The notes under the pieces: generated by a model | Databases searched by the model: none | Seen by the model: the letters and a program-made list of their open reading frames with translations, nothing else | What the model was told of the DNA's origin: nothing | In this document: piece after piece, positions 1-64,000 of the stretch | Position numbering within the stretch: the first letter of the stretch is position 1 | How the letters are laid out: each line of letters opens with the position of its first letter | Assembly: GCF_012273515.2 (NCBI RefSeq) | Contig: NZ_CP050975.2 | Span: 6,696,001 to 6,760,000, forward strand | Length of the DNA: 64,000 nt | Direction: 5' to 3' | DNA from: Streptomyces sp. RPA4-2 | GTDB lineage: Bacteria; Actinomycetota; Actinomycetes; Streptomycetales; Streptomycetaceae | Position numbers and translations under genes: made by a program

Positions 1-1179
1 TGGGGTACGGGCTACGACACGAACCTGAAGTCGTTCGTGAACATCATCGCCACCCCCAAGGGCGGCACCCATGTCGCCGGCTTCGAGCAGGCCGTGGCCA
101 AGACGATGAACGAGGTGCTGCGCGCCAAGAAGCTGCTGCGCGTCGCCGAGGACGACATCGTCAAGGACGACGCCCTGGAGGGCCTGACCGCCGTCGTCAC
201 CGTGCGTCTCGCCGAGCCGCAGTTCGAGGGCCAGACCAAGGAGGTCCTCGGGACCTCGGCGGCCCGCCGCATCGTGACCAACGTGGTCTCCAGGGAGCTC
301 AAGGCGTTCCTGACCTCCACGAAGCGGGACGACGCCGCGCAGGCCCGCGTCGTGATGGAGAAGGCGGTCGCCGCCGCGCGCACGAGGATCGCCGCGCGCC
401 AGCACAAGGACGCGCAGCGCCGGAAGACGGCCCTCGAGTCCTCGTCCCTGCCCGCCAAGCTCGCCGACTGCCGCAGCGACGACGTCGAGCGCAGTGAGCT
501 GTTCATCGTCGAGGGCGACTCCGCGCTCGGTACGGCCAAGCTGGCGCGGAATTCGGAGTTCCAGGCGCTGCTGCCGATCCGGGGCAAGATCCTCAACGTT
601 CAGAAGTCGTCCGTGACGGACATGCTCAAGAACGCCGAGTGCGGTGCGATCATCCAGGTCATAGGGGCCGGGTCCGGGCGGACCTTCGACATCGACGCGG
701 CGCGGTACGGGAAGATCATTCTCCTCGTCGACGCGGATGTCGACGGTGCGCACATCCGGATCCTGCTGCTCACGCTGTTCCAGCGGTACATGCGGCCGAT
801 GGTCGAGGCCGGGCGGGTGTTCGCGGCGGTGCCGCCGCTGCACCGCATCGAGCTCAGCCAGCCCAAGAAGGGGCAGGACAAGTACGTCTACACGTACTCG
901 GACCGTGAGCTGCGGGAGACGCTGCTGGAGCTGCAGCGCAAGAACGTGCGGTACAAGGACTCGATCCAGCGGTACAAGGGTCTCGGTGAGATGGACGCCG
1001 ATCAGCTGGCCGAGACCACGATGGATCCCAGGTACCGGACGCTGCGCCGGATCAACATCTCCGACCTGGATGCGTCCGAGCAGGTGTTCGATCTGCTGAT
1101 GGGGAACGACGTGGCTCCGCGCAAGGAGTTCATCTCCAGGTCCGCGGCGACGTTGGACCGGTCGCGTATCGACGCGTAG
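1..1179 (+). CDS. parE: DNA topoisomerase IV subunit B (ParE), 3' part
   Basis: The reading frame is open from base 1, so the gene is cut at its 5' end and about 392 codons remain. ParE is the ATPase/TOPRIM subunit that works with ParC to decatenate daughter chromosomes. Visible motifs are the TOPRIM EGDSA glutamate motif (EGDSALGTAK), the metal-binding DADVDGAHIR, and the C-terminal RYKGLGEMDADQL signature shared by GyrB and ParE. A second type IIA subunit, ParC, lies at 19197-21656 on the other strand, which favours ParE over GyrB. The missing N-terminal part would hold the GHKL ATPase and transducer domains. Family assignment is sure; the ParE rather than GyrB choice rests mainly on the ParC gene nearby. 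Confidence 0.93.
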   Translation, partial: WGTGYDTNLKSFVNIIATPKGGTHVAGFEQAVAKTMNEVLRAKKLLRVAEDDIVKDDALEGLTAVVTVRLAEPQFEGQTKEVLGTSAARRIVTNVVSRELKAFLTSTKRDDAAQARVVMEKAVAAARTRIAARQHKDAQRRKTALESSSLPAKLADCRSDDVERSELFIVEGDSALGTAKLARNSEFQALLPIRGKILNVQKSSVTDMLKNAECGAIIQVIGAGSGRTFDIDAARYGKIILLVDADVDGAHIRILLLTLFQRYMRPMVEAGRVFAAVPPLHRIELSQPKKGQDKYVYTYSDRELRETLLELQRKNVRYKDSIQRYKGLGEMDADQLAETTMDPRYRTLRRINISDLDASEQVFDLLMGNDVAPRKEFISRSAATLDRSRIDA

Positions 1180-1649
1180 ACGCTGCGCGGGCTGTCGTGG
1201 GTGTGGGGGCGTCCGCTTCATCTCGGGTGCGGGCTCGCGGGCGGCGACGGCTCGGGCGGTGCGGGCGGTGCGGTTGCGCGGGCGGTGGTGGGGCGGGGCC
1301 GTGCTGGTACGTCGAGCCCGTCGCCGCTGGATCAGGCGTGGGCCGGGCAGGGGAGCCGTTGCTCGATCCGGGCGTAAGCGACGGGCTGCGACGTACCGGC
1401 ACGGCCCCTCGCGTGCGTCGTCGGGTGCCGGGAGTTGGGGAGTGCGGGGCCGGTTGGGGCGGGATTCGCCGAGGCCCGGACGGGCTGAGGGTGCCGGGGG
1501 CTCCACCCGTGGGTGGAGGCTTGGGGCGGGGTGGATCCACCCGGGATCCACCCGGGCTCCGATCTGCTGACCTCGCGATTTCCGTAGCGTCGAAGGCGTC
1601 GACAGCGCTCGCTGTCGGTATCCGCTCTTCCTCGCCCATGGAGGTCGCG
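1180..1649. other. Intergenic region with palindromes upstream of the 1650-6184 operon
   Basis: No supported gene. The frame of the downstream membrane protein stays open back to about 1197, but its translation there is Arg/Gly-rich low complexity and the good ribosome site is at 1640. The stretch holds an 18-bp palindrome at 1501-1518 (CTCCACCC-GT-GGGTGGAG), a 14-bp palindrome at 1529-1542 (GGGTGGATCCACCC), and a 12-bp unit GGATCCACCCGG repeated in tandem. These could end parE transcription, act as operators for the next operon, or both. Confidence 0.6.
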
Positions 1650-2174
1650 ATGTCCGGGCTCGTCAACGCCTTGGTGATCGTCGCCGTTGTTGTTCTGGTC
1701 GTCGCACGCCAATTCCGTACGCGCAGGGTGAGCACGGACAGGCGCTGGTGGATCGTGCCGGCCGTGCTGGCCGTGATCGCTCTGCGTGAGCCGGGCCTCA
1801 TCGACGCCCATCACCGGACCGAGGCGATCCTGCTCATCGGGGCCGAGGTCGTCATCGGGCTGGCCGTCGGAGCCGCCTGGGCGTGGACCACCCGGATGTG
1901 GGCGGAGCCGGACGGCACGGTCTGGAGCAGGAGCACCAAGGCCGGCGCGGCCGTCTGGGGCGTGGGCATAGCCCTGCGGCTGGGGCTCTTCGGCGTCGGT
2001 GCGCTGCTGGGCGTGCGGCAGGACAGCTCCGCCCTGCTGCTCGCGCTCGCGGCCACCCTGCTGGTCCGCTCCGGGCTCCTGCTCTGGCGGTCGCAGTCCC
2101 TGCGCCCGGCGGTCGGGAAGGACGCGGCGTACGGTGGCGGCGTGCCCCAGGCCGCGTGGAAGGAGCGCGTGTGA
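1650..2174 (+). CDS. Small integral membrane protein, DUF1453/CcdC-like
   Basis: A 174-residue protein of unknown function with four or five predicted membrane segments: residues about 4-22, 35-50, 60-80, 105-122 and 130-150. Arg/Lys-rich stretches such as RQFRTRRVSTDRRW follow the first segment. The start chosen is ATG 1650 because GGAGG sits at 1640-1644; an in-frame ATG at 1638 would overlap that site. The stop overlaps the GTG of the next gene (GTGA), so it is almost certainly translated together with the sensor kinase, and it may be an accessory membrane subunit of that kinase (inference). The DUF1453 assignment comes from the overall look of the protein and is tentative. Confidence 0.7.
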   Translation: MSGLVNALVIVAVVVLVVARQFRTRRVSTDRRWWIVPAVLAVIALREPGLIDAHHRTEAILLIGAEVVIGLAVGAAWAWTTRMWAEPDGTVWSRSTKAGAAVWGVGIALRLGLFGVGALLGVRQDSSALLLALAATLLVRSGLLLWRSQSLRPAVGKDAAYGGGVPQAAWKERV

Positions 2175-3322
2175 CCGAGCATTCCTGGACCCGCTGGCCC
2201 TCCCGCGAGGCGCTCTCCCGAGCGGGAGTGACCAAGGCCAGGCGCGGGCTCGCCCGGACGACGCGACTCTTCGCCCTGGGCGTGCTCCTGTGGACGACCT
2301 TCACGAACAGCGATCTCAGCGGATGGGGCACCGCCGCGGCGGCGCTGGGGGTGATCGTCTGCGGCGTCGCCGCCTGGGCGTTCTGGCAGACCACGCTCCA
2401 GCACCGGCTGCTGCCCTCCGTGGGGCTGCTCGCGCTGCTGCTCGCGATCGCGACGGTGGCGGCGAGCACGGGATTCAGGATTCCGGCGCTCGTGCTGTGG
2501 TGCGCGTGCGGGATCAGCGCCATCGAGAGGCTGCCCCTGGCGGCGGCACTGCCCGTCACCACGGTGGCGCTGGGCGCCTACTCGGCGGTCAACAACGACA
2601 TCTGGCTGACCACGGTGGCCACCGCCGTCGGGCTCGTCCTGGCGGGATACGTACTGCGCCTCGACGCGGAGGCGCGGGGCAGTGCCCAGCGCCTCCTCGC
2701 CCAGGAGCGCGCGGCACGTGCGGCCGAGGCCGAGGCGGCGGCGCTCGCGGAGCGCGGCAGGATCGCACGGGAGATCCACGACGTGCTGGCACACAGCCTC
2801 TCGGCGCAGATGGTGCACCTCGAGGCGGCCCGGCTGCTGATCGAGCGAGGCGCCGACCGGGCGACGATCCTCGAACGCGTCGTGGCGGCGCGCGGGATGG
2901 CCAGGGAAGGGCTCGCCGAGACCCGGCAGGCGCTCTCCGCGCTACGGGGCGAGATGTCCCCGGTGGAGGAATTCCTGGGTGAACTGGTCGCCACGTCCGA
3001 CGGGGCGGACGTCACCGTCACAGGTGAACGCCGGCCGATGCCGGCCGAGGCCTCGCAGGCGGTGCGCAGGGTGGCGCAGGAGGCCCTGACGAACGTCCGC
3101 AAGCACGCGCCGGGCGCCAAGGTCGACGTCCGGCTGGAGTACGGCGAACACGAAGTGACGCTGGCCGTACGGGACTCGGGGGGAGCGCCGGGGGAGCTCG
3201 GCGCCGCCGGCGCCGGGTACGGTCTGCTGGGCATGCGGGAGCGTGCCGAACTGTTGGGCGGCTCGTTGGAGGCCGGGCCGGACGAGGAGGGCTTCGTGGT
3301 CACGCTGAAGGTGCCCGTATGA
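2171..3322 (+). CDS. NarL/DesK-type sensor histidine kinase
   Basis: A membrane-bound sensor kinase of 383 residues. About six hydrophobic segments fill residues 30-155, with no large extracellular loop, and a short Ala/Glu-rich coiled coil follows at about 165-195. The HisKA_3 dimerisation domain has the phospho-acceptor His203 in REIHDVLAHS. The C-terminal HATPase_c domain shows the N-box AQEALTNVRKHA and the GLLGMRERAELLGG glycine motif. The start is GTG 2171, which overlaps the previous stop. Its own stop overlaps the ATG of the response regulator (ATGA), so the pair is cotranslated. It probably phosphorylates the 3319-4002 regulator; the signal cannot be read from sequence, but the operon suggests acetate or another small carboxylate. 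Confidence 0.9.
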   Translation: MTEHSWTRWPSREALSRAGVTKARRGLARTTRLFALGVLLWTTFTNSDLSGWGTAAAALGVIVCGVAAWAFWQTTLQHRLLPSVGLLALLLAIATVAASTGFRIPALVLWCACGISAIERLPLAAALPVTTVALGAYSAVNNDIWLTTVATAVGLVLAGYVLRLDAEARGSAQRLLAQERAARAAEAEAAALAERGRIAREIHDVLAHSLSAQMVHLEAARLLIERGADRATILERVVAARGMAREGLAETRQALSALRGEMSPVEEFLGELVATSDGADVTVTGERRPMPAEASQAVRRVAQEALTNVRKHAPGAKVDVRLEYGEHEVTLAVRDSGGAPGELGAAGAGYGLLGMRERAELLGGSLEAGPDEEGFVVTLKVPV

Positions 3323-4002
3323 CGGCGGAGGAGACCGGAAGGGCGGCTCGGGTCGTGGTGGCGGACGACCAGACGGTGGTGCGCGAGGGCATCGTGATGC
3401 TGCTGGGCCTGCTGCCGGGGATCGAGGTGGTGGGTGCGGCCGGGGACGGGGAGGAGGCCGTGGCGCTCGTCGCCGAACTCGCCCCGGACGTCGTGCTGAT
3501 GGACCTGCGCATGCCTCGCTGCGACGGCGTGGAGGCGACCCGGCGCATCCGCGCCGAGCATCCGGGGACCCAGGTGGTCGTGCTCACCACGTACGCGGAC
3601 GACGAGTCGCTGTTTCCGGCGCTCAGGGCCGGGGCCCGCGGATATCTCACCAAGGACGCGGGTGGTGACGAGATCGTGCGCGCCGTGGAGAGCGTGCTGT
3701 CCGGGAACGCGGGACTCTCACCGAGTGTCCAACGCCGCTTGCTGGAGCGGCTGTCGCAGCCGGAACCGCCGTCGGCCGCGCCCGTGACGCCGCCCGACGG
3801 GCTCACCGCGCGCGAGACCGAGGTGCTGCTGCTGATCGCCGAGGGGCTCACCAACCAGGAGATCGCCCGCAAGTTGCATGTGTCCACCGCCACGGTGAAG
3901 ACCCACATCAACAATCTCTTCGCCAAGACGGGACTCAAGGACCGTGCCCAAGCGGTGCGTTATGCCTATGGGAAAGGTCTCGTCCGGCCACCGGTGAATT
4001 GA
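3319..4002 (+). CDS. NarL/FixJ-family response regulator
   Basis: A 227-residue DNA-binding response regulator. The receiver domain (about 10-125) has the acidic pair in VVADDQ, the phospho-acceptor Asp62 in VLMDLRMP, the Thr switch in VVLTTYADD and the Lys in LTKDAGG. The LuxR-type helix-turn-helix lies at about 158-215 (LTARETEVLLLIAEGLTNQE, then TVKTHINNLFAKTGL). Its ATG overlaps the kinase stop. The next gene starts 105 bp downstream, so the symporter genes could be in the same transcript or be its target (inference). Palindromes upstream of the operon at 1501-1553 are candidate binding sites. Confidence 0.93.
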   Translation: MTAEETGRAARVVVADDQTVVREGIVMLLGLLPGIEVVGAAGDGEEAVALVAELAPDVVLMDLRMPRCDGVEATRRIRAEHPGTQVVVLTTYADDESLFPALRAGARGYLTKDAGGDEIVRAVESVLSGNAGLSPSVQRRLLERLSQPEPPSAAPVTPPDGLTARETEVLLLIAEGLTNQEIARKLHVSTATVKTHINNLFAKTGLKDRAQAVRYAYGKGLVRPPVN

Positions 4003-4106
4003 GTCACCTGATGGGGTGAAGCGGGTGGGTAGAAGAGTCCTGGATCTTCCCGATCTGTACATCCTTGGGTACGCGGCCGAAACGGGTCGCGGACAAGGAG
4101 AGTTCG

Positions 4107-4595
4107 GTGGAGAAGCACGACGGCCGCGACACGGGGGAGGTCCGGTTCGACGACCCCTGGTATGACGCGCTCGCCTCCGGCTGGGGCGAGTTGGACGGCA
4201 CGGGGGCGCCCGCGCCCGTCGTCCCGCCCGCGCGCCAGGGGCAGGGAGGCCGCTTGGGCGGCACGGCCGAGGTCTATCTGAAGGTGCAGCGCAGTGCGGC
4301 CTTCCAGGAGGTGCGTGGGCGGTACCGGAGGTTCGTGATCCCGGCCTTCGCCGTGTTCTTCACCTGGTACGTCGGCTACGTGGTGACCGCGACGGCAGCG
4401 CCCGGGTTCATGGCCCGGTCGGTCGCGGGCGCGGTCAATGTGGGCATGGTGGCGGGGCTCGGGCAGTTCCTCACCACATTCCTGCTCACCTGGGCGTACG
4501 CGCGGCACGCGCGGCTGCGCCGGGACCGGGCGGCACTCGAACTCCGCTGGGACACCCAGGAATTGACGCGGAGCGTCAGAGGAGCCGAGCGGTGA
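4107..4595 (+). CDS. DUF485 membrane protein, partner of the acetate symporter
   Basis: A 162-residue protein with a hydrophilic N-terminal half and two membrane segments at about 90-110 and 120-145. The region LKVQRSAAFQEVRGRYRRFV followed by two hydrophobic stretches is typical of DUF485 (YjcH-like) proteins, which are regularly encoded next to ActP-type symporters. The N-terminal extension before the DUF485 core is longer than in E. coli YjcH. GTG 4107 is preferred because AAGGAG lies six bases upstream; an in-frame ATG at 4065 lacks such a site. The stop overlaps the GTG of the symporter. YjcH-type proteins have no firmly established biochemical role; an accessory or regulatory subunit is the usual guess. 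Confidence 0.82.
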   Translation: MEKHDGRDTGEVRFDDPWYDALASGWGELDGTGAPAPVVPPARQGQGGRLGGTAEVYLKVQRSAAFQEVRGRYRRFVIPAFAVFFTWYVGYVVTATAAPGFMARSVAGAVNVGMVAGLGQFLTTFLLTWAYARHARLRRDRAALELRWDTQELTRSVRGAER

Positions 4596-6184
4596 CCGGC
4601 AACCATCAGACGCTGGCGCTGCTGCTGTTCAGCGCATTCGTGGCGGTGACTCTGGCGATCACTACATGGGTGAGCCGCAACCGGCACGGTTCGGCCGAGG
4701 AGTTCTACGCCGGAGGGCGACTGTTCTCATCAATGGAGAATGGTTTTGCCATTTCTGGTGACTATATGTCGGCGGCGTCCTTCCTCGGGGTCACGGGACT
4801 CATCGCGCTGTACGGCTACGACGGCCTGCTGTACGTCGTGGGATTCTTCGTCGCCTGGCTCGTCGTTCTGTTCCTCGTCGCCGAACTGGTGCGCAACTGC
4901 GGGCGGTTCACCCTCGCCGACGTGGTCGCGGCGCGGATGAGCGAGCGACCCGTGCGGATCGCGGCGGGAACGGCCTCGGTGACGGTGTCCGTTCTGTATC
5001 TGGTGGCACAGATGGTGGGCGCGGGCAGCCTGGTCGCGCTGCTGCTGGGAGGTACGAGCGACGCGGCGCGGAACTGGACGGTGATCGGCGTCGGCGCGCT
5101 CATGGTGATCTATGTGTCGCTGGGCGGGATGCGAGCCACCACGTGGATCCAGATCGTCAAGGCGGTCCTGCTGATGGGCGGCGCCGTCGCGCTGACCGTG
5201 CTCGTCCTGGTGCGCTTCCACGGGGACTTCAACCAGTTGCTGCTTTCGGCCGCCGGGCGCAGTGGGCACGGCGACGCGTTCCTCGTGCCCGGCCTGAAGT
5301 ACGGCGGGGACTGGACGGCGCGTCTCGACTTCATCAGCCTGGGCCTCGCGCTGGTGCTCGGCACGGCCGGTCTGCCGCACATCCTCTCGCGCTTCTACAC
5401 CGTGCCGACCGCGCGAGCCGCACGGCGCTCGGTGGTCTGGGCGATCGGACTCATCGGGGGCTTCTACCTGATGACGATCGTGCTGGGCTTCGGCGCGGCG
5501 GCGATCGTCGGACCGAAGGCCGTGAGGGAGTCGAACGCGGCGGGCAACACGGCGGTTCCGCTGCTCGCGCTCGACCTGGGCGGCGGCCCCGATTCGACAG
5601 GCGGAACGGTGCTGTTCGCGGTCGTCGCGGCCATCGCCTTCGCCACGATCCTCGCGGTCGTCGCCGGCATCACGCTGGCGTCCTCTGCGTCCGTGGCCCA
5701 CGACCTGTACGCCTCACTGCGACGTCGGCACGCGAAGGTACGCAGCGAGGTCGCGGTGGCGCGTGCGGCGGCGGTGGGCATCGGAGTCGTCGCGATCGGG
5801 CTCGGGCTGGTGGCCCGCGACCTGAACGTGGCGTTCCTGGTGGGCCTCGCCTTCGCCGTCGCCGCGTCCGCGAACCTGCCGGTGTTGCTGTACTCGTTGT
5901 TCTGGCGGAGCTTCACGACCCGTGGCGCGGTGTGGGCCGTATACGGCGGGCTGGTGCCCGCGTTGGTGCTCGTGCTGCTGTCGCCGGTGGTGTCGGGCAG
6001 CCCCGACTCCCTGTTCCCGGGCGTGGACTTCCAGTACTTCCCGCTGCAGAACCCCGGCCTGGTGTCGATCCCGCTCGGCTTCCTCGCGGGCTGGCTGGGG
6101 ACGGTCACCTCGGTGGAGCCGCCGGACGAGGCCAAACACGCGGAGACCGAGGTGCGGTCGCTGACGGGTGCCGGGGCGGTCTGA
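4592..6184 (+). CDS. actP: Cation/acetate-type solute:sodium symporter (ActP-like)
   Basis: A 530-residue SSS-family transporter with about 13 hydrophobic helices. The hallmark stretch FAISGDYMSAASFLG and the PHILSRFYTVPTARAARRSV segment are characteristic of ActP, which takes up acetate and other short carboxylates with a cation. Translation starts at GTG 4592, four bases inside the DUF485 gene. Together with the two-component genes upstream it forms a probable sense-and-import module for acetate, propionate or pyruvate. The substrate is inferred from family only. A perfect palindrome at 6249-6274 probably ends the transcript. Confidence 0.87.
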   Translation: MTGNHQTLALLLFSAFVAVTLAITTWVSRNRHGSAEEFYAGGRLFSSMENGFAISGDYMSAASFLGVTGLIALYGYDGLLYVVGFFVAWLVVLFLVAELVRNCGRFTLADVVAARMSERPVRIAAGTASVTVSVLYLVAQMVGAGSLVALLLGGTSDAARNWTVIGVGALMVIYVSLGGMRATTWIQIVKAVLLMGGAVALTVLVLVRFHGDFNQLLLSAAGRSGHGDAFLVPGLKYGGDWTARLDFISLGLALVLGTAGLPHILSRFYTVPTARAARRSVVWAIGLIGGFYLMTIVLGFGAAAIVGPKAVRESNAAGNTAVPLLALDLGGGPDSTGGTVLFAVVAAIAFATILAVVAGITLASSASVAHDLYASLRRRHAKVRSEVAVARAAAVGIGVVAIGLGLVARDLNVAFLVGLAFAVAASANLPVLLYSLFWRSFTTRGAVWAVYGGLVPALVLVLLSPVVSGSPDSLFPGVDFQYFPLQNPGLVSIPLGFLAGWLGTVTSVEPPDEAKHAETEVRSLTGAGAV

Positions 6185-6248
6185 GGGCACCCGGCCCCCC
6201 GGGCGACGTGAACCGCGGCGAGGGGAGCGGCGCCAGGACTCCCGTGAC

Positions 6249-6274
6249 GGAGGCCTGCGGCGCCGCAGGCCTCC
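6249..6274. terminator. Probable bidirectional terminator
   Basis: A perfect 26-bp palindrome (GGAGGCCTGCGGC and its reverse complement) lies between the symporter on + and the response regulator on -. RNA from either strand would form a strong GC hairpin. There is no clear U tract, as is common in Streptomyces. Confidence 0.7.
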
Positions 6275-6367
6275 AGCGGCGTACCTCTCCGCAGCCGGTC
6301 CGTGCCTGAGGAGACTCCGACTCGCGCGTCAGGGGGGCGCGTGCGGGCGACACCGAGGGGACAGCCC

Positions 6368-7060
6368 TCAGGGCGCCACCCACGCGTACCGATGCTCGGG
6401 GCGTCCGGTGTCGCCGTACTTGAGGGACAGGCGCAGGCGTCCCGCCTGTTCGAGGTGGCGCAGGTACCGCTGGGCGGTGGAGCGGCTGAGGCCCGTCTCG
6501 GCCGCCACCTCGTGGGCGGACAGCGGTTGGTTCGCACGGTGCAGCACACCGCAGATCAGGTCGGTGGTGGGCTCGGAGTGGCCTCTGGGCAGCCCCGGTG
6601 ACGCCGGTATGGGCGCGGTGCGCAGGGCACCGAAGATCCGGTCGACCTGCTCCTGACCCGCGACGCCGCGCCCACCCACCCGGTCGACGGTGCGCCGCAG
6701 GGCCGCGTACGAGTCGAGGCGGGTGCGCAGTGCGGCGAAGGTGAACGGTTTGACCAGATAGTGCAGGGCGCCCAGACGCATCGCGGCCCGCACGGTCACC
6801 ACGTCGCTCGCCGCGGTGATCATGATGACGTCGGTGCCGTGACCCCGTTCACGCATGTGGTGGACGAGTTCGAGGCCCGTCTGGTCGGGCAGATAGTGGT
6901 CGAGCAGGACCAGGTCGACGGGCGCGCGCTCCACGGCGGCCAGGGCCTGGGCAGCGCTGTGCGCGCGGGCGGCCACCCGGAATCCGGGAACCTTCCCCAC
7001 GTACTTCGCGTTGATCTCAGCGACGCGGAAGTCGTCGTCCACGACCAGGACGTCAATCAT
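6368..7060 (-). CDS. CitB/DcuR-type response regulator, copy 1 (no adjacent kinase)
   Basis: A 230-residue response regulator. The receiver domain has the acidic triplet VVDDD at 6-10, Asp54 in LVLLDHYLPDQTG, the Thr in MITAAS and the Lys in LVKPF. The C-terminal winged helix-turn-helix (about 165-230) has the signature LSAHEVAAETGLSRSTAQRY. ATG 7060 is preceded by AGAGG. It is clearly paralogous to the regulator at 10284-10964, which has its own kinase. The two regulators flank one ABC importer, and this copy is transcribed away from it. It may share the kinase at 10961-12628 or respond to a distant one (inference). Confidence 0.92.
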   Translation of the reverse strand: MIDVLVVDDDFRVAEINAKYVGKVPGFRVAARAHSAAQALAAVERAPVDLVLLDHYLPDQTGLELVHHMRERGHGTDVIMITAASDVVTVRAAMRLGALHYLVKPFTFAALRTRLDSYAALRRTVDRVGGRGVAGQEQVDRIFGALRTAPIPASPGLPRGHSEPTTDLICGVLHRANQPLSAHEVAAETGLSRSTAQRYLRHLEQAGRLRLSLKYGDTGRPEHRYAWVAP

Positions 7061-7221
7061 CGGGCCTCTTTCTCTCAACGCCTGGCGAGCGTTAAGCCCG
7101 TGTTTCGGCTCCGCCGTTGTAGCGCGAGCAAAATGAGCACAACAGACTCTTGCAAGCAGAAGAAGGCCTTGCGCCCAGAAGACTGATGCTGTGGCTCGCG
7201 CCACATCTACCGTCCCGGCCC
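7061..7221. promoter_or_regulatory. Divergent promoter region between response regulator and ABC importer
   Basis: A 161-bp gap between divergent genes must hold the promoters of both the regulator and the importer operon. It is noticeably less GC-rich than its surroundings near 7085-7160 (AGCGTTAAGCCC, then GCACAACAGACTCTTGCAAG). No convincing -35/-10 pair or long inverted repeat was resolved by eye. Confidence 0.5.
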
Positions 7222-8037
7222 ATGAGCGCAGACACCAGCCCCGCCATAGAGCTACGGGGCGCGAGCAAGATCTTCAAGACCCCGTCAGGCGGCCTGCACA
7301 CGGCAGTCAGGGAGCTGGACCTGACGATCGGCCGTGGCGAGTTCGTCGCCGTCGTCGGCCCCACGGGCTGTGGGAAGTCGACCACGCTGACCCTGGTGAG
7401 CGGCCTCGAGGAGCCCACCGAGGGCGAGGTCATGGTGGCGGGTGCGCCGGTCGAGGGTGTCGGTGACAAGGTCGGTTTCGTCTTCCAGCAGGACGCCACC
7501 TTCCCGTGGCGTACGGTCCTGTCGAACGTCATGGCGGGCCCACGGTTTCGTGGGGTGCCCAAGGCGGAGGCGAAGAAGCGGGCCCGCGAGTGGCTGGCCA
7601 GGGTCGGGCTCGCGGCCTTCGAGGACCGCTATCCGCACCAGCTCTCCGGCGGTCAGCGCAAGCGGGTCGCGCTCGCCGCGACCTTCGTCAACGACCCCGA
7701 GATCCTGCTGATGGACGAGCCCTTCTCGGCGCTCGACGTGCAGACCAGGGCCCTGATGTCGGACGAACTGCTGGAGTTGTGGGAGGGCACGGGCGCCTCG
7801 GTCGTCTTCGTCACCCACGACCTGGAGGAGTCCATCGCGCTCGCCGACAAGGTCGTCGTGATGACGGCGGGCCCGGCCACCGTGAAGCAGATCTTCGACA
7901 TCGATCTGCCGCGGCCCCGCAAGGTCGAAGCCGTACGTCTGGAGCCGCGGTTCATCGAGATCTACCGCGAGATCTGGCAGTCGCTCGGCGAAGAGGTCCG
8001 CATCACGCGTGAGAGGGGTGCGGCCGATGTCGCCTGA
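7222..8037 (+). CDS. NitT/TauT-type ABC transporter ATP-binding protein
   Basis: A 271-residue importer ATPase. It has Walker A GPTGCGKST at about residue 46, the Q-loop in FVFQQDATFPW, the signature LSGGQRKRVALA, Walker B ILLMDEPFSALD, and the H-loop in VFVTHDLEE. The FQQDATFPWRTVLSNV region is typical of the nitrate/sulfonate/taurine/thiamine-precursor group (SsuB, TauB, ThiZ). ATG 7222 gives the usual family N-terminus; no strong ribosome site precedes it, and an upstream in-frame ATG at 7186 is possible. It overlaps the permease gene by 11 bp. The substrate cannot be assigned from this subunit. Confidence 0.92.
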   Translation: MSADTSPAIELRGASKIFKTPSGGLHTAVRELDLTIGRGEFVAVVGPTGCGKSTTLTLVSGLEEPTEGEVMVAGAPVEGVGDKVGFVFQQDATFPWRTVLSNVMAGPRFRGVPKAEAKKRAREWLARVGLAAFEDRYPHQLSGGQRKRVALAATFVNDPEILLMDEPFSALDVQTRALMSDELLELWEGTGASVVFVTHDLEESIALADKVVVMTAGPATVKQIFDIDLPRPRKVEAVRLEPRFIEIYREIWQSLGEEVRITRERGAADVA

Positions 8038-8902
8038 CGTCATGCCCGAGGCCGTCGTCGCGCCGGCCGACCGTGAACCCGTCAAGCCGGGACGCGCCCA
8101 CTCACGGGCCCGAGCCGCCCGCCGACGCCGGATGATCGTCGCCGCCGCCCGTACGGTGCTTCTGGTCGCCGCGCTCGGTCTGTGGGAGGTGTTCGCACGG
8201 GCCGAGATCATCGACCCGTTCAACTTCTCCATGCCGTCGAAGATCTGGGACCAGATCTACACCTGGACCGCCCACGGGACCGCACTCGGTTCGCTCGGCG
8301 AGCAGATCTGGTTCACGCTCCACGAGGCGCTGCTCGGCTGGGTCATCGGCGTGGTGTCCGGCGTGGTCTTCGGCATCGCGCTGGGACGCGTCACCTTCCT
8401 CGCCGATGTCCTTGGTCCGTACATCAAGGTGCTCAACTCCATACCGCGGATCGTGCTGGCCCCGATCTTCGTGATCTGGTTCGGGCTCGGCCCCGCCTCC
8501 AAGGTCGCCTCCGCGGTGGTCCTGGTGTTCTTCCCGGTCTTCTTCAACGCGTTCCAGGGTGCCCGTGAGGTCGACCGCAACCTCGTCGCCAACGCCCGGA
8601 TCCTCGGCGCGAGCGACCGACGGGTGACGCTTCAGGTCGTCATTCCGTCCGCCACCTCGTGGATCTTCACCAGCCTCCACGTCAGCTTCGGCTTCGCCCT
8701 CATCGGCGCGATCGTCGGGGAGTACATCGGCGCCACCAAGGGCATCGGCCTGCTCGTCGCGCAGTCGCAGGGCACCTTCAACGCGGCCGGTGTGTACGCC
8801 GCGATGGTCATCCTCGCCGTGGTCGCGCTGCTGGCCGAGGGACTGCTCACCTTCGCCGAACGCCGCATCTTCCGCTGGAAGCCGTCGGACTCCGAGAGCT
8901 GA
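8027..8902 (+). CDS. NitT/TauT-type ABC transporter permease
   Basis: A 291-residue inner-membrane permease with about six helices after a basic N-terminus (RARAARRRR). The cytoplasmic EAA loop that contacts the ATPase is seen in ARILGASDRRVTLQVVIPSA, followed by the conserved GLLVAQSQG region. ATG 8027 has GAGAGGGG eight bases upstream and lies inside the ATPase gene, so the two are coupled. It should form a homodimer with the ATPase at 7222-8037 and receive substrate from the lipoprotein at 9129-10187. Confidence 0.92.
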   Translation: MSPDVMPEAVVAPADREPVKPGRAHSRARAARRRRMIVAAARTVLLVAALGLWEVFARAEIIDPFNFSMPSKIWDQIYTWTAHGTALGSLGEQIWFTLHEALLGWVIGVVSGVVFGIALGRVTFLADVLGPYIKVLNSIPRIVLAPIFVIWFGLGPASKVASAVVLVFFPVFFNAFQGAREVDRNLVANARILGASDRRVTLQVVIPSATSWIFTSLHVSFGFALIGAIVGEYIGATKGIGLLVAQSQGTFNAAGVYAAMVILAVVALLAEGLLTFAERRIFRWKPSDSES

Positions 8903-9128
8903 CCGACCCGGGGCCCGGCTTTCCGCGCCGCCCGGTCGTGGTCGCCACCAGGAGGGCGCGCTCGGCGCCCAACCCCATTCCAGGAAACCCCCGTCGCTCT
9001 CCCGGCGCCCCTCCGCAAAACCAGGTTCCCTGCTCAACGCCCCTCTTCAGGACGCCCGTTCCCGGTTCAACACCTTTCAGGGCGCCCGTTCTGCCCGCAC
9101 CGCCCTCTCACAAGGACGTGACCCAATC

Positions 9129-10187
9129 ATGCGCAAGACCGCCAGATACTCCGCGCTGGCAGCCGCCGGTCTGCTCGCCCTCTCCTCGCTCACCGCCTGT
9201 GCCAACGACGCGGCCTCCACCGCCGACAGCGGCAGCGGCGGAGGCGGTGGTAAGGGTGAACACGTCAAGATCATGGTGGGCGGCCTCGACAAGGTCATCT
9301 ACCTGCCGGCGATGCTCACCCAGCGGCTCGGCTACTTCAACGACCAGGGCCTGGACGTCGAACTCCTCAGCGAGCCGGCCGGTGTGCAGGCGGAGACCGC
9401 GCTCGTCTCCGGTCAGGTGCAGGGGGCCGTCGGCTTCTACGACCACACGCTCGACCTGCAGACCAAGGGCAAGTCCGTGGAGTCCGTCGTGCAGTTCTCG
9501 CACGCGCCCGGTGAGGTGGAGCTCGTCTCCGCCCAGCGCGCGGGCGACATCACGTCGCCCAAGGACTTCAAGGGCAAGAAGCTCGGCATCACCGGGCTCG
9601 GTTCCTCCACCGACTTCCTCACCAAGTACCTGGCGGTCAAGAACGGGGTGAAGGTCAGCGACTTCTCGCCGGTCGCCGTCGGCGCCGGACCGACCTTCAT
9701 CTCCGCGCTCCAGAAGGGCGCGATCGACGGCGGTATGACGACGGACCCGACGGTCGCCACGGTCCTGAAGAAGGGCCTGGGCAAGGTGCTCATCGACATG
9801 CGCACGCCGAAGGGTTCGGCGGAGGCGTTCGGCGGCCCGTATCCCTCGTCCAGCCTCTACATGCAGACGGACTGGGTGAACGGTCACAAGGAGACGGTCC
9901 AGAAGCTGGCCAACGCCTTCGTGAGGACTCTCGCGTGGATGGCCACGCACAGCGCGTCCGAGATCGCCGCCAAGATGCCCGCCGACTACTCACAGGGCGA
10001 CAAGGCGCTCTACGCCACCGCCATCGAGAGCACGCTGCCGATGTTCACCAAGGACGGGGTGATGCCCGAGGGCGGCCCCGAGACCGTCGAGAAGGTGCTC
10101 AAGGCGTTCAACCCCAACATCAAGAACGCCAAGGTGGACCTCGGCAGGACCTTCACCACGGAGTTCGTGAAGAAGGCCGCCGGCTGA
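9129..10187 (+). CDS. NitT/TauT-type substrate-binding lipoprotein
   Basis: A 352-residue extracellular binding protein. The signal peptide ends in the lipobox LTAC (Cys about 25), followed by a Gly/Ser linker. The mature part is SsuA/THI5-like: VMVGGLDKVIYLPAMLTQRL near the N-terminus and a YFNDQGLDVEL segment, as in binding proteins for aliphatic sulfonates, nitrate or pyrimidine precursors. AAGGA lies at 9112-9116. The gene is 226 bp after the permease; that gap carries a short direct repeat (TCAGG-CGCCCGTTC at about 9047 and 9077). The adjacent CitA-like kinase hints at a carboxylate substrate, but nothing in the sequence proves it. Confidence 0.9.
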   Translation: MRKTARYSALAAAGLLALSSLTACANDAASTADSGSGGGGGKGEHVKIMVGGLDKVIYLPAMLTQRLGYFNDQGLDVELLSEPAGVQAETALVSGQVQGAVGFYDHTLDLQTKGKSVESVVQFSHAPGEVELVSAQRAGDITSPKDFKGKKLGITGLGSSTDFLTKYLAVKNGVKVSDFSPVAVGAGPTFISALQKGAIDGGMTTDPTVATVLKKGLGKVLIDMRTPKGSAEAFGGPYPSSSLYMQTDWVNGHKETVQKLANAFVRTLAWMATHSASEIAAKMPADYSQGDKALYATAIESTLPMFTKDGVMPEGGPETVEKVLKAFNPNIKNAKVDLGRTFTTEFVKKAAG

Positions 10188-10192
10188 ACGGC

Positions 10193-10253
10193 CCGAACAG
10201 TCCACGGCGTACGGCTGTGCTTCCCCGGCAGCCGTACGCCGTGGCCTGTTCGG
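10193..10253. terminator. Strong hairpin terminator between importer operon and regulator
   Basis: Arms of 25 bases at 10193-10217 and 10229-10253 pair with a single mismatch around an 11-base loop. The hairpin sits between converging genes and should stop transcription from both sides. Confidence 0.85.
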
Positions 10254-10283
10254 ACTCCGGCCCCTGCCTCCTGAGCCGTGGCC

Positions 10284-10964
10284 TCACCTGCGGGTCGCCC
10301 AGACGTACCGATGCTCCGGGCGGCCCGCGTCGCCGTACCTGAGGGTCAGCCGGGCCCTTCCCGCGCGCTCCAGGAGCTTCAAATAGCGCTGGGCGGTCTG
10401 CCGGCTCAGTCCGGTCTCCTCGGCGACCTCCTGGGCCGACAGCGGCCCTTCGGCGTTCACCAGGGCACGGCGCACGAGCTCGGCCGTCGTGGGGGAGTGC
10501 CCGTTGGGCAGGGGCGGCTCGGCAGTCGTCGACAAGGCGCCGAAGATGCGGTCCACCTGGGCCTGTTCCGCCTCTCCGCCGGCGTCGAGGGTACGGCGCA
10601 GAGCCGCGTACGCCTCCAGTTTGGCGCGCAGGCCCGCGAAGGCGAACGGCTTGACCAGGTACTGCAGAGCGCCCTGCCGCATGGCCGCCCGCACGGTCGA
10701 GATGTCGCGGGCGGCCGTCACCATGATGACGTCGGTCTGGTGACCGCGCCGCCGCATCTCCTGGACGACCGCGAGGCCCGTCTCGTCGGGCAGGTAGTGG
10801 TCCAGCAGGACCAGGTCCAGGTTCGGCAGCGTCTCCATGAGCCGGATCGCCTCCGTGGCGCTGTGCGCCTCTCCCGCGACCCGGAACCCGGGCACCTTCG
10901 TGACGTAGGCGGCGTTGACCCGGGCGACCCGGGTGTCGTCGTCCACGACCAGCACCTCGATCAC
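10284..10964 (-). CDS. CitB/DcuR-type response regulator, copy 2
   Basis: A 226-residue response regulator with receiver domain (VVDDD at 6-10, Asp55 in LVLLDHYLPDETG, VTAAR, LVKPF) and a C-terminal winged helix-turn-helix (LSAQEVAEETGLSRQTAQRY). The GTG start at 10964 overlaps the kinase stop (GTGA) and has GGAGGGG just upstream inside the kinase gene, so it is cotranslated with and presumably phosphorylated by that kinase. It matches copy 1 (6368-7060) over its whole length, including the end (GRPEHRY). The likely target is the importer at 7222-10187, towards which it is transcribed. Confidence 0.93.
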   Translation of the reverse strand: MIEVLVVDDDTRVARVNAAYVTKVPGFRVAGEAHSATEAIRLMETLPNLDLVLLDHYLPDETGLAVVQEMRRRGHQTDVIMVTAARDISTVRAAMRQGALQYLVKPFAFAGLRAKLEAYAALRRTLDAGGEAEQAQVDRIFGALSTTAEPPLPNGHSPTTAELVRRALVNAEGPLSAQEVAEETGLSRQTAQRYLKLLERAGRARLTLRYGDAGRPEHRYVWATRR

Positions 10965-12628
10965 CGCGACCCCTCCTCGGCGGCCGTGGGCGCGCTGGGT
11001 TCCGCCGCCAGGTCCGCCTCCGTGAGCGCCTCCGGCAGGACGACCGTGAACTCCGCGCCCCCGCCGCTCGCCTCGGCCACCTCCGCGCTGCCGCCCTGCC
11101 GCTCGGCGAACCGGCTCACCAGGGAGAGACCGATCCCGCGCTTGCCGTGCGCCGGCGGCTTCTTGGTGGTCCACCCGTCCGTGAAGATCAGCTCCCGCCG
11201 CTCCGCCGGGATGCCCGGCCCGGTGTCCCGCACGCGCAGCACGGCCGTACGCCCCTGGACCCGCAATTCGACCTCCACGCGCGCGTGCGGCGTACCGGCC
11301 ACGGCGTCGAGCGCGTTGTCGACGAGGTTCCCGACGACGGTGACCAGTCCGCGCGGGTCGAGCAGCCGGTCGGGCAGCAGCGTCCCGTCCGAGATCCACA
11401 GGGCCACCCCGCGCTCGGCCGCGACGGTGGCCTTCCCGACCAACAGGGCGGCGAGCAGCGGATCGTGGACCTTCTCGGTGACCTGTTCCGCGGTGATCCG
11501 ATGGTCGCCGACCACCTCGCCGACGAACTCCACGGCGTCGTCGTACATCTCCAGTTCGAGCAGTCCCAGAAGCGTGTGCATCCGGTTGGCGTGCTCGTGG
11601 TCCTGGGCCCGCAGAGCGTCGATCAGTCCGTGCGTGGAGTCGAGTTCACGGCTGAGCTGCTCCAGTTCGGTGCGGTCGCGCAGGGTGGCCACGGCGCCGC
11701 CGTCGTCGGTCGGCATCCGGTTGGCGACCAGGACGCGCTGACCACGCACGGTCAGCAGATCCGTGCCGGTGACCCGTCCGGCCAGCACGTCGGTGGTACG
11801 GCCGGGACCGAGCACGTCGTCGAGCGGACCGCCGATGGCCGCCGCGTCGAGTCCGAGCAGCCGCTGGGCCTCGTCGTTGAGGAGGCGTACCCGGCCGGTC
11901 CGGTCCAGGGCGACGACTCCCTCCCGGATGCCGTGCAACATCGCCTCGCGTTCCGCGAGCAGCGCCGAGATGTCGGAGAAGGCCAGGTCACGGGTCTGCC
12001 GCTGGACCCGGCGGGAGAGCAGATAGGCGGCGAACGCACCGACGGCCAGGGCTCCGCCCGCGTAGGCGAAGAGGCCCGGGATGGCGTGGATCAGCCGGTT
12101 GCGCACACTGTCGTACTTGATGCCGACCGAGACCGCGCCGACGATGTGTCCATGGAGGCGCAGCGGCACCTTGCCGCGCGCCGAGCGCCCCAGTGTGCCG
12201 CTGTCGATCTGCATGACGTCCTTGCCGGCGAGGGCCCGGCGGGGGTCGGTGGAGACGACTTGGCCGATCTGGGTGACGTCCCTGTGCGACCAGCGCACGC
12301 CGTTCGTGTTCATCACCACCACGTACTCGGCCCCGCTGGCCCGGCGGATCCGCTCGGCGGCAGTCTGCACGGGCCCGTTCACGGACGGCAGCGACGTCTG
12401 CAGGTCCTCGGCGATGCGCGGCTGGGCCGCCGTGGTCTGCGCGATCGCGAGCGCGCGGCGCATGGCCTGGTCGTCGAGCTGAGCGCTGAGCGGGGCGAGG
12501 AACAGCCCGGTTGCGAGGACGGCGACTCCGGCGGCGATCGCCACCTGCATCAGCAGCACCTGCGAGAACATCCGCCGCGGCAGACGGAGGTGCAAGCGTC
12601 GTGCACGGGGAGTGGAGCTCATGCACAT
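10961..12628 (-). CDS. CitA/DcuS-type sensor histidine kinase
   Basis: A 555-residue kinase. Helix 1 lies at about 24-47, an extracellular sensor domain of about 130 residues follows (sCache/PAS-like, with SGAEYVVVMNTNGVRWSH), then helix 2 at about 185-205. A cytoplasmic PAS domain comes next (EGVVALDRTGRVRLLNDEAQ). The SpoOB-type phospho-acceptor helix holds His in AQDHEHANRMHTLLG. The HATPase_c domain has NLVDNALDA and DTGPGIP with GIGLSLV. The extracellular domain of this class binds citrate, C4-dicarboxylates or related acids. Start codons at 12628 and 12622 are both possible; neither has a strong ribosome site. A disordered Ala/Glu/Pro tail ends the protein. Confidence 0.92.
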   Translation of the reverse strand: MCMSSTPRARRLHLRLPRRMFSQVLLMQVAIAAGVAVLATGLFLAPLSAQLDDQAMRRALAIAQTTAAQPRIAEDLQTSLPSVNGPVQTAAERIRRASGAEYVVVMNTNGVRWSHRDVTQIGQVVSTDPRRALAGKDVMQIDSGTLGRSARGKVPLRLHGHIVGAVSVGIKYDSVRNRLIHAIPGLFAYAGGALAVGAFAAYLLSRRVQRQTRDLAFSDISALLAEREAMLHGIREGVVALDRTGRVRLLNDEAQRLLGLDAAAIGGPLDDVLGPGRTTDVLAGRVTGTDLLTVRGQRVLVANRMPTDDGGAVATLRDRTELEQLSRELDSTHGLIDALRAQDHEHANRMHTLLGLLELEMYDDAVEFVGEVVGDHRITAEQVTEKVHDPLLAALLVGKATVAAERGVALWISDGTLLPDRLLDPRGLVTVVGNLVDNALDAVAGTPHARVEVELRVQGRTAVLRVRDTGPGIPAERRELIFTDGWTTKKPPAHGKRGIGLSLVSRFAERQGGSAEVAEASGGGAEFTVVLPEALTEADLAAEPSAPTAAEEGSR

Positions 12629-12820
12629 GACCGTACGGGGGAGGGCGCTCTCCGCCGTAGGGGGTGTGGCGTGGATCTCCCGGGCTTCGTACGGGAGGCG
12701 GTGACGGGGGCCGGGTCCGGGCGGGGCCCAGGGGGTGCCACAAGGGGTGTGCGTCGTGTGGGGGTGGTGGGGCGCGGAGCCCGGGTGCGGAGGCGTGTGG
12801 CAGGCGCTGGTGGGCCCTGG

Positions 12821-13765
12821 TCAGCAGGCGATCGGGATCGGTGTCCGGGGCAGCTCCCGCACGGCCACGACGTCCATGCGGGCCGGGGAACCGAGCGCCG
12901 AGCCGCAGCTCTCGGGGCGAGGCGGCAACGAGGCGCCCTGCGCGACGACGACACGCCACACGCGACCGTCGGTGTGGGCGACGGTCACCTCCCAGCGCGG
13001 TGTCGTCCCGTGGGTGCGCAGGACCCGGAAGGCGTCCGCCGCGTGCTCTCCGGTGGCCGTGCGCACGGCCAGCTCCGCCGCCTGTCCCGGCCGCTCCCAG
13101 GCGGAACCGCCCCGGCAGCCCTCGGTGACGATGCGCCCCTCCCGCACGCCCTGGAGGATCTCCTTGACGGAGTGTGCCGCGGTCCGTCCGTACGCGTAGC
13201 CGTACGGCAGGACGAGCAGCGTGGGGGAGAAACGGTGACCACCCAGATGGGTGACCTCCCACGCGCCCTCCAGTCCCGAGGCCGCGAGTTCGGCGGCGAG
13301 AGGCCGGCCCAGGAGGGCGCAGCAACGGTCACGCTTGCCGTTGGTGCAGACGAGCGCGAGCGGGTCGCCCCGGTGCGGACGGCCTCGCAGCACCGTGTCG
13401 AAGGTGTGCGCGTCACCCGTACCGAGTGCGGTGAAGTCCAGGTCGAGCAGTTGCCCGGGTGTGCGGGTCGTCGCGCTGTGCAGCCATGTGTGTCCGGGAG
13501 TGGTGTGGGCCGCATACACGTGGCGCTCGGCGGATGCATCGCGGTCCGCGTGCCGTCCGGGGCGTCGGATGAGCGCGATCCGCACGCCGGTGCCCTCGGC
13601 GGCCGCTTCGAGGGCACGCCCGAGCTCGGGGTCCAGGTGGCTCGACGTGAGCGCCTTGGCACCCCAGGGTCCGGGCTGCTCGAGCAGCAGCCATGTCCTC
13701 GCGGTCGCCGCGGTCCCCGCGAGGGGTTCGTCGAAGTCGCGGGACGCGGTCGTGCACGTACTCAC
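12821..13765 (-). CDS. Sucrase/ferredoxin-like protein (Suc_Fer-like)
   Basis: A 314-residue protein of the sucrase/ferredoxin-like family, which has a thioredoxin-like ferredoxin fold. The conserved block ALVCTNGKRDRCCALLGRPL with cysteines, followed by VTHLGGHRFSPTLLVLPYG, is the family signature, as is the N-terminal WLLLEQPGPWG. Function is poorly defined; iron-sulfur binding and a role in redox or iron metabolism are suspected. The start is GTG 13765. An iron-box-like sequence at 13766-13784 directly abuts the start codon, so the messenger may be leaderless or nearly so and repressed by iron. It lies downstream of the citrate synthase gene on the same strand. Confidence 0.85.
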   Translation of the reverse strand: MSTCTTASRDFDEPLAGTAATARTWLLLEQPGPWGAKALTSSHLDPELGRALEAAAEGTGVRIALIRRPGRHADRDASAERHVYAAHTTPGHTWLHSATTRTPGQLLDLDFTALGTGDAHTFDTVLRGRPHRGDPLALVCTNGKRDRCCALLGRPLAAELAASGLEGAWEVTHLGGHRFSPTLLVLPYGYAYGRTAAHSVKEILQGVREGRIVTEGCRGGSAWERPGQAAELAVRTATGEHAADAFRVLRTHGTTPRWEVTVAHTDGRVWRVVVAQGASLPPRPESCGSALGSPARMDVVAVRELPRTPIPIAC

Positions 13766-13784
13766 AGAGGTGAGCCTAACCTGA
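13766..13784 (-). promoter_or_regulatory. Iron box (DmdR/IdeR-type operator)
   Basis: The 19-bp sequence AGAGGTGAGCCTAACCTGA matches the Streptomyces/DtxR-family iron-box form TTAGGTGAGCCTAACCTAA at 16 of 19 positions by eye. It directly precedes the GTG of the sucrase/ferredoxin-like gene, where a bound repressor would block the promoter. The consensus is quoted from memory; binding is inferred. Confidence 0.75.
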
Positions 13785-13878
13785 CTTCGACCAGGGTGAC
13801 TTCCGACCTAGGGCCAGGGTGAGGCCCGGCCGTGTGGACGGGGGCGCACTCTCAGCGCATTCGGCGCGTGGAGAGGCT

Positions 13879-15147
13879 TCAGGGGGCGCACTCAGGGAGC
13901 GGCTGTGGTGGCCGCGCTCCCACGTACTGGCCACTCGGACGCATGCGCAGCGGCCGTTCCCCGTACTCCTCCAGGGTGTGGGCGATCCACCCCGCAGTGC
14001 GGGCGACGGCGAAGACCGTCTCCGCGGCGGAGGCGGACATGCCGGAGGAGACCGTGAACACGGCCAGCGCGAGATCGACGTTGGCGTGCAGCGGGGTGTG
14101 GCGGGCGGTGGTGGTCACGATGTCCCGCGCCGCCGCCAGGGCCGGTGCCGCTCCGGGTACCTCCTCCAGGAGGGCGAACAGGGCACGCGCGCGTGGGTCC
14201 TCTCCGGGGTAGAGCCGGTGGCCGAGACCGGGGACGCGACGTCCGGCGCGCAGTTCGTCGGCGACGACCGGCGCCGCGGTGCCCTGGTCCAGCACGTCGA
14301 GGAGCATCCGGTGGGCCAGGCCGCCCGCGGCGCCGTGCAGGGGCCCTTCGAGGACGCCCAGGCCCGCGGAGACGGCGGCGTACGGGTGCGCGCGGGCCGA
14401 CGCGGCGACCCGTACCGCGAGCGTCGAGGCGGCCAGGTCGTGGTCGACGAGCAGACCGAGTGCCGTGTCCAGGACCCGCAGTGACGCACCGTCAGGCGTC
14501 CGGCCGGTGAGGCGCGGCCACAGACGGTGGGCCAGGGGGCCCTCGTCGCGGTGGTCGTGCCGCTTCGGCGGGAGGGCGGCGACGAGGGTGGGGATGAGGG
14601 TGCGCGCGCTGCCGAGGACGGCACTCTCCGACAGGTCGAAGCGCAGTGGGTCGGCGGCCGAGGCGGCGATCGCGGCGACGCGCAGCCGGTCCGTCGGGCC
14701 GCTGTGGTCGGGCAGCGCGTCGACGGCCCGGCGGGCGGCGGCGACGGTCGCCTCCGGAGCGGTGAACGTGATGCCCGGGCGCAGTTGTCCGGTCCACAGC
14801 CACTCGGCGATCTCTTCGTAGGAGTGGCGCGCGGCGAGTTCCGTCGCGTCGACTCCGCGGTAGTAGTACCGGTCCTCGTCGATCAACGTGATGCGGGTGC
14901 GGACGGACAGCTCGCCGCCCGCGCTCGGACTCCCGCTGGAATCGCGCCTGTTGCGTCGAGCGAGCGTCTCCACCTCCTCGGCGTCGAAGGTGCTGCCCCG
15001 GCCGCCGGGGTCGCGCCGGCTGCTGAGCTGACCGCGGCTCACGTACGCGTACACGGTCTCGGCCTTCACGCCGAGCAGGTCGGCGGTCTCCCTGGTGCTG
15101 AGCCGCCGGCCCGCGTGCGCCTGCGTTCCCGTTTCCTGATCCCTCAT
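13879..15147 (-). CDS. Citrate synthase with N-terminal helix-turn-helix domain
   Basis: A 422-residue fusion. Residues about 15-60 form a MerR/excisionase-like DNA-binding domain (LSTRETADLLGVKAETVYAY, then VSRGQLSSRRDP). From about 80 on it is a citrate synthase: catalytic His in EGPLHGAAGG, His in GLGHRLYPGEDPRAR and Asp in LHANVDLALAV are all present, so an active enzyme is possible. ATG 15147 is used; a GTG at 15156 would add three residues. The divergent partner at 15246 is a second citrate synthase, and the 98-bp gap holds a perfect palindrome at 15174-15192. Self-regulation by the fused domain is an attractive inference. 2-Methylcitrate synthase is an alternative activity. Confidence 0.88.
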   Translation of the reverse strand: MRDQETGTQAHAGRRLSTRETADLLGVKAETVYAYVSRGQLSSRRDPGGRGSTFDAEEVETLARRNRRDSSGSPSAGGELSVRTRITLIDEDRYYYRGVDATELAARHSYEEIAEWLWTGQLRPGITFTAPEATVAAARRAVDALPDHSGPTDRLRVAAIAASAADPLRFDLSESAVLGSARTLIPTLVAALPPKRHDHRDEGPLAHRLWPRLTGRTPDGASLRVLDTALGLLVDHDLAASTLAVRVAASARAHPYAAVSAGLGVLEGPLHGAAGGLAHRMLLDVLDQGTAAPVVADELRAGRRVPGLGHRLYPGEDPRARALFALLEEVPGAAPALAAARDIVTTTARHTPLHANVDLALAVFTVSSGMSASAAETVFAVARTAGWIAHTLEEYGERPLRMRPSGQYVGARPPQPLPECAP

Positions 15148-15173
15148 GGGCGACACCGTATCCGTGGATCGTC

Positions 15174-15192
15174 ATATTGATCCAATCAATAT
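15174..15192. promoter_or_regulatory. Perfect palindrome between divergent citrate synthase genes
   Basis: ATATTGAT, a 3-base spacer (CCA) and ATCAATAT form a perfect 8+8 inverted repeat in an unusually AT-rich patch between the two start codons. A direct repeat follows: TCGAGTCAAG at 15202-15211 and TCGAATCAAG at 15221-15230, 19 bp apart. This is a likely operator for one or both genes. Confidence 0.75.
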
Positions 15193-15245
15193 TGACAGAG
15201 ATCGAGTCAAGCATGGACAGTCGAATCAAGTTCAGGGAGGAACGC

Positions 15246-16544
15246 ATGCCGAACAACCGGGCCGCCACCGCCACCGCCAGCACCACCGCGAAAGCCCCCG
15301 CCACCGCGACAACCCCTGCCGTCGCGACAGCCCCCGCCACCGCGACACCCGCTGCCGTCGCGACAGCCCCCGCCCCTGTCGACATACCGCGAGGACTCGC
15401 GGGCGTCGTCGTCACCGAGACCGCGCTGGGTGACGTCAGGGGGCTGGAGGGCTTCTACCACTACCGCCAGTACTCGGCCGTCGAACTCGCGCGGACCCGC
15501 GGGTTCGAGGACGTCTGGCACCTTCTGGTCCACGGTGAACTGCCGGACGCGGCCCACGGTGCCGCCTTCGCCGCGCGGACCGCGGCGCTGCGCCGGCTCC
15601 CGGACGAGGTGCGCGCGGCGCTGCCCGCGATCGCGGCGGCGACCGGCCCCGCCGGACCGCTCGCGGGCCTGCGGACCGCGTTGTCGCTGCTCGGGGCGGC
15701 GTCGGGATTCCGACCGCTGTACGACATCGACGCGGACCGGCGCCAGGCGGACACGCTCGCCGCGTGCGCGGCCGTGCCGACGCTGCTCACCGCGCTTTAC
15801 CGGCTGGGGCGGGGCCTGGAGCCGGTGGAGCCGCGCGAGGACCTCCCGTACGCCGCGAACTACCTGTACATGCTCACGGGCGCGGAGCCGGACGCGGAGC
15901 GGGCGCGGGCGGTCGAGCAGTACTTGATCTCCACCATTGACCACGGATTCAACGCGTCGACGTTCACGGCGCGGGTGATCGCGTCGACGGGTGCGGACGT
16001 GGCGGCTTGTCTGGTGGGCGCCGTGGGGGCGCTGTCGGGGCCGCTGCACGGTGGCGCGCCGAGCCGTGCCCTGGACACGCTCGACGCGATCGGCACCGCC
16101 GACCGTATCGACCCGTGGATCCGCGCACGGGTCCTCGCGGGTGAGCGCATCATGGGCTTCGGTCACGCCGTCTACCGCACCGAGGACCCGCGCTCCCGGA
16201 TGCTCCGCGACATCGCCCAGGGGTTCGGCGGCTCCCTGGTCGGCTTCGCCGTCGAGGTCGAACACCGGGTGGAAGGGATCCTGGCCGAACTCAAGCCGGG
16301 CCGCGAACTCCACACCAACGTCGAGTTCTACGCCGGTGTGGTCATGGAACTGTGCGGCCTCCCGCGCGAGATGTTCACCCCCACCTTCGCGGCGGCCCGG
16401 GTCGTCGGCTGGAGCGCCAACATCCTGGAACAGGCGCAGGATTCGAAGATCATCCGTCCGGCCGCGCGGTATGTGGGGCCGGTGCCGCCGGTGCCTGTCC
16501 CTCCGGCGTCGGCGCCGCGGGCCGAGGCGCCGACGGTTCGCTGA
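15246..16544 (+). CDS. Citrate synthase (CitA-like) with low-complexity N-terminus
   Basis: A 432-residue citrate or methylcitrate synthase. The first 45 residues are an Ala/Thr/Pro-rich repeat (units like ATAPATAT and AVATAPA) with no homology expected, and the enzyme begins near DIPRGLAGVVV. Catalytic histidines lie in SGPLHGGAPS and GFGHAVYRTEDPRS. The third catalytic position reads HTNVEFYAG, with Glu where most citrate synthases have Asp; I recall the same NVEF pattern in mycobacterial CitA. ATG 15246 has AGGGAGG five bases upstream. It is divergent from the HTH-citrate synthase and probably controlled by the shared palindrome. Confidence 0.9.
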   Translation: MPNNRAATATASTTAKAPATATTPAVATAPATATPAAVATAPAPVDIPRGLAGVVVTETALGDVRGLEGFYHYRQYSAVELARTRGFEDVWHLLVHGELPDAAHGAAFAARTAALRRLPDEVRAALPAIAAATGPAGPLAGLRTALSLLGAASGFRPLYDIDADRRQADTLAACAAVPTLLTALYRLGRGLEPVEPREDLPYAANYLYMLTGAEPDAERARAVEQYLISTIDHGFNASTFTARVIASTGADVAACLVGAVGALSGPLHGGAPSRALDTLDAIGTADRIDPWIRARVLAGERIMGFGHAVYRTEDPRSRMLRDIAQGFGGSLVGFAVEVEHRVEGILAELKPGRELHTNVEFYAGVVMELCGLPREMFTPTFAAARVVGWSANILEQAQDSKIIRPAARYVGPVPPVPVPPASAPRAEAPTVR

Positions 16545-16573
16545 CGGGCGGTGTGTGTCCGCGGCACATGAAG

Positions 16574-16600
16574 GGCCCGGCATCCAGGGGATGCCGGGCC
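16574..16600. terminator. Hairpin terminator after citrate synthase
   Basis: GGCCCGGCATCC at 16574-16585 and GGATGCCGGGCC at 16589-16600 form a perfect 12-bp stem with a 3-base loop, between the citrate synthase on + and the small gene on -. Confidence 0.8.
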
Positions 16601-16670
16601 TGGCGTCGTGGCCGCAGGGGGTCGATCCTGACCGCGGATCACCCGTGGTCAGCTCCTGGCGGTGACGAGG

Positions 16671-16907
16671 TCAGACGTCGGGGATGTCCTTCTTCGCGCG
16701 GACCAGGGTGTCGCGCGTGATGATGACGATCCGCTCGTAGTCGGCTCGTGCGGCGTCGGGCGGAAGCTCGGGGTCGAGTTCCAGGGTGGCCTCGCGCCCG
16801 ATGACGGCGAAACTGCCGTCACTGAGCTCGAAGATGTCGGGGCACGACTGACCAGTGGCGCTGCCGCGCTCGCGTGGCGTAGCTCCGACACGTCGCACGA
16901 TTTTCAC
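16671..16907 (-). CDS. Small conserved hypothetical protein (78 aa)
   Basis: A 78-residue acidic/basic mixed protein with no signal peptide or membrane segment. The core SCPDIFELSDGSFAVIGREA and the end ITRDTLVRAKKDIP resemble a family of small proteins that are abundant in Streptomyces accessory loci, often next to XRE regulators and DUF6879 proteins. Function is unknown. The start is GTG 16907 with only a weak purine run upstream. Its nearest neighbour is a DUF6082 protein upstream on the same strand. The region between them is repetitive and of uneven composition, which suggests a small acquired patch. Confidence 0.6.
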   Translation of the reverse strand: MKIVRRVGATPRERGSATGQSCPDIFELSDGSFAVIGREATLELDPELPPDAARADYERIVIITRDTLVRAKKDIPDV

Positions 16908-17204
16908 GGGGTGGTACCAATCTTGTGGCTCGGACTGATGGGTGCCTCCGAGCTCTGGGGTCCTCGGAGCATGGCCGGCTCCGGGCGGAGATGTTCGTCG
17001 GAGCCAAAGGTCTCCGAGCGCGGGGTGTTCGTCGGAGTGCCCGCGGAGCGGGCAGACGATAACCTAGCGCGTCCGATTGCCCGTGGTGTGCAAAGCCATC
17101 ACAAGCAGGGGAGTGAATTCCGTTGCCTGTGGGGCGCGAATGGTGCGCGACGCCGTCACAAGCCGTGGAGTGAAGTCGCGCAACTCCGCCGTCGACGCCG
17201 GGAG
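16908..17204. repeat. Repetitive gap with 57-bp-spaced imperfect direct repeats
   Basis: No supported gene in this nearly 300-bp gap. Two imperfect copies of a unit of about 30 bp (GCCATCACAAGC..GGAGTGAA and GCCGTCACAAGC..GGAGTGAA) lie 57 bp apart, at about 17095 and 17152. A second motif, TGTTCGTCGGAG, occurs at about 17003 and 17027, together with several copies of TCCGAGC and its complement. These may be regulatory sites for the 78-aa gene or remains of a degraded gene. Confidence 0.5.
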
Positions 17205-17711
17205 CTACTGGGGTCCCTCGTCGGGTTCGCCGACCACCCACCATTCGTCGGTGTCGGAATCGGTCTGATCCTGGATCAGGCTCTCCATCATCCGGCCCAG
17301 TTCGGCTTCCTCGGAGGAGTCGGCCAGGCTCTTGCGGTGGTGTTCCGTCGCGGCCCAGTACGCCCGGAAGATCTGGTTCTGGCACATGATGCGGAAGTGG
17401 CCGTGGAGTTCCGCCCGCGTCAGGGCCCCGATCCGGTGGAAGTACAGGGCATTGATGTACAGGGCGTTCGCGAAGAGGTACTGCCGCTGCTCCTCGTCGG
17501 TGATCTCCGTCTCGTACGTGTTGAGGACCGCGGCGAGAGCGGGATCGTCCATGGCCTTGCACAACAGATCGAAGTGGAGCCGGTGCTGCTCAGTGAGTAC
17601 GGCCCGCCTGCGCGGCCGTGTCTTCCGTTCCGTGACGGTACCGGCCGCGGCGGTGAGCCGGGCCCAGGCACCTGAGCCGAACCTCCGTATCGCGGAGTTC
17701 TGTGTGGCCAT
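17205..17711 (-). CDS. DUF6082 family protein
   Basis: A 168-residue soluble protein. After a basic N-terminus (TRPRRRAV) comes HFDLLCKAMDDPALAAVLN, then YLFANALYINALYFHRIGAL and HFRIMCQNQIFRAYWAATEHHRKS. This helical pattern fits DUF6082, an actinobacterial family of unknown function. The C-terminus is acidic. ATG 17711 is preceded by GGGGG. I saw no catalytic motif. It is probably part of a small accessory unit with the 78-aa gene downstream; alone among its neighbours it has no obvious housekeeping role. Confidence 0.65.
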   Translation of the reverse strand: MATQNSAIRRFGSGAWARLTAAAGTVTERKTRPRRRAVLTEQHRLHFDLLCKAMDDPALAAVLNTYETEITDEEQRQYLFANALYINALYFHRIGALTRAELHGHFRIMCQNQIFRAYWAATEHHRKSLADSSEEAELGRMMESLIQDQTDSDTDEWWVVGEPDEGPQ

Positions 17712-18064
17712 GTCAACCCCCGAATAAGGCGACCGTTCCGCCGGCCGTCGGTTGTGGGGCGACAGGGAGCGGACCGGCGACCGGTGGGCGGCGCGCTTGC
17801 CGCCTCCCAGTCTTGCCGAGCGGCTCTGATCGGCGGGGAGGCGGAGAGGAGGCGCACGGAGGGAAGTGAGGGTTGCGCGTCCCGGCGCCATGCCCAACGT
17901 GTGCCCCGCGAGCGCCGCTAACAATCGTTCACTTCGGGGCGATTCCTCCCGCTCGTATCCTGGGACGACAGCCATTCCCCGTACGAGCGCCGGTCCACGA
18001 GCCGCCCTCGTCGAAGAACCGGTTCACGAGCCGGTGCACGCGTCGGTGTGAAAGAGGTCGCCCG
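17712..18064. other. Divergent intergenic region upstream of CobW and DUF6082 genes
   Basis: A 350-bp gap between divergent genes. The frame of the CobW gene stays open upstream to 17873, but the translation is low complexity. The stretch GCTAACAATCGTTCACTTCGG near 17920 is locally AT-richer and could hold a promoter. I saw no clear Zur box or other operator and no small gene. Confidence 0.4.
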
Positions 18065-19189
18065 TTGAGCCAGTCCAGCCCGCAGCAGGTCCCGTTCGCT
18101 TCGGACGGACGGCCCCCGCCCGGTGACCCGCAGGTTCCCGTCATCGTCCTCGCCGGATTCCTCGGCGCGGGCAAGACCACTCTGCTCAACCACCTCCTGC
18201 ACCACAGCGGAGGCAGTCGCATCGGCGCCGTCGTCAACGACTTCGGGGCGATCGAGATCGACGCGATGGCGGTGGCCGGAGCGCTCGGGGACTCCACCGT
18301 GTCGCTCGGGAACGGATGCCTGTGCTGCGCCGTCGACGCCGGGGAGCTCGACGACTATCTGGAGCGGCTCACCCGGCCCTCGGCCCGCATCGACGTCATC
18401 GTCATCGAGGCGAGCGGCCTGGCCGAGCCCCAGGAGCTCGTGCGGATGGTGCTCGCCAGCGAGAATCCGCGGATCGTCTACGGCGGACTCGTCGAGGTCG
18501 TCGACGCGGCCGAGTTCGACGGCACGCGTGAGAAGCATCCCGAGATCGACCGGCATCTCGCCCTCGCCGACCTCGTCGTCGTCAACAAGATCGACCGCGC
18601 CGACGGCGGCGAGCGGGTGCTGCGCACCGTACGGGACCTCGTGGACCACGCCGCCGTCGTGCCCGCCGCCCACGGCCGTGTCGACCCCGAGTTCCTCTTC
18701 GACCGCAGGCCGAGCGAGGACCGCGTCGGCCAGCTCTCCTTCGACGACCTCCACACGCACGACGAGGCCGGCCGCACGGACCGCGAAGGGCACGCCGGTC
18801 ACCTGCACGCGGCGTACGAATCCCTCTCCTTCACCTCCGAAGTCCCGCTCTCCCCGAGGCGGTTGATGGAGTTCCTCGACAGCAGGCCCGAGGGGCTCTA
18901 CCGCATCAAGGGGTACGTCGACTTCGGCGCCCACGACCGCCGCAACCGCTACGCCGTGCACGCGGTCGGGCCGTTCCTGCGGTTCCGTCCGGAGCCCTGG
19001 GCCGGCGGCCCGGAGCCCAGGGCCGCCGCCGGCGAACGCCGCACCCAGCTCGTACTGATCGGCTCCGGCATCGACACCACCGCCCTCGGCAAGGACCTGA
19101 CGGCGTGCGAGGAGGACGCCCCGCACGCCGACGAGCACAGCATGTGGGGCGTCCTGCGCTACGTACAGGAGCAGAGTCCGGAGGGCTGA
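18065..19189 (+). CDS. CobW/COG0523-family GTPase (putative metallochaperone)
   Basis: A 374-residue G3E-family GTPase. It has Walker A GFLGAGKTTLLNHLL near residue 33, the metal-binding GNGCLCCAVD (CxCC) motif, the EASGLAEPQEL switch and the guanine-specificity NKID in VVNKIDRAD. The C-terminal CobW_C domain covers about 255-355 (LMEFLDSRPEGLYRIKGYVD). COG0523 proteins deliver zinc, cobalt or nickel; zinc-starvation paralogues are common. TTG 18065 is chosen because AAAGAGG lies seven bases upstream and no in-frame ATG/GTG fits better. Its stop lies seven bases from the end of the convergent parC gene, with no terminator between them. Confidence 0.85.
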   Translation: MSQSSPQQVPFASDGRPPPGDPQVPVIVLAGFLGAGKTTLLNHLLHHSGGSRIGAVVNDFGAIEIDAMAVAGALGDSTVSLGNGCLCCAVDAGELDDYLERLTRPSARIDVIVIEASGLAEPQELVRMVLASENPRIVYGGLVEVVDAAEFDGTREKHPEIDRHLALADLVVVNKIDRADGGERVLRTVRDLVDHAAVVPAAHGRVDPEFLFDRRPSEDRVGQLSFDDLHTHDEAGRTDREGHAGHLHAAYESLSFTSEVPLSPRRLMEFLDSRPEGLYRIKGYVDFGAHDRRNRYAVHAVGPFLRFRPEPWAGGPEPRAAAGERRTQLVLIGSGIDTTALGKDLTACEEDAPHADEHSMWGVLRYVQEQSPEG

Positions 19190-19196
19190 ACCGGCG

Positions 19197-21656
19197 CTAC
19201 ACCGGACCCGCCACCACCGACACCGTCTTCGCCAGCGACACGCCCGAGCCGTCGCGGCGCGGGTCCATCTCCGGCAGCTCCGCCGGTGTGCCGTTCTTCT
19301 GCGCGGCCCGCGCCGGAGCCGCACCCGCCCAGGCCAGCGACAGGCAGTCCTCGCCCTTCAGGAACCGCTGGCAGCGCACGCCACCCGTGGCCCGGCCCTT
19401 GCGCGGATACTGATCGAACGGTGTCAGCTTGGCCGTGGTCTGGACGGAGTCGTCCAGCGTGCCGCGCGAGCCGGCCACGGTGAAGACCACCGCGTCCACC
19501 GCCGGGTCGACCGCGGTGAAGGAGATCACCTTCGCGCCGTCGGTGAGCTTGATGCCCGCCATCCCGCCCGCCGCCCTGCCCTGCGGGCGGACCTGAGAGG
19601 CCTGGTAGCGCAGCAACTGGGCGTCGTCGGCGACGAAGACCAGGTCCTCCTCGCCGGTGCGCAGCTCGACCGCGCCGACGATCCGGTCGCCGTCCTTGAG
19701 GGTGATGACCTCCAACTCCTCCTTGTTCAGGGGGTAGTCGGGTACCACACGTTTGACGACGCCCTGCTCGGTGCCGAGGGCCAGGCCGGGCGACGACTCG
19801 TCGAGCGTCGTCAGACAGATGACCGTCTCGTCCGCCTCCAGGGAGGACAGGAACTCCGAGATCGGCGCGCCTCCGGAGAGGTTGGGCGCCGACGCGGTCT
19901 CCGGCAGCTGCGGGAGGTCGATCACGTTCAGCCGGAGCAGCCGGCCCGAGGAGATGACCACCCCGATCTCACCACGGGCCGTCGCGGACACCGCGGAGAC
20001 GATCAGGTCGTGCTTGGTGCGCTTGGCGTCCTCCGCCTCGGCGAAGGGTTCACCGCTGGCCGTACGGGCGAGCAGGCCCGTCGAGGACAGCAGCACCCGG
20101 CACGGGTCGTCCGCCACCTGGAGCGGAACCGTCGTCGCGACGGAGCCGCCGGACTCCAGGAGCACGGTGCGCCGGTCGGTGCCGAACTTCTTCGCGACCG
20201 CTGCCAGTTCGGTGGACACCAGCTTGCGCAGCTCGGCGTCCGACTCCAGGATCCCGGTCAGCTCGTCGATCTCGCCGTTGAGCCGGTCGCGCTCCGACTC
20301 CAGCTCGATACGGTCGAACCTGGTGAGGCGCCGCAGCGGGGTGTCCAGGATGTACTGCGTCTGGACCTCGGAGAGCGAGAAGCGCTCGATCAGGCGCTCC
20401 TTGGCCTGCGCCGAGTTCTCGCTGGACCGGATCAGACGGATGACCTCGTCGATGTCGATCAGCGCGACGAGGAGACCCTCGACCAGGTGAAGCCGGTCGC
20501 GCTTCTTGCCGCGGCGGAACTCGCTGCGCCGGCGCACGACCTCGAAGCGGTGGTCGAGATAGACCTCCAGGAGCTCCTTGAGGCCCAGGGTGAGGGGCTG
20601 ACCGTCCACCAGGGCAACGTTGTTGATGCCGAAGGACTCCTCCATCGGCGTCAGCTTGTAGAGCTGCTCCAGGACCGCTTCCGGCACGAAGCCGTTCTTG
20701 ATCTCGATGACCAGGCGCAGGCCGTGCGCGCGGTCGGTGAGGTCCTTCACGTCGGCGATGCCCTGCAGCTTCTTGGCGCCGACCAGGTCCTTGATCTTGG
20801 CGATCACCTTCTCCGGACCGACGGTGAAGGGCAGTTCGGTGACGACGAGACCCTTGCGGCGCGCCGTCACGTCCTCCACCGACACCGTGGCACGGATCTT
20901 GAAGGTGCCGCGGCCCGACTCGTACGCGTCCCTGATCCCGGACAGGCCGACGATCCGGCCACCCGTGGGCAGGTCCGGGCCCGGCACGTACTTCATCAGC
21001 GTGTCCAGGTCGGCGCCCGGATAGCGGATCAGGTGCCGGGCGGCCGCGATCACCTCGCCGAGGTTGTGCGGCGGCATGTTGGTCGCCATGCCGACGGCGA
21101 TGCCCGACGAGCCGTTGACGAGGAGGTTCGGGTACGCCGCGGGGAGGACGCCGGGCTCCCGCTCCTGGCCGTCGTAGTTCGGCGAGAAATCGACCGTGTC
21201 CTCGTCGATGGACTCGGTCATCAGTGACGTGGCGTCGGCCATCCGGCACTCGGTGTAACGCATGGCGGCCGGCGGGTCGTCGTTGCCGAGCGAGCCGAAG
21301 TTGCCGTGCCCGTCGACGAGCGGCAGGCGCATGGAGAAGGGCTGGGCCAGCCGCACCAGGGCGTCGTAGATCGACGCGTCGCCGTGCGGGTGGAGCTTAC
21401 CCATGACCTCACCGACGACGCGCGCGCACTTCACGTAGCCGCGGTCGGGGCGCAACCCCATCTCGTTCATCTGGTAGACGATGCGTCGATGCACGGGCTT
21501 GAGGCCGTCACGGGCGTCCGGCAGGGCTCGCGAGTAGATGACCGAGTACGCGTATTCGAGGAAGGAGCCCTGCATCTCGTCCACGACGTCGATGTCGAGG
21601 ATCTTCTCCTCGTACGAGTCGTCGGGCGGCGGGGTCTTCGTGCTGCGGCGGGCCAT
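19197..21656 (-). CDS. parC: DNA topoisomerase IV subunit A (ParC)
   Basis: An 819-residue type IIA topoisomerase A subunit. The winged-helix catalytic region has the active-site Tyr in [10 protein letters not shown] and the quinolone-pocket helix [20 protein letters not shown]. The Ser83-equivalent (E. coli GyrA numbering) is Ala here, while the Asp87-equivalent is kept. Coiled-coil gate residues are around 400-480. The C-terminal beta-pinwheel (about 520-790) carries only a degenerate GyrA box (QGRAAGG), which supports ParC over GyrA. ATG 21656 starts the protein at [10 protein letters not shown], with AAGGAG 12 bases upstream. It pairs with ParE at 1-1179, about 18 kb away on the opposite strand. 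Confidence 0.93.
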
Positions 21657-21936
21657 CGCTGCTGCGGCTCCTTCACAGTCTCTGCCGGGGCATGAACGGG
21701 ATCTGACGCGCACCATTGTGGACCGCCCCACTGACAACGCGGACCGCGACCCGTCCGTAGGGGCTGCGCGGAGCCCCTTTCCGCTCGCTCAGGGCGGGCG
21801 GAAGCCCGCCCTCCCGCCGCAGGTGAATCTCGCTCTCGGCGTACGGGGCGCGGGAACTTCGCCACCTGTCGGCACGCTTGCATACAGTGGCAGGACCGGC
21901 AGGAATTCTGCAGTTTCCGCGATCGAAGGGACGTAC
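21657..21936. promoter_or_regulatory. Divergent parC / M16 promoter region with two hairpins
   Basis: The gap holds a hairpin at 21759-21778 (AGGGGCT, 6-base loop, AGCCCCT) and another at 21791-21812 (AGGGCGGGC, GGAA loop, GCCCGCCCT). Both lie between divergent start codons, where terminators are not expected, so they may attenuate or insulate the two promoters. A possible -10 for the peptidase operon is TACAGT near 21883. Confidence 0.5.
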
Positions 21937-23316
21937 ATGCCCATGGGTCACACGGCCACAGCTGAGACAGGCTCCGGCGGCCTGACAGCGACCGAGCACC
22001 GCCTGGCCAACGGCCTGCGCGTGGTGCTCTCCGAGGACCATCTGACCCCGGTCGCGGCGGTGTGCCTCTGGTACGACGTCGGCTCGCGCCACGAGGTCAA
22101 GGGCCGTACCGGACTCGCCCACCTCTTCGAGCACCTGATGTTCCAGGGATCGGGCCAGGTGAAGGGCAACGGCCACTTCGAACTGGTGCAGGGCGCGGGC
22201 GGTTCGCTCAACGGCACCACCAGCTTCGAGCGCACCAACTACTTCGAGACGATGCCGGCCCACCAGCTGGAGCTCGCCCTCTGGCTGGAGGCGGACCGGA
22301 TGGGCTCGCTGCTCGCCGCGCTCGACGACGAGTCCATGGAGAACCAGCGGGACGTCGTCAAGAACGAGCGCAGGCAGCGCTACGACAACGTGCCCTACGG
22401 CACCGCCTTCGAAAAGCTGACCGCGCTCGCCTACCCCGAGGGCCACCCGTACCACCACACCCCCATCGGGTCCATGGCGGACCTGGACGCGGCGACCCTC
22501 GAGGACGCCCGCGCCTTCTTCCGCACCTACTACGCGCCCAACAACGCGGTGCTCTCGGTCGTCGGCGACATCGACGCCGAGCAGACGCTCGCCTGGATCG
22601 AGAAGTACTTCGGTTCCATCCCCGGGCACGACGGAAAGCCCGCCCCGCGCGACGGTTCCCTGCCCGAGACCATCGGCGGGCAGCTGCGCGAGGTCGTCGA
22701 GGAAGAGGTCCCGGCGCGCGCCCTGATGGCCGCCTACCGGCTCCCCGAGGACGGCACGCGCGCGTCCGACGCGGCCGACCTCGCCCTGACCGTCCTCGGC
22801 GGCGGCGAGTCCTCCCGCCTGTACAACCGGCTCGTACGCCGCGACCGCACCGCCGTCGCGGCCGGGTTCGGCCTGCTTCGGCTCGCCGGGGCGCCCTCCC
22901 TGGGCTGGCTGGACGTGAAGACGTCCGGCGACGTCGAGGTCCCGGTCATCGAGACCGCGGTCGACGAGGAGCTCGCCCGGTTCGCCGAGGAGGGCCCCAC
23001 GGCCGAGGAGATGGAGCGCGCCCAGGCCCAGTTGGAGCGCGAGTGGCTGGACCGGCTCGGCACGGTCGCGGGCCGCGCCGACGAACTGTGCCGGTACGCG
23101 GTCCTGTTCGGCGATCCGCTGCTCGCCCTGACGGCAGTGCGGCGCATCCTCGACATCACCGCCGAGGAGGTCCAGGAGGTCGCCAAGGCCCGCCTGCGCC
23201 CCGACAACCGCGCGGTGCTCGTCTACGAGCCGATCGCCGACGAAGCCACCGGCACGGACGACGCCACCGACGCCGCCGACGCCGCCGACGACACCGACGA
23301 GGAGGCGGCGAAGTGA
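21937..23316 (+). CDS. M16-family zinc peptidase, catalytic subunit
   Basis: A 459-residue pitrilysin/mitochondrial-processing-peptidase-like protein. The inverted zinc motif HxxEH is intact in HLFEHLMFQG, with the distal Glu in the NERRQRYDNVPYG region. The second half is the non-catalytic M16_C domain. The tail is an Asp/Ala/Thr-rich run (residues about 438-459), probably disordered. ATG 21937 has GAAGGG six bases upstream. The next gene starts inside its stop codon (GTGA). With the inactive homologue downstream it should form a heterodimer, as in bacterial M16B pairs; its substrate is unknown. Confidence 0.92.
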   Translation: MPMGHTATAETGSGGLTATEHRLANGLRVVLSEDHLTPVAAVCLWYDVGSRHEVKGRTGLAHLFEHLMFQGSGQVKGNGHFELVQGAGGSLNGTTSFERTNYFETMPAHQLELALWLEADRMGSLLAALDDESMENQRDVVKNERRQRYDNVPYGTAFEKLTALAYPEGHPYHHTPIGSMADLDAATLEDARAFFRTYYAPNNAVLSVVGDIDAEQTLAWIEKYFGSIPGHDGKPAPRDGSLPETIGGQLREVVEEEVPARALMAAYRLPEDGTRASDAADLALTVLGGGESSRLYNRLVRRDRTAVAAGFGLLRLAGAPSLGWLDVKTSGDVEVPVIETAVDEELARFAEEGPTAEEMERAQAQLEREWLDRLGTVAGRADELCRYAVLFGDPLLALTAVRRILDITAEEVQEVAKARLRPDNRAVLVYEPIADEATGTDDATDAADAADDTDEEAAK

Positions 23317-24701
23317 CCGAGCTCGCCACCATGGACTTCCACCCGCAGCCCCAGGCCGGCCGGCCCAAGCCCTGGGCCTTCCCCGCGCCCGAGCGCGGCA
23401 CGCTGGACAACGGCCTGACCCTGCTGCACTGCGACCGCCCGGGCCAGCAGGTCGTCGCCGTCGAGGTGCTGCTCGCCGCGCCGCTGGACGCCGAGCCGGC
23501 CGGTCTCGACGGCATCGCCACGATCATGGCGCGCGCGTTCTCCGAGGGCACCGACAAGCTCTCCGCCGAGGAGTTCGCCGCCGAGCTGGAGCGCTGCGGC
23601 GCCACCCTCGACGCGCACGCCGACCACCCCGGCGTACGCCTCTCACTCGAAGTGCCCGTCTCACGCCTGCCCAAGGCTCTCGGTCTGCTCGCCGACGCCC
23701 TGAGGGCACCGGCGTTCACCGAGAGCGAGATCGAGCGGCTGGTGCGCAACCGGCTCGACGAGATCCCGCACGAGAGCGCCAACCCGGCCCGCCGCGCCGC
23801 CAAGGAGCTCTCCAGGGAGCTGTTCCCGGCGACCTCGCGGATGTCCCGTCCCCGGCAGGGCACCGAGGAGACCGTCCAGAAGATCGACGCGGCGGGTGTC
23901 CGCGCCTTCTACGACCGGTACGTCCGCCCGGCCACGTCCACCGCCGTGATCGTCGGCGACCTCACCGGCGTGGACCTCGACGGGCTGCTCGCCGAGACGC
24001 TCGGCGCCTGGACGGGCTCCTCCGCCGAGCCGCGTCCCGTGCCGCCGGTCACCGCCGACGACACCGGCCGCGTGATCATCGTGGACCGCCCCGGCGCGGT
24101 CCAGACGCAGTTGCTGATCGGCCGCGTCGGCTCGGACCGGCACGACCGTGTCTGGCCCGCCCAGGTGCTCGGCACGTACTGCCTCGGCGGCACCCTCACC
24201 TCGCGCCTGGACCGCGTGCTGCGCGAGGAGAAGGGCTACACCTACGGGGTGCGGGCCTTCGGCCAGGTGATGCGCTCCGCCCCGGACGGCACGGGCATCG
24301 CGATGCTCGCCATCAGCGGTTCCGTGGACACCCCGAACACCGGGCCGGCGCTGGACGACCTCTGGAAGGTGCTGCGCACCCTCGCAGCGGACGGTCTGAC
24401 GGACGCCGAACGGGACGTCGCCGTGCAGAACCTGGTGGGCGTGGCGCCCCTCAAGTTCGAGACCGCGGCGGCCGTCGCGGGCACGCTCGCCGACCAGGTC
24501 GAGCAGTACCTCCCGGACGACTACCAGGCGACGCTGTACCAGCAGCTCGCCGCGACCGGCACCGTGGAGGCCACCGCGGCGGCGGTGAGCGCCTTCCCGG
24601 TGGACCGTCTGGTCACCGTCCTGGTGGGCGACGCCACGCAGGTCGAGGAGCCCGTCAAGGCGCTCGGTATCGGTGAAGTGACCGTCGTGGCCGCGGAGTA
24701 G
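23313..24701 (+). CDS. M16-family peptidase homologue, non-catalytic subunit
   Basis: A 462-residue M16 homologue. At the place of HxxEH it reads IMARAFSEGTDKLSAEEF, so the zinc ligands and catalytic Glu are absent. The Arg/Tyr pair that many M16B partner subunits use for substrate binding is present in SRLDRVLREEKGYTYGVRA. GTG 23313 overlaps the upstream stop, with GGAGG at 23301-23305. It is very probably the structural partner of the catalytic subunit at 21937-23316. A hairpin terminator follows at 24753-24791. Confidence 0.9.
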   Translation: MTELATMDFHPQPQAGRPKPWAFPAPERGTLDNGLTLLHCDRPGQQVVAVEVLLAAPLDAEPAGLDGIATIMARAFSEGTDKLSAEEFAAELERCGATLDAHADHPGVRLSLEVPVSRLPKALGLLADALRAPAFTESEIERLVRNRLDEIPHESANPARRAAKELSRELFPATSRMSRPRQGTEETVQKIDAAGVRAFYDRYVRPATSTAVIVGDLTGVDLDGLLAETLGAWTGSSAEPRPVPPVTADDTGRVIIVDRPGAVQTQLLIGRVGSDRHDRVWPAQVLGTYCLGGTLTSRLDRVLREEKGYTYGVRAFGQVMRSAPDGTGIAMLAISGSVDTPNTGPALDDLWKVLRTLAADGLTDAERDVAVQNLVGVAPLKFETAAAVAGTLADQVEQYLPDDYQATLYQQLAATGTVEATAAAVSAFPVDRLVTVLVGDATQVEEPVKALGIGEVTVVAAE

Positions 24702-24752
24702 AAGCGGAGCGGACAACGCCGCGGACGACGCGGCGGACAACGCGAGCACGGA

Positions 24753-24791
24753 GGGGCCCGGGTGACCGAAGAGTCGCCCGGGTCCCCTTTT
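24753..24791 (+). terminator. Terminator of the M16 operon
   Basis: GGGG-CCCGGGTGAC and GTCGCCCGGGTCCCC pair across a CGAAGA loop with one bulge, followed by TTTTG. This is one of the few hairpins here with a U-rich tail. Confidence 0.8.
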
Positions 24792-24944
24792 GCCCTGACA
24801 ACACCCTCAATTTGTCCGTATTGATAGGGAGGTTGCCTTTCTGCCCTGTGGCATGCACTACAAAAACCGCGATCCGTTTGTTGATTGAAAGAGGGCCCCC
24901 TTAGCGTCGGTCCGGCTGTTCGTCAGGCAGTGCGCCGCGTCCGC
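24792..24944 (+). promoter_or_regulatory. Promoter region of the riboswitch-controlled M23 gene
   Basis: A locally AT-rich stretch (AATTTGTCCGTATTGATAGG; CACTACAAAAACCGC; TTTGTTGATTGAAAGAGGG) between the M16 terminator and the riboswitch. It must hold the promoter of the M23 peptidase gene; the exact -35/-10 could not be fixed by eye. Confidence 0.4.
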
Positions 24945-25112
24945 GGCACCGGACAGTCATCGCCGAGTCCCCGTACGGCGCGAGCCAGGGGAGCCGGGGA
25001 CCCGTACGCAGTCCCTGGGGTGAATCGGACCCCCTCCCCGCGAGGGCGTCCGTAGGAGACCTTCCTGCTCCGAACCCGTCAGCTAACCCGGTAGGCGAGA
25101 GGGAAGGAAAGG
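24945..25112 (+). ncRNA. c-di-AMP riboswitch (ydaO/yuaA class)
   Basis: The leader contains the conserved ydaO blocks in order: CATCGCCGAGTCC, GGGAGCCGGGGACCC, CCCTGGGGTGAATCGG, a variable hairpin, GTAGGAGACC, then GAACCCGTCAGCTAACCCGG and TAGGCGAGAGGGAAGGA. This order and spacing match the Streptomyces c-di-AMP riboswitches that precede cell-wall hydrolase genes such as rpfA (from memory). It ends about 13 bases before the M23 start codon. In known cases high c-di-AMP turns expression off. Exact ends are approximate. Confidence 0.9.
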
Positions 25113-25125
25113 ACCAAGCCCCTTC

Positions 25126-25890
25126 ATGGCGTTCACCTGTGGCACCGGGAAACACCGTCGTCCGAGCCGCGTGAAGCGCACCACGTCGAACGCCGTCGGC
25201 GTCGCGGCGCTCACCACCACCGGTGTCATCGGAACCCTGGCCGCCCCGGCCCTCGCCGCGGACCGCTCCGTCGAGCAGACCGGGCTGACCCAGGCCGTCA
25301 CCATAGGCGACACGGTCGCCGCCCAGATCGACGCGCAGGCCGCCGCGCAGCAGCGTGCCGCCGACGAGGCCGCCGCCCGTCTGAAGGCCGAACAGGCCGC
25401 GCGCAAGCAGGCCGTCGAGGAGGCCAAGAAGGAGCGCGAGGCCGAGGAGCGCGCCGCCCGCGCCGCCGAGCGCAAGCGTCTCAACACCTTCGTCCCGCCG
25501 ATCCCCGGCTCGTACGTCTCCACCGGCTACAAGGCCGGGGGCAGCCTCTGGTCCTCCGGCAGCCACACCGGCGTCGACTTCCACGCCGCGTCCGGGACCC
25601 CGGTCCACGCGGTCGGCGCGGGCACGGTCGTCACGGCCGGCTGGGGCGGCGCCTACGGCAACCAGGTCGTCCTGCGGATGCACGACGGTACGTACACGAT
25701 GTACGGCCACCTGTCGTCCATCGGCGTCTCCCTCGGCCAGACCGTCACGCCGGGCGGCCGACTGGGCCTCTCCGGGGCCACCGGGAACACCACCGGACCC
25801 CACCTCCACTTCGAGGCCCGCACCACGGCGGAGTACGGCTCCGACATCGACCCGGTCGCCTACCTCCGCTCGCACGGCGTGAACGTCTGA
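25126..25890 (+). CDS. Secreted M23 (LytM) peptidase
   Basis: A 254-residue exported peptidoglycan endopeptidase. The signal peptide ends near LAAPALAADR. An Ala/Gln/Glu/Lys-rich coiled coil covers about 65-115 (AARLKAEQAARKQAVEEAKK). The LytM domain has the zinc ligands in SHTGVDFHA (HxxxD) and GPHLHFEA (HxH), with the GHLSSI motif. It cleaves stem-peptide cross-links outside the cell and would remodel the wall in growth, germination or osmotic change. Expression should follow the c-di-AMP riboswitch at 24945-25112. ATG 25126 is about 13 bases after the purine-rich end of that leader. Confidence 0.93.
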   Translation: MAFTCGTGKHRRPSRVKRTTSNAVGVAALTTTGVIGTLAAPALAADRSVEQTGLTQAVTIGDTVAAQIDAQAAAQQRAADEAAARLKAEQAARKQAVEEAKKEREAEERAARAAERKRLNTFVPPIPGSYVSTGYKAGGSLWSSGSHTGVDFHAASGTPVHAVGAGTVVTAGWGGAYGNQVVLRMHDGTYTMYGHLSSIGVSLGQTVTPGGRLGLSGATGNTTGPHLHFEARTTAEYGSDIDPVAYLRSHGVNV

Positions 25891-25909
25891 CGCCCGGCGT
25901 CCGCACTTC

Positions 25910-25941
25910 CGAAGCCCCGGCTCACCCGAGTCGGGGCTTCG
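25910..25941. terminator. Hairpin terminator after M23 gene
   Basis: Arms CGAAGCCCCG and CGGGGCTTCG, extended by partial pairing, enclose a short loop, with TCGTTT following on the + strand. Confidence 0.8.
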
Positions 25942-26078
25942 TCGTTTCGAACGGCTGTCTGTCCAAAAAATATCCATGGATTCCGGCCCGCCATCGGAAA
26001 TTCCGGCTCGCTGCAATAGAGTCGCCGAACGAGCGTCAATCGACCGCGTTTCGCGGGGATTAAGGCGGAGGTCCGGTC

Positions 26079-26774
26079 ATGCGCATTCCCGCGCACTCGG
26101 TATGCACGGCGATCCGCGACGACATCGTCGCGGGTGTCTACGAGCGCGGCGGCCGGCTCACCGAGGAACTGCTCGCGCGCCGCTACGGCGTCTCGCGGGT
26201 CCCGGTGCGCGAGGCCCTGCGCACCCTGGAGGCCGAGGGATTCGTCGTCACCCGGCGGCACGCGGGCGCGTGCGTGGCGGAGCCCACCGAGCAGGAGGCC
26301 GCGGACCTGCTGGAGATGCGCATGCTCCTGGAGCCGCTGGGGGCGTCCCGGGCCGCCCAGCGGCGCACCGAAGCCCACCTCAAGGTGCTGCGAGGCCTGG
26401 TCAGGCTGGGTCAGGAGCGCTCCAGGAGGGGGAACAGCGAGGATCTGCGCTCCCTGGGCGGCTGGTTCCACGAGACGCTCGCCCAGGCCTCCGGGAGTCC
26501 TGCGCTGACGTCCACGCTGGCCCAGCTGCGGCACAAGATCGCGTGGATGTACGCGGTCGAGGCGCCCGCCGATCCGGCGGAGTCCTGGGCGGAGCACGGC
26601 GGCATCGTGGACGCGGTGGCGCGCGGTGACGGCGAGCGGGCCCGGGCCATCACGGCGCTGCACACCGAGCGCGCGACGGCCGCGCACCGGCTGAGGTTTC
26701 CCGGTGCGGGAGACCGCCCGGACCGTGTGAGGACTTCGCAACATCCCGTAAACATGACGGGCCTGCGTCATTAA
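26079..26774 (+). CDS. GntR-family (FadR/FCD-type) transcriptional regulator
   Basis: A 231-residue regulator. The N-terminal winged helix-turn-helix (about 5-70) shows RDDIVAGVYERGGRLTEELL and RYGVSRVPVREALRTLEAEG, typical of the family. The C-terminal all-helical FCD effector domain has EMRMLLEPLGASRAA and metal-site histidines in FHETLAQASGS and EHGGIVDAV, as in FadR-type sensors of small organic acids. ATG 26079 has GGCGGAGG seven bases upstream. It stands alone between terminators, convergent with ptsH. No target can be named from the sequence. Confidence 0.92.
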   Translation: MRIPAHSVCTAIRDDIVAGVYERGGRLTEELLARRYGVSRVPVREALRTLEAEGFVVTRRHAGACVAEPTEQEAADLLEMRMLLEPLGASRAAQRRTEAHLKVLRGLVRLGQERSRRGNSEDLRSLGGWFHETLAQASGSPALTSTLAQLRHKIAWMYAVEAPADPAESWAEHGGIVDAVARGDGERARAITALHTERATAAHRLRFPGAGDRPDRVRTSQHPVNMTGLRH

Positions 26775-26842
26775 CACGGGGGCCGTATACAAAGAGGGGT
26801 AATTCGCGGGAGATTATTTCTGCTGCCCGTAATTCGAAAAAG

Positions 26843-26879
26843 CGAAGGGCTCGCCCGATTTTTTCGGGCGAGCCCTTCG
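26843..26879. terminator. Bidirectional terminator between GntR gene and ptsH
   Basis: A perfect 15-bp stem (26843-26857 with 26865-26879, arm CGAAGGGCTCGCCCG) surrounds a 7-base A/T loop. It lies between converging genes. Confidence 0.9.
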
Positions 26880-26956
26880 ATATGTCAACGGGGCGATGTT
26901 CTTCGGTGCGGAAAACCTCGCCGCCGTCAATGGGGGAGCCCCGTGAGGGGGGCGCC

Positions 26957-27238
26957 TCAGACGGTCTCGGGAAGCTCCTCGAGGCCTTCCGCGACCAGCT
27001 TGGCCAGCCGGTCGAGGGCGGCGTCCGCGCCCTCGGCCTCCGAGGCGAGGACGATCTCCTCGCCGCCCTGGGCGCCCAGGCCGAGCACCGCCAGCATGGA
27101 GGCCGCGTTGACGGGGTTGCCGTCCGCCTTGGCGATCGTCACGGGGATGCCGGAGGCCGTGGCCGCCCGGACGAAGATGGAGGCGGGACGGGCGTGGAGG
27201 CCCTCGGCCCAGCCGACGTTGACGCGGCGCTCAGCCAT
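26957..27238 (-). CDS. ptsH: Phosphocarrier protein HPr
   Basis: A 93-residue HPr of the phosphoenolpyruvate:sugar phosphotransferase system. The phosphorylation site is His15 in GLHARPAS. The regulatory-serine region reads NAASMLAVLGLGA with Ser47, so the HPr-kinase position is occupied. It passes phosphate from enzyme I to sugar-specific EII proteins, such as those for N-acetylglucosamine in Streptomyces. No ptsI or crr lies nearby, as usual in the genus. GAAGGG lies nine bases before ATG 27238, and a DasR-type site is at 27264-27279. Confidence 0.95.
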   Translation of the reverse strand: MAERRVNVGWAEGLHARPASIFVRAATASGIPVTIAKADGNPVNAASMLAVLGLGAQGGEEIVLASEAEGADAALDRLAKLVAEGLEELPETV

Positions 27239-27263
27239 GTGATGCTGCCCTTCAGGGGTTCAG

Positions 27264-27279
27264 GGTTGTCTAGACCAGT
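27264..27279 (-). promoter_or_regulatory. DasR-responsive element (dre-like) upstream of ptsH
   Basis: GGTTGTCTAGACCAGT matches the dre form ACTGGTCTAGACCAGT at 13 of 16 positions by eye, with an intact right half and core TCTAGA. It is 26 bp before the ptsH start. DasR is known to control PTS genes through such sites and to release them on glucosamine-6-phosphate. Confidence 0.7.
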
Positions 27280-27416
27280 GTTCCATAGAGTGAAGCGCGC
27301 CCGAAGCGGGTGTCGTACCCGCCCCGGACCCGGCTTCGGACCCCGGCCTGGATCCGAATCCGCTGCCCCTAGCCTGCCTCGCGCCGCTGACGGACGCGAG
27401 CCGTACTCTGGGCCCC

Positions 27417-30263
27417 ATGCAGACCTCGTCGGACCGGCACGAGTACCCCTCCCATTGGGAGGCCGACGTGGTGCTGCGTGACGGAGGCACGGCCCGTGTC
27501 AGGCCCATCACCGTCGACGACGCCGAGCGCCTGGTCAGCTTCTACGAGCAGGTCTCGGACGAGTCGAAGTACTACCGCTTCTTCGCGCCGTACCCGCGCC
27601 TGTCCGCCAAGGACGTCCACCGCTTCACGCACCACGACTTCGTGGACAGGGTGGGGCTCGCGGCCACGATCGGCGGCGAGTTCATCGCCACCGTACGCTA
27701 TGACCGCATTGGTGCCGGTGGCCTGCCCGCCTCCGCGCCCGCCGACGAGGCCGAGGTCGCCTTCCTCGTCCAGGACGCCCACCAGGGCCGCGGCGTCGCC
27801 TCGGCCCTCCTCGAACACATCGCCGCGGTGGCGAGGGAACGGGACATCCGCCGGTTCGCCGCCGAGGTGCTGCCCGCCAACACCAAGATGATCAAAGTGT
27901 TCACGGACGCCGGGTACCAGCAGAAGCGGCACTTCGAGGACGGCGTCGTACGCCTGGAGTTCGACCTCGAACCCACCGACCGCTCCCTCGCCGTGCAGCG
28001 CGCGCGGGAGCAGCGCGCCGAGGCCCGCTCCGTGCAGCGGCTGCTCGCGCCCGGCTCGGTCGCCGTCATCGGCGCGGGACGTACGGCCGGCGGGGTGGGC
28101 CGCAGCGTCCTCGCCAATCTCCGCGAGGCCGGCTTCACGGGCCGGCTGTACGCGGTGAACAAGTCCCTCGAGGAGAAGGAGCTCGACGGGGTTCCCGCGC
28201 ACCGCTCCGTCCGCGACATCGGCGAGCACGTCGACCTCGCGGTCGTCGCCGTGCCCGCGCCGTACGTCCCCGAGGTCGTCGCGGAGTGCGGCGAGCACGG
28301 GGTGCAGGGCCTCGTCGTCGTCTCCGCCGGGTACGCGGAGAGCGGCCCCGGCGGTCGCGAGCGCCAGCGCGAACTCGTCCGCCAGGCCCGTACGTACGGC
28401 ATGCGGATCATCGGCCCCAACACCTTCGGGATCATCAACACCTCTCCCGACGTGCGCCTGAACGCCTCCCTGGCGCCGGAGATGCCACGCCCCGGAAGGA
28501 TCGGCCTGTTCGCCCAGTCCGGCGCGATCGGCATCGCCCTGCTGTCCCGGCTGCACCGGCGCGGCGGCGGCGTCACGGGCGTCACCGGCGTGTCCACGTT
28601 CGTCTCCACCGGGAACCGCGCGGACGTGTCCGGCAACGACGTCCTCCAGTACTGGTACGACGACCCGGACACCGACGTCGCCCTCATGTACCTCGAATCC
28701 ATCGGCAACCCGCGCAAGTTCACCCGGCTGGCACGGCGGACGGCGGCGGCGAAGCCGCTGGTCGTGGTGCAGGGTGCCCGGCACGCCGCCGCTCCCCAGG
28801 GGCACGCGGTACGGGCCACCCGGCTGCCGCACGCCACCGTCTCCGCGCTGCTGGCACAGGCCGGGGTGATCCGGGTCGACACGATCACCGAGCTGGTCGA
28901 CGCGGGCCTTCTGCTGGCACGCCAGCCGCTCCCTCCCGGCCCCCGGGTGGCGATCCTCGGCAACTCCGAGTCGCTGGGACTGCTGACCTTCGACGCGTGC
29001 CTCGCGGAGGGGTTGCGGCCGCTGCCGCCGCTCGACCTGACCACGGCGGCCTCGGCGGAGGACTTCCACCGGGCGCTGGAGCGGGCACTGGCCGACGACA
29101 GGTGCGACGCCGTCGTGGTCACGGCCATCCCCGCGGTGGGGGAGACCTCCGTGCGGGACGCGGCCCTGGCCGAGGCGCTGCGCTCGGCCTCGGCCTCGTC
29201 CCCGGCGAAGCCGGTACTGGTGGCGCACGTCGAGCTCGGCGGGCTCGCGGAGGCGCTGTCCGCCGCCGCCAGTACGGCCCCGCAGACCGGTCCCGGGCCC
29301 GCCGGCACCACGGACGCCGCCCGGCCAGGCGAGCACTCCGCCCCTGTCGGGCGGCAGGACCCGCGGCGGCCGTCCGCCGGAACCGGAGCCCCCGACGAGA
29401 CGCGCCTCATCCCCGCCTACCCCGCCGCCGAGCGCGCCGTCCGCGCGCTCGCCGAAGCCGTGAAGTACGCCCAGTGGCGACGCGAGGCGGCCGAGCCCGG
29501 CAAGGTGCCCGAGTACGAGGACATCGACGAGAAGGGCGCCGCCGAGCAGATCGACGCGCTGCTGTCCCGGGGCACCGGGCTGACACTGGGGGCCGAGGAC
29601 ACCTGCGCGCTGCTCGCGCGGTACGGCGTCGACGTACGCCGCGCGCTGCCCGCACCGACGCCCGGCGAGGCCGCCGCGGCCGCGCGCGCCCTGGGCTACC
29701 CCGTGGCCCTCAAGACCACCGCCCCGCACCTGCGGCACCGCGCCGACCTCGGCGGAGTACGCCTGGACCTGGCGAACGAGGAGCAACTGCACAGGGCGTA
29801 CGCGGAGTTGACCGAGCTCTTCGGAACGCCTGAGGAGCTGCGGCCGGTCGTGCAGGGCATGGCGCCGCGCGGGGTGGACACGGTCGTACGGGCCGTCATC
29901 GACCCCGCGGCCGGTGCGGTGCTCTCGTTCGGCCTGGCCGGAGCCGCCTCGGAACTGTTGGGGGACACCGCGCACCGGTTGATTCCGGTCACCGACCGGG
30001 ACGCGAGCTCGCTGGTCCGGTCGATCCGGACGGCGCCGCTCCTGTTCGGCTGGCGAGGCTCGGCACCGGTCGACACCGCGGCCCTCGAAGAGGTGATGCT
30101 GCGGGTGTCGCGCCTGGTGGACGATCATCCGGAGGTCGTCGGAGTCTCCCTGGAGCCCGTGGTCGTCGCCCCGCACGGCCTGAGCGTGCTCGGCGCCACC
30201 GTACGGCTGGCCCGCGCCCCCCTCCGCGGCGACCTCGGCCCCCGGACACTGCCCGTCGTCTGA
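27417..30263 (+). CDS. GNAT acetyltransferase fused to NDP-forming acyl-CoA synthetase-like domains (Pat-type)
   Basis: A 948-residue three-part protein. Residues about 20-185 are a GNAT domain (AEVAFLVQDAHQGRGVASAL is the acetyl-CoA site). About 205-500 are a CoA-binding plus succinyl-CoA-ligase-like unit (GSVAVIGAGRTAGGVGRSVL; FAQSGAIGIALLSRL). About 700-940 are an ATP-grasp domain (GYPVALKTTAPHLRHRADLG). The order is reversed compared with E. coli PatZ, where GNAT is last. Such proteins acetylate lysines, for instance inactivating acetyl-CoA synthetase. A Pro/Ala/Gly-rich linker at about 615-665 separates the halves. Whether the ligase half is catalytic is not clear from the sequence. ATG 27417 fits the family start and lies in a 178-bp gap divergent from ptsH. 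Confidence 0.88.
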   Translation: MQTSSDRHEYPSHWEADVVLRDGGTARVRPITVDDAERLVSFYEQVSDESKYYRFFAPYPRLSAKDVHRFTHHDFVDRVGLAATIGGEFIATVRYDRIGAGGLPASAPADEAEVAFLVQDAHQGRGVASALLEHIAAVARERDIRRFAAEVLPANTKMIKVFTDAGYQQKRHFEDGVVRLEFDLEPTDRSLAVQRAREQRAEARSVQRLLAPGSVAVIGAGRTAGGVGRSVLANLREAGFTGRLYAVNKSLEEKELDGVPAHRSVRDIGEHVDLAVVAVPAPYVPEVVAECGEHGVQGLVVVSAGYAESGPGGRERQRELVRQARTYGMRIIGPNTFGIINTSPDVRLNASLAPEMPRPGRIGLFAQSGAIGIALLSRLHRRGGGVTGVTGVSTFVSTGNRADVSGNDVLQYWYDDPDTDVALMYLESIGNPRKFTRLARRTAAAKPLVVVQGARHAAAPQGHAVRATRLPHATVSALLAQAGVIRVDTITELVDAGLLLARQPLPPGPRVAILGNSESLGLLTFDACLAEGLRPLPPLDLTTAASAEDFHRALERALADDRCDAVVVTAIPAVGETSVRDAALAEALRSASASSPAKPVLVAHVELGGLAEALSAAASTAPQTGPGPAGTTDAARPGEHSAPVGRQDPRRPSAGTGAPDETRLIPAYPAAERAVRALAEAVKYAQWRREAAEPGKVPEYEDIDEKGAAEQIDALLSRGTGLTLGAEDTCALLARYGVDVRRALPAPTPGEAAAAARALGYPVALKTTAPHLRHRADLGGVRLDLANEEQLHRAYAELTELFGTPEELRPVVQGMAPRGVDTVVRAVIDPAAGAVLSFGLAGAASELLGDTAHRLIPVTDRDASSLVRSIRTAPLLFGWRGSAPVDTAALEEVMLRVSRLVDDHPEVVGVSLEPVVVAPHGLSVLGATVRLARAPLRGDLGPRTLPVV

Positions 30264-30373
30264 GCGGCGGCCCCGCGCCGCACCGGTGCCGTCCCGCCTT
30301 CGTTCTGATCCGTCCACGACAGAGACCCACGAGCGGTGCCTCGCAGTCAGTGGGCCCCCGTAGGATGGACGTC

Positions 30374-30961
30374 ATGGCCAAGACCAGTACGACGACCCAG
30401 GGGCTGCGAGCGGCGATCGAGCGCAGCGGCTACTACCCGGCCCTCGTGGCCGAGGCGGTGGAGGCCGCGATCGGCGGCGAGGCCATCCGGTCGTACCTGG
30501 TCCACCAGGAGACGACGTTCGACGCCAACGAGGTGCGCCGGCACGTCACCGTGCTCGTCCTGACCGGCAACCGCTTCATCGTGAGCCACACCGACGAGCA
30601 GAACGCGGACACGACCTCGCCGACGCCCTACGCCACCACGTCGACGGAGTCCGTGAAGCTCGGCCGGATCTCGTCGGTCGTGGTCAGCCGTGTCGTCGCC
30701 AACCCCGAGTCGTACGCGCCGGGCACCCTGCCCCGTGAGGTCGTCCTGACCATCGGCTGGGGCGCGGTCGCGCGTATCGACCTGGAGCCCGCGGCCTGCG
30801 GCGACCCCAACTGCGAGGCGGACCACGGCTACACCGGCAATTCGACGGCCGACGACTTGAGCCTGCGCGTCAGCGAGGCAGGGGACGGCCCGGAGACGGT
30901 CCGCCAGGCCCTGGCCTTCGCGCAGTCCCTCTCCGAGGCGACCGCGGACCCCGCGCACTGA
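30374..30961 (+). CDS. DUF5998 family protein
   Basis: A 195-residue conserved actinobacterial protein of unknown function, with no signal peptide. It begins TQGLRAAIERSGYYPALVAE and has a beta-rich middle (HVTVLVLTGNRFIVSHTDE) and a cysteine-bearing region AACGDPNCEADHGY that could bind a metal (inference). AGGA eight bases upstream favours ATG 30374 over ATG 30365. The stop shares a base with the ATG of the next gene (TGATG), so it is cotranslated with the phosphodiesterase. Tight linkage to that enzyme is the only clue to function. Confidence 0.8.
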   Translation: MAKTSTTTQGLRAAIERSGYYPALVAEAVEAAIGGEAIRSYLVHQETTFDANEVRRHVTVLVLTGNRFIVSHTDEQNADTTSPTPYATTSTESVKLGRISSVVVSRVVANPESYAPGTLPREVVLTIGWGAVARIDLEPAACGDPNCEADHGYTGNSTADDLSLRVSEAGDGPETVRQALAFAQSLSEATADPAH

Positions 30962-32148
30962 TGGCCCTCTCCACCTGGGAACACCCGGAACCCCTGGCCA
31001 TCGGGTCCGCGCCCGTCCCCGAGTACGGCGCGGGATCGCTGGCGGATCTGCTGCCCACGCTCGCCGCGGGCATGTCGGTCCCCGGTATGACCGCCGCCAT
31101 ACCGGAGCTGACCGGCGCGGACCGCAACTGCGTCTTCCTGATCGACGGTCTCGGCTGGGAGCAACTGAAGGCGCATCCCGACGAGGCCCCCTTCATGGCG
31201 TCGCTCCTGGCGTCCTCCCGGGGCGGCACCGGACGGCCGATCACGGCCGGCTACCCGGCGACCACCGCGACCTCCCTCGCCTCCGTCGGCACGGGCCTGC
31301 CGCCCGGCGCGCACGGTCTGCCCGGGTACACCGTGCGCAACCCCGGGACCGGCGAGCTGATGAACCAGCTCCGCTGGACCCCGTGGACGCAGCCGCGCAC
31401 CTGGCAGCCGTACCCCACGGTCTTCGAGCTCGCGGACGCGGCCGGAGTGCACACCGCCCAGGTCTCGTCCCCCACCTTCCAGAACACCCCGCTCACCAAG
31501 GTCGCGCTGAGCGGCGGCACCTTCCACGGCCGGCTGACCGGCGAGGACCGTATGGACTTCGCGGCCGCGCAACTCGCCGCGGGCGACCGCTCCCTGGTCT
31601 ACACGTACTACGCCGAGGTGGACGGCAAGGGCCACCGCTTCGGCGTCGACTCGGACCCCTGGCGCGGCCAGCTGATGTATGTCGACCGGCTGGTCCAGCG
31701 CCTCGCCGAGCAGCTGCCGCCGCGCTCCGCGCTCTACGTCACCGCGGACCACGGCATGGTCGACATCCCGTTCGACGAGCAGCACCGCATCGACTTCGAC
31801 GAGGACTGGGAGCTGCGTGCCGGGGTCGCGCTGCTCGGTGGCGAGGGCCGGGCCCGGCATGTGTACGCGGTCCCGGGCGCCGAGGCGGACGTCCTGACCT
31901 GCTGGCGCGAGGTGCTCGGCGAGCAGTTCTGGGTGGCCTCGCGCGACGAGGCGATCGCGGCGGGCTGGTTCGGACCCCATGTCGACGAACGGGTGTACGC
32001 CCGTATCGGCGATGTCGTCGCGGCGGCCCGGGACGACGTCCTGATCATCGCGACCGAGCGGGAGCCGAAGGAGTCCGCGATGGTCGGCAACCACGGCTCG
32101 ATGACATCGGCGGAGCAGCACGTCCCGCTCCTGGAAGTACGTTCCTGA
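30961..32148 (+). CDS. Type I phosphodiesterase / nucleotide pyrophosphatase family protein
   Basis: A 395-residue alkaline-phosphatase-superfamily hydrolase. Metal and nucleophile positions are visible: Asp in CVFLIDGLGWEQL, Thr nucleophile in YPATTATSLAS, Asp/His in YYAEVDGKGHRFG, Asp-His in YVTADHGMVDIP and His in VGNHGSMT. There is no signal peptide, so it is cytoplasmic. Members hydrolyse phosphodiester or pyrophosphate bonds; the natural substrate is unknown. It overlaps the DUF5998 gene by one base and is followed 48 bp later by thymidine kinase, so the three may form an operon. Confidence 0.88.
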   Translation: MALSTWEHPEPLAIGSAPVPEYGAGSLADLLPTLAAGMSVPGMTAAIPELTGADRNCVFLIDGLGWEQLKAHPDEAPFMASLLASSRGGTGRPITAGYPATTATSLASVGTGLPPGAHGLPGYTVRNPGTGELMNQLRWTPWTQPRTWQPYPTVFELADAAGVHTAQVSSPTFQNTPLTKVALSGGTFHGRLTGEDRMDFAAAQLAAGDRSLVYTYYAEVDGKGHRFGVDSDPWRGQLMYVDRLVQRLAEQLPPRSALYVTADHGMVDIPFDEQHRIDFDEDWELRAGVALLGGEGRARHVYAVPGAEADVLTCWREVLGEQFWVASRDEAIAAGWFGPHVDERVYARIGDVVAAARDDVLIIATEREPKESAMVGNHGSMTSAEQHVPLLEVRS

Positions 32149-32196
32149 CCCCTCCCCGTCCGTCCTTCCTTCTCGCCGAAAGGTGCTCAACTCCCC

Positions 32197-32844
32197 ATGC
32201 CCGAGCTGGTGTTCTTCTCCGGAACGATGGACTGCGGGAAGTCGACGCTGGCTCTGCAGATCGAGCACAACCGTTCGGCCCGGGGCCTGCAGGGCATGAT
32301 CTTCACGCGCGACGACCGCGCGGGCGAGGGCAAGCTCTCCTCACGCCTGGGTCTGGTCACGGACGCGGTGGAGGTCGCCGACGACCAGGACCTGTACGCG
32401 TATCTCGTCGAGCACCTCTCGCAGGGCGGTCGCGCGGACTACGTGATCGCCGACGAGGCCCAGTTCCTGGCTCCCCTGCAGATCGACCAACTGGCACGGG
32501 TGGTCGATGAACTGGACATCGACGTCTTCGCGTTCGGTATCACCACCGACTTCCGCTCCAAGCTCTTCCCCGGCTCGCAGCGCCTGGTGGAGCTGGCCGA
32601 CCGGGTGGAGGTCCTCCAGGTCGAGGCCCTGTGCTGGTGCGGCGCGCGTGCCACCCACAACGCCCGCACGATAGGCGGCGAAATGGTCGTCGAGGGCGCC
32701 CAGGTGGTCGTCGGCGACGTCAACCAGGCGGAGAACGTGGGCTACGAGGTCCTGTGCCGTCGGCACCACCGCCGGCGGATGACGGCGGCGACCGCCCGCG
32801 CGGGTGCCCTCTCCCCGGACGTGCTCCCGATCGCCTCCGTCTGA
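32197..32844 (+). CDS. tdk: Thymidine kinase
   Basis: A 215-residue type II thymidine kinase that phosphorylates thymidine for salvage. Walker A is GTMDCGKST at residues 9-17, Walker B is in YVIADEAQFL, and the lasso region ITTDFRSKLFPGS is present. The zinc site is formed by CWCGARATHN and the CRRHH near residue 188. The C-terminus extends about 20 residues past the core. The start ATG 32197 follows a pyrimidine-rich leader (AGGTGCTCAACTCCCC) with AAAGG 15 bases upstream, a rather long spacing. No terminator is obvious after it. Confidence 0.95.
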   Translation: MPELVFFSGTMDCGKSTLALQIEHNRSARGLQGMIFTRDDRAGEGKLSSRLGLVTDAVEVADDQDLYAYLVEHLSQGGRADYVIADEAQFLAPLQIDQLARVVDELDIDVFAFGITTDFRSKLFPGSQRLVELADRVEVLQVEALCWCGARATHNARTIGGEMVVEGAQVVVGDVNQAENVGYEVLCRRHHRRRMTAATARAGALSPDVLPIASV

Positions 32845-32935
32845 CCGCGTCGGGACCGCCCCCGCCGGCCGTCCGCCGGAGCGGCAGCCCGACCGGCCGT
32901 CCGGCATCGACCGGCCGTCCGCTCCGGCGGCCCCG

Positions 32936-33751
32936 TCAGCGGTCGGTGTGGATGACCGAGAACACCGCGCCCTCCGGATCCGCCACCGTGGCCACGCGCC
33001 CGTAGGTCGAGTCGTGGGCGGCCCTGAGGATGTGCCCGCCGAGCTCGGTGACCTGGGCGGTGGCGGCGTCGACATCCGTGACCTCGAAGTACGTCAGCCA
33101 GTGCGGGCCGCGGTCGCGGGGCAGGCCGTGACCGACGCCGTGGATGCCCGCGACCGCGCGGCCGCCCGACTGGAGGGTCACGTAGTCGAAGTCGGCCGAG
33201 ACGACGGGCTCCAGTTCGTGCCCGAAGACCCCCTGGTAGAACTTGACGACGCTCTCGGTGTCGCGGGTCACCAGCTCGATCCAGGCAGGCGTGCCGTGCA
33301 CCCCGATGATCCCGGTGCCCAGATGCGCCGCCGCCTGCCAGATCCCGAAGACCGCGCCGGTCGGGTCCAGACCGATCGCCAGCCGCCCGGCGTCGCCCGC
33401 GTCGAGCGGACCCACACCCACGGTGCCGCCACAGTGCCGTACCGATTCGGCGGTCTGGTTCACGTCGTTCGAGGCGAAGTACGGCGTCCAGGCGATCGAC
33501 AGATGCTGGTCGGGCGGCATCTGCCCGATGCCCGCCACCTCGTGACCGTCCAGCAGGGCCCGCGCGGAGGGGCCGAGCTGCCGCGGGAGCTGCTGTGGGC
33601 CCGGCTCGAACTGCCAGCCGAACAGTTCTCCGTAGAACTCCTGGGTCGTGTCCATTGCGTGCACCATCAGGCTCACCCAGCAGGGAACGCCGGGCGCGTG
33701 CCGAGTGTGCGTTGTGCCGTTCAGGCCGGCCGGCCCCCGTGCCTCGGTCAT
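32936..33751 (-). CDS. VOC (glyoxalase/bleomycin-resistance) superfamily protein, two-domain
   Basis: A 271-residue protein of two tandem VOC modules, at about 20-140 (PCWVSLMVHAMDTTQEFYGE; AVFGIWQ) and 155-268 (AWIELVTRDTESVVKFYQGV; EGAVFSVI). Tandem VOC proteins of this type are common in Streptomyces; functions range from dioxygenases and lyases to antibiotic binding, and none can be assigned here. The start is ATG 33751 with GGAG nine bases upstream; a GTG at 33757 is less well spaced. It is convergent with tdk. Confidence 0.85.
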   Translation of the reverse strand: MTEARGPAGLNGTTHTRHAPGVPCWVSLMVHAMDTTQEFYGELFGWQFEPGPQQLPRQLGPSARALLDGHEVAGIGQMPPDQHLSIAWTPYFASNDVNQTAESVRHCGGTVGVGPLDAGDAGRLAIGLDPTGAVFGIWQAAAHLGTGIIGVHGTPAWIELVTRDTESVVKFYQGVFGHELEPVVSADFDYVTLQSGGRAVAGIHGVGHGLPRDRGPHWLTYFEVTDVDAATAQVTELGGHILRAAHDSTYGRVATVADPEGAVFSVIHTDR

Positions 33752-34075
33752 CGTCACTCTCTCCTCGGCCCCTCGCGGTGGCCGTTCACCTTCCGCCTAC
33801 CAACACGCGTACCGCAGCCGCGCGCGTGTACGCCCCGTGTCGATGCTCGCACTACCCGTCACCCTGCGCGCCCTGACCGCACCGTCATGTCGCGGTCCAC
33901 TGCCGGAGGATGCCCGATGTGCCATTTCCCGTCCGTTTCCGCACCATTGCCGCAGGGTGTCCATCGGCTGTACAGCACGTGCCCGATCCCGTACGCCTCG
34001 TGATCGGACCTGTCCGGCCGAGCAGAGTAGCCGGAGCTGGACGCCGGGGCCACCCCGTGCGCGAGGATGGTGGCC
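33752..34075. other. Divergent intergenic region (VOC protein / sulfurtransferase)
   Basis: A 324-bp gap. Short frames exist on the + strand (for example from about 33900) but none has a ribosome site and family-like sequence. It should hold the promoters of both flanking genes; nothing definite was seen. Confidence 0.4.
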
Positions 34076-34927
34076 ATGAACGCCATCATCTCCGCCTCCG
34101 AACTCGCGAGCGATCTGGCGGGGCCGAACCCGCCGGTCGTGCTCGACATCCGCTGGCAGCTCACCCTGGCCACGGCCGACGGGGCCGCGCCCTTCGACGG
34201 CCGGGCCGCCTACGAGGCCGGCCACATCCCCGGTGCGGTCTTCGTCGACCTGGACGCCGAATTGGCCGGAAAGGCGGGTGACGCCGGCCGTCATCCGTTG
34301 CCCGATCCCGAGGTCTTCGGCGCGGCGATGCGGGCCGCCGGCGTGTCCGAGGACCGCGATGTCGTCGTGTACGACGGCGGTGCCGGGTGGGCCGCCGCGC
34401 GCGCCTGGTGGCTGCTGGGCTGGACAGGTCACCCGTCGGTGCGCGTGCTGGACGGCGGCCTGGCCGCGTGGAGCGGACCGTTGTCCACCGAAGTCCCCTC
34501 GCCCGCCGCCGGAAGCTTCGTCCCGGTACCGGGAGCCCGTTCGCTGCTCGACGCGGACGGAGCGGCCGCCCTCGCCCGTACGGGGCTGCTGCTCGACGCG
34601 AGGGCGGGAGAGCGGTACCGGGGCGAGGTGGAGCCGATCGACCCCGTCGGCGGTCACATCCCGGGCGCGGTGTCCGCGCCGACCACGGAGAACGTCACCG
34701 AGAGCGGGGAGTTCAGGGCCGCCGCCGAGCTGGCCGACCGCTTCAAGTCCCTGGGTGTGACCGGCACTTCGGAGGTCGGTGTCTACTGCGGCTCGGGCGT
34801 CTCCGCCGCCCATCAGGTGCTGGCGCTCGCCGTCGCGGGCATTCCGGCCGCGCTGTACGTGGGTTCGTGGTCGGAGTGGTCCCGGGACGGGAACCGGCCG
34901 GTCGCCGTGGGGCCCGACCCCCAGTGA
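34076..34927 (+). CDS. sseA: 3-mercaptopyruvate/thiosulfate sulfurtransferase
   Basis: A 283-residue protein of two rhodanese domains, at about 5-125 and 150-275. The C-terminal domain carries the catalytic Cys in GVYCGSGVSA; the CGSGVS form points to mercaptopyruvate rather than thiosulfate as donor. The N-terminal copy is inactive, with the substrate-side motifs VLDIRWQL and HIPGAVFVDLD. ATG 34076 has GAGG nine bases upstream and is preferred to ATG 34067. It moves sulfane sulfur to thiol acceptors or cyanide. A hairpin at 34935-34975 ends the transcript. Confidence 0.9.
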   Translation: MNAIISASELASDLAGPNPPVVLDIRWQLTLATADGAAPFDGRAAYEAGHIPGAVFVDLDAELAGKAGDAGRHPLPDPEVFGAAMRAAGVSEDRDVVVYDGGAGWAAARAWWLLGWTGHPSVRVLDGGLAAWSGPLSTEVPSPAAGSFVPVPGARSLLDADGAAALARTGLLLDARAGERYRGEVEPIDPVGGHIPGAVSAPTTENVTESGEFRAAAELADRFKSLGVTGTSEVGVYCGSGVSAAHQVLALAVAGIPAALYVGSWSEWSRDGNRPVAVGPDPQ

Positions 34928-34934
34928 CGACGAC

Positions 34935-34975
34935 GGGGCCCGCACCGATCCGGACGTGAATCCGGTGTGGGCCCC
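34935..34975. terminator. Terminator between sulfurtransferase and sepH
   Basis: GGGGCCCGCACCG at 34935-34947 pairs with CGGTGTGGGCCCC at 34963-34975, with one G-U pair, around a 15-base loop. It lies between converging genes. Confidence 0.8.
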
Positions 34976-35067
34976 ATCGCTCGTACGAGTGACCGGCCGA
35001 GTGGCCGGTCGTCGCGTTCCGGCCGCGTCCGGACTCTCGTCCCGCCGCTTCAAGCCGGCTTCTTCAT

Positions 35068-36117
35068 TCAGTCCTGCTTCTTGCGCCGGGTGCCGAAGAC
35101 GATCTCGTCCCAGCTCGGTACCGCCGCTCTGCGGCCGGGGCGGACGCCGTCGGCCTCGGCCTGGCGGTCTGTCGCGCCGACCAGACGGTCGCGGTGGCTG
35201 CCGACCGAGCGGGGCATCAGGACGTCAGCGTAGGCGGAGTAAGCACCGGCTGAGGCGGCGGGAGCCGGGGGCTCCTCCGTCTCGGGCTCCGGGGCGGGCT
35301 CCTCCGCGGGCGGGAGTTCCGTGGTGGAGGGCCGCTCGGGCACCACCATGTCGCCCCGGAAGCTGGGCACCGCCTCCAGGAGGCTGGTGAGCGAGTCGCG
35401 GTCGCCCGCGCCCTCGTCGACCGGCTCGGACGGCGGCAGGCTCGGCCGCTCCATCTGCCGGTCCAGGGCACGGTCGAGCGGACGGTCACGGGGCAGTCGT
35501 GCGATGCGCGGCACGAACGGGAAGCTCGGCTCGGGCGCCGCGAGATCGTCGGACTCGCCGATCAGCGAACGCGCCTCGTCGTCGACGGCCTGGACGAGCC
35601 GCCGGGGCGGGTCGTACGTCCAGCTCGCCGAGTGCGGCTCGCCCGCGACCAGGTAGACCAGCAGGACTTCCCAGGTGCCGTCGTCGCGACGCCACGAGTC
35701 CCACTGGACGGTGTCCTTCCCGGCGCCGCGGATCAGCAGCCGCTCCTGGACCGCCTCACCGAGCTGGGGTCCGGCGTTCTCGCCGGGGCGGCGCACAGGA
35801 GTCTTCCGGGCGCGTTCCGCCATGAAGGCGCGCTCGGCGAGCACGGGGCCCTCGAAACGGCGCACCCGGTCGACGGGGATTCCGGCGAGCTGGGCGACTT
35901 CCTCCGCGGAGGCACCTGCTCGTATCCGCGCCTGGATGTCCCGGGGGCGGAGATGGCTCTCCACCTCGATCTCGATCTGGCCGAGGCGGGGACGGTCGCC
36001 GCGGACGGCGGCGCGCAGACGCTCATCGATCGGAAGCGTGTACTCCGTGCTGTCCGCAGCCTTCAGCACCAGCCGTGTGCCGTCGTTAGAGACGGCCACG
36101 ACACGCAGTTCCGGCAT
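35068..36117 (-). CDS. sepH: Cell division regulator SepH
   Basis: A 349-residue actinobacterial cell division protein. The N-terminal DUF3071 region (1-130) starts PELRVVAVSNDGTRLVLKAA and contains a helix-turn-helix-like segment ASAEEVAQLAGIPVDRVRRF. The middle is Pro/Glu-rich and disordered (about 190-310), and the basic end PSWDEIVFGTRRKKQD is conserved in the family. SepH binds FtsZ and helps it assemble into division septa in Streptomyces and mycobacteria (established). ATG 36117 has GGGAGG close upstream. It is transcribed alone, convergent with the sulfurtransferase gene. Confidence 0.92.
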   Translation of the reverse strand: MPELRVVAVSNDGTRLVLKAADSTEYTLPIDERLRAAVRGDRPRLGQIEIEVESHLRPRDIQARIRAGASAEEVAQLAGIPVDRVRRFEGPVLAERAFMAERARKTPVRRPGENAGPQLGEAVQERLLIRGAGKDTVQWDSWRRDDGTWEVLLVYLVAGEPHSASWTYDPPRRLVQAVDDEARSLIGESDDLAAPEPSFPFVPRIARLPRDRPLDRALDRQMERPSLPPSEPVDEGAGDRDSLTSLLEAVPSFRGDMVVPERPSTTELPPAEEPAPEPETEEPPAPAASAGAYSAYADVLMPRSVGSHRDRLVGATDRQAEADGVRPGRRAAVPSWDEIVFGTRRKKQD

Positions 36118-36588
36118 GGGGACCTCCCGGGTGGTGCCTGCCGACGTCACGTGCGTCGCTGCTTCCGCTAGTCGAGTGTGGCCTGCCCGGGTGCAGCCTG
36201 CCACAACCTTGCCGAGTTGCCCGGCGTGTCGGGCACCGGCCCGGCCCCGCCGTTATGGCACGGTTACCTATTCGCAACGCTAAGTGACGAACTCCATCAC
36301 CCTGTGCAACGAGCCCCCTCCCGGCGGTCCTGGCAGGCCCCGGACACCCTGGCGGGAGTCCGGACCCAGGGCTCGCAAGAGTACTCCATTCGGGCCATGT
36401 GCGTGGATCGGCACGCCGCCCAACTTCTAGCGGGGGGTGGTAGTTGGCCGTCCGATGCGCCGTTTTCGTGACCCCGAAACGTGGCGTACTTCACGTAACC
36501 GGCGGAAACGGAACTAAAGGTTTCCTTCAGCCGTCCTTTCTCGTGCAGTAGGTCGACCAAGTACGGGAAAGGCAGGCAAGGTCCGGGT
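36118..36588. other. Long divergent intergenic region upstream of sepH
   Basis: A 470-bp gap that should hold the promoters of sepH and of the membrane protein at 36589. Two locally AT-rich patches stand out: GGTTACCTATTCGCAACGCT near 36265 and GGAACTAAAGGTTTCCTTC near 36510. The latter contains the short inverted repeat GGAAC-TAAAGGTTTCC. No gene is supported. Confidence 0.45.
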
Positions 36589-37365
36589 ATGCGTGGAGTG
36601 CCGGGTTCCGGAGAAGATCCGAGTGCCGCAGCGGCGGCCGGGAGGAAACGGCTGGATCTGAGCCTTCCGCAGGTGGCGGGCAGCGCGGTGGCCGCCGTGG
36701 TGGCCGCGAAACTCGCCTCCTACTTCGGTGTCTACGGGACGATCCTGGGCGCGGGCCTGGTCAGTGTCGTCGCCACCTGCGGCGGCACCGTCTTCCAGCA
36801 CTTCTTCAGGCGCACCGGCGAACAGATACGCGACGTGGGAGTCCAGGCGAAACCGGCGCGGCCGGGGTTCCGGCCGGCGCCGTTGCCGGGGGAGTTCGGC
36901 GAGGGGACGGTCTACCGCGCCCGGGTCAGGAGCTGGAAGCGGCCGTTGGTCGCCGCGGCGTTCGTCTTCGGCGTCACCATGGCGGGCGTCACCACGTACG
37001 AACTTGTCTCGGGGCAGAGCTTCAGCGGGGACGGGAGGAGCACCACCGTCGGTGACGCTTTCCAGAGGAGCGGCTCCGGCAACGGCAGGTCCGGCACGGG
37101 CCCGACGCCGGAGTCCGGCACTTCCGGTAGGACACCCCCCACCGGTTCCTCCCCGCAGCCCTCGAACTCCGGTTCGGGTGACGGCTCCGGCACGACGAGC
37201 GGTGGGGACGGGGGGACGACCCCCACACCGACGCCGAGTTCCAGCGCCGGCCCACAGGCGCCGGACGAGACCCCGGCGCCGAGCGCGTCTACGAGCCCAG
37301 CACCCGACGCAGGTAGTCATTCCCGAAGCGCCGATCCGGGTCCAGCCGATCCCGCAACGCCGTGA
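36589..37365 (+). CDS. Membrane protein with long Ser/Pro/Thr/Gly-rich tail
   Basis: A 258-residue protein I do not recognise. It has two hydrophobic segments at about 27-63 (GSAVAAVVAAKLASYFGVYG, then LGAGLVSVVATCGG) and a third at about 125-145 (VAAAFVFGVTMAGVTTYELV). From about 150 to the end it is low complexity (SGSGNGRSGTGPTPES and similar), likely disordered and extracytoplasmic if the third helix points out. Its last 77 bases overlap, tail to tail, the end of the lactone oxidase gene on the other strand. The start has only a weak AAGG upstream. The protein could end earlier if the tail contains a frameshift, but the frame is clean. Confidence 0.65.
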   Translation: MRGVPGSGEDPSAAAAAGRKRLDLSLPQVAGSAVAAVVAAKLASYFGVYGTILGAGLVSVVATCGGTVFQHFFRRTGEQIRDVGVQAKPARPGFRPAPLPGEFGEGTVYRARVRSWKRPLVAAAFVFGVTMAGVTTYELVSGQSFSGDGRSTTVGDAFQRSGSGNGRSGTGPTPESGTSGRTPPTGSSPQPSNSGSGDGSGTTSGGDGGTTPTPTPSSSAGPQAPDETPAPSASTSPAPDAGSHSRSADPGPADPATP

Positions 37366-38608
37366 ACTCGCCGAAGCGCGGGTACACCCGGGAGAAGTAC
37401 TCCGCGTCCCGCGTGTGCACCTTGCCCCAGTGCGGGCGGCCTTCGTGCGCCGTGAAGATCCGCTCGGCCGCGGTGAAGTACGCCTGGTAGGGCGTACCCC
37501 GGAACATGTGTACGGCGATGTAGGCGGTCTCCCGGCCGGACGCGGTGGACAGCGTGATGTCGTCCGCGGGGGCGGTGCGCACCTCGACGGGGAAGCTGAC
37601 CCGCAGGGCGGAACGGTCCACCATCGTCTTCAGCTCGCGCAGGGTGTCGACGAGGGCCTCGCGCGCGACCGCGTACTCCATCTCCACGAAGCGCACCCGG
37701 CGTGGGGAGGTGAAGACCTTGTAGGGGATGTCGGTGTACGTCCGCGCGGAGAGCGCGCGGCTGGAGATCTTCGCGATCGCCGGGATGGCGGCGGGCGCGG
37801 CGCGGCCGAGCAGATTGGCCACCTGGAAGACGCCGTTGGAGAGGAACTCGTCCTCGATCCAGCCGCCGAGCCGTCCGACGGGCCTCTCGGGACCGGCGCT
37901 GCGGTTGTTGCGCTTGGTGTTGCAGTTGCCGGTGTGGGGGAACCAGTAGAACTCGAAGTGCTCGTTCTCGGCGAACAGTTCGTCGAAGTCGGCGGTGACC
38001 CGGTCGAAGGTCATCGGCTCCTCGCGGGCCGTGAGCAGGAACAGGGGCTCCACGGAGAGGGTGATCGCCGTGACGACCCCCAGGGCGCCTATGCCGAGCC
38101 GGGCGGCCGCGAAGACCTCGGGGTTCTCCTTCTCGGAGCAGGTCAGGACCGAGCCGTCCGCCGTGACCAGCTCAAGGCCCTTGATCTGGGCGGCGATCGA
38201 GGCCGAGTCGCGTCCCGTGCCGTGCGTTCCGGTGCTGGTCGCCCCCGACACCGTCTGCTCCATGATGTCGCCCATGTTCGTGAGCGACAGTCCCTCGCGC
38301 GCGAGTGCCACGTTGAGGCGCTTGAGCGGGGTGCCCGCCTCGACGGTGACGGTGCCCGCCTCGCGGTCGAGGGCGCGGATGCCGGTCAGCAGCTGAGGGC
38401 GGATCAGTACGCCGTCGGTCGCGGCGGCGGCGGTGAAGGAGTGCCCGGTTCCGACGGCCTTCACCTTCAGGCCCTCGTCCGCGGCCGCGCGGATGGCGGC
38501 GGAGAGCTCTTCGACCGAGGCGGGGGTGACCTCCCGTACGGGACGGGCGGTTACGTTCCCCGCCCAGTTACGCCACGTGCCGCTCTTCCCGCTCACTGTG
38601 GTGCTCAT
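37289..38608 (-). CDS. FAD-linked D-arabinono-1,4-lactone oxidase family protein
   Basis: A 439-residue VAO-type flavoprotein. The FAD domain (1-190) has the flavin-attachment motif GTGHSFTAAA, where the His is usually covalently bound to FAD, and SGATSTGTHGTG. The C-terminal ALO domain carries the hallmark HWGKVHT near residue 395. Family members oxidise sugar lactones or polyols with oxygen; the substrate here is unknown, and an alditol oxidase is possible. ATG 38608 has GGGAGGGG upstream and lies 41 bases inside the MFS gene, so the two are coupled. Confidence 0.9.
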   Translation of the reverse strand: MSTTVSGKSGTWRNWAGNVTARPVREVTPASVEELSAAIRAAADEGLKVKAVGTGHSFTAAAATDGVLIRPQLLTGIRALDREAGTVTVEAGTPLKRLNVALAREGLSLTNMGDIMEQTVSGATSTGTHGTGRDSASIAAQIKGLELVTADGSVLTCSEKENPEVFAAARLGIGALGVVTAITLSVEPLFLLTAREEPMTFDRVTADFDELFAENEHFEFYWFPHTGNCNTKRNNRSAGPERPVGRLGGWIEDEFLSNGVFQVANLLGRAAPAAIPAIAKISSRALSARTYTDIPYKVFTSPRRVRFVEMEYAVAREALVDTLRELKTMVDRSALRVSFPVEVRTAPADDITLSTASGRETAYIAVHMFRGTPYQAYFTAAERIFTAHEGRPHWGKVHTRDAEYFSRVYPRFGEFTALRDRLDPDRRFGNDYLRRVLGS

Positions 38609-39836
38609 GGGTCCCCTCCCGCTGCGGAACCGGCCTGTTCAGCCGGCGATACCCGAGGAAACCGACCGCGACCGCGACGGCCCCGGCCACCGCCGGAACC
38701 CCGTACCCGGCCTTCGCGCCGGCGGCGTCGATCACCCAGCCGGCCACGGAGGAGCCGAGCGCGACCCCGACCGCGAGTCCGGTGCTCACCCAGGTCATGC
38801 CCTCGGTCAGTTTCGCGCGTGGTACGTGCTGTTCGATGAGGGACATCGTCGTGATCATCGTGGGAGCGATGGACAGCCCCGCAACGAACAGCGCCACGGC
38901 CAGGAACGGCAAGTTTCCGACCAGTAGGAGGGGGATCATACTCACGGCCATCGCGCATATGCCCAGCAGCCACCGGGCTTCGGCCGAGCCCTTGAAGTGC
39001 AACAGCCCGAACACGGCCCCCGCCAGGCAGGAGCCGGCCGCGTAGAGCGCCAGGACGACACTCGCGGCACCCTTGTGCCCCTGCTCCTCGGCGAAGGCCA
39101 CGGTGACCACGTCGACGGCCCCGAAGATCGCCCCCGTAGCGACGAAGGTGGCCACCAGGACCTGGAGTCCGGCCGAGCTCATCGCCGAGCCGCGGTGGTG
39201 CTGCTCGCGCGGATGCGGCACGGGTTCGGTGGCCCGCTGGGCCGTCAGCCAGAAGACACCGACCGCCAGGAAGCAGGCCGCGAGCAGTGGTCCGGCCTCG
39301 GGGAACCACACCGTGGACAGGCCGATCGAGAGGATCGGCCCGAAGATGAAGCAGACCTCGTCGACCACGGACTCGAACGAGTACGCGGTGTGCAGCTGCG
39401 GGGTGTCCCGGTAGAGGGCGGCCCAGCGGGCCCGGACCATCGCGCCCATGCTGGGCACGCAGCCGATCCCGGCCGCGCAGAGGAACAGCACCCAGTCCGG
39501 CCAGTCGAAGTGCGCGGCGAGCAGCAGCCCGGCGGACGCGGCCAGCGCGAACAGGGTGACGGGGCGCAGCACCCGGCGCTGCCCGTACCGGTCCACCATC
39601 CGGGAGACCTGCGGACCCAGCGCCGCGGCCGCCAGCGCCATGGTCGCGGACAGCGCGCCCGCGAGCCCGTAGCGCCCGGTGAGCTGGGAGATCATGGTCA
39701 CCACGCCGATGCCCATCATCGACAGCGGCATCCGGCCGAGGAAGCCCGCGGCGGAGAAGCCCTTGGAGCCGGGGGCGGTGAACAGGGCGCTGTACGGGCT
39801 GGGCACGGGTGTCTCCGGTGGGCTCGGCCCGGCCAC
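38568..39836 (-). CDS. Major facilitator superfamily transporter
   Basis: A 422-residue transporter with about 12 membrane helices. The loop motif RMVDRYGQRRVLRP between helices 2 and 3 fits the MFS A-motif, and a hydrophilic stretch (residues about 195-215, EPVPHPREQHHRG) separates the halves. The polar His/Glu-rich C-terminus ends HEHHSEREERHVA. It is similar in style to drug or sugar efflux proteins; the substrate is not assignable. The start is GTG 39836 with a weak ribosome site. The end overlaps the start of the lactone oxidase gene, suggesting a joint role in handling a sugar acid or lactone (inference). Confidence 0.88.
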   Translation of the reverse strand: MAGPSPPETPVPSPYSALFTAPGSKGFSAAGFLGRMPLSMMGIGVVTMISQLTGRYGLAGALSATMALAAAALGPQVSRMVDRYGQRRVLRPVTLFALAASAGLLLAAHFDWPDWVLFLCAAGIGCVPSMGAMVRARWAALYRDTPQLHTAYSFESVVDEVCFIFGPILSIGLSTVWFPEAGPLLAACFLAVGVFWLTAQRATEPVPHPREQHHRGSAMSSAGLQVLVATFVATGAIFGAVDVVTVAFAEEQGHKGAASVVLALYAAGSCLAGAVFGLLHFKGSAEARWLLGICAMAVSMIPLLLVGNLPFLAVALFVAGLSIAPTMITTMSLIEQHVPRAKLTEGMTWVSTGLAVGVALGSSVAGWVIDAAGAKAGYGVPAVAGAVAVAVGFLGYRRLNRPVPQREGTHEHHSEREERHVA

Positions 39837-39897
39837 CCGGTCACCATGGGCGTCCGAACTCCGGTAAGGCGTGAAGGTAGCCGATACAGCTTACGGG

Positions 39898-39916
39898 TTA
39901 GGTGACCCTAATGCAC
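39898..39916. promoter_or_regulatory. Iron-box-like sequence between MFS and hemH genes
   Basis: TTAGGTGACCCTAATGCAC matches TTAGGTGAGCCTAACCTAA at 14 of 19 positions, with a strong left half and core. It lies 66 bp before the hemH start and 62 bp before the MFS start, in the shared promoter region. Weaker than the box at 13766-13784. Confidence 0.45.
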
Positions 39917-39981
39917 TCCTCGGGTCCGCCCCGGCCGTGGCCGTTGTCCCGCCGTCAGCGGCGGATGGCAGGATCGGACGC

Positions 39982-41373
39982 ATGCCAGATGCGCTCGATG
40001 CCCGTCCCTACGACGCCCTGCTCCTGCTCTCGTTCGGCGGCCCCGAAGGCCCGGACGACGTGGTTCCGTTCCTGGAGAACGTGACGCGCGGGCGAGGCAT
40101 CCCCAAGGAACGGCTCAAGGAAGTGGGCCGGCACTACTTCCTGTTCGGCGGGGTCAGCCCCATCAACGACCAGAACCGTGCCCTGCTCGACGCCCTCCGC
40201 AAGGACTTCGCGGAGCACGCCCTGGACCTCCCCGTGTACTGGGGCAACCGCAACTGGGCCCCCTACCTGACCGACACCCTGCGGGAGATGACCGCCGACG
40301 GCCGCCGCCGCGTCCTCGTCCTCGCCACCAGCGCCTACGCCTCGTACTCGGGCTGCCGTCAGTACCGCGAGAACCTCGCCGAGTCCCTGGCCGCGCTGGA
40401 GGCCGAGGGCCTGGAGCCGCCCCGGGTGGACAAGCTGCGGCACTACTTCAACCACCCGGGGTTCGTGCGCCCCATGATCGACGGCGTCCTGAAGTCCCTC
40501 GCCGACCTGCCCGAGGACGTACGGGAGGGCGCGCACCTCGCCTTCACGACCCACTCGATCCCGGACGCGGCGGCCGACACCTCCGGCCCCGTCGAGGACC
40601 ACGGCGACGGCGGCGCCTACGTCGGACAGCACCTGGACGTGGCCCGGCTGATCGCCGACGCCGTGCGCGAGGAGACCGGGACCGAGCACCCCTGGCGGCT
40701 CGTCTACCAGTCGCGCTCCGGCGCCCCGCACATCCCCTGGCTGGAGCCCGACATCTGCGACCACCTGGAGGAGCTGCACGGCGCCGGGGTCCCGGCCGTC
40801 GTGATGGCCCCCATCGGGTTCGTCTCGGACCACATGGAGGTGCTGTACGACCTCGACACGGAGGCCACCGCCAAGGCGGCGGAGCTCGGGCTGCCGGTGC
40901 GCCGCTCGGCGACCGTCGGCGCCGACCCCCGGTTCGCCGCGGCGGTCCGCGACCTCGTCCTGGAACGCGCCGCGACCGAGAGCGGGCGGCGGCCGGCCCC
41001 CTGCGTCCTCGGCACCCTCGGCCCGAGCCGGGACCTGTGCCCGGTGGGCTGCTGCCCCGCCCGTGCCCCCAAGCCCGCGCCGCGGGCGCCGACAGCCCGT
41101 ACGCCTAGGGGATGTCGTCCCGCCGGACTGACCCAGACGACATCTCCCGAGGAGCCCCGTGATCGAGCCCCTGCACACCCAACTGCTCCAGCTCGCGCAC
41201 GACGCCGCCCGCCGTGCCGGCGAGCTGCTGCGCGACGGGCGCCCGGCCGACCTCACGGTCGCCGCCACCAAGTCCAGCCCGATCGACGTCGTCACCGAGA
41301 TGGACATCGCCGCCGAGAAGCTGATCACCGACCTGATCTCCCAGCACCGCCCGCACGACGGCTTCCTCGGTGA
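39982..41373 (+). CDS. hemH: Ferrochelatase (coproporphyrin type), C-terminus probably frameshifted
   Basis: A ferrochelatase that inserts iron into porphyrin. It begins [20 protein letters not shown] and has the catalytic His in AFTTHSIPD and the late Glu region. Actinobacterial [2Fe-2S] cysteines are visible in SGCRQYRE and CPVGCC, so it fits the coproporphyrin-dependent pathway. ATG 39982 has AGGA eight bases upstream. The open frame runs 463 residues and ends 215 bases inside the monophosphatase gene, with an Arg/Pro-rich tail. In the alternative frame the sequence just after CPVGCC reads ADSPYA-stop at 41106-41108, before the next ribosome site. A frameshift near 41071-41085 is therefore likely. 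Confidence 0.85.
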
Positions 41374-41974
41374 GGAGGGCGCCGCCAGTGAGGGCACCAG
41401 CGGCATCCGCTGGGTCGTGGACCCGCTCGACGGCACGGTGAACTACCTCTACGGGCTGCCGACCTGGGCGGTGTCCATCGCGGCCGAGCAGGACGGCGAG
41501 ACCGTCGTCGGGGTCGTCGCGGCACCGATGCGCGGCGAGACCTACAACGCCGTGCGCGGCCGGGGCGCCCGCGCCACCGGCGCCTGGGTCGGCGAGCGCC
41601 GGCTGACCTGCCGGCCCTCGCCTCCCCTGGACGAGGCCCTGGTCTCGACCGGCTTCAACTACGTGAGCGAGGTCAAGGTCCACCAGGCCGACGTCGCCCA
41701 GCGGCTGATCCCGCTGGTGCGCGACATCCGGCGCTCCGGCTCCGCGGCGGTCGACCTGTGCGACGTCGCGGCGGGCCGCCTCGACGGCTACTACGAGCGC
41801 GGCCTCCACCCCTGGGACCTCGCGGCGGGCGACCTGATCGCCCGTGAGGCGGGCGCCCTGACCGGTGGGCGCCCCGGAGAGCGGCCCGCGCGGGAGCTTG
41901 CGGTGGCGGCGTCACCGGGCGTCTTCGAGCCCCTCCAGCGGCTCCTGGAGGAGTTCGGCGCCTGGCACGACTGA
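41159..41974 (+). CDS. suhB: Inositol monophosphatase family protein (SuhB-like)
   Basis: A 271-residue Mg-dependent phosphatase. Metal ligands are in FLGEEG and [15 protein letters not shown], with Asp in [18 protein letters not shown]. It hydrolyses inositol-1-phosphate or related sugar phosphates. In position it matches the suhB gene beside the DUF4193/dut block of mycobacteria. GTG 41159 is preceded by CGAGGAG. The upstream hemH frame overlaps it by 215 bases, which is probably an artefact of a frameshift in hemH. A strong terminator follows at 42020. Confidence 0.92.
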
Positions 41975-42019
41975 CGGTGTCCGAGCGGGACGGGCGCCGT
42001 CCCCGCGACGGCGAACGAA

Positions 42020-42055
42020 GCGGGGCCCCGGTACTGGATCGACACCGGGGCCCCG
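42020..42055. terminator. Bidirectional terminator
   Basis: GCGGGGCCCCGGT at 42020-42032 and ACCGGGGCCCCGC at 42043-42055 form a perfect 13-bp stem with a 10-base loop, between the monophosphatase (+) and the 57-aa gene (-). Confidence 0.88.
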
Positions 42056-42071
42056 CTCGCGTACGAACTGA

Positions 42072-42245
42072 TCAGACGCGCGTCGCGCCGACCTCCACAC
42101 CGTGCTCGGCGGCGAGGCGGCGAAGGTCCTCGAGCTCGGCCTGCTCGACCTCCGCGAGGAAGTCGTCGCCTGTCTCGCGAGCCCGCGTCAGGTCGGACTC
42201 GGTCGCCTTTATGCGCTGCAGAAGTCCTGCGGTGAATGCGTCCAT
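42072..42245 (-). CDS. Small conserved coiled-coil protein (57 aa)
   Basis: A 57-residue acidic protein: DAFTAGLLQRIKATESDLTR, then ETGDDFLAEVEQAELEDLRR. It is predicted almost entirely helical with heptad-like Leu spacing. Function is unknown. ATG 42245 is chosen because GAGGGGG lies close upstream; the frame is open further but without family-like sequence. It lies divergent from cutR, in a position where Streptomyces genomes commonly have a short gene. Confidence 0.75.
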   Translation of the reverse strand: MDAFTAGLLQRIKATESDLTRARETGDDFLAEVEQAELEDLRRLAAEHGVEVGATRV

Positions 42246-42661
42246 GCTGCGCCCCCTCGTCCTGGGTCGTGGGTCGATGGCACGGGGGTGTGCCGTTGGG
42301 AAGGGGCGATCACGTCTCCAGAGGGTGCCCAGCGCTGCCCGGGCTGGGCGGCGACGGTGCCGGACACCCACGCCCGCTCTGCGGAAGCGGTTGGACGTAC
42401 CACAAGGTGGCTTGCCACATGCAGAGCGTGATCGCGGGGTGTAAATCCGTCCTCCCCCCGCTCTCTTCCGTGGAAACCTCAACCCGAAGAGAAAATCCCG
42501 CATTCCCGGGGCCCCGAACCCCCGCGACGGACGCCCTCTCACCCGTCTTACAGCCGGTTTATGGCCGAAAAAGGCAGGATGGAGGTCTTACCCGGGACGG
42601 ACCCCCCACCCGCGCGCGCCGAGGAGGCGCTGCGCGGGTGGACAGAGGAAGGACAAGCGAC
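42246..42661. other. Divergent intergenic region upstream of cutR
   Basis: A 416-bp gap that holds the cutRS promoter. Short palindromes include TTCCGTGGAA near 42467 and GGTGGCTTGCCAC (imperfect) near 42407. Locally AT-rich patches such as GAAGAGAAAATCC near 42486 and GGTTTATGGCCGAAAAAGG near 42553 are promoter candidates. No gene supported. Confidence 0.45.
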
Positions 42662-43315
42662 GTGCGCGTACTCGTCGTCGAGGACGAGCAGCTGCTCGCC
42701 GATGCGGTGGCCACCGGACTGCGCCGGGAGGCCATGGCCGTCGACGTCGTGTACGACGGCGCGGCCGCCCTGGAGCGGATCGGCGTCAACGACTACGACG
42801 TGGTCGTCCTCGACCGCGACCTCCCGCTCGTGCACGGGGACGACGTCTGCCGCAGGATCGTCGAGCTGGGCATGCCCACCCGCGTCCTGATGCTGACCGC
42901 CTCCGGCGACGTCAGCGACCGTGTCGAGGGCCTGGAGATCGGCGCCGACGACTACCTCCCCAAGCCGTTCGCCTTCAGCGAGCTGACGGCACGCGTGCGT
43001 GCCCTCGGCCGCCGTACGAGCGTGCCGCTGCCGCCCGTCCTGGAGCGCGCCGGGATCAAGCTCGACCCCAACCGCCGCGAGGTCTTCCGTGACGGCAAGG
43101 AGGTCCAGCTCGCGCCCAAGGAGTTCGCCGTCCTGGAGGTGCTGCTGCGCAGCGAGGGCGCCGTCGTCTCCGCCGAGCAGCTCCTGGAGAAGGCCTGGGA
43201 CGAGAACACGGACCCCTTCACCAACGTCGTGCGCGTGACCGTGATGACCCTGCGCCGCAAACTCGGCGAGCCCCCGGTGATCGTCACCGTGCCCGGCTCC
43301 GGGTACCGGATCTGA
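42662..43315 (+). CDS. cutR: Response regulator CutR
   Basis: A 217-residue OmpR-type response regulator. The receiver domain has VVEDE at 5-9, Asp51 in VVVLDRDLPLVHG, the Thr in MLTASG and Lys in LPKPFAF. The C-terminal winged helix has LAPKEFAVLEVLL and TNVVRVTVMTLRRKLGEPP. GTG 42662 has AAGGA seven bases upstream. It is followed six bases later by the CutS kinase gene. CutRS in Streptomyces affects antibiotic production and, in recent work as I recall, the secretion-stress response. Confidence 0.92.
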   Translation: MRVLVVEDEQLLADAVATGLRREAMAVDVVYDGAAALERIGVNDYDVVVLDRDLPLVHGDDVCRRIVELGMPTRVLMLTASGDVSDRVEGLEIGADDYLPKPFAFSELTARVRALGRRTSVPLPPVLERAGIKLDPNRREVFRDGKEVQLAPKEFAVLEVLLRSEGAVVSAEQLLEKAWDENTDPFTNVVRVTVMTLRRKLGEPPVIVTVPGSGYRI

Positions 43316-43321
43316 CCGGCG

Positions 43322-44554
43322 GTGGCCACGACTCCGGCGCCGTCGACGGCGCCCCCGAAGCCCACCTGGGACCCCCGGCGGGCGGAGCCTCCGTTCCCCT
43401 GGCTGCGCCCGACCATCCGCATACGGCTCACGCTGCTCTACGGCGGCATGTTCCTGATCGCCGGCATCATGCTGCTGTCGATCATCTACCTGCTCGCCGC
43501 GCAGGCACTGAACGCGGGCAGCCAGCTCCCGTTCAGAATCCTCTCGGGCCAGGTCGGAAGCAGCACGTGCAACTTCCCGTCCGCGCCGTCGCCGAACGAG
43601 CTCAACAACGCGATGAACGTCTGCGTCAACCAGCAGCGTCAGCACGCTCTGGACGACCTGCTCAGCCGCTCCCTGCTCGCGCTGCTCGGCCTCGCCATCA
43701 TCGCCTTCGCCTTCGGCTACGCGATGGCGGGCCGGGTGCTCTCGCCGCTCGGCCGGATCACCCGCACCGCGCGCGCGGTGGCGGGCTCGGACCTGTCCCG
43801 GCGGATCGAGCTGGACGGCCCGGACGACGAGCTGAAGGAGCTGGCGGACACCTTCGACGACATGCTGGAGCGGCTCCAGCGGGCCTTCACCGCCCAGCAG
43901 CGGTTCGTCGGCAACGCCTCGCACGAGCTGCGCACGCCGCTCGCGATCAACCGCACGCTCCTCGAGGTCCATCTCTCCGACCCCGGCGCGCCGGTCGAAC
44001 TGCAGCAGCTCGGCAAGACACTGCTCGCCACGAACGAGCGCAGTGAGCAGCTCGTCGAGGGCCTGCTGCTGCTCGCCCGCAGCGACAACCAGATCGTGGA
44101 GCGCAAGCCCGTCGACCTCGCCGAGGTCGCCTCGCAGGCCGTGGACCAGGTGCACGGCGAGGCCGAGGCCAAGGGTGTGCGGATCGGCGGAGAGCGCGCC
44201 GCGGCGGTCGTCCAGGGCAACGGCGTCCTGCTGGAGCGGATCGCGCTGAACCTCGTCCAGAACGCCGTGCGGTACAACGTGCCGGAGGACGGCTGGGTCG
44301 AGGTCACGACCCTGGTCCAGCACGGTCACGCGGTCCTGCTGGTCTCGAACACGGGACCGGTGGTTCCCGCGTACGAGATCGACAATCTTTTCGAGCCTTT
44401 CCGGCGCCTGCGCACGGAACGCACGGGCAGTGACAAGGGTGTGGGCCTCGGCCTGTCGATCGCCCGGTCGGTGGCCCGCGCCCACGGGGGCCATATCGCC
44501 GCGGAGCCGCGTGAGGGAGGTGGTCTCGTGATGCGAGTCACCCTTCCGATCTGA
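43322..44554 (+). CDS. cutS: Sensor histidine kinase CutS
   Basis: A 410-residue sensor kinase. Helix 1 covers about 37-60 and helix 2 about 115-137, with a short extracytoplasmic loop of about 50 residues between them holding two cysteines, Cys83 and Cys101. A HAMP domain follows (AGRVLSPLGRITRTARAV). The phospho-acceptor His is in NASHELRTPLA. The ATPase domain has NLVQNAVRYN, a shortened G1 box (SNTGPVVP) and GVGLGLSIA. GTG 43322 starts six bases after cutR. The cysteine pair suggests that disulfide formation outside the cell is the signal. Confidence 0.93.
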   Translation: MATTPAPSTAPPKPTWDPRRAEPPFPWLRPTIRIRLTLLYGGMFLIAGIMLLSIIYLLAAQALNAGSQLPFRILSGQVGSSTCNFPSAPSPNELNNAMNVCVNQQRQHALDDLLSRSLLALLGLAIIAFAFGYAMAGRVLSPLGRITRTARAVAGSDLSRRIELDGPDDELKELADTFDDMLERLQRAFTAQQRFVGNASHELRTPLAINRTLLEVHLSDPGAPVELQQLGKTLLATNERSEQLVEGLLLLARSDNQIVERKPVDLAEVASQAVDQVHGEAEAKGVRIGGERAAAVVQGNGVLLERIALNLVQNAVRYNVPEDGWVEVTTLVQHGHAVLLVSNTGPVVPAYEIDNLFEPFRRLRTERTGSDKGVGLGLSIARSVARAHGGHIAAEPREGGGLVMRVTLPI

Positions 44555-44947
44555 GAGCATGACCCCCACACACGAGGATGTTCGCTTTGCGCGGAATTTT
44601 CTGGTCACCCCTCGGGGAGGCCCGTGTGTGATCGATCACAAGGGCGATATTCCGGCCATCTACTCTCCGTGGTCGCGCAAGCTGCCGGAAAGCCGGGAAA
44701 ATCCGGGTTTTCGGGGGTCTTGATCACGGGAAGTACACGGTGGGACGCCTTTGAAGTGCGACCTTCAGACCGTGTACGGTCCGCATCGCCATCCAAGCCG
44801 ATCACCTTTCAGGAGTCCGGTTGGGTGTCGATTGAGTAACAGACCTTGATGTGAGGCAAAATCTCCGCCTCAGGTCGGGCACAAGTCCGGCCTCTCACGC
44901 GTTACGTGCGCTGGAGACACCGCAGACACCCAGAGGGGGAGAGCGAC
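44555..44947. promoter_or_regulatory. Regulatory region between cutS and DUF4193 gene
   Basis: A 393-bp gap with a perfect 14-bp palindrome TGTGATCGATCACA at 44627-44640, a promoter at 44751-44780, and a 5' leader hairpin (TGAGGC at about 44851, GCCTCA at about 44867). No gene supported. The leader from the predicted start to ATG 44948 is about 160 bases, long for such a small gene. Confidence 0.6.
44751..44780 (+). promoter_or_regulatory. Predicted housekeeping promoter of DUF4193 gene
   Basis: TTGAAG at 44751-44756 and TACGGT at 44775-44780 are 18 bases apart, a good match to the Streptomyces HrdB-type promoter. Confidence 0.6.
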
Positions 44948-45244
44948 ATGGCAACGGATTACGACACCCCACGCAAGACCGACGACGACGTCGACTCGGA
45001 CAGCCTTGAAGAACTGAAGGCTCGCCGGAACGACAAGTCCACGTCGTCTGTCGACGTAGACGAGTTCGAGGCCGCAGAAGGCCTGGAACTGCCCGGGGCC
45101 GACCTCTCGAACGAGGAGCTGGCCGTCCGGGTACTGCCCAAGCAGCAGGACGAGTTCACTTGCATGAGCTGCTTCCTGGTGCACCACCGCAGCCAGCTGG
45201 CCCGCGAGAAGAACGGTCAGCCGATCTGCCGCGACTGCGACTGA
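44948..45244 (+). CDS. DUF4193 protein with C-terminal zinc ribbon
   Basis: A 98-residue conserved actinobacterial protein. The first 60 residues are acidic and probably disordered (TDDDVDSDSLEELKARRNDK). The end carries two CxxC pairs, in FTCMSCFLVHH and ICRDCD, which should bind one zinc. A GGGGGAGAG ribosome site precedes ATG 44948. Function is unknown, but its constant place beside dut, DUF3093 and suhB in Streptomyces and Mycobacterium (Rv2699c) argues for a core role, perhaps in transcription or nucleic-acid binding (inference). Confidence 0.88.
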   Translation: MATDYDTPRKTDDDVDSDSLEELKARRNDKSTSSVDVDEFEAAEGLELPGADLSNEELAVRVLPKQQDEFTCMSCFLVHHRSQLAREKNGQPICRDCD

Positions 45245-45257
45245 GGCAGGGTCGGCC

Positions 45258-46229
45258 GTGACTGGCTCGACCCCTCCTTGGAAGCGCCGCTTCCCCCACA
45301 GGGACGCGGACGAAGGGCCGTCACAGGGCCCTGAAGGCGTGCGTGACGACGAGCGGGGCTCTTCCCGACCAGGATCAGCCTCGCTCGACCCGGCGCCCGC
45401 CACAGCGCCGACAGGCGCCTCCACGCGGGCCGGTGACCCAACGCCGGCCGGCACCCCCGCACCGGGTGAGGACCAGGTGCACACGGACGCCCCCGCGCCC
45501 GCCGCAGGCGGCCGTGCGGCGGCCGTTCGGGACGGGGTCAGGAAGGGCGTCCGCAAGAGCGGCAGCAAGGCCAGGGCGGGCCTGGCCTACCTCGCCGACC
45601 GGATCATCGACATCGCGCCCCGGGTTCCGGTCCGGGACCTCGCGACCCTCCGCGGACAGTTCCCCGGCCTCGACGCCGAGCAGCTCGCGGACAAACTCGT
45701 CGCGGGCGCGGCCAACGCGACGTCCACGGTGGGCGCCGGAATCGGCGCGGCCGCCATGCTGCCGGTACCGCCCGCGATGCCCACGGAACTCGCCGCCGAG
45801 ATCACCGGGGTCGCCGCGATCGAGCTCAAGCTGATCGCCGAACTCCACGAGGTCTACGGCCTGCGACCGCCGGGCACCCTTCCCCAGCGGAGCACCGCCT
45901 ACCTGAACTCGTGGTCCTCCGAGCGCGGGATCGACGTGAGCAAGCCGTCGACCCTCAACGCGGCGCTGGGCGGCCAGATGAAGCGGGAGCTGCGCCAGCA
46001 GATCATGAAACGCACGGTCCGCGACCTGCCGAACCTGATGCCGTTCATGGTGGGCGCCGCGGTCGGGGCGGTCATGAACCGCCGGGACACCAAACGTCTC
46101 GCGGCACGCATCCGCAAGGACCTCCGCAGAAACCAGGTGCCCTGGGCCGAGCTGCCCGAACTGCCGCCCCTGGAGAAACCGGCGGATCCGCTGCGGATGG
46201 GGGAGATCCCCAAGGAACTGGGGCCCTGA
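45258..46229 (+). CDS. Conserved hypothetical protein, EcsC-like
   Basis: A 323-residue protein. The first 95 residues are low complexity (Pro/Ala/Thr/Asp-rich). From about 100 on come amphipathic and hydrophobic helices: RVPVRDLATLRGQFPGLDAE, GAGIGAAAMLPVPPAMPTEL, ELKLIAELHEVYGLR and LMPFMVGAAVGAVMNRRDTK. These resemble the EcsC family, whose role is undefined. GTG 45258 lies 13 bases after the DUF4193 stop with AGGGTCGG upstream, so it is in that operon. No catalytic motif seen. Confidence 0.68.
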   Translation: MTGSTPPWKRRFPHRDADEGPSQGPEGVRDDERGSSRPGSASLDPAPATAPTGASTRAGDPTPAGTPAPGEDQVHTDAPAPAAGGRAAAVRDGVRKGVRKSGSKARAGLAYLADRIIDIAPRVPVRDLATLRGQFPGLDAEQLADKLVAGAANATSTVGAGIGAAAMLPVPPAMPTELAAEITGVAAIELKLIAELHEVYGLRPPGTLPQRSTAYLNSWSSERGIDVSKPSTLNAALGGQMKRELRQQIMKRTVRDLPNLMPFMVGAAVGAVMNRRDTKRLAARIRKDLRRNQVPWAELPELPPLEKPADPLRMGEIPKELGP

Positions 46230-46238
46230 GCGACCCTC

Positions 46239-46263
46239 GGCGTCACCAGCCCGTGGTGACGCC
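46239..46263. terminator. Hairpin terminator
   Basis: GGCGTCACC at 46239-46247 pairs with GGTGACGCC at 46255-46263 around a 7-base loop, between the EcsC-like gene (+) and DUF3093 gene (-). Confidence 0.75.
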
Positions 46264-46361
46264 GTCCCGCGCCCTCATACCCGGGCGCGGGGTGGACCGA
46301 CTTCATCCGTGCTTTATCCGTGCTTTACCCGGGCCTTACCCGGGCTTGTCCGGGCGCGCGG

Positions 46362-46823
46362 CTAGGCCGACGCCCGCGCCGACTCCAGGGCCGTCCTCAG
46401 GCGCTCCGGCTCCCGCGTCGACAGGTACAGGTACGGGGTCGGGTCGGCCGGGTCCGTGACCTGCACGCGCAGGGCCGTGGGGATGTAGGACCGCAGAAGC
46501 ATGAAGGCGCGGGTGTCCGCCTTGTGCGTACGCCAGGCGCGCGCCTCCTCCTGGTCCAGGATCTCGGCGTCGCCCAGGGCGGCGACCGGGATCCGGGCCT
46601 CGCCCGCGATCAGCGAGTCGCCGACGACACGGATGCGGACCGAACCGTACGAGCTGGCCACGACGGCGGAGACCGCGGTGCCGCCGACCAGCCCGCCCAG
46701 CAGGGGCAGCGTCCCGAAGGGGAGGAAGACCAGGGCCAGCGCGACCCCGACCAGGAAGCAGACCGCCCACCAGCTGCGGGGTGCGGTGAGGCGTTCTTCG
46801 TACGGGGAGGCGGAGAGCTGCAT
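46362..46823 (-). CDS. DUF3093 membrane protein
   Basis: A 153-residue protein with two adjacent membrane helices at about 18-60 (WWAVCFLVGVALALVFLPFG; GLVGGTAVSAVVASSYG) followed by a beta-rich cytoplasmic domain (RIRVVGDSLIAGEARIPVAA; YLYLSTREPERLRTAL). It starts YEERLTAPRSWW, the usual DUF3093 opening. Function is unknown. It is divergent from the thioesterase and dut genes and corresponds to Rv2698 in the conserved actinobacterial block. Confidence 0.85.
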   Translation of the reverse strand: MQLSASPYEERLTAPRSWWAVCFLVGVALALVFLPFGTLPLLGGLVGGTAVSAVVASSYGSVRIRVVGDSLIAGEARIPVAALGDAEILDQEEARAWRTHKADTRAFMLLRSYIPTALRVQVTDPADPTPYLYLSTREPERLRTALESARASA

Positions 46824-46881
46824 GGAGCCAAGCTTGGCACGGTGCGTGCACCCCGCCGACGCGCGGGTAAGGTCTGCGCCT

Positions 46882-47466
46882 GTGAGTGGTACTTCCGCAG
46901 CTCTGAAGCCTCCCCCCGACGCCGTCGTGCCGGTGCGGCACCCCGACGCGCCCGCCCCCGGCGAGCTCCTCGGCGCGCACTACGAACAGTGTTTCGGATG
47001 CGGCGGTCAGCAGCCGCACGGACTGCATCTGGCGGCCCGTGCCGGTGAGGGCGTCAGGATCACGGCGGAGTTCACCGTACGGGCCGCCCACCAGGGTGCT
47101 CCCGGGCTCGCGCACGGCGGCGTGCTGGCCACGGCGCTCGACGAGACGCTCGGCTCGCTCAACTGGCTGCTGCGCGTCATCGCCGTCACCGGCCGTCTGG
47201 AGACCGACTTCGTGCGGCCGGTCCCCGTGGGCACCGTGCTGTACCTGGAGGCCGAGGTCACCGCCGTGGCCGGCCGCAAGATCTACTCGACCGCCACCGG
47301 CCGGATCGGTGGGCCCGAGGGGCCCCTGGCCGTCCGTGCGGACGCCCTCTTCATCGAGGTCAAGGTCGACCACTTCATCGACAACGGCCGCCCGGAGGAG
47401 ATCCGGGCCGCCATGAACGACCCGGACCGGAACCGCCGTGTCCGTGCCTTCGAGGTGAACCCGTGA
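46882..47466 (+). CDS. PaaI-type hotdog thioesterase
   Basis: A 194-residue hotdog-fold protein. The core shows HYEQCFGCGGQQPHGLHLAA, AHGGVLATALDETLGSLNW (the catalytic region of PaaI thioesterases) and RLETDFVRPVPVGTVLYLEA. It probably hydrolyses an acyl-CoA. GTG 46882 has AAGG nine bases upstream. It overlaps dut by four bases (GTGA). A CFGCG motif near residue 37 is common to this subgroup. Confidence 0.85.
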   Translation: MSGTSAALKPPPDAVVPVRHPDAPAPGELLGAHYEQCFGCGGQQPHGLHLAARAGEGVRITAEFTVRAAHQGAPGLAHGGVLATALDETLGSLNWLLRVIAVTGRLETDFVRPVPVGTVLYLEAEVTAVAGRKIYSTATGRIGGPEGPLAVRADALFIEVKVDHFIDNGRPEEIRAAMNDPDRNRRVRAFEVNP

Positions 47467-47978
47467 CCCGTCATCCCGTGGACGTGCTGATCCGGCGCGT
47501 AGATCCGGACGTTCCGCTTCCCGAATACGCGCATCCCGGTGACGCCGGTGCCGATCTGCGCACCACCGAGGAGCGTGAGCTGAAGCCGGGTGAACGTGCC
47601 GTTCTGCCCACCGGAGTGTCCATCGCGCTGCCGGAGGGGTACGCGGCCTTCGTGCACCCGCGTTCCGGGCTCGCCGCCCGCTGCGGTGTCGCCCTCGTGA
47701 ATGCCCCGGGGACGGTTGATGCCGGGTACCGTGGGGAGATCAAGGTGATCGTGGTGAATCTCGACCCGTACGAGTCCGTGCGGTTCGAGCGCTTCGACCG
47801 GATTGCCCAACTGGTCGTCCAGCAGGTCGAGAAGGTCCGCTTCCATGAGGTGGCGGAGCTTCCCGACTCGGCGCGGGCCGCAGGGGGCCTCGGGTCCACC
47901 GGCGGTCATGCCGCCGTGGGCGGCACCACGGGTGGGAATCGATACGCTTCGGTCGTATCCGACCGGGAAGGACAGTGA
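47463..47978 (+). CDS. dut: dUTP diphosphatase
   Basis: A 171-residue trimeric dUTPase that removes dUTP and makes dUMP for thymidylate. All five motifs are present: DAGADL, PRSGLAARCG, NAPGTVDAGYRGEI, RIAQLVVQ, and the C-terminal P-loop-like RAAGGLGSTGGH. The tail after motif 5 is about 25 residues longer than the minimal enzyme. GTG 47463 overlaps the thioesterase stop, and the DUF3710 gene starts two bases after its stop. Confidence 0.96.
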   Translation: MTRHPVDVLIRRVDPDVPLPEYAHPGDAGADLRTTEERELKPGERAVLPTGVSIALPEGYAAFVHPRSGLAARCGVALVNAPGTVDAGYRGEIKVIVVNLDPYESVRFERFDRIAQLVVQQVEKVRFHEVAELPDSARAAGGLGSTGGHAAVGGTTGGNRYASVVSDREGQ

Positions 47979-47979
47979 C

Positions 47980-48741
47980 GTGTTCGGACGTCGCAAGAAG
48001 GGCAGTGCCGCCGAGGACGCGGCGGGCGAGGCCGAGCAGGTCGTCGACGGAGTCGACACTGAGACGGACGGGGCGGAGCGGGAGCGCGTGAGGCTCGAGC
48101 CGGAGCCGCGACCCGACGGACCCTGGGACGACTCGGAGGTGCGGGACCCCGCCGAGGGCCGGGTGGACCTGGGTGGTCTTTTCATCCCCGGAGTCGACGG
48201 CATGGAGCTGCGGGTCGAGGTCGCGGGCGACGCGATCGTCGCGGCCACCGTCGTCCTCAAGGACAGCGCCGTGCAGCTGCAGGCCTTCGCCGCTCCCAAG
48301 CGCGAGGGCATCTGGGGCGAGGTGCGGGAGGAGATCGCCTCCGGCATCACTCAGCAGGGCGGTGTCATCGACGAGGTCGAGGGCCCGCTGGGCTGGGAGC
48401 TGCGGGCGCAGGTGCCGGTGCAGCTGCCGGACGGCACGGGCGGTTTCCAGGTCGTGCGGTTCGTCGGTGTGGACGGCCCCCGCTGGTTCCTGCGCGGAGT
48501 GATCTCCGGGCAGGGCGCGGTGCAGCCGCAGGCCGCGGGACTGCTGGAGCAGATCTTCAGGGACACGGTCGTCGTGCGCGGCGAGGGCCCGATGGCCCCC
48601 CGTGACCCGATCGTCCTGAAGCTGCCGGACGACGCGCAGATGGTGGCCGAGGGTGTCCAGCAGGAGGAGCAGGCCGGTTCCCGCTTCTCCGGCGGCATGG
48701 GTCAGCTGCAGCGCGGACCGGAGATCACCGAGGTCCGCTAG
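47980..48741 (+). CDS. DUF3710 family protein
   Basis: A 253-residue conserved actinobacterial protein without membrane segments. The first 50 residues are charged and disordered (GRRKKGSAAEDAAGEAEQVV). The rest is a beta-rich domain with GPWDDSEV, AFAAPKREGIWGEVREEIAS and VDGPRWFLRGVISG, the family signature. GTG 47980 has GGAAGGA seven bases upstream. Function is unknown. It follows dut in Streptomyces and mycobacteria (Rv2696c). A strong terminator follows. Confidence 0.88.
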   Translation: MFGRRKKGSAAEDAAGEAEQVVDGVDTETDGAERERVRLEPEPRPDGPWDDSEVRDPAEGRVDLGGLFIPGVDGMELRVEVAGDAIVAATVVLKDSAVQLQAFAAPKREGIWGEVREEIASGITQQGGVIDEVEGPLGWELRAQVPVQLPDGTGGFQVVRFVGVDGPRWFLRGVISGQGAVQPQAAGLLEQIFRDTVVVRGEGPMAPRDPIVLKLPDDAQMVAEGVQQEEQAGSRFSGGMGQLQRGPEITEVR

Positions 48742-48773
48742 CCACCGGCGCACACCGAGAACGTAAACGTACG

Positions 48774-48809
48774 AAAGGGCCGCATCCCCGACAAGGGGTG
48801 CGGCCCTTT
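48774..48809 (+). terminator. Rho-independent terminator after DUF3710 gene
   Basis: Arms 48774-48789 and 48795-48809 (AAAGGGCCGCA..CCCC with GGGG..TGCGGCCCTTT) form a long stem with a 5-base loop and T-rich end. Confidence 0.9.
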
Positions 48810-48921
48810 CTCCGTGGGCGCACGGGGACTCGGGGCGAGGGTGCCCGTGCGTCACGACCGTCCCCTTGCGGCAAGTTCTCATCCATGAACGGCAGTTGAA
48901 CTGCGCGTCCTTCTTCGGCTC

Positions 48922-48950
48922 TTGACGGAAGTCTGGTCCGTACCTATGGT
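48922..48950 (+). promoter_or_regulatory. Predicted promoter of the alginate-lyase-like gene
   Basis: TTGACG at 48922-48927 and TATGGT at 48945-48950, 17 bases apart, form one of the best sigma-70-type promoters in the window. The gene starts at 49016. Confidence 0.7.
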
Positions 48951-49015
48951 CACCGGCCAGCGCGCGTGTTCAGAAACCAGTGTGTCGTTCACATACGAGA
49001 ACGGATATCCCCCAC

Positions 49016-50230
49016 ATGCTTGACGCCCCCGCACGTCATCGCCGTCGGCCACGCACCGCCCTCCTCGCCGTCGCCGCGACGGCCGCCCTGGTCTCCGGCC
49101 TCCTCACCTGGCCCGCCGCCCACCGCGCCGACGCCGCCCCCGCCGCCTTCGCGCACCCCGGAGTCACCGTCTCCAAGGCGCAACTGGACTTCACCCGCAC
49201 CCAGGTCAACGCGGGAGCCCAGCCCTGGAAAGGCGCGTACGACCAGATGATGGCGAGCAAGTACGCCTCGCTGACCCGCACCGCCAAGCCCCGCGCGACC
49301 GTGGAGTGCGGCTCGTACTCCAACCCCAACTACGGCTGCACCGACGAGCGCGAGGACGCGATCGCCGCGTACACCGACGCCCTCGCCTGGTACATCACCC
49401 GCGACGACCGGTACGCGAAGAAGTCCATCGAGCTCATGGACGCCTGGTCGGGCGTCATCAAGGAACACACCAACAGCAACGCGCCCCTGCAGACCGGCTG
49501 GGCGGGCTCCTCCTGGCCCAAGGCCGCCGAGATCATCAAGTACACCTACACCGGCACCTGGGCCAACTCCGGGCGTTTCTCGACCATGCTGCGCAACGTC
49601 TATCTGCCCGAGGTGATCAACGGCTCCAACTCCAACGGGAACTGGGAGCTGTCGATGATGGAGGCCGCCGTCGGCATCTCCGTCTTCCTGGAGGACAAGA
49701 CCTCGTACGACAAGGCCATGGCGAAGTTCCGGACCCGGACGGCCGCGTACGTCTACCTCGCCTCCGACGGCGACCTGCCCAAGACCGTGCCGAGCCAGAA
49801 CCTCGACACCAAGGCGAAGATCGTCAGCTACTGGCAGGGGCAGTCCACCTTCGTCACCGGACTCACCCAGGAGACCTGCCGCGACTTCACCCACACCGGA
49901 TACGGCATCTCGGCCATCTCGCACATCGCCGAGACCAGCCGCATCCAGGGCGCGGACCTCTACGGCACCGACGTCGGCGAGCGGCTGCGCCAGGCGCTCG
50001 GCTTCCAGTCGAAGTACCAGCTGGGCGAGGCGGTGCCGAGCTCACTGTGCGGAGGCTCCCTCACCCTCGGGCTCGGGCCGGTCACCGAGGTCGGCTACAA
50101 CGCCCTGCACAACCGGCTGGGCATCGCGATGACCAACACCCAGAGGCTGACCGAACAGAACCGGCCGTCCGGCAGCAACAACCTGTTCGTCGCCTGGGAG
50201 ACTCTGACCCACGGGGACAACCCCAGCTGA
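49016..50230 (+). CDS. Secreted alginate-lyase-family polysaccharide lyase
   Basis: A 404-residue exported protein. The signal peptide has an Arg-rich n-region (RHRRRPRT), which could be Tat-type, a hydrophobic core and cleavage near ADAAP. The mature protein is all-helical, with ALAWYITRDDRYAKKSIELM, AEIIKYTYTGTW, SNGNWELSMMEAAVGISVFL and TQETCRDFTHTGYGISAISH, as in the alginate lyase (PL5-like) family. His and Tyr of the last motif are probable catalytic residues. It would degrade uronate polymers outside the cell; the real substrate is not known. The gene has its own promoter and no homologue in the mycobacterial block, so it is an insertion there. The start could be GTG 48980. Confidence 0.85.
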   Translation: MLDAPARHRRRPRTALLAVAATAALVSGLLTWPAAHRADAAPAAFAHPGVTVSKAQLDFTRTQVNAGAQPWKGAYDQMMASKYASLTRTAKPRATVECGSYSNPNYGCTDEREDAIAAYTDALAWYITRDDRYAKKSIELMDAWSGVIKEHTNSNAPLQTGWAGSSWPKAAEIIKYTYTGTWANSGRFSTMLRNVYLPEVINGSNSNGNWELSMMEAAVGISVFLEDKTSYDKAMAKFRTRTAAYVYLASDGDLPKTVPSQNLDTKAKIVSYWQGQSTFVTGLTQETCRDFTHTGYGISAISHIAETSRIQGADLYGTDVGERLRQALGFQSKYQLGEAVPSSLCGGSLTLGLGPVTEVGYNALHNRLGIAMTNTQRLTEQNRPSGSNNLFVAWETLTHGDNPS

Positions 50231-50312
50231 CCCGCCGCCCCGTCCGGGCACCGGTGCGACACCGTGTGCCCGGACGTCCCGCCGGGAGGCATCCGGCCGG
50301 CACGGGAGAGGC

Positions 50313-51005
50313 ATGAGCCAGGTCGCCACGGACACCGCGGTACGCGTCGAGAACGTGCACCACGCGTACGGCAGCGGTGCCGCCGCCGTGCACGCGCTGC
50401 GCGGTGTCTCCCTCGAGGTGCCGCGCGGCGAGTTCGTCGTCCTGCGTGCCCGCCCCGGGGCGGGCAGAAGCACGCTCCTCAACCTCGTCGGCGGCCTCGA
50501 CGAGCCGGACGCCGGGCGGATCACCGTCGACGGGCTGGAGCCGGGCGCCCTGGACGAGGACGCGCTGCTGGAACTGCGCCGGGACCGGATCGGCTTCCTC
50601 CTCCCGTCCGCCGGACTCGTCCCCGTCCTCACCGTCGCCGAGAACGTCGCTCTGCCGCTGCGGCTGACCGGGGCCCCGGCGCACGAACACGGCGACCGCG
50701 TCGAGCGGCTGCTCTCCCTCGTCGGCCTGGCCCGCCACGCGGCGTGCCGGCCCGGGGAACTGTCCGCCGGACAGCGCCGCCGCGTGGCCGTCGCGCGCGC
50801 CCTCGTCCACCGCCCCGCGCTCCTGCTCGCCGACGAACCGACCAGCGGGCTCGACGCCGAAACCGGCCTCGCCCTCCTGGAACTGCTGCACGCCGTCGTC
50901 CGCCACGAACACGCGACAGCCCTGGTCGCCGCACGTGACGCCGCCCCGGCGGCCCCGGCCGACCGGGTGCTGGAGCTGACCGACGGAAAACTCACCGCGC
51001 GCTGA
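50313..51005 (+). CDS. ABC transporter ATP-binding protein with degenerate catalytic motifs
   Basis: A 230-residue LolD/MacB-like ABC ATPase domain, but with several altered residues. Walker A reads RPGAGRST, with Arg for the invariant Lys. The signature is LSAGQRRRVAVARAL. Walker B LLLADEPTSGLD is intact. The H-loop reads ALVAARDAA, with no His. The Q-loop position is FLLPSAGLVP, with no Gln. No permease lies beside it. It follows the lyase gene by 82 bp and precedes kdpD. It may bind but hardly hydrolyse ATP, acting as a regulatory subunit, or be decaying. The start ATG 50313 has GGGAGAGG upstream. Confidence 0.85.
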   Translation: MSQVATDTAVRVENVHHAYGSGAAAVHALRGVSLEVPRGEFVVLRARPGAGRSTLLNLVGGLDEPDAGRITVDGLEPGALDEDALLELRRDRIGFLLPSAGLVPVLTVAENVALPLRLTGAPAHEHGDRVERLLSLVGLARHAACRPGELSAGQRRRVAVARALVHRPALLLADEPTSGLDAETGLALLELLHAVVRHEHATALVAARDAAPAAPADRVLELTDGKLTAR

Positions 51006-51129
51006 CCCGACCTGCGCATCAGGGTTGCGTCAAAGACGGTCACCCGTCGACCGAGCGCCCCATTTGTCGTAATTATGGGCCGTAAGGTCGACGCAGCGTA
51101 CAGAGCATTGACAGGAAGACAATGGGGCC

Positions 51130-53673
51130 ATGGGACGCGGCAAGCTTCGGATCTACCTCGGCGCGGCACCGGGCGTCGGCAAGACGTACGCGATGCTCTC
51201 CGAGGCGCACCGGCGCATGGAGCGCGGCACCGACTGCGTCGTCGCCTTCGTGGAGCACCACAACCGGCCGCGCACCGAGGTGATGCTGCACGGTCTGGAG
51301 CAGATCCCGCGCAAGGAGCTCGACTACCGCGGCTCCTCCTTCACCGAGATGGACGTGGACGCCGTACTGCGCCGCGCCCCGGCCGTCGCCCTGGTGGACG
51401 AACTCGCGCACACCAATGTCCCCGGTTCCCGCAACGCCAAGCGCTGGCAGGACGTGGCGGAGCTGCTCGCGGCCGGGATCGACGTCGTCTCGACCGTCAA
51501 CATCCAGCACCTGGAGTCACTCGGCGACGTCGTCGAGTCGATAACCGGCGTACGGCAGCGGGAGACCGTCCCCGACGAGGTCGTCCGCCGGGCGGACCAG
51601 ATCGAGCTGGTCGACATGTCGCCCCCGGCACTGCGCCGCCGTATGGCGCACGGCAACATCTACAAGTCCGACAAGGTCGACGCGGCCCTGTCCAACTACT
51701 TCCGCCCCGGCAATCTCACCGCGCTGCGTGAGCTGGCCCTCCTCTGGGTGGCCGACCGGGTCGACGAGTACCTGACCGAGTACCGCAGCGAGCACCGGGT
51801 CTCCAAGATCTGGGGCTCGCGCGAACGGATCGTGGTGGGTCTGACCGGCGGCCCCGAGGGGCGCACCCTGATCCGGCGTGCCGCGCGGCTGGCCGAGAAG
51901 GGCGCGGGCGGCGAGGTCATGGCCGTCTACATAGCGCGCAGCGACGGACTCACCAACGCCTCGCCCAAGGAACTGGCCGTCCAGCGCACCCTGGTCGAGG
52001 ACCTCGGCGGCACCTTCCACCACGTCATCGGCGACGACATCCCCGTCTCGCTCCTGGACTTCGCACGCGGGGTCAACGCCACCCAGATCGTGCTCGGCTC
52101 CTCCCGCCGCAAGACCTGGCAGTACGTGTTCGGGCCCGGCGTCGGCGCCACGGTCGCCCGGGAGTCCGGCCCCGACCTGGACGTCCACATCGTCACCCAC
52201 GACGAGGTCGCCAAGGGCCGCGGACTGCCCGCGGCCCGCGGCGCGCGGCTCGGCCGCTCCCGGATCATCTGGGGCTGGCTGATCGGCGTGGGCGGCCCGG
52301 TGGCCCTCGCGCTGCTGCTCAACACCGTCGACCTCGGCCTCGCCAACGACATGCTGCTGTTCCTGACGGTGACGGTGGCGGCCGCCCTGCTCGGCGGCCT
52401 GTTCCCGGCCCTCGCCTCGGCGGCCTTCGGCTCCCTGCTGCTGAACTACTTCTACACACCGCCGCTGCACCGCTTCACGATCGCGGACCCCAAGAACATC
52501 GTCGCCATCGCGATCTTCGTGGGTGTCGCGGTCTCGGTGGCCTCCGTGGTGGACCTGGCCGCCCGCCGCACCCACCTGGCGGCCAGGCTGCGCGCCGAGT
52601 CGGAGATCCTGTCCTTCCTCGCGGGCAGCGTCCTGCGCGGTGAGACCAGCCTGGAAGCCCTCCTGGAACGGGTCCGGGAGACCTTCGGGATGGAGTCGGT
52701 CGCGCTGCTGGAGCGGGCGGGCGGCGTCGACCCGTGGACCTGCGCGGGCAGCGTGGGCCCGCGGTCGCCGCTGCGGCCCGAGGACGCGGACGTGGACATG
52801 CCGGTCGGCGACCACATGGCGCTCGCGCTCTCCGGACGCGTGCTGCCCGCCTCCGACCGCAGGGTGCTCGCCGCCTTCGCCGCCCAGGCCGCCGTCGTGC
52901 TGGACCGCCAGCGCCTCCAGCACGAGGCCGACCAGGCCAAGGAGCTGGCCGAGGGCAACCGCATCCGCACCGCGCTGCTGGCCGCCGTCAGCCACGACCT
53001 GCGTACCCCGCTGGCCGCGATCAAGGCCGCCGTGTCCTCACTGCGGTCCGACGACGTGGCCTGGTCGGAGGAGGACCAGGCGGAGCTCCTGGAGGCGATC
53101 GAGGAGGGCGCCGACCGCCTCGACCACCTGGTGGGCAACCTGCTCGACATGTCCCGCCTCCAGACCGGCACGGTCACCCCGCTGATCCGGGAGATCGACC
53201 TCGACGAGGTGGTGCCGATGGCGCTGGGCGGCGTACCCGAGGACAGCGTGGACCTGGAGATCCCCGAGGTCCTGCCGATGGTCGCCGTCGACGCGGGGCT
53301 GCTGGAGCGGGCGGTCGCCAACCTCGTCGAGAACGCCGTCAAGTACAGCCCCGTCGACGACCGGGTCCTCGTCTCCGCGAGCGCCATCGCCGACCGCGTG
53401 GAGGTACGCGTGGTCGACCGCGGCCCCGGCGTCCCGGACGAGGCCAAGGACCGCATCTTCGCGCCCTTCCAGCGCTACGGCGACGCCCCGCGCGGCGCCG
53501 GAGTGGGCCTCGGGCTCGCCGTCGCCCGTGGCTTCGCCGAGTCGATGGGCGGCACACTGAACGCCGAGGACACCCCCGGCGGCGGACTCACCATGGTGCT
53601 CACGGTCCGGGCGGTGGACCGCCGTCCGGACCCGCTCACCTCACCCGCAGTCGCAGAAAGGCAGGTCTCATGA
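51130..53673 (+). CDS. kdpD: Potassium-sensing histidine kinase KdpD
   Basis: An 847-residue membrane kinase. The N-terminal KdpD domain (1-210) has the Walker-like motif GAAPGVGKTYAML and VDELAHTNVPGS. A USP-like domain follows (about 230-365). Four membrane helices lie at about 378-475, then a GAF-like region (about 500-600). The phospho-acceptor His is in AAVSHDLRTPLAAIKA. The ATPase domain has NLVENAVKYSP, DRGPGVP and GVGLGLAVARG. KdpD senses low potassium or turgor and phosphorylates KdpE. The kdpE start overlaps its stop. No kdpFABC genes are in the window. Confidence 0.95.
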   Translation: MGRGKLRIYLGAAPGVGKTYAMLSEAHRRMERGTDCVVAFVEHHNRPRTEVMLHGLEQIPRKELDYRGSSFTEMDVDAVLRRAPAVALVDELAHTNVPGSRNAKRWQDVAELLAAGIDVVSTVNIQHLESLGDVVESITGVRQRETVPDEVVRRADQIELVDMSPPALRRRMAHGNIYKSDKVDAALSNYFRPGNLTALRELALLWVADRVDEYLTEYRSEHRVSKIWGSRERIVVGLTGGPEGRTLIRRAARLAEKGAGGEVMAVYIARSDGLTNASPKELAVQRTLVEDLGGTFHHVIGDDIPVSLLDFARGVNATQIVLGSSRRKTWQYVFGPGVGATVARESGPDLDVHIVTHDEVAKGRGLPAARGARLGRSRIIWGWLIGVGGPVALALLLNTVDLGLANDMLLFLTVTVAAALLGGLFPALASAAFGSLLLNYFYTPPLHRFTIADPKNIVAIAIFVGVAVSVASVVDLAARRTHLAARLRAESEILSFLAGSVLRGETSLEALLERVRETFGMESVALLERAGGVDPWTCAGSVGPRSPLRPEDADVDMPVGDHMALALSGRVLPASDRRVLAAFAAQAAVVLDRQRLQHEADQAKELAEGNRIRTALLAAVSHDLRTPLAAIKAAVSSLRSDDVAWSEEDQAELLEAIEEGADRLDHLVGNLLDMSRLQTGTVTPLIREIDLDEVVPMALGGVPEDSVDLEIPEVLPMVAVDAGLLERAVANLVENAVKYSPVDDRVLVSASAIADRVEVRVVDRGPGVPDEAKDRIFAPFQRYGDAPRGAGVGLGLAVARGFAESMGGTLNAEDTPGGGLTMVLTVRAVDRRPDPLTSPAVAERQVS

Positions 53674-54353
53674 CCCGGGTTCTCGTGGTCGACGACGAGC
53701 CGCAGATCACCCGAGCCCTCGTCATCAACCTGAAGGCACGCAAGTACGAGGTCGACGCGGCCCCCGACGGCGCCACCGCGCTCCAGCTCGCCGCCGCACG
53801 CCATCCCGACGTGGTCGTGCTCGACCTCGGGCTGCCCGACATGGACGGCGTCGAGGTCATCAGGGGGCTGCGCGGCTGGACCCGGGTACCGATCCTGGTG
53901 CTCTCCGCCCGGCACTCCTCCGACGAGAAGGTCGAGGCGCTCGACGCGGGTGCCGACGACTACGTCACCAAGCCCTTCGGCATGGACGAACTGCTCGCCC
54001 GGCTGCGCGCCGCCGTCCGCCGCGCCGAGCCCACCGGGTCCGGCGAGGACGACGTCGTCGTCGACACCGAGGACTTCACGGTCGACCTGGCGGCCAAGAA
54101 GGTCAACCGCGCCGGACGCGACGTCCGGCTGACCCCCACGGAGTGGCACCTCCTGGAGGTACTGGTCCGCAACACCGGCCGCCTGGTCAGCCAGAAGCAG
54201 CTGCTCCAGGAGGTGTGGGGGCCGTCGTACGGCACGGAGACGAACTATCTGCGGGTCTACATGGCCCAGCTGCGCCGCAAGCTGGAGGCGGATCCCTCGC
54301 ATCCGCGGCACTTCGTCACGGAGCCGGGGATGGGCTACCGGTTCGAGAGATGA
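53670..54353 (+). CDS. kdpE: Response regulator KdpE
   Basis: A 227-residue OmpR-type response regulator. The receiver has VVDDEPQ at 6-12, Asp52 in VVLDLGLPDMDG, SARHSSDEKV and VTKPFGMDEL. The winged helix shows LTPTEWHLLEVLV and TNYLRVYMAQLRRKLEADPS, both typical of KdpE. It overlaps kdpD by four bases (ATGA), with AAAGGCAGG upstream. It normally activates the high-affinity potassium ATPase genes, which must be elsewhere in this genome. Confidence 0.95.
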   Translation: MTRVLVVDDEPQITRALVINLKARKYEVDAAPDGATALQLAAARHPDVVVLDLGLPDMDGVEVIRGLRGWTRVPILVLSARHSSDEKVEALDAGADDYVTKPFGMDELLARLRAAVRRAEPTGSGEDDVVVDTEDFTVDLAAKKVNRAGRDVRLTPTEWHLLEVLVRNTGRLVSQKQLLQEVWGPSYGTETNYLRVYMAQLRRKLEADPSHPRHFVTEPGMGYRFER

Positions 54354-54417
54354 GCGGTGCTTGAGAGAGCGACGTCGTGGGTACGACGCTGTCATCGGCC
54401 CCCGGTAGGCTTTCGGT

Positions 54418-54816
54418 ATGAGTGCTGTTCCTCGTTCCGAAAAGCCGGCGGGCCGGTTCCGGCGCATGATAGACCGGCTCTCCTCGTCCCAGGAGGACCT
54501 GGAGTCCGAGGAGCTGCGCGAGGAAGCCGAGACGACGGGGTGCACCCGCATCGGCGACTGCCACGACCGGCAGATCGTCACGGTTACTGGTACGTTGCGC
54601 ACGGTCACTCTGCGTCCACGAGCCGGAGTCCCGGCGCTGGAGGCCGAGCTGTTCGACGGCTCGGCGGCTCTGGACGTGGTCTGGCTCGGCAGACGCTCCA
54701 TCGTGGGAATCGAGCCGGGGCGCAAGATGATCGCTTCGGGGCGCATCTCGATGAGCCGGGGCCGTAGGGTGCTGTTCAACCCGAAGTACGAACTCAGACC
54801 GCTCGGACGGGAGTAG
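54418..54816 (+). CDS. OB-fold nucleic-acid-binding domain protein
   Basis: A 132-residue soluble protein. After a basic start (KPAGRFRRMIDRLSS) comes a single OB-fold: RQIVTVTGTLRTVTLRPRAG, ALEAELFDGSAALDVVWLGR and GRKMIASGRISMSRG. It resembles the tRNA-anti/RecG-wedge type of OB-fold and matches Rv2694c in position. No ribosome site is present; TAGGCT lies seven bases before the ATG and could be a -10, making the messenger leaderless. It is followed four bases later by the DUF3159 gene. Confidence 0.82.
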   Translation: MSAVPRSEKPAGRFRRMIDRLSSSQEDLESEELREEAETTGCTRIGDCHDRQIVTVTGTLRTVTLRPRAGVPALEAELFDGSAALDVVWLGRRSIVGIEPGRKMIASGRISMSRGRRVLFNPKYELRPLGRE

Positions 54817-54819
54817 CCG

Positions 54820-55575
54820 GTGACGTCGCTCGACAAGCCGACCGAAGACCCCCAGCAGGACGCGAGGGCGGTGACGGAGGCCGCGCTCTTCGAGGCGTTC
54901 GGCGGTGTGCGGGGCATGGTCGAGACCGTGGTCCCCGGCCTGCTCTTCGTCACCATCTTCACGATCAACAAGGACCTCCACTGGTCGGCGATCGCCGCCC
55001 TCGGAGTGTCCCTGCTGCTCGTCGTCGTCCGCCTCGTCATGCGCGACACCGTCAAGCACGCCTTCAGTGGCGTCTTCGGCGTCGCCTTCGGCGTGGTCTT
55101 CGCGATGATGACGGGCAACGCGAAGGACTTCTACCTGCCGGGCATGCTCTACACGCTCGGCCTGGCCGTCGCCTACATCGTCACGACCCTCGCGGGTGTG
55201 CCCCTGATCGGCCTGATCCTCGGCCCGGTCTTCAAGGAGAACCTCTCCTGGCGTACCCGCAACCCGGGCCGCAAGAAGGCGTACGCGAAGGCGAGCTGGG
55301 CCTGGGGCCTGATCCTGCTCGCCAAGTGCGCGGTCCTCTTCCCGCTCTACTGGTGGGCCAACACCGCGCAACTGGGCTGGGTCCTGGTCGCGTTGAAGAT
55401 CCCGCCGTTCCTGCTGGCCGTCTGGCTCACCTGGGTGTTCCTGGCGAAGGCCCCGGCCCCCATCGACGTGTTCGCGGAGATGGAGGCGGAGGAGCAGGCC
55501 GAGAAGGAGCGCGAGGCCGCCCTCGCGCAGGAGGACGCCGAGGCCACGGCCGGCCGTCACCGCCGCGACACCTAG
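54820..55575 (+). CDS. DUF3159 membrane protein
   Basis: A 251-residue protein with about five membrane helices between residues 35 and 215, and the conserved start EAALFEAFGGVRGMVETVVP. The central loop ENLSWRTRNPGRKKAYAKAS is a family hallmark. Function is unknown; it follows the OB-fold gene in Streptomyces and mycobacteria (Rv2693c). The C-terminus is Glu/Ala-rich. Its TAG stop at 55573-55575 lies within the first bases of a 181-bp palindromic element, so the insertion may have set the present C-terminus. GTG 54820 starts four bases after the OB-fold stop. Confidence 0.85.
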   Translation: MTSLDKPTEDPQQDARAVTEAALFEAFGGVRGMVETVVPGLLFVTIFTINKDLHWSAIAALGVSLLLVVVRLVMRDTVKHAFSGVFGVAFGVVFAMMTGNAKDFYLPGMLYTLGLAVAYIVTTLAGVPLIGLILGPVFKENLSWRTRNPGRKKAYAKASWAWGLILLAKCAVLFPLYWWANTAQLGWVLVALKIPPFLLAVWLTWVFLAKAPAPIDVFAEMEAEEQAEKEREAALAQEDAEATAGRHRRDT

Positions 55576-55752
55576 GGCGTGTTGCGAAAGTCCCGCCTGC
55601 CTCGCGACGCCTGGCACGCCCTCTCGCCGCACCGGGCGAAAACCCGAGTACGTCCAGTACGCGGGCTTCCGCCCGGCCCGCCGAGAGCACGCACCAGACG
55701 CCGCGAGGCCCGCCCTCCGGGCGGACGACGGGACTTTCGCAACACGCCCTAG
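55572..55752. mobile_element. 181-bp palindromic MITE-like element
   Basis: Perfect 24-bp terminal inverted repeats at 55572-55595 and 55729-55752 start and end with CTAG (outer part CTAGGGCGTGTTGCGAAAGT). The inside is also largely self-complementary: GCCTCGCGACGCC pairs imperfectly with GGCGTCTGGTGC-like sequence on the other arm, and CCGGGCG..CCCG at the centre pairs with CGGG..CGCCCGG. The whole element can fold into one long hairpin. There is no open frame for a transposase. The ends resemble those of IS5-type elements (impression only), so it is probably a non-autonomous miniature element. It also works as a terminator candidate. Confidence 0.75.
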
Positions 55753-55759
55753 TCACCCG

Positions 55760-55805
55760 TACGAGTGTGGGGCGCCCGGAGATCTCCGGGCGCCCCACAC
55801 TCGTA
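55760..55805. terminator. 46-bp perfect palindrome, strong terminator
   Basis: A perfect palindrome centred between 55782 and 55783 (half-site TACGAGTGTGGGGCGCCCGG followed by AGA) lies just after the MITE-like element. It would form a 20-bp-plus hairpin in RNA from either strand. Confidence 0.8.
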
Positions 55806-55906
55806 TCCGGGCGCTCCCGTCCTGTACCGGTGCGCCCCGCGCCCGTGCCCCGCCATCGGGGGAATTCGGTGGCCGCGCGGCGGGGCGGGCGTCACAATCG
55901 CCGCTC

Positions 55907-56497
55907 ATGGAACCTGTCTCGCTCACCACGGAGCGTCTGCTGATCCGCCCGCACGACGCGCGTGACGAGGACGCGCTCCTCGCCGCCTGCCAGGACCCCG
56001 AGATCGCGCGGTGGACGGACTTCCCCTCGCCCTACGAGCGCCGGCACGCCGCCTTCTACCTGCGGGCGCTGGTGCCGCGGGGCTGGCGCGACGACTCGAT
56101 GTACCACTTCGCGGCGGAGCGGCGGGACGACGGCGACGGCACCCTCGTGGCGTCCGTCAACGTGCACCGGCAGGCCGACATCTGGGGCATCGGGTACTGG
56201 ACCGTGGCGGAGCACCGGGGCCGGGGCTATGCGACGGAGGCCGTCGGCGCGCTGGCGCGGTGGGCTTTCACCGAGCTGGGCGTGCAGCGTCTGGAGTGGC
56301 GGGCGGAGGCGGGCAACCGTGGCTCGTGGGCGGTCGCCCGGAAGGCCGGCTTCGTATGGGAGGGCGCGCTGCGGGCCGCGCAGACCGGGCGGGACGGTCT
56401 GCGGGACACCTGGCTCGGGGCGCTGCTGCCCGGCGACCTGGGTCTGCCCTTCGCTTTGCCGTACGGACCGGCCGCCGACGATCTCCAGGGGTCCTGA
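55907..56497 (+). CDS. GNAT N-acetyltransferase (RimJ/RimL-type)
   Basis: A 196-residue acetyltransferase. It begins LTTERLLIRPHDARDEDALL, and the acetyl-CoA-binding motif is in VAEHRGRGYATEAVGALARW, followed by RLEWRAEAGNRGSWAVARKA. This is the RimJ/RimL subgroup that acetylates protein N-termini or small molecules such as antibiotics; the target is unknown. ATG 55907 has no strong ribosome site. It sits between a MITE/palindrome and a terminator, as a separate unit inserted in the otherwise conserved actinobacterial order. Confidence 0.88.
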   Translation: MEPVSLTTERLLIRPHDARDEDALLAACQDPEIARWTDFPSPYERRHAAFYLRALVPRGWRDDSMYHFAAERRDDGDGTLVASVNVHRQADIWGIGYWTVAEHRGRGYATEAVGALARWAFTELGVQRLEWRAEAGNRGSWAVARKAGFVWEGALRAAQTGRDGLRDTWLGALLPGDLGLPFALPYGPAADDLQGS

Positions 56498-56500
56498 CGA

Positions 56501-56545
56501 GAACGGTGAAGCCTCCACGGGCGTCCCGCGGAGGCTTCACCGTTC
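56501..56545. terminator. Bidirectional terminator
   Basis: A perfect 16-bp stem (56501-56516 with 56530-56545, arm GAACGGTGAAGCCTCC) and a 13-base loop with TTTC following, between the GNAT gene (+) and the TrkA genes (-). Confidence 0.9.
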
Positions 56546-56566
56546 TTTCAGGGGGCCGGGCTGGTT

Positions 56567-57238
56567 CTACGCGTCCTCGCGGCGGACCGAGAGCAGGTCC
56601 TCCAGCTGCTCCTCGCGGGCCTGGGCGGCCACGAAGAGGAGCTCGTCGCCCGCCTCCAGGGAGTCCTCCTGGGAGGGGGTGAGGACCCGGGTACCGCGGA
56701 TGATCGTGACCAGGGAGGTGTCCTGGGGCCACTCCACGTCACCCACCTGCGTCCCGGCCAGGGCCGACTCCGGCGGGAGGGTCAGCTCGACCAGGTTCGC
56801 GTCACCGTGGCTGAAGCGCAGCAGCCGGACCAGGTCGCCGACGCTCACCGCCTCCTCCACGAGGGCCGACATCAGGCGCGGTGTGGAGACGGCGACATCG
56901 ACGCCCCAGGCCTCGTTGAACAGCCATTCGTTCTTCGGGTTGTTGACCCGGGCGACGACGCGCGGCACTCCGTACTCGGTCTTGGCGAGCAGCGAGACGA
57001 CCAGGTTGACCTTGTCGTCACCGGTGGCCGCGATGACCACGTTGCAGCGCTGAAGTGCCGCCTCGTCCAGGGACGTGATCTCACAGGCGTCGGCGAGCAG
57101 CCACTCCGCCTGTGGGACGCGCTCGACCGAGATGGCGGTCGGCGCCTTGTCGATCAGCAGGATCTCGTGACCGTTCTCCAGGAGCTCGCCCGCGATCGAG
57201 CGGCCCACGGCGCCGGCGCCGGCAATGGCGACCCTCAT
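56567..57238 (-). CDS. TrkA/RCK potassium uptake regulatory protein, copy 1 (CeoB/CeoC-like)
   Basis: A 223-residue RCK protein. The Rossmann nucleotide site is at the N-terminus (VAIAGAGAVGRSIAGELLEN; GxGxxG), with the acidic residue in LLIDKAP, and the TrkA_C domain lies at about 140-218 (VELTLPPESALAGTQVGDVE). Such proteins bind NAD(H), ATP or c-di-AMP and gate potassium transporters. Its ATG overlaps the stop of the upstream copy (ATGA), so the two are cotranslated and probably form a hetero-oligomer. The nearest transporter is the divergent APC permease at 58939. Confidence 0.93.
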   Translation of the reverse strand: MRVAIAGAGAVGRSIAGELLENGHEILLIDKAPTAISVERVPQAEWLLADACEITSLDEAALQRCNVVIAATGDDKVNLVVSLLAKTEYGVPRVVARVNNPKNEWLFNEAWGVDVAVSTPRLMSALVEEAVSVGDLVRLLRFSHGDANLVELTLPPESALAGTQVGDVEWPQDTSLVTIIRGTRVLTPSQEDSLEAGDELLFVAAQAREEQLEDLLSVRREDA

Positions 57239-57909
57239 CAGTGACCGTTCTCCTCTTCGGGGCCCTCGGCGAACGAGGCCTCGACCTTTTCGACGTCGTC
57301 CGTGCGCATCATCACGTGCACGAGGTCGCCCTCCTGCAGCACCGTCTGCGAGGTGGGCAGAATCGCCTCGCCCAGCCGGGTCAGGAAGGCCACCCGCACG
57401 CCGGTCTCGTCCTGGAGGCGGCTGATCTTGTGGCCGACCCAGGCGGCGGAGGCGTGCACCTCGGCGAGCTGCACCCCACCGGTGGGATCGCGCCACAACG
57501 GCTCGGCGCCCGACGGCAGCAGGCGGCGCAGCATCTGGTCGGCCGTCCAGCGGACGGTGGCGACGGTCGGGATGCCCAGGCGCTGGTAGACCTCGGCCCG
57601 GCGCGGGTCGTAGATGCGCGCCGCGACGTTCTCGATGCCGAACATCTCCCGGGCGACCCGGGCGGCGATGATGTTCGAGTTGTCCCCGCTGGACACGGCG
57701 GCGAAGGCGCCGGCCTCCTCGATGCCCGCCTCGCGCAGGGTGTCCTGGTCGAAGCCGACTCCGGTGACACGACGGCCGCCGAAACCGGAGCCGAGTCGTC
57801 GGAAGGCGGTGGGGTCCTGGTCGATCACCGCGACCGTGTGCCCCTGTTGCTCCAGGGTCTGGGCGAGAGCGGAACCCACTCTGCCGCAGCCCATGATGAC
57901 GATGTGCAC
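57238..57909 (-). CDS. TrkA/RCK potassium uptake regulatory protein, copy 2
   Basis: A 223-residue RCK protein, first gene of the pair. The dinucleotide-binding motif is IVIMGCGRVGSALAQTLEQQ with VIDQDPTAF, and the TrkA_C part is at about 150-210 (AAWVGHKISRLQDETGVRVA). It resembles copy 1 only in fold; both have 223 residues. It corresponds to the CeoB/CeoC pair of mycobacteria, which sits next to the same permease. The acidic C-terminus ends EGPEEENGH. Promoter sequence must lie in 57910-58000. Confidence 0.93.
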   Translation of the reverse strand: MHIVIMGCGRVGSALAQTLEQQGHTVAVIDQDPTAFRRLGSGFGGRRVTGVGFDQDTLREAGIEEAGAFAAVSSGDNSNIIAARVAREMFGIENVAARIYDPRRAEVYQRLGIPTVATVRWTADQMLRRLLPSGAEPLWRDPTGGVQLAEVHASAAWVGHKISRLQDETGVRVAFLTRLGEAILPTSQTVLQEGDLVHVMMRTDDVEKVEASFAEGPEEENGH

Positions 57910-58661
57910 CTAGCCCAACCCCGCAGTCCTGGTCATCCCGCTGACCTGCGAAAACACCCTGCTCACTCTTCTCTCTCAGTCTGCCGGGCCCTCACGAGGC
58001 AACGGCATGCGGCGTTGCCGGGAACGAGCTTAAGGCGCAACCGCGGTCTTGCCCTCATCGATGCGGGGATCTCCTGTGGTGATCCCGGGCGGGGTCCCAC
58101 CGGCGCACGTGGTGGGGTCCTCCCGCCGCGTTACGCGCCGGGGTGCGACGGGCGGGGCGGCAGGCCCGGGGGCACCACCCAGGCCATGGGGGAGCGCGCC
58201 GGTGCCGAGGTCGCCGAGGTCGCCGAGGTCGCGGAGGCCGGTGAGGTCGCGGAGACCGCCGAAGCAGCCGGAGCCGCGGGTGCCGCCGGGGTGGCGAGGG
58301 TCGTCGGGCCGGCCGGTACGGCCAGGGCGGCCGGGGCTGTCGGGGCTGCTGGGGCGCCCTGGCGCCGGTCGCCGGTCGTCTCGGCCGGGGCGTTGTCGGG
58401 AGCGTCCATACCCCGGACAACGACCCGAACCGGCCAGGAACGGAGCCCCTGCCACGCGGCGAGGACGCGCGGGAGGGACGCGGGAGGGACGGGGGAGGGG
58501 CGGGGGAGGGACGCGGGCGGGAAAGCAAGAAGGGGAACGGAGGGCGCCGGAAGGAGGAGGAGGCGGGAGACCCGAGCAGAGCCGGGTCATCCTTCGGGAA
58601 AGTTCAGGAAAAGAGACAAGAACCACAATGTGAACGGAATCCGCCTCTCCGGTCGCCCCGC
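57910..58661. repeat. Long GC-rich region with short tandem repeats and a G-rich tract
   Basis: A 750-bp stretch without a confident gene. At 58202-58256 a 9-bp unit GAGGTCGCC/G repeats about five times with drift. At 58470-58522 the + strand carries repeated GGGAGGGAC and GGGGGAGGGG units that could form G-quadruplexes. Frames are open on several strands because of the composition. The right end has an A-rich patch (GGAAAAGAGACAAGAACCAC near 58607). Confidence 0.5.
58131..58409 (-). CDS. Possible Ala/Pro/Thr-rich small protein
   Basis: A 92-codon frame coding for a low-complexity Ala/Pro/Thr/Ser sequence with repeats such as ATSATSATSA, encoded by the 9-bp tandem repeat. Third codon positions are almost all G or C, as in real genes here. 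However there is no ribosome site before ATG 58409, no recognisable domain, and neighbouring frames are also open. It may be a rapidly evolving protein or chance; I lean to chance. Confidence 0.22.
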   Translation of the reverse strand: MDAPDNAPAETTGDRRQGAPAAPTAPAALAVPAGPTTLATPAAPAAPAASAVSATSPASATSATSATSAPARSPMAWVVPPGLPPRPSHPGA

Positions 58662-58757
58662 TCAGCGCCGGCTGATGCTGCGCACGCTGACCAGGGTCAG
58701 GATTCCGAGGCCGACGAGTCCTGCGGCGGCGCCGATGAGCTGCGCGGTCGCGTGCAT
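58662..58757 (-). CDS. 31-residue single-helix membrane peptide
   Basis: A very short gene with a convincing GGAGG four bases before ATG 58757. The product has one hydrophobic helix at 6-24 (LIGAAAGLVGLGILTLVSV), a short polar N-terminus (HATAQ) and a basic end (RSISRR), so it should insert with the C-terminus inside. It lies divergent from the KimA-like permease and upstream of the TrkA pair. Function is unknown; a small regulatory subunit of a nearby transporter is possible (inference). Confidence 0.6.
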   Translation of the reverse strand: MHATAQLIGAAAGLVGLGILTLVSVRSISRR

Positions 58758-58938
58758 GGAACCTCCATAACTGGGCAAAAAGGGAACTTCGTCATATAGG
58801 CATGCGACTCTCGGATGTGCGGAATCCGCAACGGGACCCGTCCCCGTTTTCACTCGGAGAGCAGATGGGGAGGGGAAGCTGAGGTGATGCGGGACGGCGG
58901 GTGGGCGACCCCCCGTTCGAACGCTTACGATCCTCTGC

Positions 58939-60990
58939 GTGTCCAAACTGACCGACGTGCCCAAACGGATCCTGATCGGGCGCGCACTGCGCAGTGATCG
59001 GCTCGGAGAGACGCTCCTGCCGAAGCGCATCGCACTCCCCGTCTTCGCTTCCGACCCGCTCTCCTCCGTGGCGTACGCCCCCGGAGAAGTGCTCCTGGTC
59101 CTTTCCATCGCGGGCGTGTCGGCCTACCACTTCAGCCCCTGGATCGCGGTCGCGGTCGTCGTGCTGATGTTCACGGTCGTGGCGTCGTACCGCCAGAACG
59201 TGCACGCGTACCCCAGCGGCGGCGGCGACTACGAGGTCGCCAACACCAACCTCGGCCCCCGGGCCGGTCTCACCGTCGCCAGCGCGCTCCTCGTCGACTA
59301 CGTGCTCACCGTCGCCGTGTCGATCGCGTCCGGCATCGAGAACCTCGGCTCCGCCATCCCCTTCGTCGTCGAGCACAAGGTGCTCTGCGCCGTCGTCGTC
59401 ATCGTGCTGCTCACGCTGATGAACCTGCGCGGGGTCAAGGAGTCCGGAAAGCTCTTCGCGATCCCGACGTACGTCTTCGTGGCGGGCGTCTTCATCATGA
59501 TCGCGTGGGGCGCCTTCCGCGGGCTCGTCCTGAACGACACCATGCGGGCGCCGACCTCCGGCTACCACATCAAGGCCGAGCACCAGGGTCTCGCCGGCTT
59601 CGCGCTCATCTTCCTGCTGCTGCGCGCCTTCTCCTCCGGCTGCGCCGCGCTGACCGGCGTCGAGGCCATCTCCAACGGCGTCCCCGCCTTCCGCAAGCCC
59701 AAGTCGAAGAACGCCGCGTCCACGCTGGCCGCGATGGGCCTGCTCGCCGTCACCATGTTCTGCGGGATCATCGCGCTGGCCATGACGACCAAGGTCCGGA
59801 TGGCCGAGAACCCGGCCACCGACCTGATTCACAACGGCATCCCGATCGGCTCCGGATACGTCCAGAACCCGGTGATCTCCCAGGTGGCCGAGGCCGTCTT
59901 CGGCAAGGGCAGCTTCCTGTTCATCGTGCTCGCCGCGGCCACCGCGCTGGTCCTGTTCCTCGCGGCGAACACCGCGTACAACGGATTCCCGCTGCTCGGC
60001 TCGATCCTCGCCCAGGACCGCTACCTCCCGCGCCAGTTGCACACCCGCGGCGACCGCCTCGCCTTCTCCAACGGCATCGTGCTGCTCGCGGGCGCGGCGA
60101 CCCTGCTGGTGGTCATCTACGGCGCGGACTCGACGCGGCTCATCCAGCTCTACATCGTCGGCGTCTTCGTCTCGTTCACGCTCAGCCAGACCGGCATGGT
60201 CCGGCACTGGAACCGCCATCTGCGCACCGAGACGGACCCGGCCAAGCGCAGCCACATGATCCGCTCCCGGGCCATCAACACCTTCGGCGCGTTCTTTACC
60301 GGCCTGGTGCTCGTCGTCGTCCTGGTCACCAAGTTCACGCACGGCGCCTGGGTCGCCCTGCTCGGCATGATGATCTTCTACGCGACGATGAGCGCGATCC
60401 GTAAGCACTACGACCGGGTCGCCGAGGAGATCGCCGCCCCCGAGGGCCCCTCCGACGACAGCGTGCGCCCCTCCCGCGTCCACTCCGTCGTCCTGATCTC
60501 CAAGATCCACCGCCCGACCCTGCGGGCCCTCGCCTACGCCAAGCTGATGCGCTCCGACACCCTCGAAGCGCTCAGCGTCAACGTCGACCCGGCCGAGACG
60601 AAGGCGCTGCGCGAGGAGTGGGAGCGGCGCGGCATCACCGTACCGCTGAAGGTCCTCGACTCCCCGTACCGCGAGATCACCCGCCCGGTCATCGAGTACG
60701 TGAAGGGTCTGCGCAGGGAATCGCCGCGCGACGTGGTCTCCGTCATCATCCCCGAGTACGTGGTCGGCCACTGGTACGAGCACCTGCTGCACAACCAGAG
60801 CGCGCTGCGCCTCAAGGGCCGGCTGCTGTTCACGCCCGGTGTGATGGTGACCTCCGTGCCCTATCAGCTGGAGTCCTCCGAGGCCGCGAAGCAGCGGGCC
60901 CGCAGGCGCCAGGACTGGAACGCGCCGGGCGCGGTGCGCCGGGGTCCGGCGGAGGAGCGGCCGAAGGAGTCCAGCGCTCCCAAGGGCTGA
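58939..60990 (+). CDS. APC-superfamily permease, KimA-like (probable potassium transporter)
   Basis: A 683-residue transporter with about 12 helices in residues 30-480 and a cytoplasmic C-terminal domain of about 200 residues. The start KRILIGRALRSDRLGETLLP, then VFASDPLSSVAYAPGEVLLV, YRQNVHAYPSGGGDYEVANT and LLVDYVLTVAVSIASG, closely follow the pattern I recall for Bacillus KimA, a high-affinity potassium importer; databases often call it an amino acid permease. The divergent TrkA pair supports potassium. GTG 58939 has no ribosome site; TACGAT at 58926-58931 fits a -10 with a start of transcription at the codon, so it may be leaderless. Confidence 0.85.
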   Translation: MSKLTDVPKRILIGRALRSDRLGETLLPKRIALPVFASDPLSSVAYAPGEVLLVLSIAGVSAYHFSPWIAVAVVVLMFTVVASYRQNVHAYPSGGGDYEVANTNLGPRAGLTVASALLVDYVLTVAVSIASGIENLGSAIPFVVEHKVLCAVVVIVLLTLMNLRGVKESGKLFAIPTYVFVAGVFIMIAWGAFRGLVLNDTMRAPTSGYHIKAEHQGLAGFALIFLLLRAFSSGCAALTGVEAISNGVPAFRKPKSKNAASTLAAMGLLAVTMFCGIIALAMTTKVRMAENPATDLIHNGIPIGSGYVQNPVISQVAEAVFGKGSFLFIVLAAATALVLFLAANTAYNGFPLLGSILAQDRYLPRQLHTRGDRLAFSNGIVLLAGAATLLVVIYGADSTRLIQLYIVGVFVSFTLSQTGMVRHWNRHLRTETDPAKRSHMIRSRAINTFGAFFTGLVLVVVLVTKFTHGAWVALLGMMIFYATMSAIRKHYDRVAEEIAAPEGPSDDSVRPSRVHSVVLISKIHRPTLRALAYAKLMRSDTLEALSVNVDPAETKALREEWERRGITVPLKVLDSPYREITRPVIEYVKGLRRESPRDVVSVIIPEYVVGHWYEHLLHNQSALRLKGRLLFTPGVMVTSVPYQLESSEAAKQRARRRQDWNAPGAVRRGPAEERPKESSAPKG

Positions 60991-61129
60991 CGCACTCGTG
61001 TCGAACGGCCGGGCACGGTCCACGTAGACTGGTGGGCTGTTGTCCGGCCGTTCCCGTCCGCGGGGGTGGCCGAGACCCCCGTTCCTGTCCCCCGCATCAC
61101 CCCCCTTTCGCACCTGGAGTCACCCCGCC

Positions 61130-62458
61130 ATGCAGGCAGAACCGAAGAAGTCGCTGGTGGGGGACGAGTACGAGGTGGAGATCGGTCCCGTCGCGCACGG
61201 CGGGCACTGCATCGCCCGTACGACCGAGGGCCAGGTCCTCTTCGTCCGGCACGCCCTGCCCGGTGAGCGTGTCGTCGCCCGCGTGACGGAGGGCGAGGAG
61301 GGCGCGCGTTTCCTGCGCGCCGACGCCGTCGAGATCCTGGACCCCTCGAAGGACCGCGTCGAGGCCCCCTGCCCGTACGCCGGCCCCGGCCGCTGCGGAG
61401 GCTGCGACTGGCAGCACGCCAAGCCGGGCGCGCAGCGCCGCCTCAAGGGCGAGGTCGTCGCCGAGCAGTTGCAGCGTCTCGCGGGGCTCACCCCCGAGGA
61501 GGCCGGCTGGGACGGCACCGTGATGCCCGCCGAGGGCGACAAGCTGCCCGCCGGTGAGGTCCCGGCCTGGCGCACCCGTGTCCAGTACGCCGTCGACGCC
61601 GACGGCAACGCCGGACTGCGCCGCCACCGCTCGCACGAGGTCGAGCCGGTCGAACACTGCATGATCGCGGCGCCGGGCGTCAGCGAACTGGGCATCGAGG
61701 AGCGCGACTGGGCCGGCATGGTGTCCGTCGACGCGATCGCCGCGACGGGATCCCAGGACCGCATGGTCATCCTGGAGCCGCAGCCCGGCGCCCGCCTTCC
61801 GCTCGTCGAGCTCGACAAGCCGGTCTCCGTGATGCGGGTCGCCGAACAGGACGGCGGCATCCACCGCGTCCACGGCCGCGCCTTCGTCCGCGAGCGGGCC
61901 GACGGCCGTACCTACCGCGTCGGCAGCGGCGGCTTCTGGCAGGTCCACCCGATGGCCGCCGACACCCTCGTCAAGGCCGTCATGCAGGGCCTGCTGCCGC
62001 GCAAGGGCGACATGGCCCTCGACCTGTACTGCGGCGTCGGCCTCTTCGCCGGAGCCCTCGCCGACCGCCTCGGCGACAAGGGCGCGGTCCTCGGCATCGA
62101 GTCCGGCAAGCGCGCGGTCGAGGACGCCCGCCACAACCTCGCCGCCTTCGAGCGCGTCCGCATCGAACAGGGCAAGGTCGAGGCGGTCCTCCCGCGCACC
62201 GGCATCACCGAGGTCGACCTCATCGTCCTCGACCCGCCCCGCGCCGGCGCCGGCAAGAAGACGGTCGAACTCCTGTCGTCGATGGGCGCACGAAAGATCG
62301 CGTACGTGGCCTGCGACCCGGCGGCGCTGGCTCGTGACCTGGCGTACTTCCGTGACGGTGGGTACAAGGTGCGGACGCTGCGGGCGTTCGATCTTTTCCC
62401 GATGACGCATCATGTGGAGTGCGTCGCGATCCTCGAACCCGTCAAGGACGAACTCTGA
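61130..62458 (+). CDS. Class I RNA methyltransferase of the TrmA/RumA family
   Basis: A 442-residue SAM-dependent uracil-C5 methyltransferase. The N-terminal TRAM domain covers about 8-62. Iron-sulfur cysteines are in CPYAGPGRCGGCDWQH. The SAM site is DLYCGVGLFAG. The catalytic motifs are VLDPPRAGAG and YVACDPAALARDL with the nucleophilic Cys, and the end FPMTHHVECVAIL is typical. It modifies U in tRNA or 23S rRNA; which one is not clear. ATG 61130 has TGGAG ten bases upstream. It corresponds to Rv2689c beside the same permease. Confidence 0.93.
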   Translation: MQAEPKKSLVGDEYEVEIGPVAHGGHCIARTTEGQVLFVRHALPGERVVARVTEGEEGARFLRADAVEILDPSKDRVEAPCPYAGPGRCGGCDWQHAKPGAQRRLKGEVVAEQLQRLAGLTPEEAGWDGTVMPAEGDKLPAGEVPAWRTRVQYAVDADGNAGLRRHRSHEVEPVEHCMIAAPGVSELGIEERDWAGMVSVDAIAATGSQDRMVILEPQPGARLPLVELDKPVSVMRVAEQDGGIHRVHGRAFVRERADGRTYRVGSGGFWQVHPMAADTLVKAVMQGLLPRKGDMALDLYCGVGLFAGALADRLGDKGAVLGIESGKRAVEDARHNLAAFERVRIEQGKVEAVLPRTGITEVDLIVLDPPRAGAGKKTVELLSSMGARKIAYVACDPAALARDLAYFRDGGYKVRTLRAFDLFPMTHHVECVAILEPVKDEL

Positions 62459-62535
62459 GACGGTCGTGATCCCGGTTCGGTCCCTGGTCCGAAGGTCACC
62501 CGGGCACCGGCCGAGGCCGCGTGCGCAGCCGTCCG

Positions 62536-62862
62536 TCACCCGTTCCCGTAGTCCTCGACCAGTTCGCCGATGAGCGAGAGCAGGGCGTCGGCTCTGTGGC
62601 GGTCCTCGTGCTGACTCCGCAGGCTGTGGTCGAGCCGCCGGAGCCTGGCCAGGGCGGCCGGATCCCGGCGTCTCACCTCGTCAGGCGTGTTCCACAGCCA
62701 GGGCCCGCTGCCGAAGGTGTCGAGAAGGAACCCGCCGCGTTCCTCGACGTTCGCGTACTGCGCGACGCGCACATGGAAGTCCCTGAAGTCGAAGCGCGGG
62801 GCGAGGCGCAGGGGAGCGCCCGTCACCGTCGCGGTCCGGTCGTCGTCGATGGTGATTCTCAT
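62536..62862 (-). CDS. Unrecognised protein, short paralogue of the 63633 gene
   Basis: A 108-residue protein I do not recognise. It starts RITIDDDRTATVTGAPLRLA and ends with a helical block, ALARLRRLDHSLRSQHEDRH plus RADALLSLIGELVEDYGNG. The same end block is found in the partial gene at 63633-64000. ATG 62862 overlaps the TGA of a seven-codon upstream frame (62859-62879), and a GTG at 62874 with AGAAGG upstream is an alternative start that adds four residues. It lies between inverted copies of the trmA 3' end. Confidence 0.6.
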   Translation of the reverse strand: MRITIDDDRTATVTGAPLRLAPRFDFRDFHVRVAQYANVEERGGFLLDTFGSGPWLWNTPDEVRRRDPAALARLRRLDHSLRSQHEDRHRADALLSLIGELVEDYGNG

Positions 62863-62874
62863 GGTGGATGCCAC

Positions 62875-63632
62875 GTCATCTGACCTTCTCTGCGGGAGGC
62901 ATGTAGCCGTTCTTGGCCGGAATCCCGCCCTCCACCACGTCCTCTTCTTCGCCGCTCGGCGAGCGCCCCATTCGGCTGCCGCACGGTGTCCTCCGGCCCT
63001 GGTTGCTGATGGGACCGCAGAGGGGGACGCGCAGGAACAAGGGGCGGTTCTTTGGGGCGTCGTAAGACGGCAGGAGTGAACGGACACGGACTGCGGGCGG
63101 CATCGAGAACCGCCTCGCGTCACCCGCAGCGCTGTGACCACGCAAACGACGGGCGGCGTCGTGCGGGAACGCGGACGTGCGGACGACCGCCGCTCCTGAC
63201 GAGGTTGCGGCTGAGCGCTCCCCGTCCGCCCAGAGCCGCGCGGAGCCGCGGGTGGGACGCGTAGTGGAAGCCTGTGAAGGGCTCTACGCGTGAACCGCGG
63301 GACGGATCGAGCGCCCCGGCCGGACTCGGAACCTCTCGAACAAGCGGACAGGGAGCCGGACTTGACCGGCCCCAGGATGGCGACGCACTCCACATGATGC
63401 GTCATCGAGATCACGTCACCGAGGCCGGGCGTCGCACCGTCGCAGGCCGGCGCGGGTGCCCGTCACATGGAGTGGCCTGGCGGACGCCCAGAGCGTCGAA
63501 CGAGCGTCACGACCATCCCCGTCAGCGTTTCCGCCGCGCCGAGCGGGACTGACGGCGATCGCGTTCTCCTCGCCGATCTCCACCGCGTCCCGGCCGCCGA
63601 CAACCGCTGGGAGCACCGCCACGGTTCCAAGG
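62875..63632. other. Gene-poor variable region with fragments
   Basis: A 760-bp stretch without a confident gene. It holds an inverted fragment of a trmA 3' end (63361-63414). A frame on the - strand at 62876-63145 ends just upstream of the 62536 gene with the acidic segment SGEEEDVVEGGIPAKNGYMP; it could be a small coupled gene but has no good start. The remainder looks like decayed or rearranged sequence. Confidence 0.45.
63361..63414 (-). pseudogene. Inverted fragment of a trmA-like 3' end
   Basis: Read on the - strand this segment encodes MTHHVECVAILGPVKSGS, nearly the same as the end of the methyltransferase at 61130-62458 (MTHHVECVAILEPVKDEL). Twenty-seven bases are identical (63380-63406 against 62401-62427, inverted). 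No other part of the gene is present, so it is a remnant of a duplication or inversion. Confidence 0.75.
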
Positions 63633-64000
63633 TCACCGGTTCCCGTAGCCCTCCATCAGGTTGCCGATGAGCGAGAGCAGGACGTCGGCGCGGCGCCGGT
63701 CCTCGCGCTGGGCGCGCAGGGCCTCGTCGGTCGCCCGGAGGCGGGCCAGGGCGGTCGGGTCGCCGTCTTCCAGGTCGTAGATCAGCGGCTGGGTGATCAG
63801 GTCCAGGCAGTCGGTGAGCAGGCGGCGGGTGGTGTCGGTCGGTGGGGTGGGGTCGGGGTCGGTGTACGCCGTGGTCAGGTAGCGGGCGGGGTCCGTGAGG
63901 CTCCAGCCGACGACGGTGCCGTGCTGGACGAGGAGTGCCACGTCCGGGGCGATGCCGATGCAGGCCTCCAACGGAGCGTCGAGGACGGCGGGGTCGCGCA
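63633..64000 (-). CDS. Unrecognised protein, 5' end beyond the window
   Basis: The frame is open to the right edge, so the gene is 5'-truncated here. The visible 122 residues include ACIGIAPDVALLVQHGTVVG, WSLTDPARYLTTAYTDPDPT and the end ALARLRATDEALRAQREDRR followed by RADVLLSLIGNLMEGYGNR. The last 35 residues match the end of the 62536-62862 protein, so the two are partial paralogues. I do not recognise the family. No membrane segment is visible. Confidence 0.6.
   Translation of the reverse strand, partial: RDPAVLDAPLEACIGIAPDVALLVQHGTVVGWSLTDPARYLTTAYTDPDPTPPTDTTRRLLTDCLDLITQPLIYDLEDGDPTALARLRATDEALRAQREDRRRADVLLSLIGNLMEGYGNR

Follow-up and report, generated by a model that had tools for sequence, protein, structure and literature searches.

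The gene at positions 13879 to 15147 of the window (the whole 64,000-nucleotide stretch of Streptomyces sp. RPA4-2 DNA that was analyzed) encodes a citrate synthase fused to a DNA-binding domain. Judging from this arrangement and from the conservation of the adjacent DNA, we consider the fusion likely to be a one-component regulator, in which the citrate synthase serves as ligand sensor and the HTH_17 domain acts on the neighboring enzyme gene. This gene is probably controlled by repression, although activation may apply instead. Genome comparisons showed a putative operator, in its full cross-lineage form TTGAT-N3..7-ATCAA-NN-TTGAC, between the fusion and its divergent gene in several phyla.

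Architecture of the fusion protein

13879..15147, minus strand: HTH-citrate synthase fusion, 422 aa, the counterpart of SCO5831 / citA3 by gene order
14947..15102, minus strand: HTH_17 DNA-binding domain, residues 16-67, identified by profile match, with a near-invariant helix and recognition region in 182 fusions

In the Pfam profile search, HTH_17 (PF12728) matched the fusion with an E value of 4e-7 (30.6 bits, above the cut-off of 27), and Citrate_synt (PF00285) matched residues 80-404 with an E value of 1.2e-62 (212.5 bits against a cut-off of 27). The MerR and MerR_1 profiles both remained below cut-off (24 against 28.2 and 21.5 against 21.6 bits), so "HTH_17/excisionase-like" is a better label than "MerR". 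The sequence-only reading, which had described a MerR/excisionase-like domain on a citrate synthase, was right about the fusion. The excise model (23.5 bits) and the BldC model NF033787 (19.4 against 77 bits) also scored below cut-off, and Pfam reported no MerR effector domain. Precomputed domain assignments placed PF12728 with PF00285 in 119 of 120 homologues among the matches listed, and P0076 had PF00285 only. In the alignment of 182 fusion proteins, which leaves out L202 (257 aa read), the HTH residues A22, L25, G26, T31, Y33, Y35, S37, R38 and G39 were nearly invariant.

The three catalytic residues claimed earlier for the fusion were found (H271, H310 and D358), together with H236, R319, R383 and R403; we take the roles of all seven from homology. 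No NCBIfam equivalog or subfamily model of citrate/2-methylcitrate synthase matched above threshold: TIGR01800 scored 159.2 against 421.3 bits, and all of the 25 models listed stayed below their cut-offs. All seven substrate/catalytic positions were intact in 178 of the 182 fusions, so the fusion may still be an enzyme. It could then be a bifunctional trigger enzyme, that is, a working citrate/2-methylcitrate synthase that also represses in a PutA-like manner and switches with substrate supply. We regard this as a realistic but lesser possibility; it overlaps with the sensor-regulator reading and differs on whether catalysis matters. It is consistent with the presence of H271 and D358 in 182/182 fusions and of H310 in 179/182, and with the detection of the SCO5831 protein by proteomics (PMC9739823 and PMC8981147, excerpts). 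However, the element was still present at the three fusions without H310, and three others (from Thioclava, Caballeronia and Paraburkholderia PGU19) have Gln at the H236 position. In other lineages, the gene facing the fusion frequently encodes something other than a synthase. In addition, Caulobacter CitB complements an E. coli gltA mutant but CitC, its partner in the CCNA_03757/03758 pair, does not (PMC7083601, excerpt), which would count here if CitC has the HTH.

The intergenic region and the conserved element

15246..16544, plus strand: divergent second citrate synthase, 432 aa, start ATG 15246, the putative main target
15174..15192, no strand: perfect palindrome of the sequence-only reading, found by inverted-repeat search, spanning H1, H2 and the first base of H3
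15177..15196, plus strand: putative operator TTGAT-CCA-ATCAA-TA-TTGAC, defined by cross-genome conservation
15177..15181, plus strand: half-site H1
15185..15189, plus strand: half-site H2
15192..15196, plus strand: half-site H3
15206..15210, plus strand: fourth half-site H4, GTCAA, inside the -35/-10 spacer
15192..15197, plus strand: TTGACA, putative -35 of the second-synthase promoter, with fixed spacing across loci
15216..15221, plus strand: GACAGT, putative -10 (A2, T6) of the second-synthase promoter, 18 bp after TTGACA
15155..15160, minus strand: TACGGT, putative -10 of the fusion gene, with a presumed promoter role
15234..15240, plus strand: AGGGAGG, putative ribosome-binding site of the second synthase, read from the sequence
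15214..15229, minus strand: homologue of the MtrA-bound site between SCO5831 and SCO5832 (PMC12323332 Table 1, section 10, excerpt)

The two start codons are separated by 98 bp (15148-15245), as stated in the sequence-only reading. Its palindrome ATATTGAT-CCA-ATCAATAT proved to be an exact 8-bp inverted repeat, and its direct repeat was recovered as 9 nt with 89% identity, the second copy (15221-15229) falling within the homologue of the published MtrA site. The second synthase scored above the PRK12350 subfamily cut-off, and its catalytic Asp is replaced by Glu, which is not the case in the fusion. A generic sigma-70 scan of the gap called no promoter. In the 9.86-Mb genome of this strain, the element TTGATNNNATCAAYRTTGAC had a single exact site; allowing 1 or 2 mismatches added none and allowing 3 added seven, and the reversed-pattern control gave zero sites.

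The palindrome was only partly the unit that is kept. Conservation extended through the genus and beyond the phylum, but the conserved unit in the genus was TTGAT-N3-ATCAA-YR-TTGAC, which is larger than the 19-bp palindrome, and the outer ATA of the latter was a majority feature only. The H1-H2 spacing ranged from 2 to 9 across loci, mostly 3, 6 or 7, and therefore a single rigid dyad cannot account for all three half-sites. H4 was mostly limited to closer relatives, being present at 101/115 close, 10/13 intermediate and 2/24 distant loci.

Promoter consensus sequences were derived after removal of near-identical gaps, which changed the sets from 124 to 90, from 26 to 24, and from 18 to 18. 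H3 coincides with an apparent -35, with an A2/T6 hexamer at a spacer of 18 in 79 of the 90 non-redundant close loci. On the opposite side, the putative -10 of the fusion gene lay 9-10 nt ahead of the start codon in 83 close loci, and its distance from the element varied between 20 and 96 bp (86 loci). The fixed distance from H3 to its -10 would also suit the view that the core ATCAA-NN-TTGAC is merely two back-to-back divergent -35 boxes kept for promoter function. We hold this to be highly improbable: the variable distance just given means that H2 has no fixed position relative to the fusion's -10, H1 is conserved too, and the genus scan never showed the exact motif more than once in a genome. 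Moreover, the element vanishes when either gene is lost, though the remaining gene still requires a promoter.

Distribution of the element across genomes

Among 150 genomes of the genus, the exact element occurred once per genome, at the fusion locus, in 78 of the 97 that have the fusion, and in none of the 53 fusion-less genomes that make up the complement (Fisher p 8.5e-25, ancestry ignored). The reversed-pattern control gave 0/150. The palindrome was thus conserved with the fusion across Streptomyces, as the sequence-only reading had anticipated. When genus loci were read directly, 77 of 95 carried the element, 76 of these at ≤149 bp from the fusion.

In the phylum set, the core lay upstream of 164/183 fusions and the relaxed full form at 152/183; Markov resamplings of these loci gave 1/3660 and 0/3660, respectively. 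This set leaves out L041, L158, L162, L192 and L198 (no HTH-start match) and nine loci matched by the second synthase only (L053-L061). For plasmid-borne fusions, 20 records were picked for genus spread from overlapping match sets of 254 and 78. The full element was found at 18 of these 20 (Pseudomonadota, Deinococcota and Nonomuraea), against 0/4000 in Markov resamplings; the fusion on a Paraburkholderia sprentiae plasmid had no element. The resampling controls were first-order Markov sequences, not exact shuffles. Plasmid loci L322, L331, L334, L339 and L340 are without gene annotation, and the divergent gene assignments cover the others.

Pattern scans also pointed to fusions. In G226, where the fusion search had given nothing at 1e-30, a site flagged by pattern alone was found to adjoin a fusion, and G374, unmatched at 1e-40, has a fusion truncated by the contig end. 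At the family level, the relaxed pattern occurred in 59/122 genomes and its reversed control in 2/122. Four genomes had sites away from any fusion, namely G363 (two, in polyketide-synthase-like coding sequence) and G354, G365 and G371 (one each), those of G354 and G365 being upstream of other genes; we regarded these sites as unrelated. A stricter pattern at the phylum level hit 12/198 genomes, nine of them at fusions, with 1/198 for the reversed control. Its other sites lay upstream of a cold-shock-like gene in two genomes of 30% GC (G182 and G323) and upstream of an acyl-CoA-synthetase-like gene in G164, where the 5 kb read contained no fusion. Several fusions in the same genome draw carry relaxed forms that this pattern overlooks. 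The relaxed pattern falls short of full specificity, since reversed-control sites occur.

Neighboring genes, losses and exceptions

The divergent gene varied by lineage and encoded a citrate synthase, a LeuA-like protein, DUF2332, a CoA-transferase or others. The full element is present at 10 of the 12 distant fusions that lack a divergent synthase; five of the 12 adjoin LeuA-like genes and five DUF2332 genes, L199 has a weaker DUF2332 further along, and the neighbor of L047 is unassigned. In these comparisons, the element tracks the fusion rather than any single partner gene. On balance, we favor the view of an ancient cross-phylum family, in which the citrate synthase fold would sense a metabolite and a single inherited operator code would persist while the controlled enzyme was swapped repeatedly, including the change from a Si-type synthase to a non-homologous LeuA-type enzyme ("citrate (Re)-synthase" in some sources) in one actinobacterial clade.

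Citrate synthases are dimers, and the second synthase was detected at 1e-100 in 1/53 fusion-less genus genomes, implying that the pair is mostly gained and lost jointly. Both proteins being citrate synthases, the fusion might hetero-dimerize with the second synthase, so that enzyme abundance would feed back on its own operator. With the same element beside unrelated divergent genes in many lineages, this appears very unlikely.

The core was absent by pattern in 19/183 phylum fusions. Near-variants of it were seen at L012, L038, L045, L067, L118, L119 and L199, eight loci of one genus (L145-L151 and L195) had a rearranged element only, and at L044 the element was 1.1 kb away from the fusion. 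A relocated synthase in G420 has its own copy of the element. In one genome (G027), the synthase occurs without the fusion; there the element was lost and the -10/MtrA box kept. The reverse loss occurred in one clade (L034, L036 and L076; 3/95 genus loci, and the last three of the 19), in which the second synthase and the element are gone while the fusion and its HTH are kept. This argues against autoregulation as the main purpose of the element. The earlier interpretation was supported in part: the element is conserved beside the fusion, but its distance to the fusion's own -10 is variable and in this clade it is lost with the synthase. Autoregulation would at most be a secondary role. The fixed position of the element relative to the second-synthase promoter, as against the fusion's putative -10, points to the neighbor as the main target.

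An alternative binder of the element would be MtrA/GlnR or the adjoining DcuS-type two-component system (10284-12628), with the synthase HTH being vestigial. We regard this as quite unlikely. In S. coelicolor, a probe covering this gap is bound by MtrA, and without MtrA both genes were more strongly expressed late in growth (PMC12323332, excerpt); this two-component system has been suggested as SCO5831 repressor (PMC9739823, excerpt), and the kinase matched DcuS/MalK-type models, though below their cut-offs. However, the MtrA site lies outside the element, and no MtrA box showed up in the consensus for distant loci in which the element is kept. The 53 fusion-less genomes are without the exact element, yet presumably have MtrA. 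A tblastn search at 1e-15 matched neither kinase nor regulator in the 19 distant stretches L291-L309 (12-18 kb each; the full element is seen in 14), and this absence ruled against the two-component system as element binder. At the 80 named Streptomyces loci, the kinase was absent from 12, and the element was kept in 11 of these; L257, cut by a contig end, had neither kinase nor element, and L285 was also cut.

Proposed function

In the sensor-regulator reading, the citrate synthase dimer would display two HTH domains that bind the element. The last half-site resembles the divergent -35, so the bound fusion probably obstructs RNA polymerase at the divergent promoter. On taking up its ligand (oxaloacetate, an acyl-CoA or a related 2-oxoacid), the protein would shift its conformation and let go of the DNA (or bind it more tightly). 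The main controlled gene at this locus would be the second citrate synthase, and MtrA would provide a second, independent input from the neighboring site.

If this is true, many proteins named "citrate synthase" would be gene regulators, and TCA-cycle models of Streptomyces, rhizobia and others would count sensors as enzymes. The locus would also offer a candidate operator and ligand class for testing how cells gauge acyl-CoA or oxaloacetate. More generally, a core metabolic enzyme would have become a transcription factor, and its DNA site would have outlasted the exchange of the target.

Comparison with known systems

A literature search, in which most subscription papers lay out of reach, turned up no paper describing this fusion as a regulator. 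The fusion has the HTH_17 domain in common with MerR, BldC and excisionase-type proteins, but the remainder is a whole citrate synthase. The MerR operator dyad sits inside a 19-20 bp -35/-10 spacer. In contrast, the divergent-promoter spacer here is 17-18 bp, and H1 and H2 are placed before the putative -35 and not within the spacer.

MtrA binds the citA3/citA4 (SCO5831/SCO5832) intergenic region and mostly represses both genes (PMC12323332, excerpt). This control involves the same intergenic region but a different, adjacent site. In the parts of that paper covered here, SCO5831 figures as a putative citrate synthase, and the HTH goes unmentioned. Citrate synthases of Saccharopolyspora erythraea were the subject of a 2014 study (cited in PMC10704036, excerpt). 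Caulobacter CitA is a citrate synthase too, and has a regulatory function that does not depend on its catalytic activity; unlike for the fusion here, the excerpt of PMC7083601 mentions no fused DNA-binding domain. Trifunctional PutA (proline utilization A), an autogenous repressor, is likewise a catabolic enzyme that binds DNA through an N-terminal domain and represses metabolic genes (PMC5293562, excerpt). The present locus resembles PutA in that a DNA-binding domain is fused to an enzyme domain and a conserved putative operator lies beside the gene. PutA combines a ribbon-helix-helix with a flavoenzyme, whereas the fusion combines HTH_17 with citrate synthase beside a lineage-dependent neighbor.

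Divergent citrate synthase genes and the intergenic element

On the 9.86-Mb chromosome that holds the window, placed in Streptomyces by the best hits of its proteins, a fusion of an HTH_17 domain to citrate synthase diverges from a second citrate synthase; PF00285 matches in this genome number five in total. The features considered are as follows.

15147-13879, minus strand: fusion gene, 422 aa; profile matches to HTH_17 (residues 16-67) and Citrate_synt (residues 80-404)
15246 (start), plus strand: second citrate synthase, 432 aa; profile match of 363.9 bits
15177-15196: element TTGAT-N3-ATCAA-YR-TTGAC, a putative operator with half-sites H1, H2 and H3
10284-12628: DcuS/MalK-like sensor kinase (sCache_3_2, PAS) and response regulator

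The palindrome claimed by the sequence-only reading for the 98-bp gap between both synthase genes was present. Its proposed conservation with the fusion held in the genus, and the conserved unit seen in the gaps was TTGAT-N3-ATCAA-YR-TTGAC. The S. coelicolor counterparts are SCO5831 (citA3) and SCO5832 (citA4), as named in PMC12323332. Profile matches placed a Suc_Fer-like gene and the DcuS-type kinase with its regulator downstream in the window, and PMC9739823 describes the same downstream genes in S. coelicolor.

Conservation within Streptomyces

The fusion was detected at E 1e-40 in 97 of 150 genomes sampled from the genus. Whole-genome pattern scans matched the exact element in 78 of the 150, one copy each, and the reversed pattern, used as a control, in none. 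All 78 fell among the 97 genomes with the fusion, and none of the 53 fusion-less genomes matched (Fisher's test 8.5e-25, shared ancestry ignored). Direct reading covered 95 of the 97 loci (all except G102 and G112), and 77 carried the exact form. In 76 of these it lay within 149 bp of the start of the fusion match; at locus L012 it lay 1478 bp away, with a synthase copy in between. The remaining 18 loci comprised nine with a relaxed full form (all three half-sites), three with only the core (the H2 and H3 part) and six with neither by pattern. Locus L067 failed the pattern through an H2-H3 gap two bases longer, L118 and L119 had GA in the YR place, and L034, L036 and L076 showed neither full form nor core by pattern. 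Among 80 named Streptomyces records, some duplicating strains of the first sample, the element lay within 400 bp of the fusion in 76 (exceptions L215, L228, L253 and L257).

Conservation beyond the genus

Draws from the family, class and phylum brought the set to 183 fusions with an HTH start; the interval searched at each opened 450 bp upstream of the match and closed 60 bp into it. Of the 183, 164 carried the core, RTCAAYRTTGAY, and 152 the relaxed full form, as against 1 and 0, respectively, in 3660 first-order Markov resamplings. Fusions below 50% identity kept the core in 26 of 30 cases; the pattern holds the H2-H3 distance at 2, so that variants may be missed.

A plasmid search extended the fusion architecture to Pseudomonadota and Deinococcota, where identity was about 31-45%. 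The 20 plasmid-borne fusions examined (L321-L340) had the full form in 18, the core in 18 and both in 17, with the last half-site of the full form allowed as TTG[AC]Y; 4000 resamplings gave 0 full forms and 5 cores. Here an H1-H2 spacer of 7 and a GA dinucleotide predominated. Paraburkholderia sprentiae had neither full form nor core at its fusion, and the divergent gene was absent beside it.

When 198 genomes of the phylum were scanned by pattern only, 12 matched, nine of them at fusions (reversed control, 1/198). One of the nine, genome G226, had no fusion match at 1e-30, yet an HTH-bearing fusion adjoins its site. At L341 (G164:C15:6475-6497) the gene downstream of a full element is acyl-CoA-synthetase-like, and the 5 kb read there contains no fusion. 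A different palindromic array, TTGATCAATATTGATCAACGTTGA, stands upstream of unrelated genes at L316 and L317 in two related genomes (G365 and G354).

Exchange of the partner gene

Twelve distant actinobacterial fusions lacked a divergent synthase, and 10 of them kept the full element (degenerate in L038 and L199). Five had a LeuA/homocitrate-synthase-like partner (L038, L039, L160, L161 and L196), and all 200 bootstrap trees (100%) unite these five as one clade; five had a DUF2332 partner (L181, L182, L186, L189 and L190). In L199 the DUF2332 match was weaker and lay further along, and L047 was assigned no partner. Among 120 listed homologues of the LeuA-like protein, at least two (P0186 and P0194) bear the name citrate (Re)-synthase and others are called homocitrate synthase or LeuA family, so that citrate (Re)-synthase is one of several candidate activities.

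Partner counts in the plasmid set cover 15 records, the other five being without gene annotation. The partner was a citrate synthase in Ensifer, Chelatococcus and Agrobacterium; LeuA-type in Deinococcus (annotated pyruvate carboxyltransferase) and Nonomuraea; a CoA-transferase in two Azospirillum, Comamonas antarctica and Ewingella; DUF2332 in Pseudoroseomonas; an MFS transporter followed by a 2-hydroxyacid dehydrogenase in Thioclava and Caballeronia; and a 2-hydroxyacid dehydrogenase in two Comamonadaceae. Judged from these comparisons, the partner gene changes between lineages while the putative operator persists. The strength of the case lies in this survival across phyla and partner changes, and the counts are not independent events because the genomes are related.

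Putative promoter geometry and other regulatory inputs

A -10-like hexamer (A2, T6) followed TTGACA by 18 bp in 79 of 90 non-redundant loci of close relatives. In the distant actinobacterial set the spacing was 17 in 12 and 18 in 10 of 24, and the plasmid set gave a weaker signal (7/18 at 17, 4/18 at 18). Because of this 17-18 bp spacing, H3 is interpreted as the putative -35 serving the divergent gene, an interpretation with its strongest support in actinobacteria. The fusion has its own conserved TACGGT, 9-10 nt ahead of the start in 83 close loci, at a variable distance from the element (20 to 96 bp, 86 loci).

Gene losses and moves agree with the element serving the divergent gene, and may be regarded as natural experiments. 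Genome G027 kept the second synthase without the fusion, and upstream it retains the CATGGACAGTC box and has no element; fusion and element may have been lost in one event. The clade of L034, L036 and L076 (support 100/81) lost synthase and element and retained the fusion. The synthase of G420 (L311/L312) was shifted to a site 20 kb away from the fusion; it carries an element copy of its own and left a fragment behind.

PMC12323332 reports that MtrA binds a probe from the SCO5831/SCO5832 gap, and that in late growth both citA3 and citA4 are higher when MtrA is absent. The equivalent of the MtrA site (15214-15229) adjoins the element but lies outside it. Of the 80 named Streptomyces loci, 68 had the kinase close to the fusion; 11 of the 12 loci from which the two-component system was absent retained the element. 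None of 19 distant stretches matched the system, and the full element was present in 14 of them. In L228 (S. eurythermus), a TTGAT/ATCAA-rich stretch occurs near 12270 upstream of a DcuS-type kinase, and the synthase was not found there.

Conserved residues of the two synthases

H236, H271, R319, D358 and R383 were present in 182 of 182 aligned fusions, H310 in 179 and R403 in 181, and the HTH residues from about L25 to G39 were close to invariant. Three proteobacterial fusions had Gln at H236. The three fusions without H310 (L153, L155 and L178) kept the element; the conserved DNA element is therefore independent of full catalysis. Split matches in the fusions of eight genomes (G019, G137, G149, G345, G402, G440, G486 and G603) reflected an insertion around query residue 200, roughly 20 to 140 residues long. 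Of 163 copies of the divergent synthase, 162 have Glu in the position of the catalytic Asp, whereas the fusion keeps Asp. The structure 2c6x (CITRATE SYNTHASE 1), which we take to be Bacillus subtilis CitA, also has Glu for the catalytic Asp.
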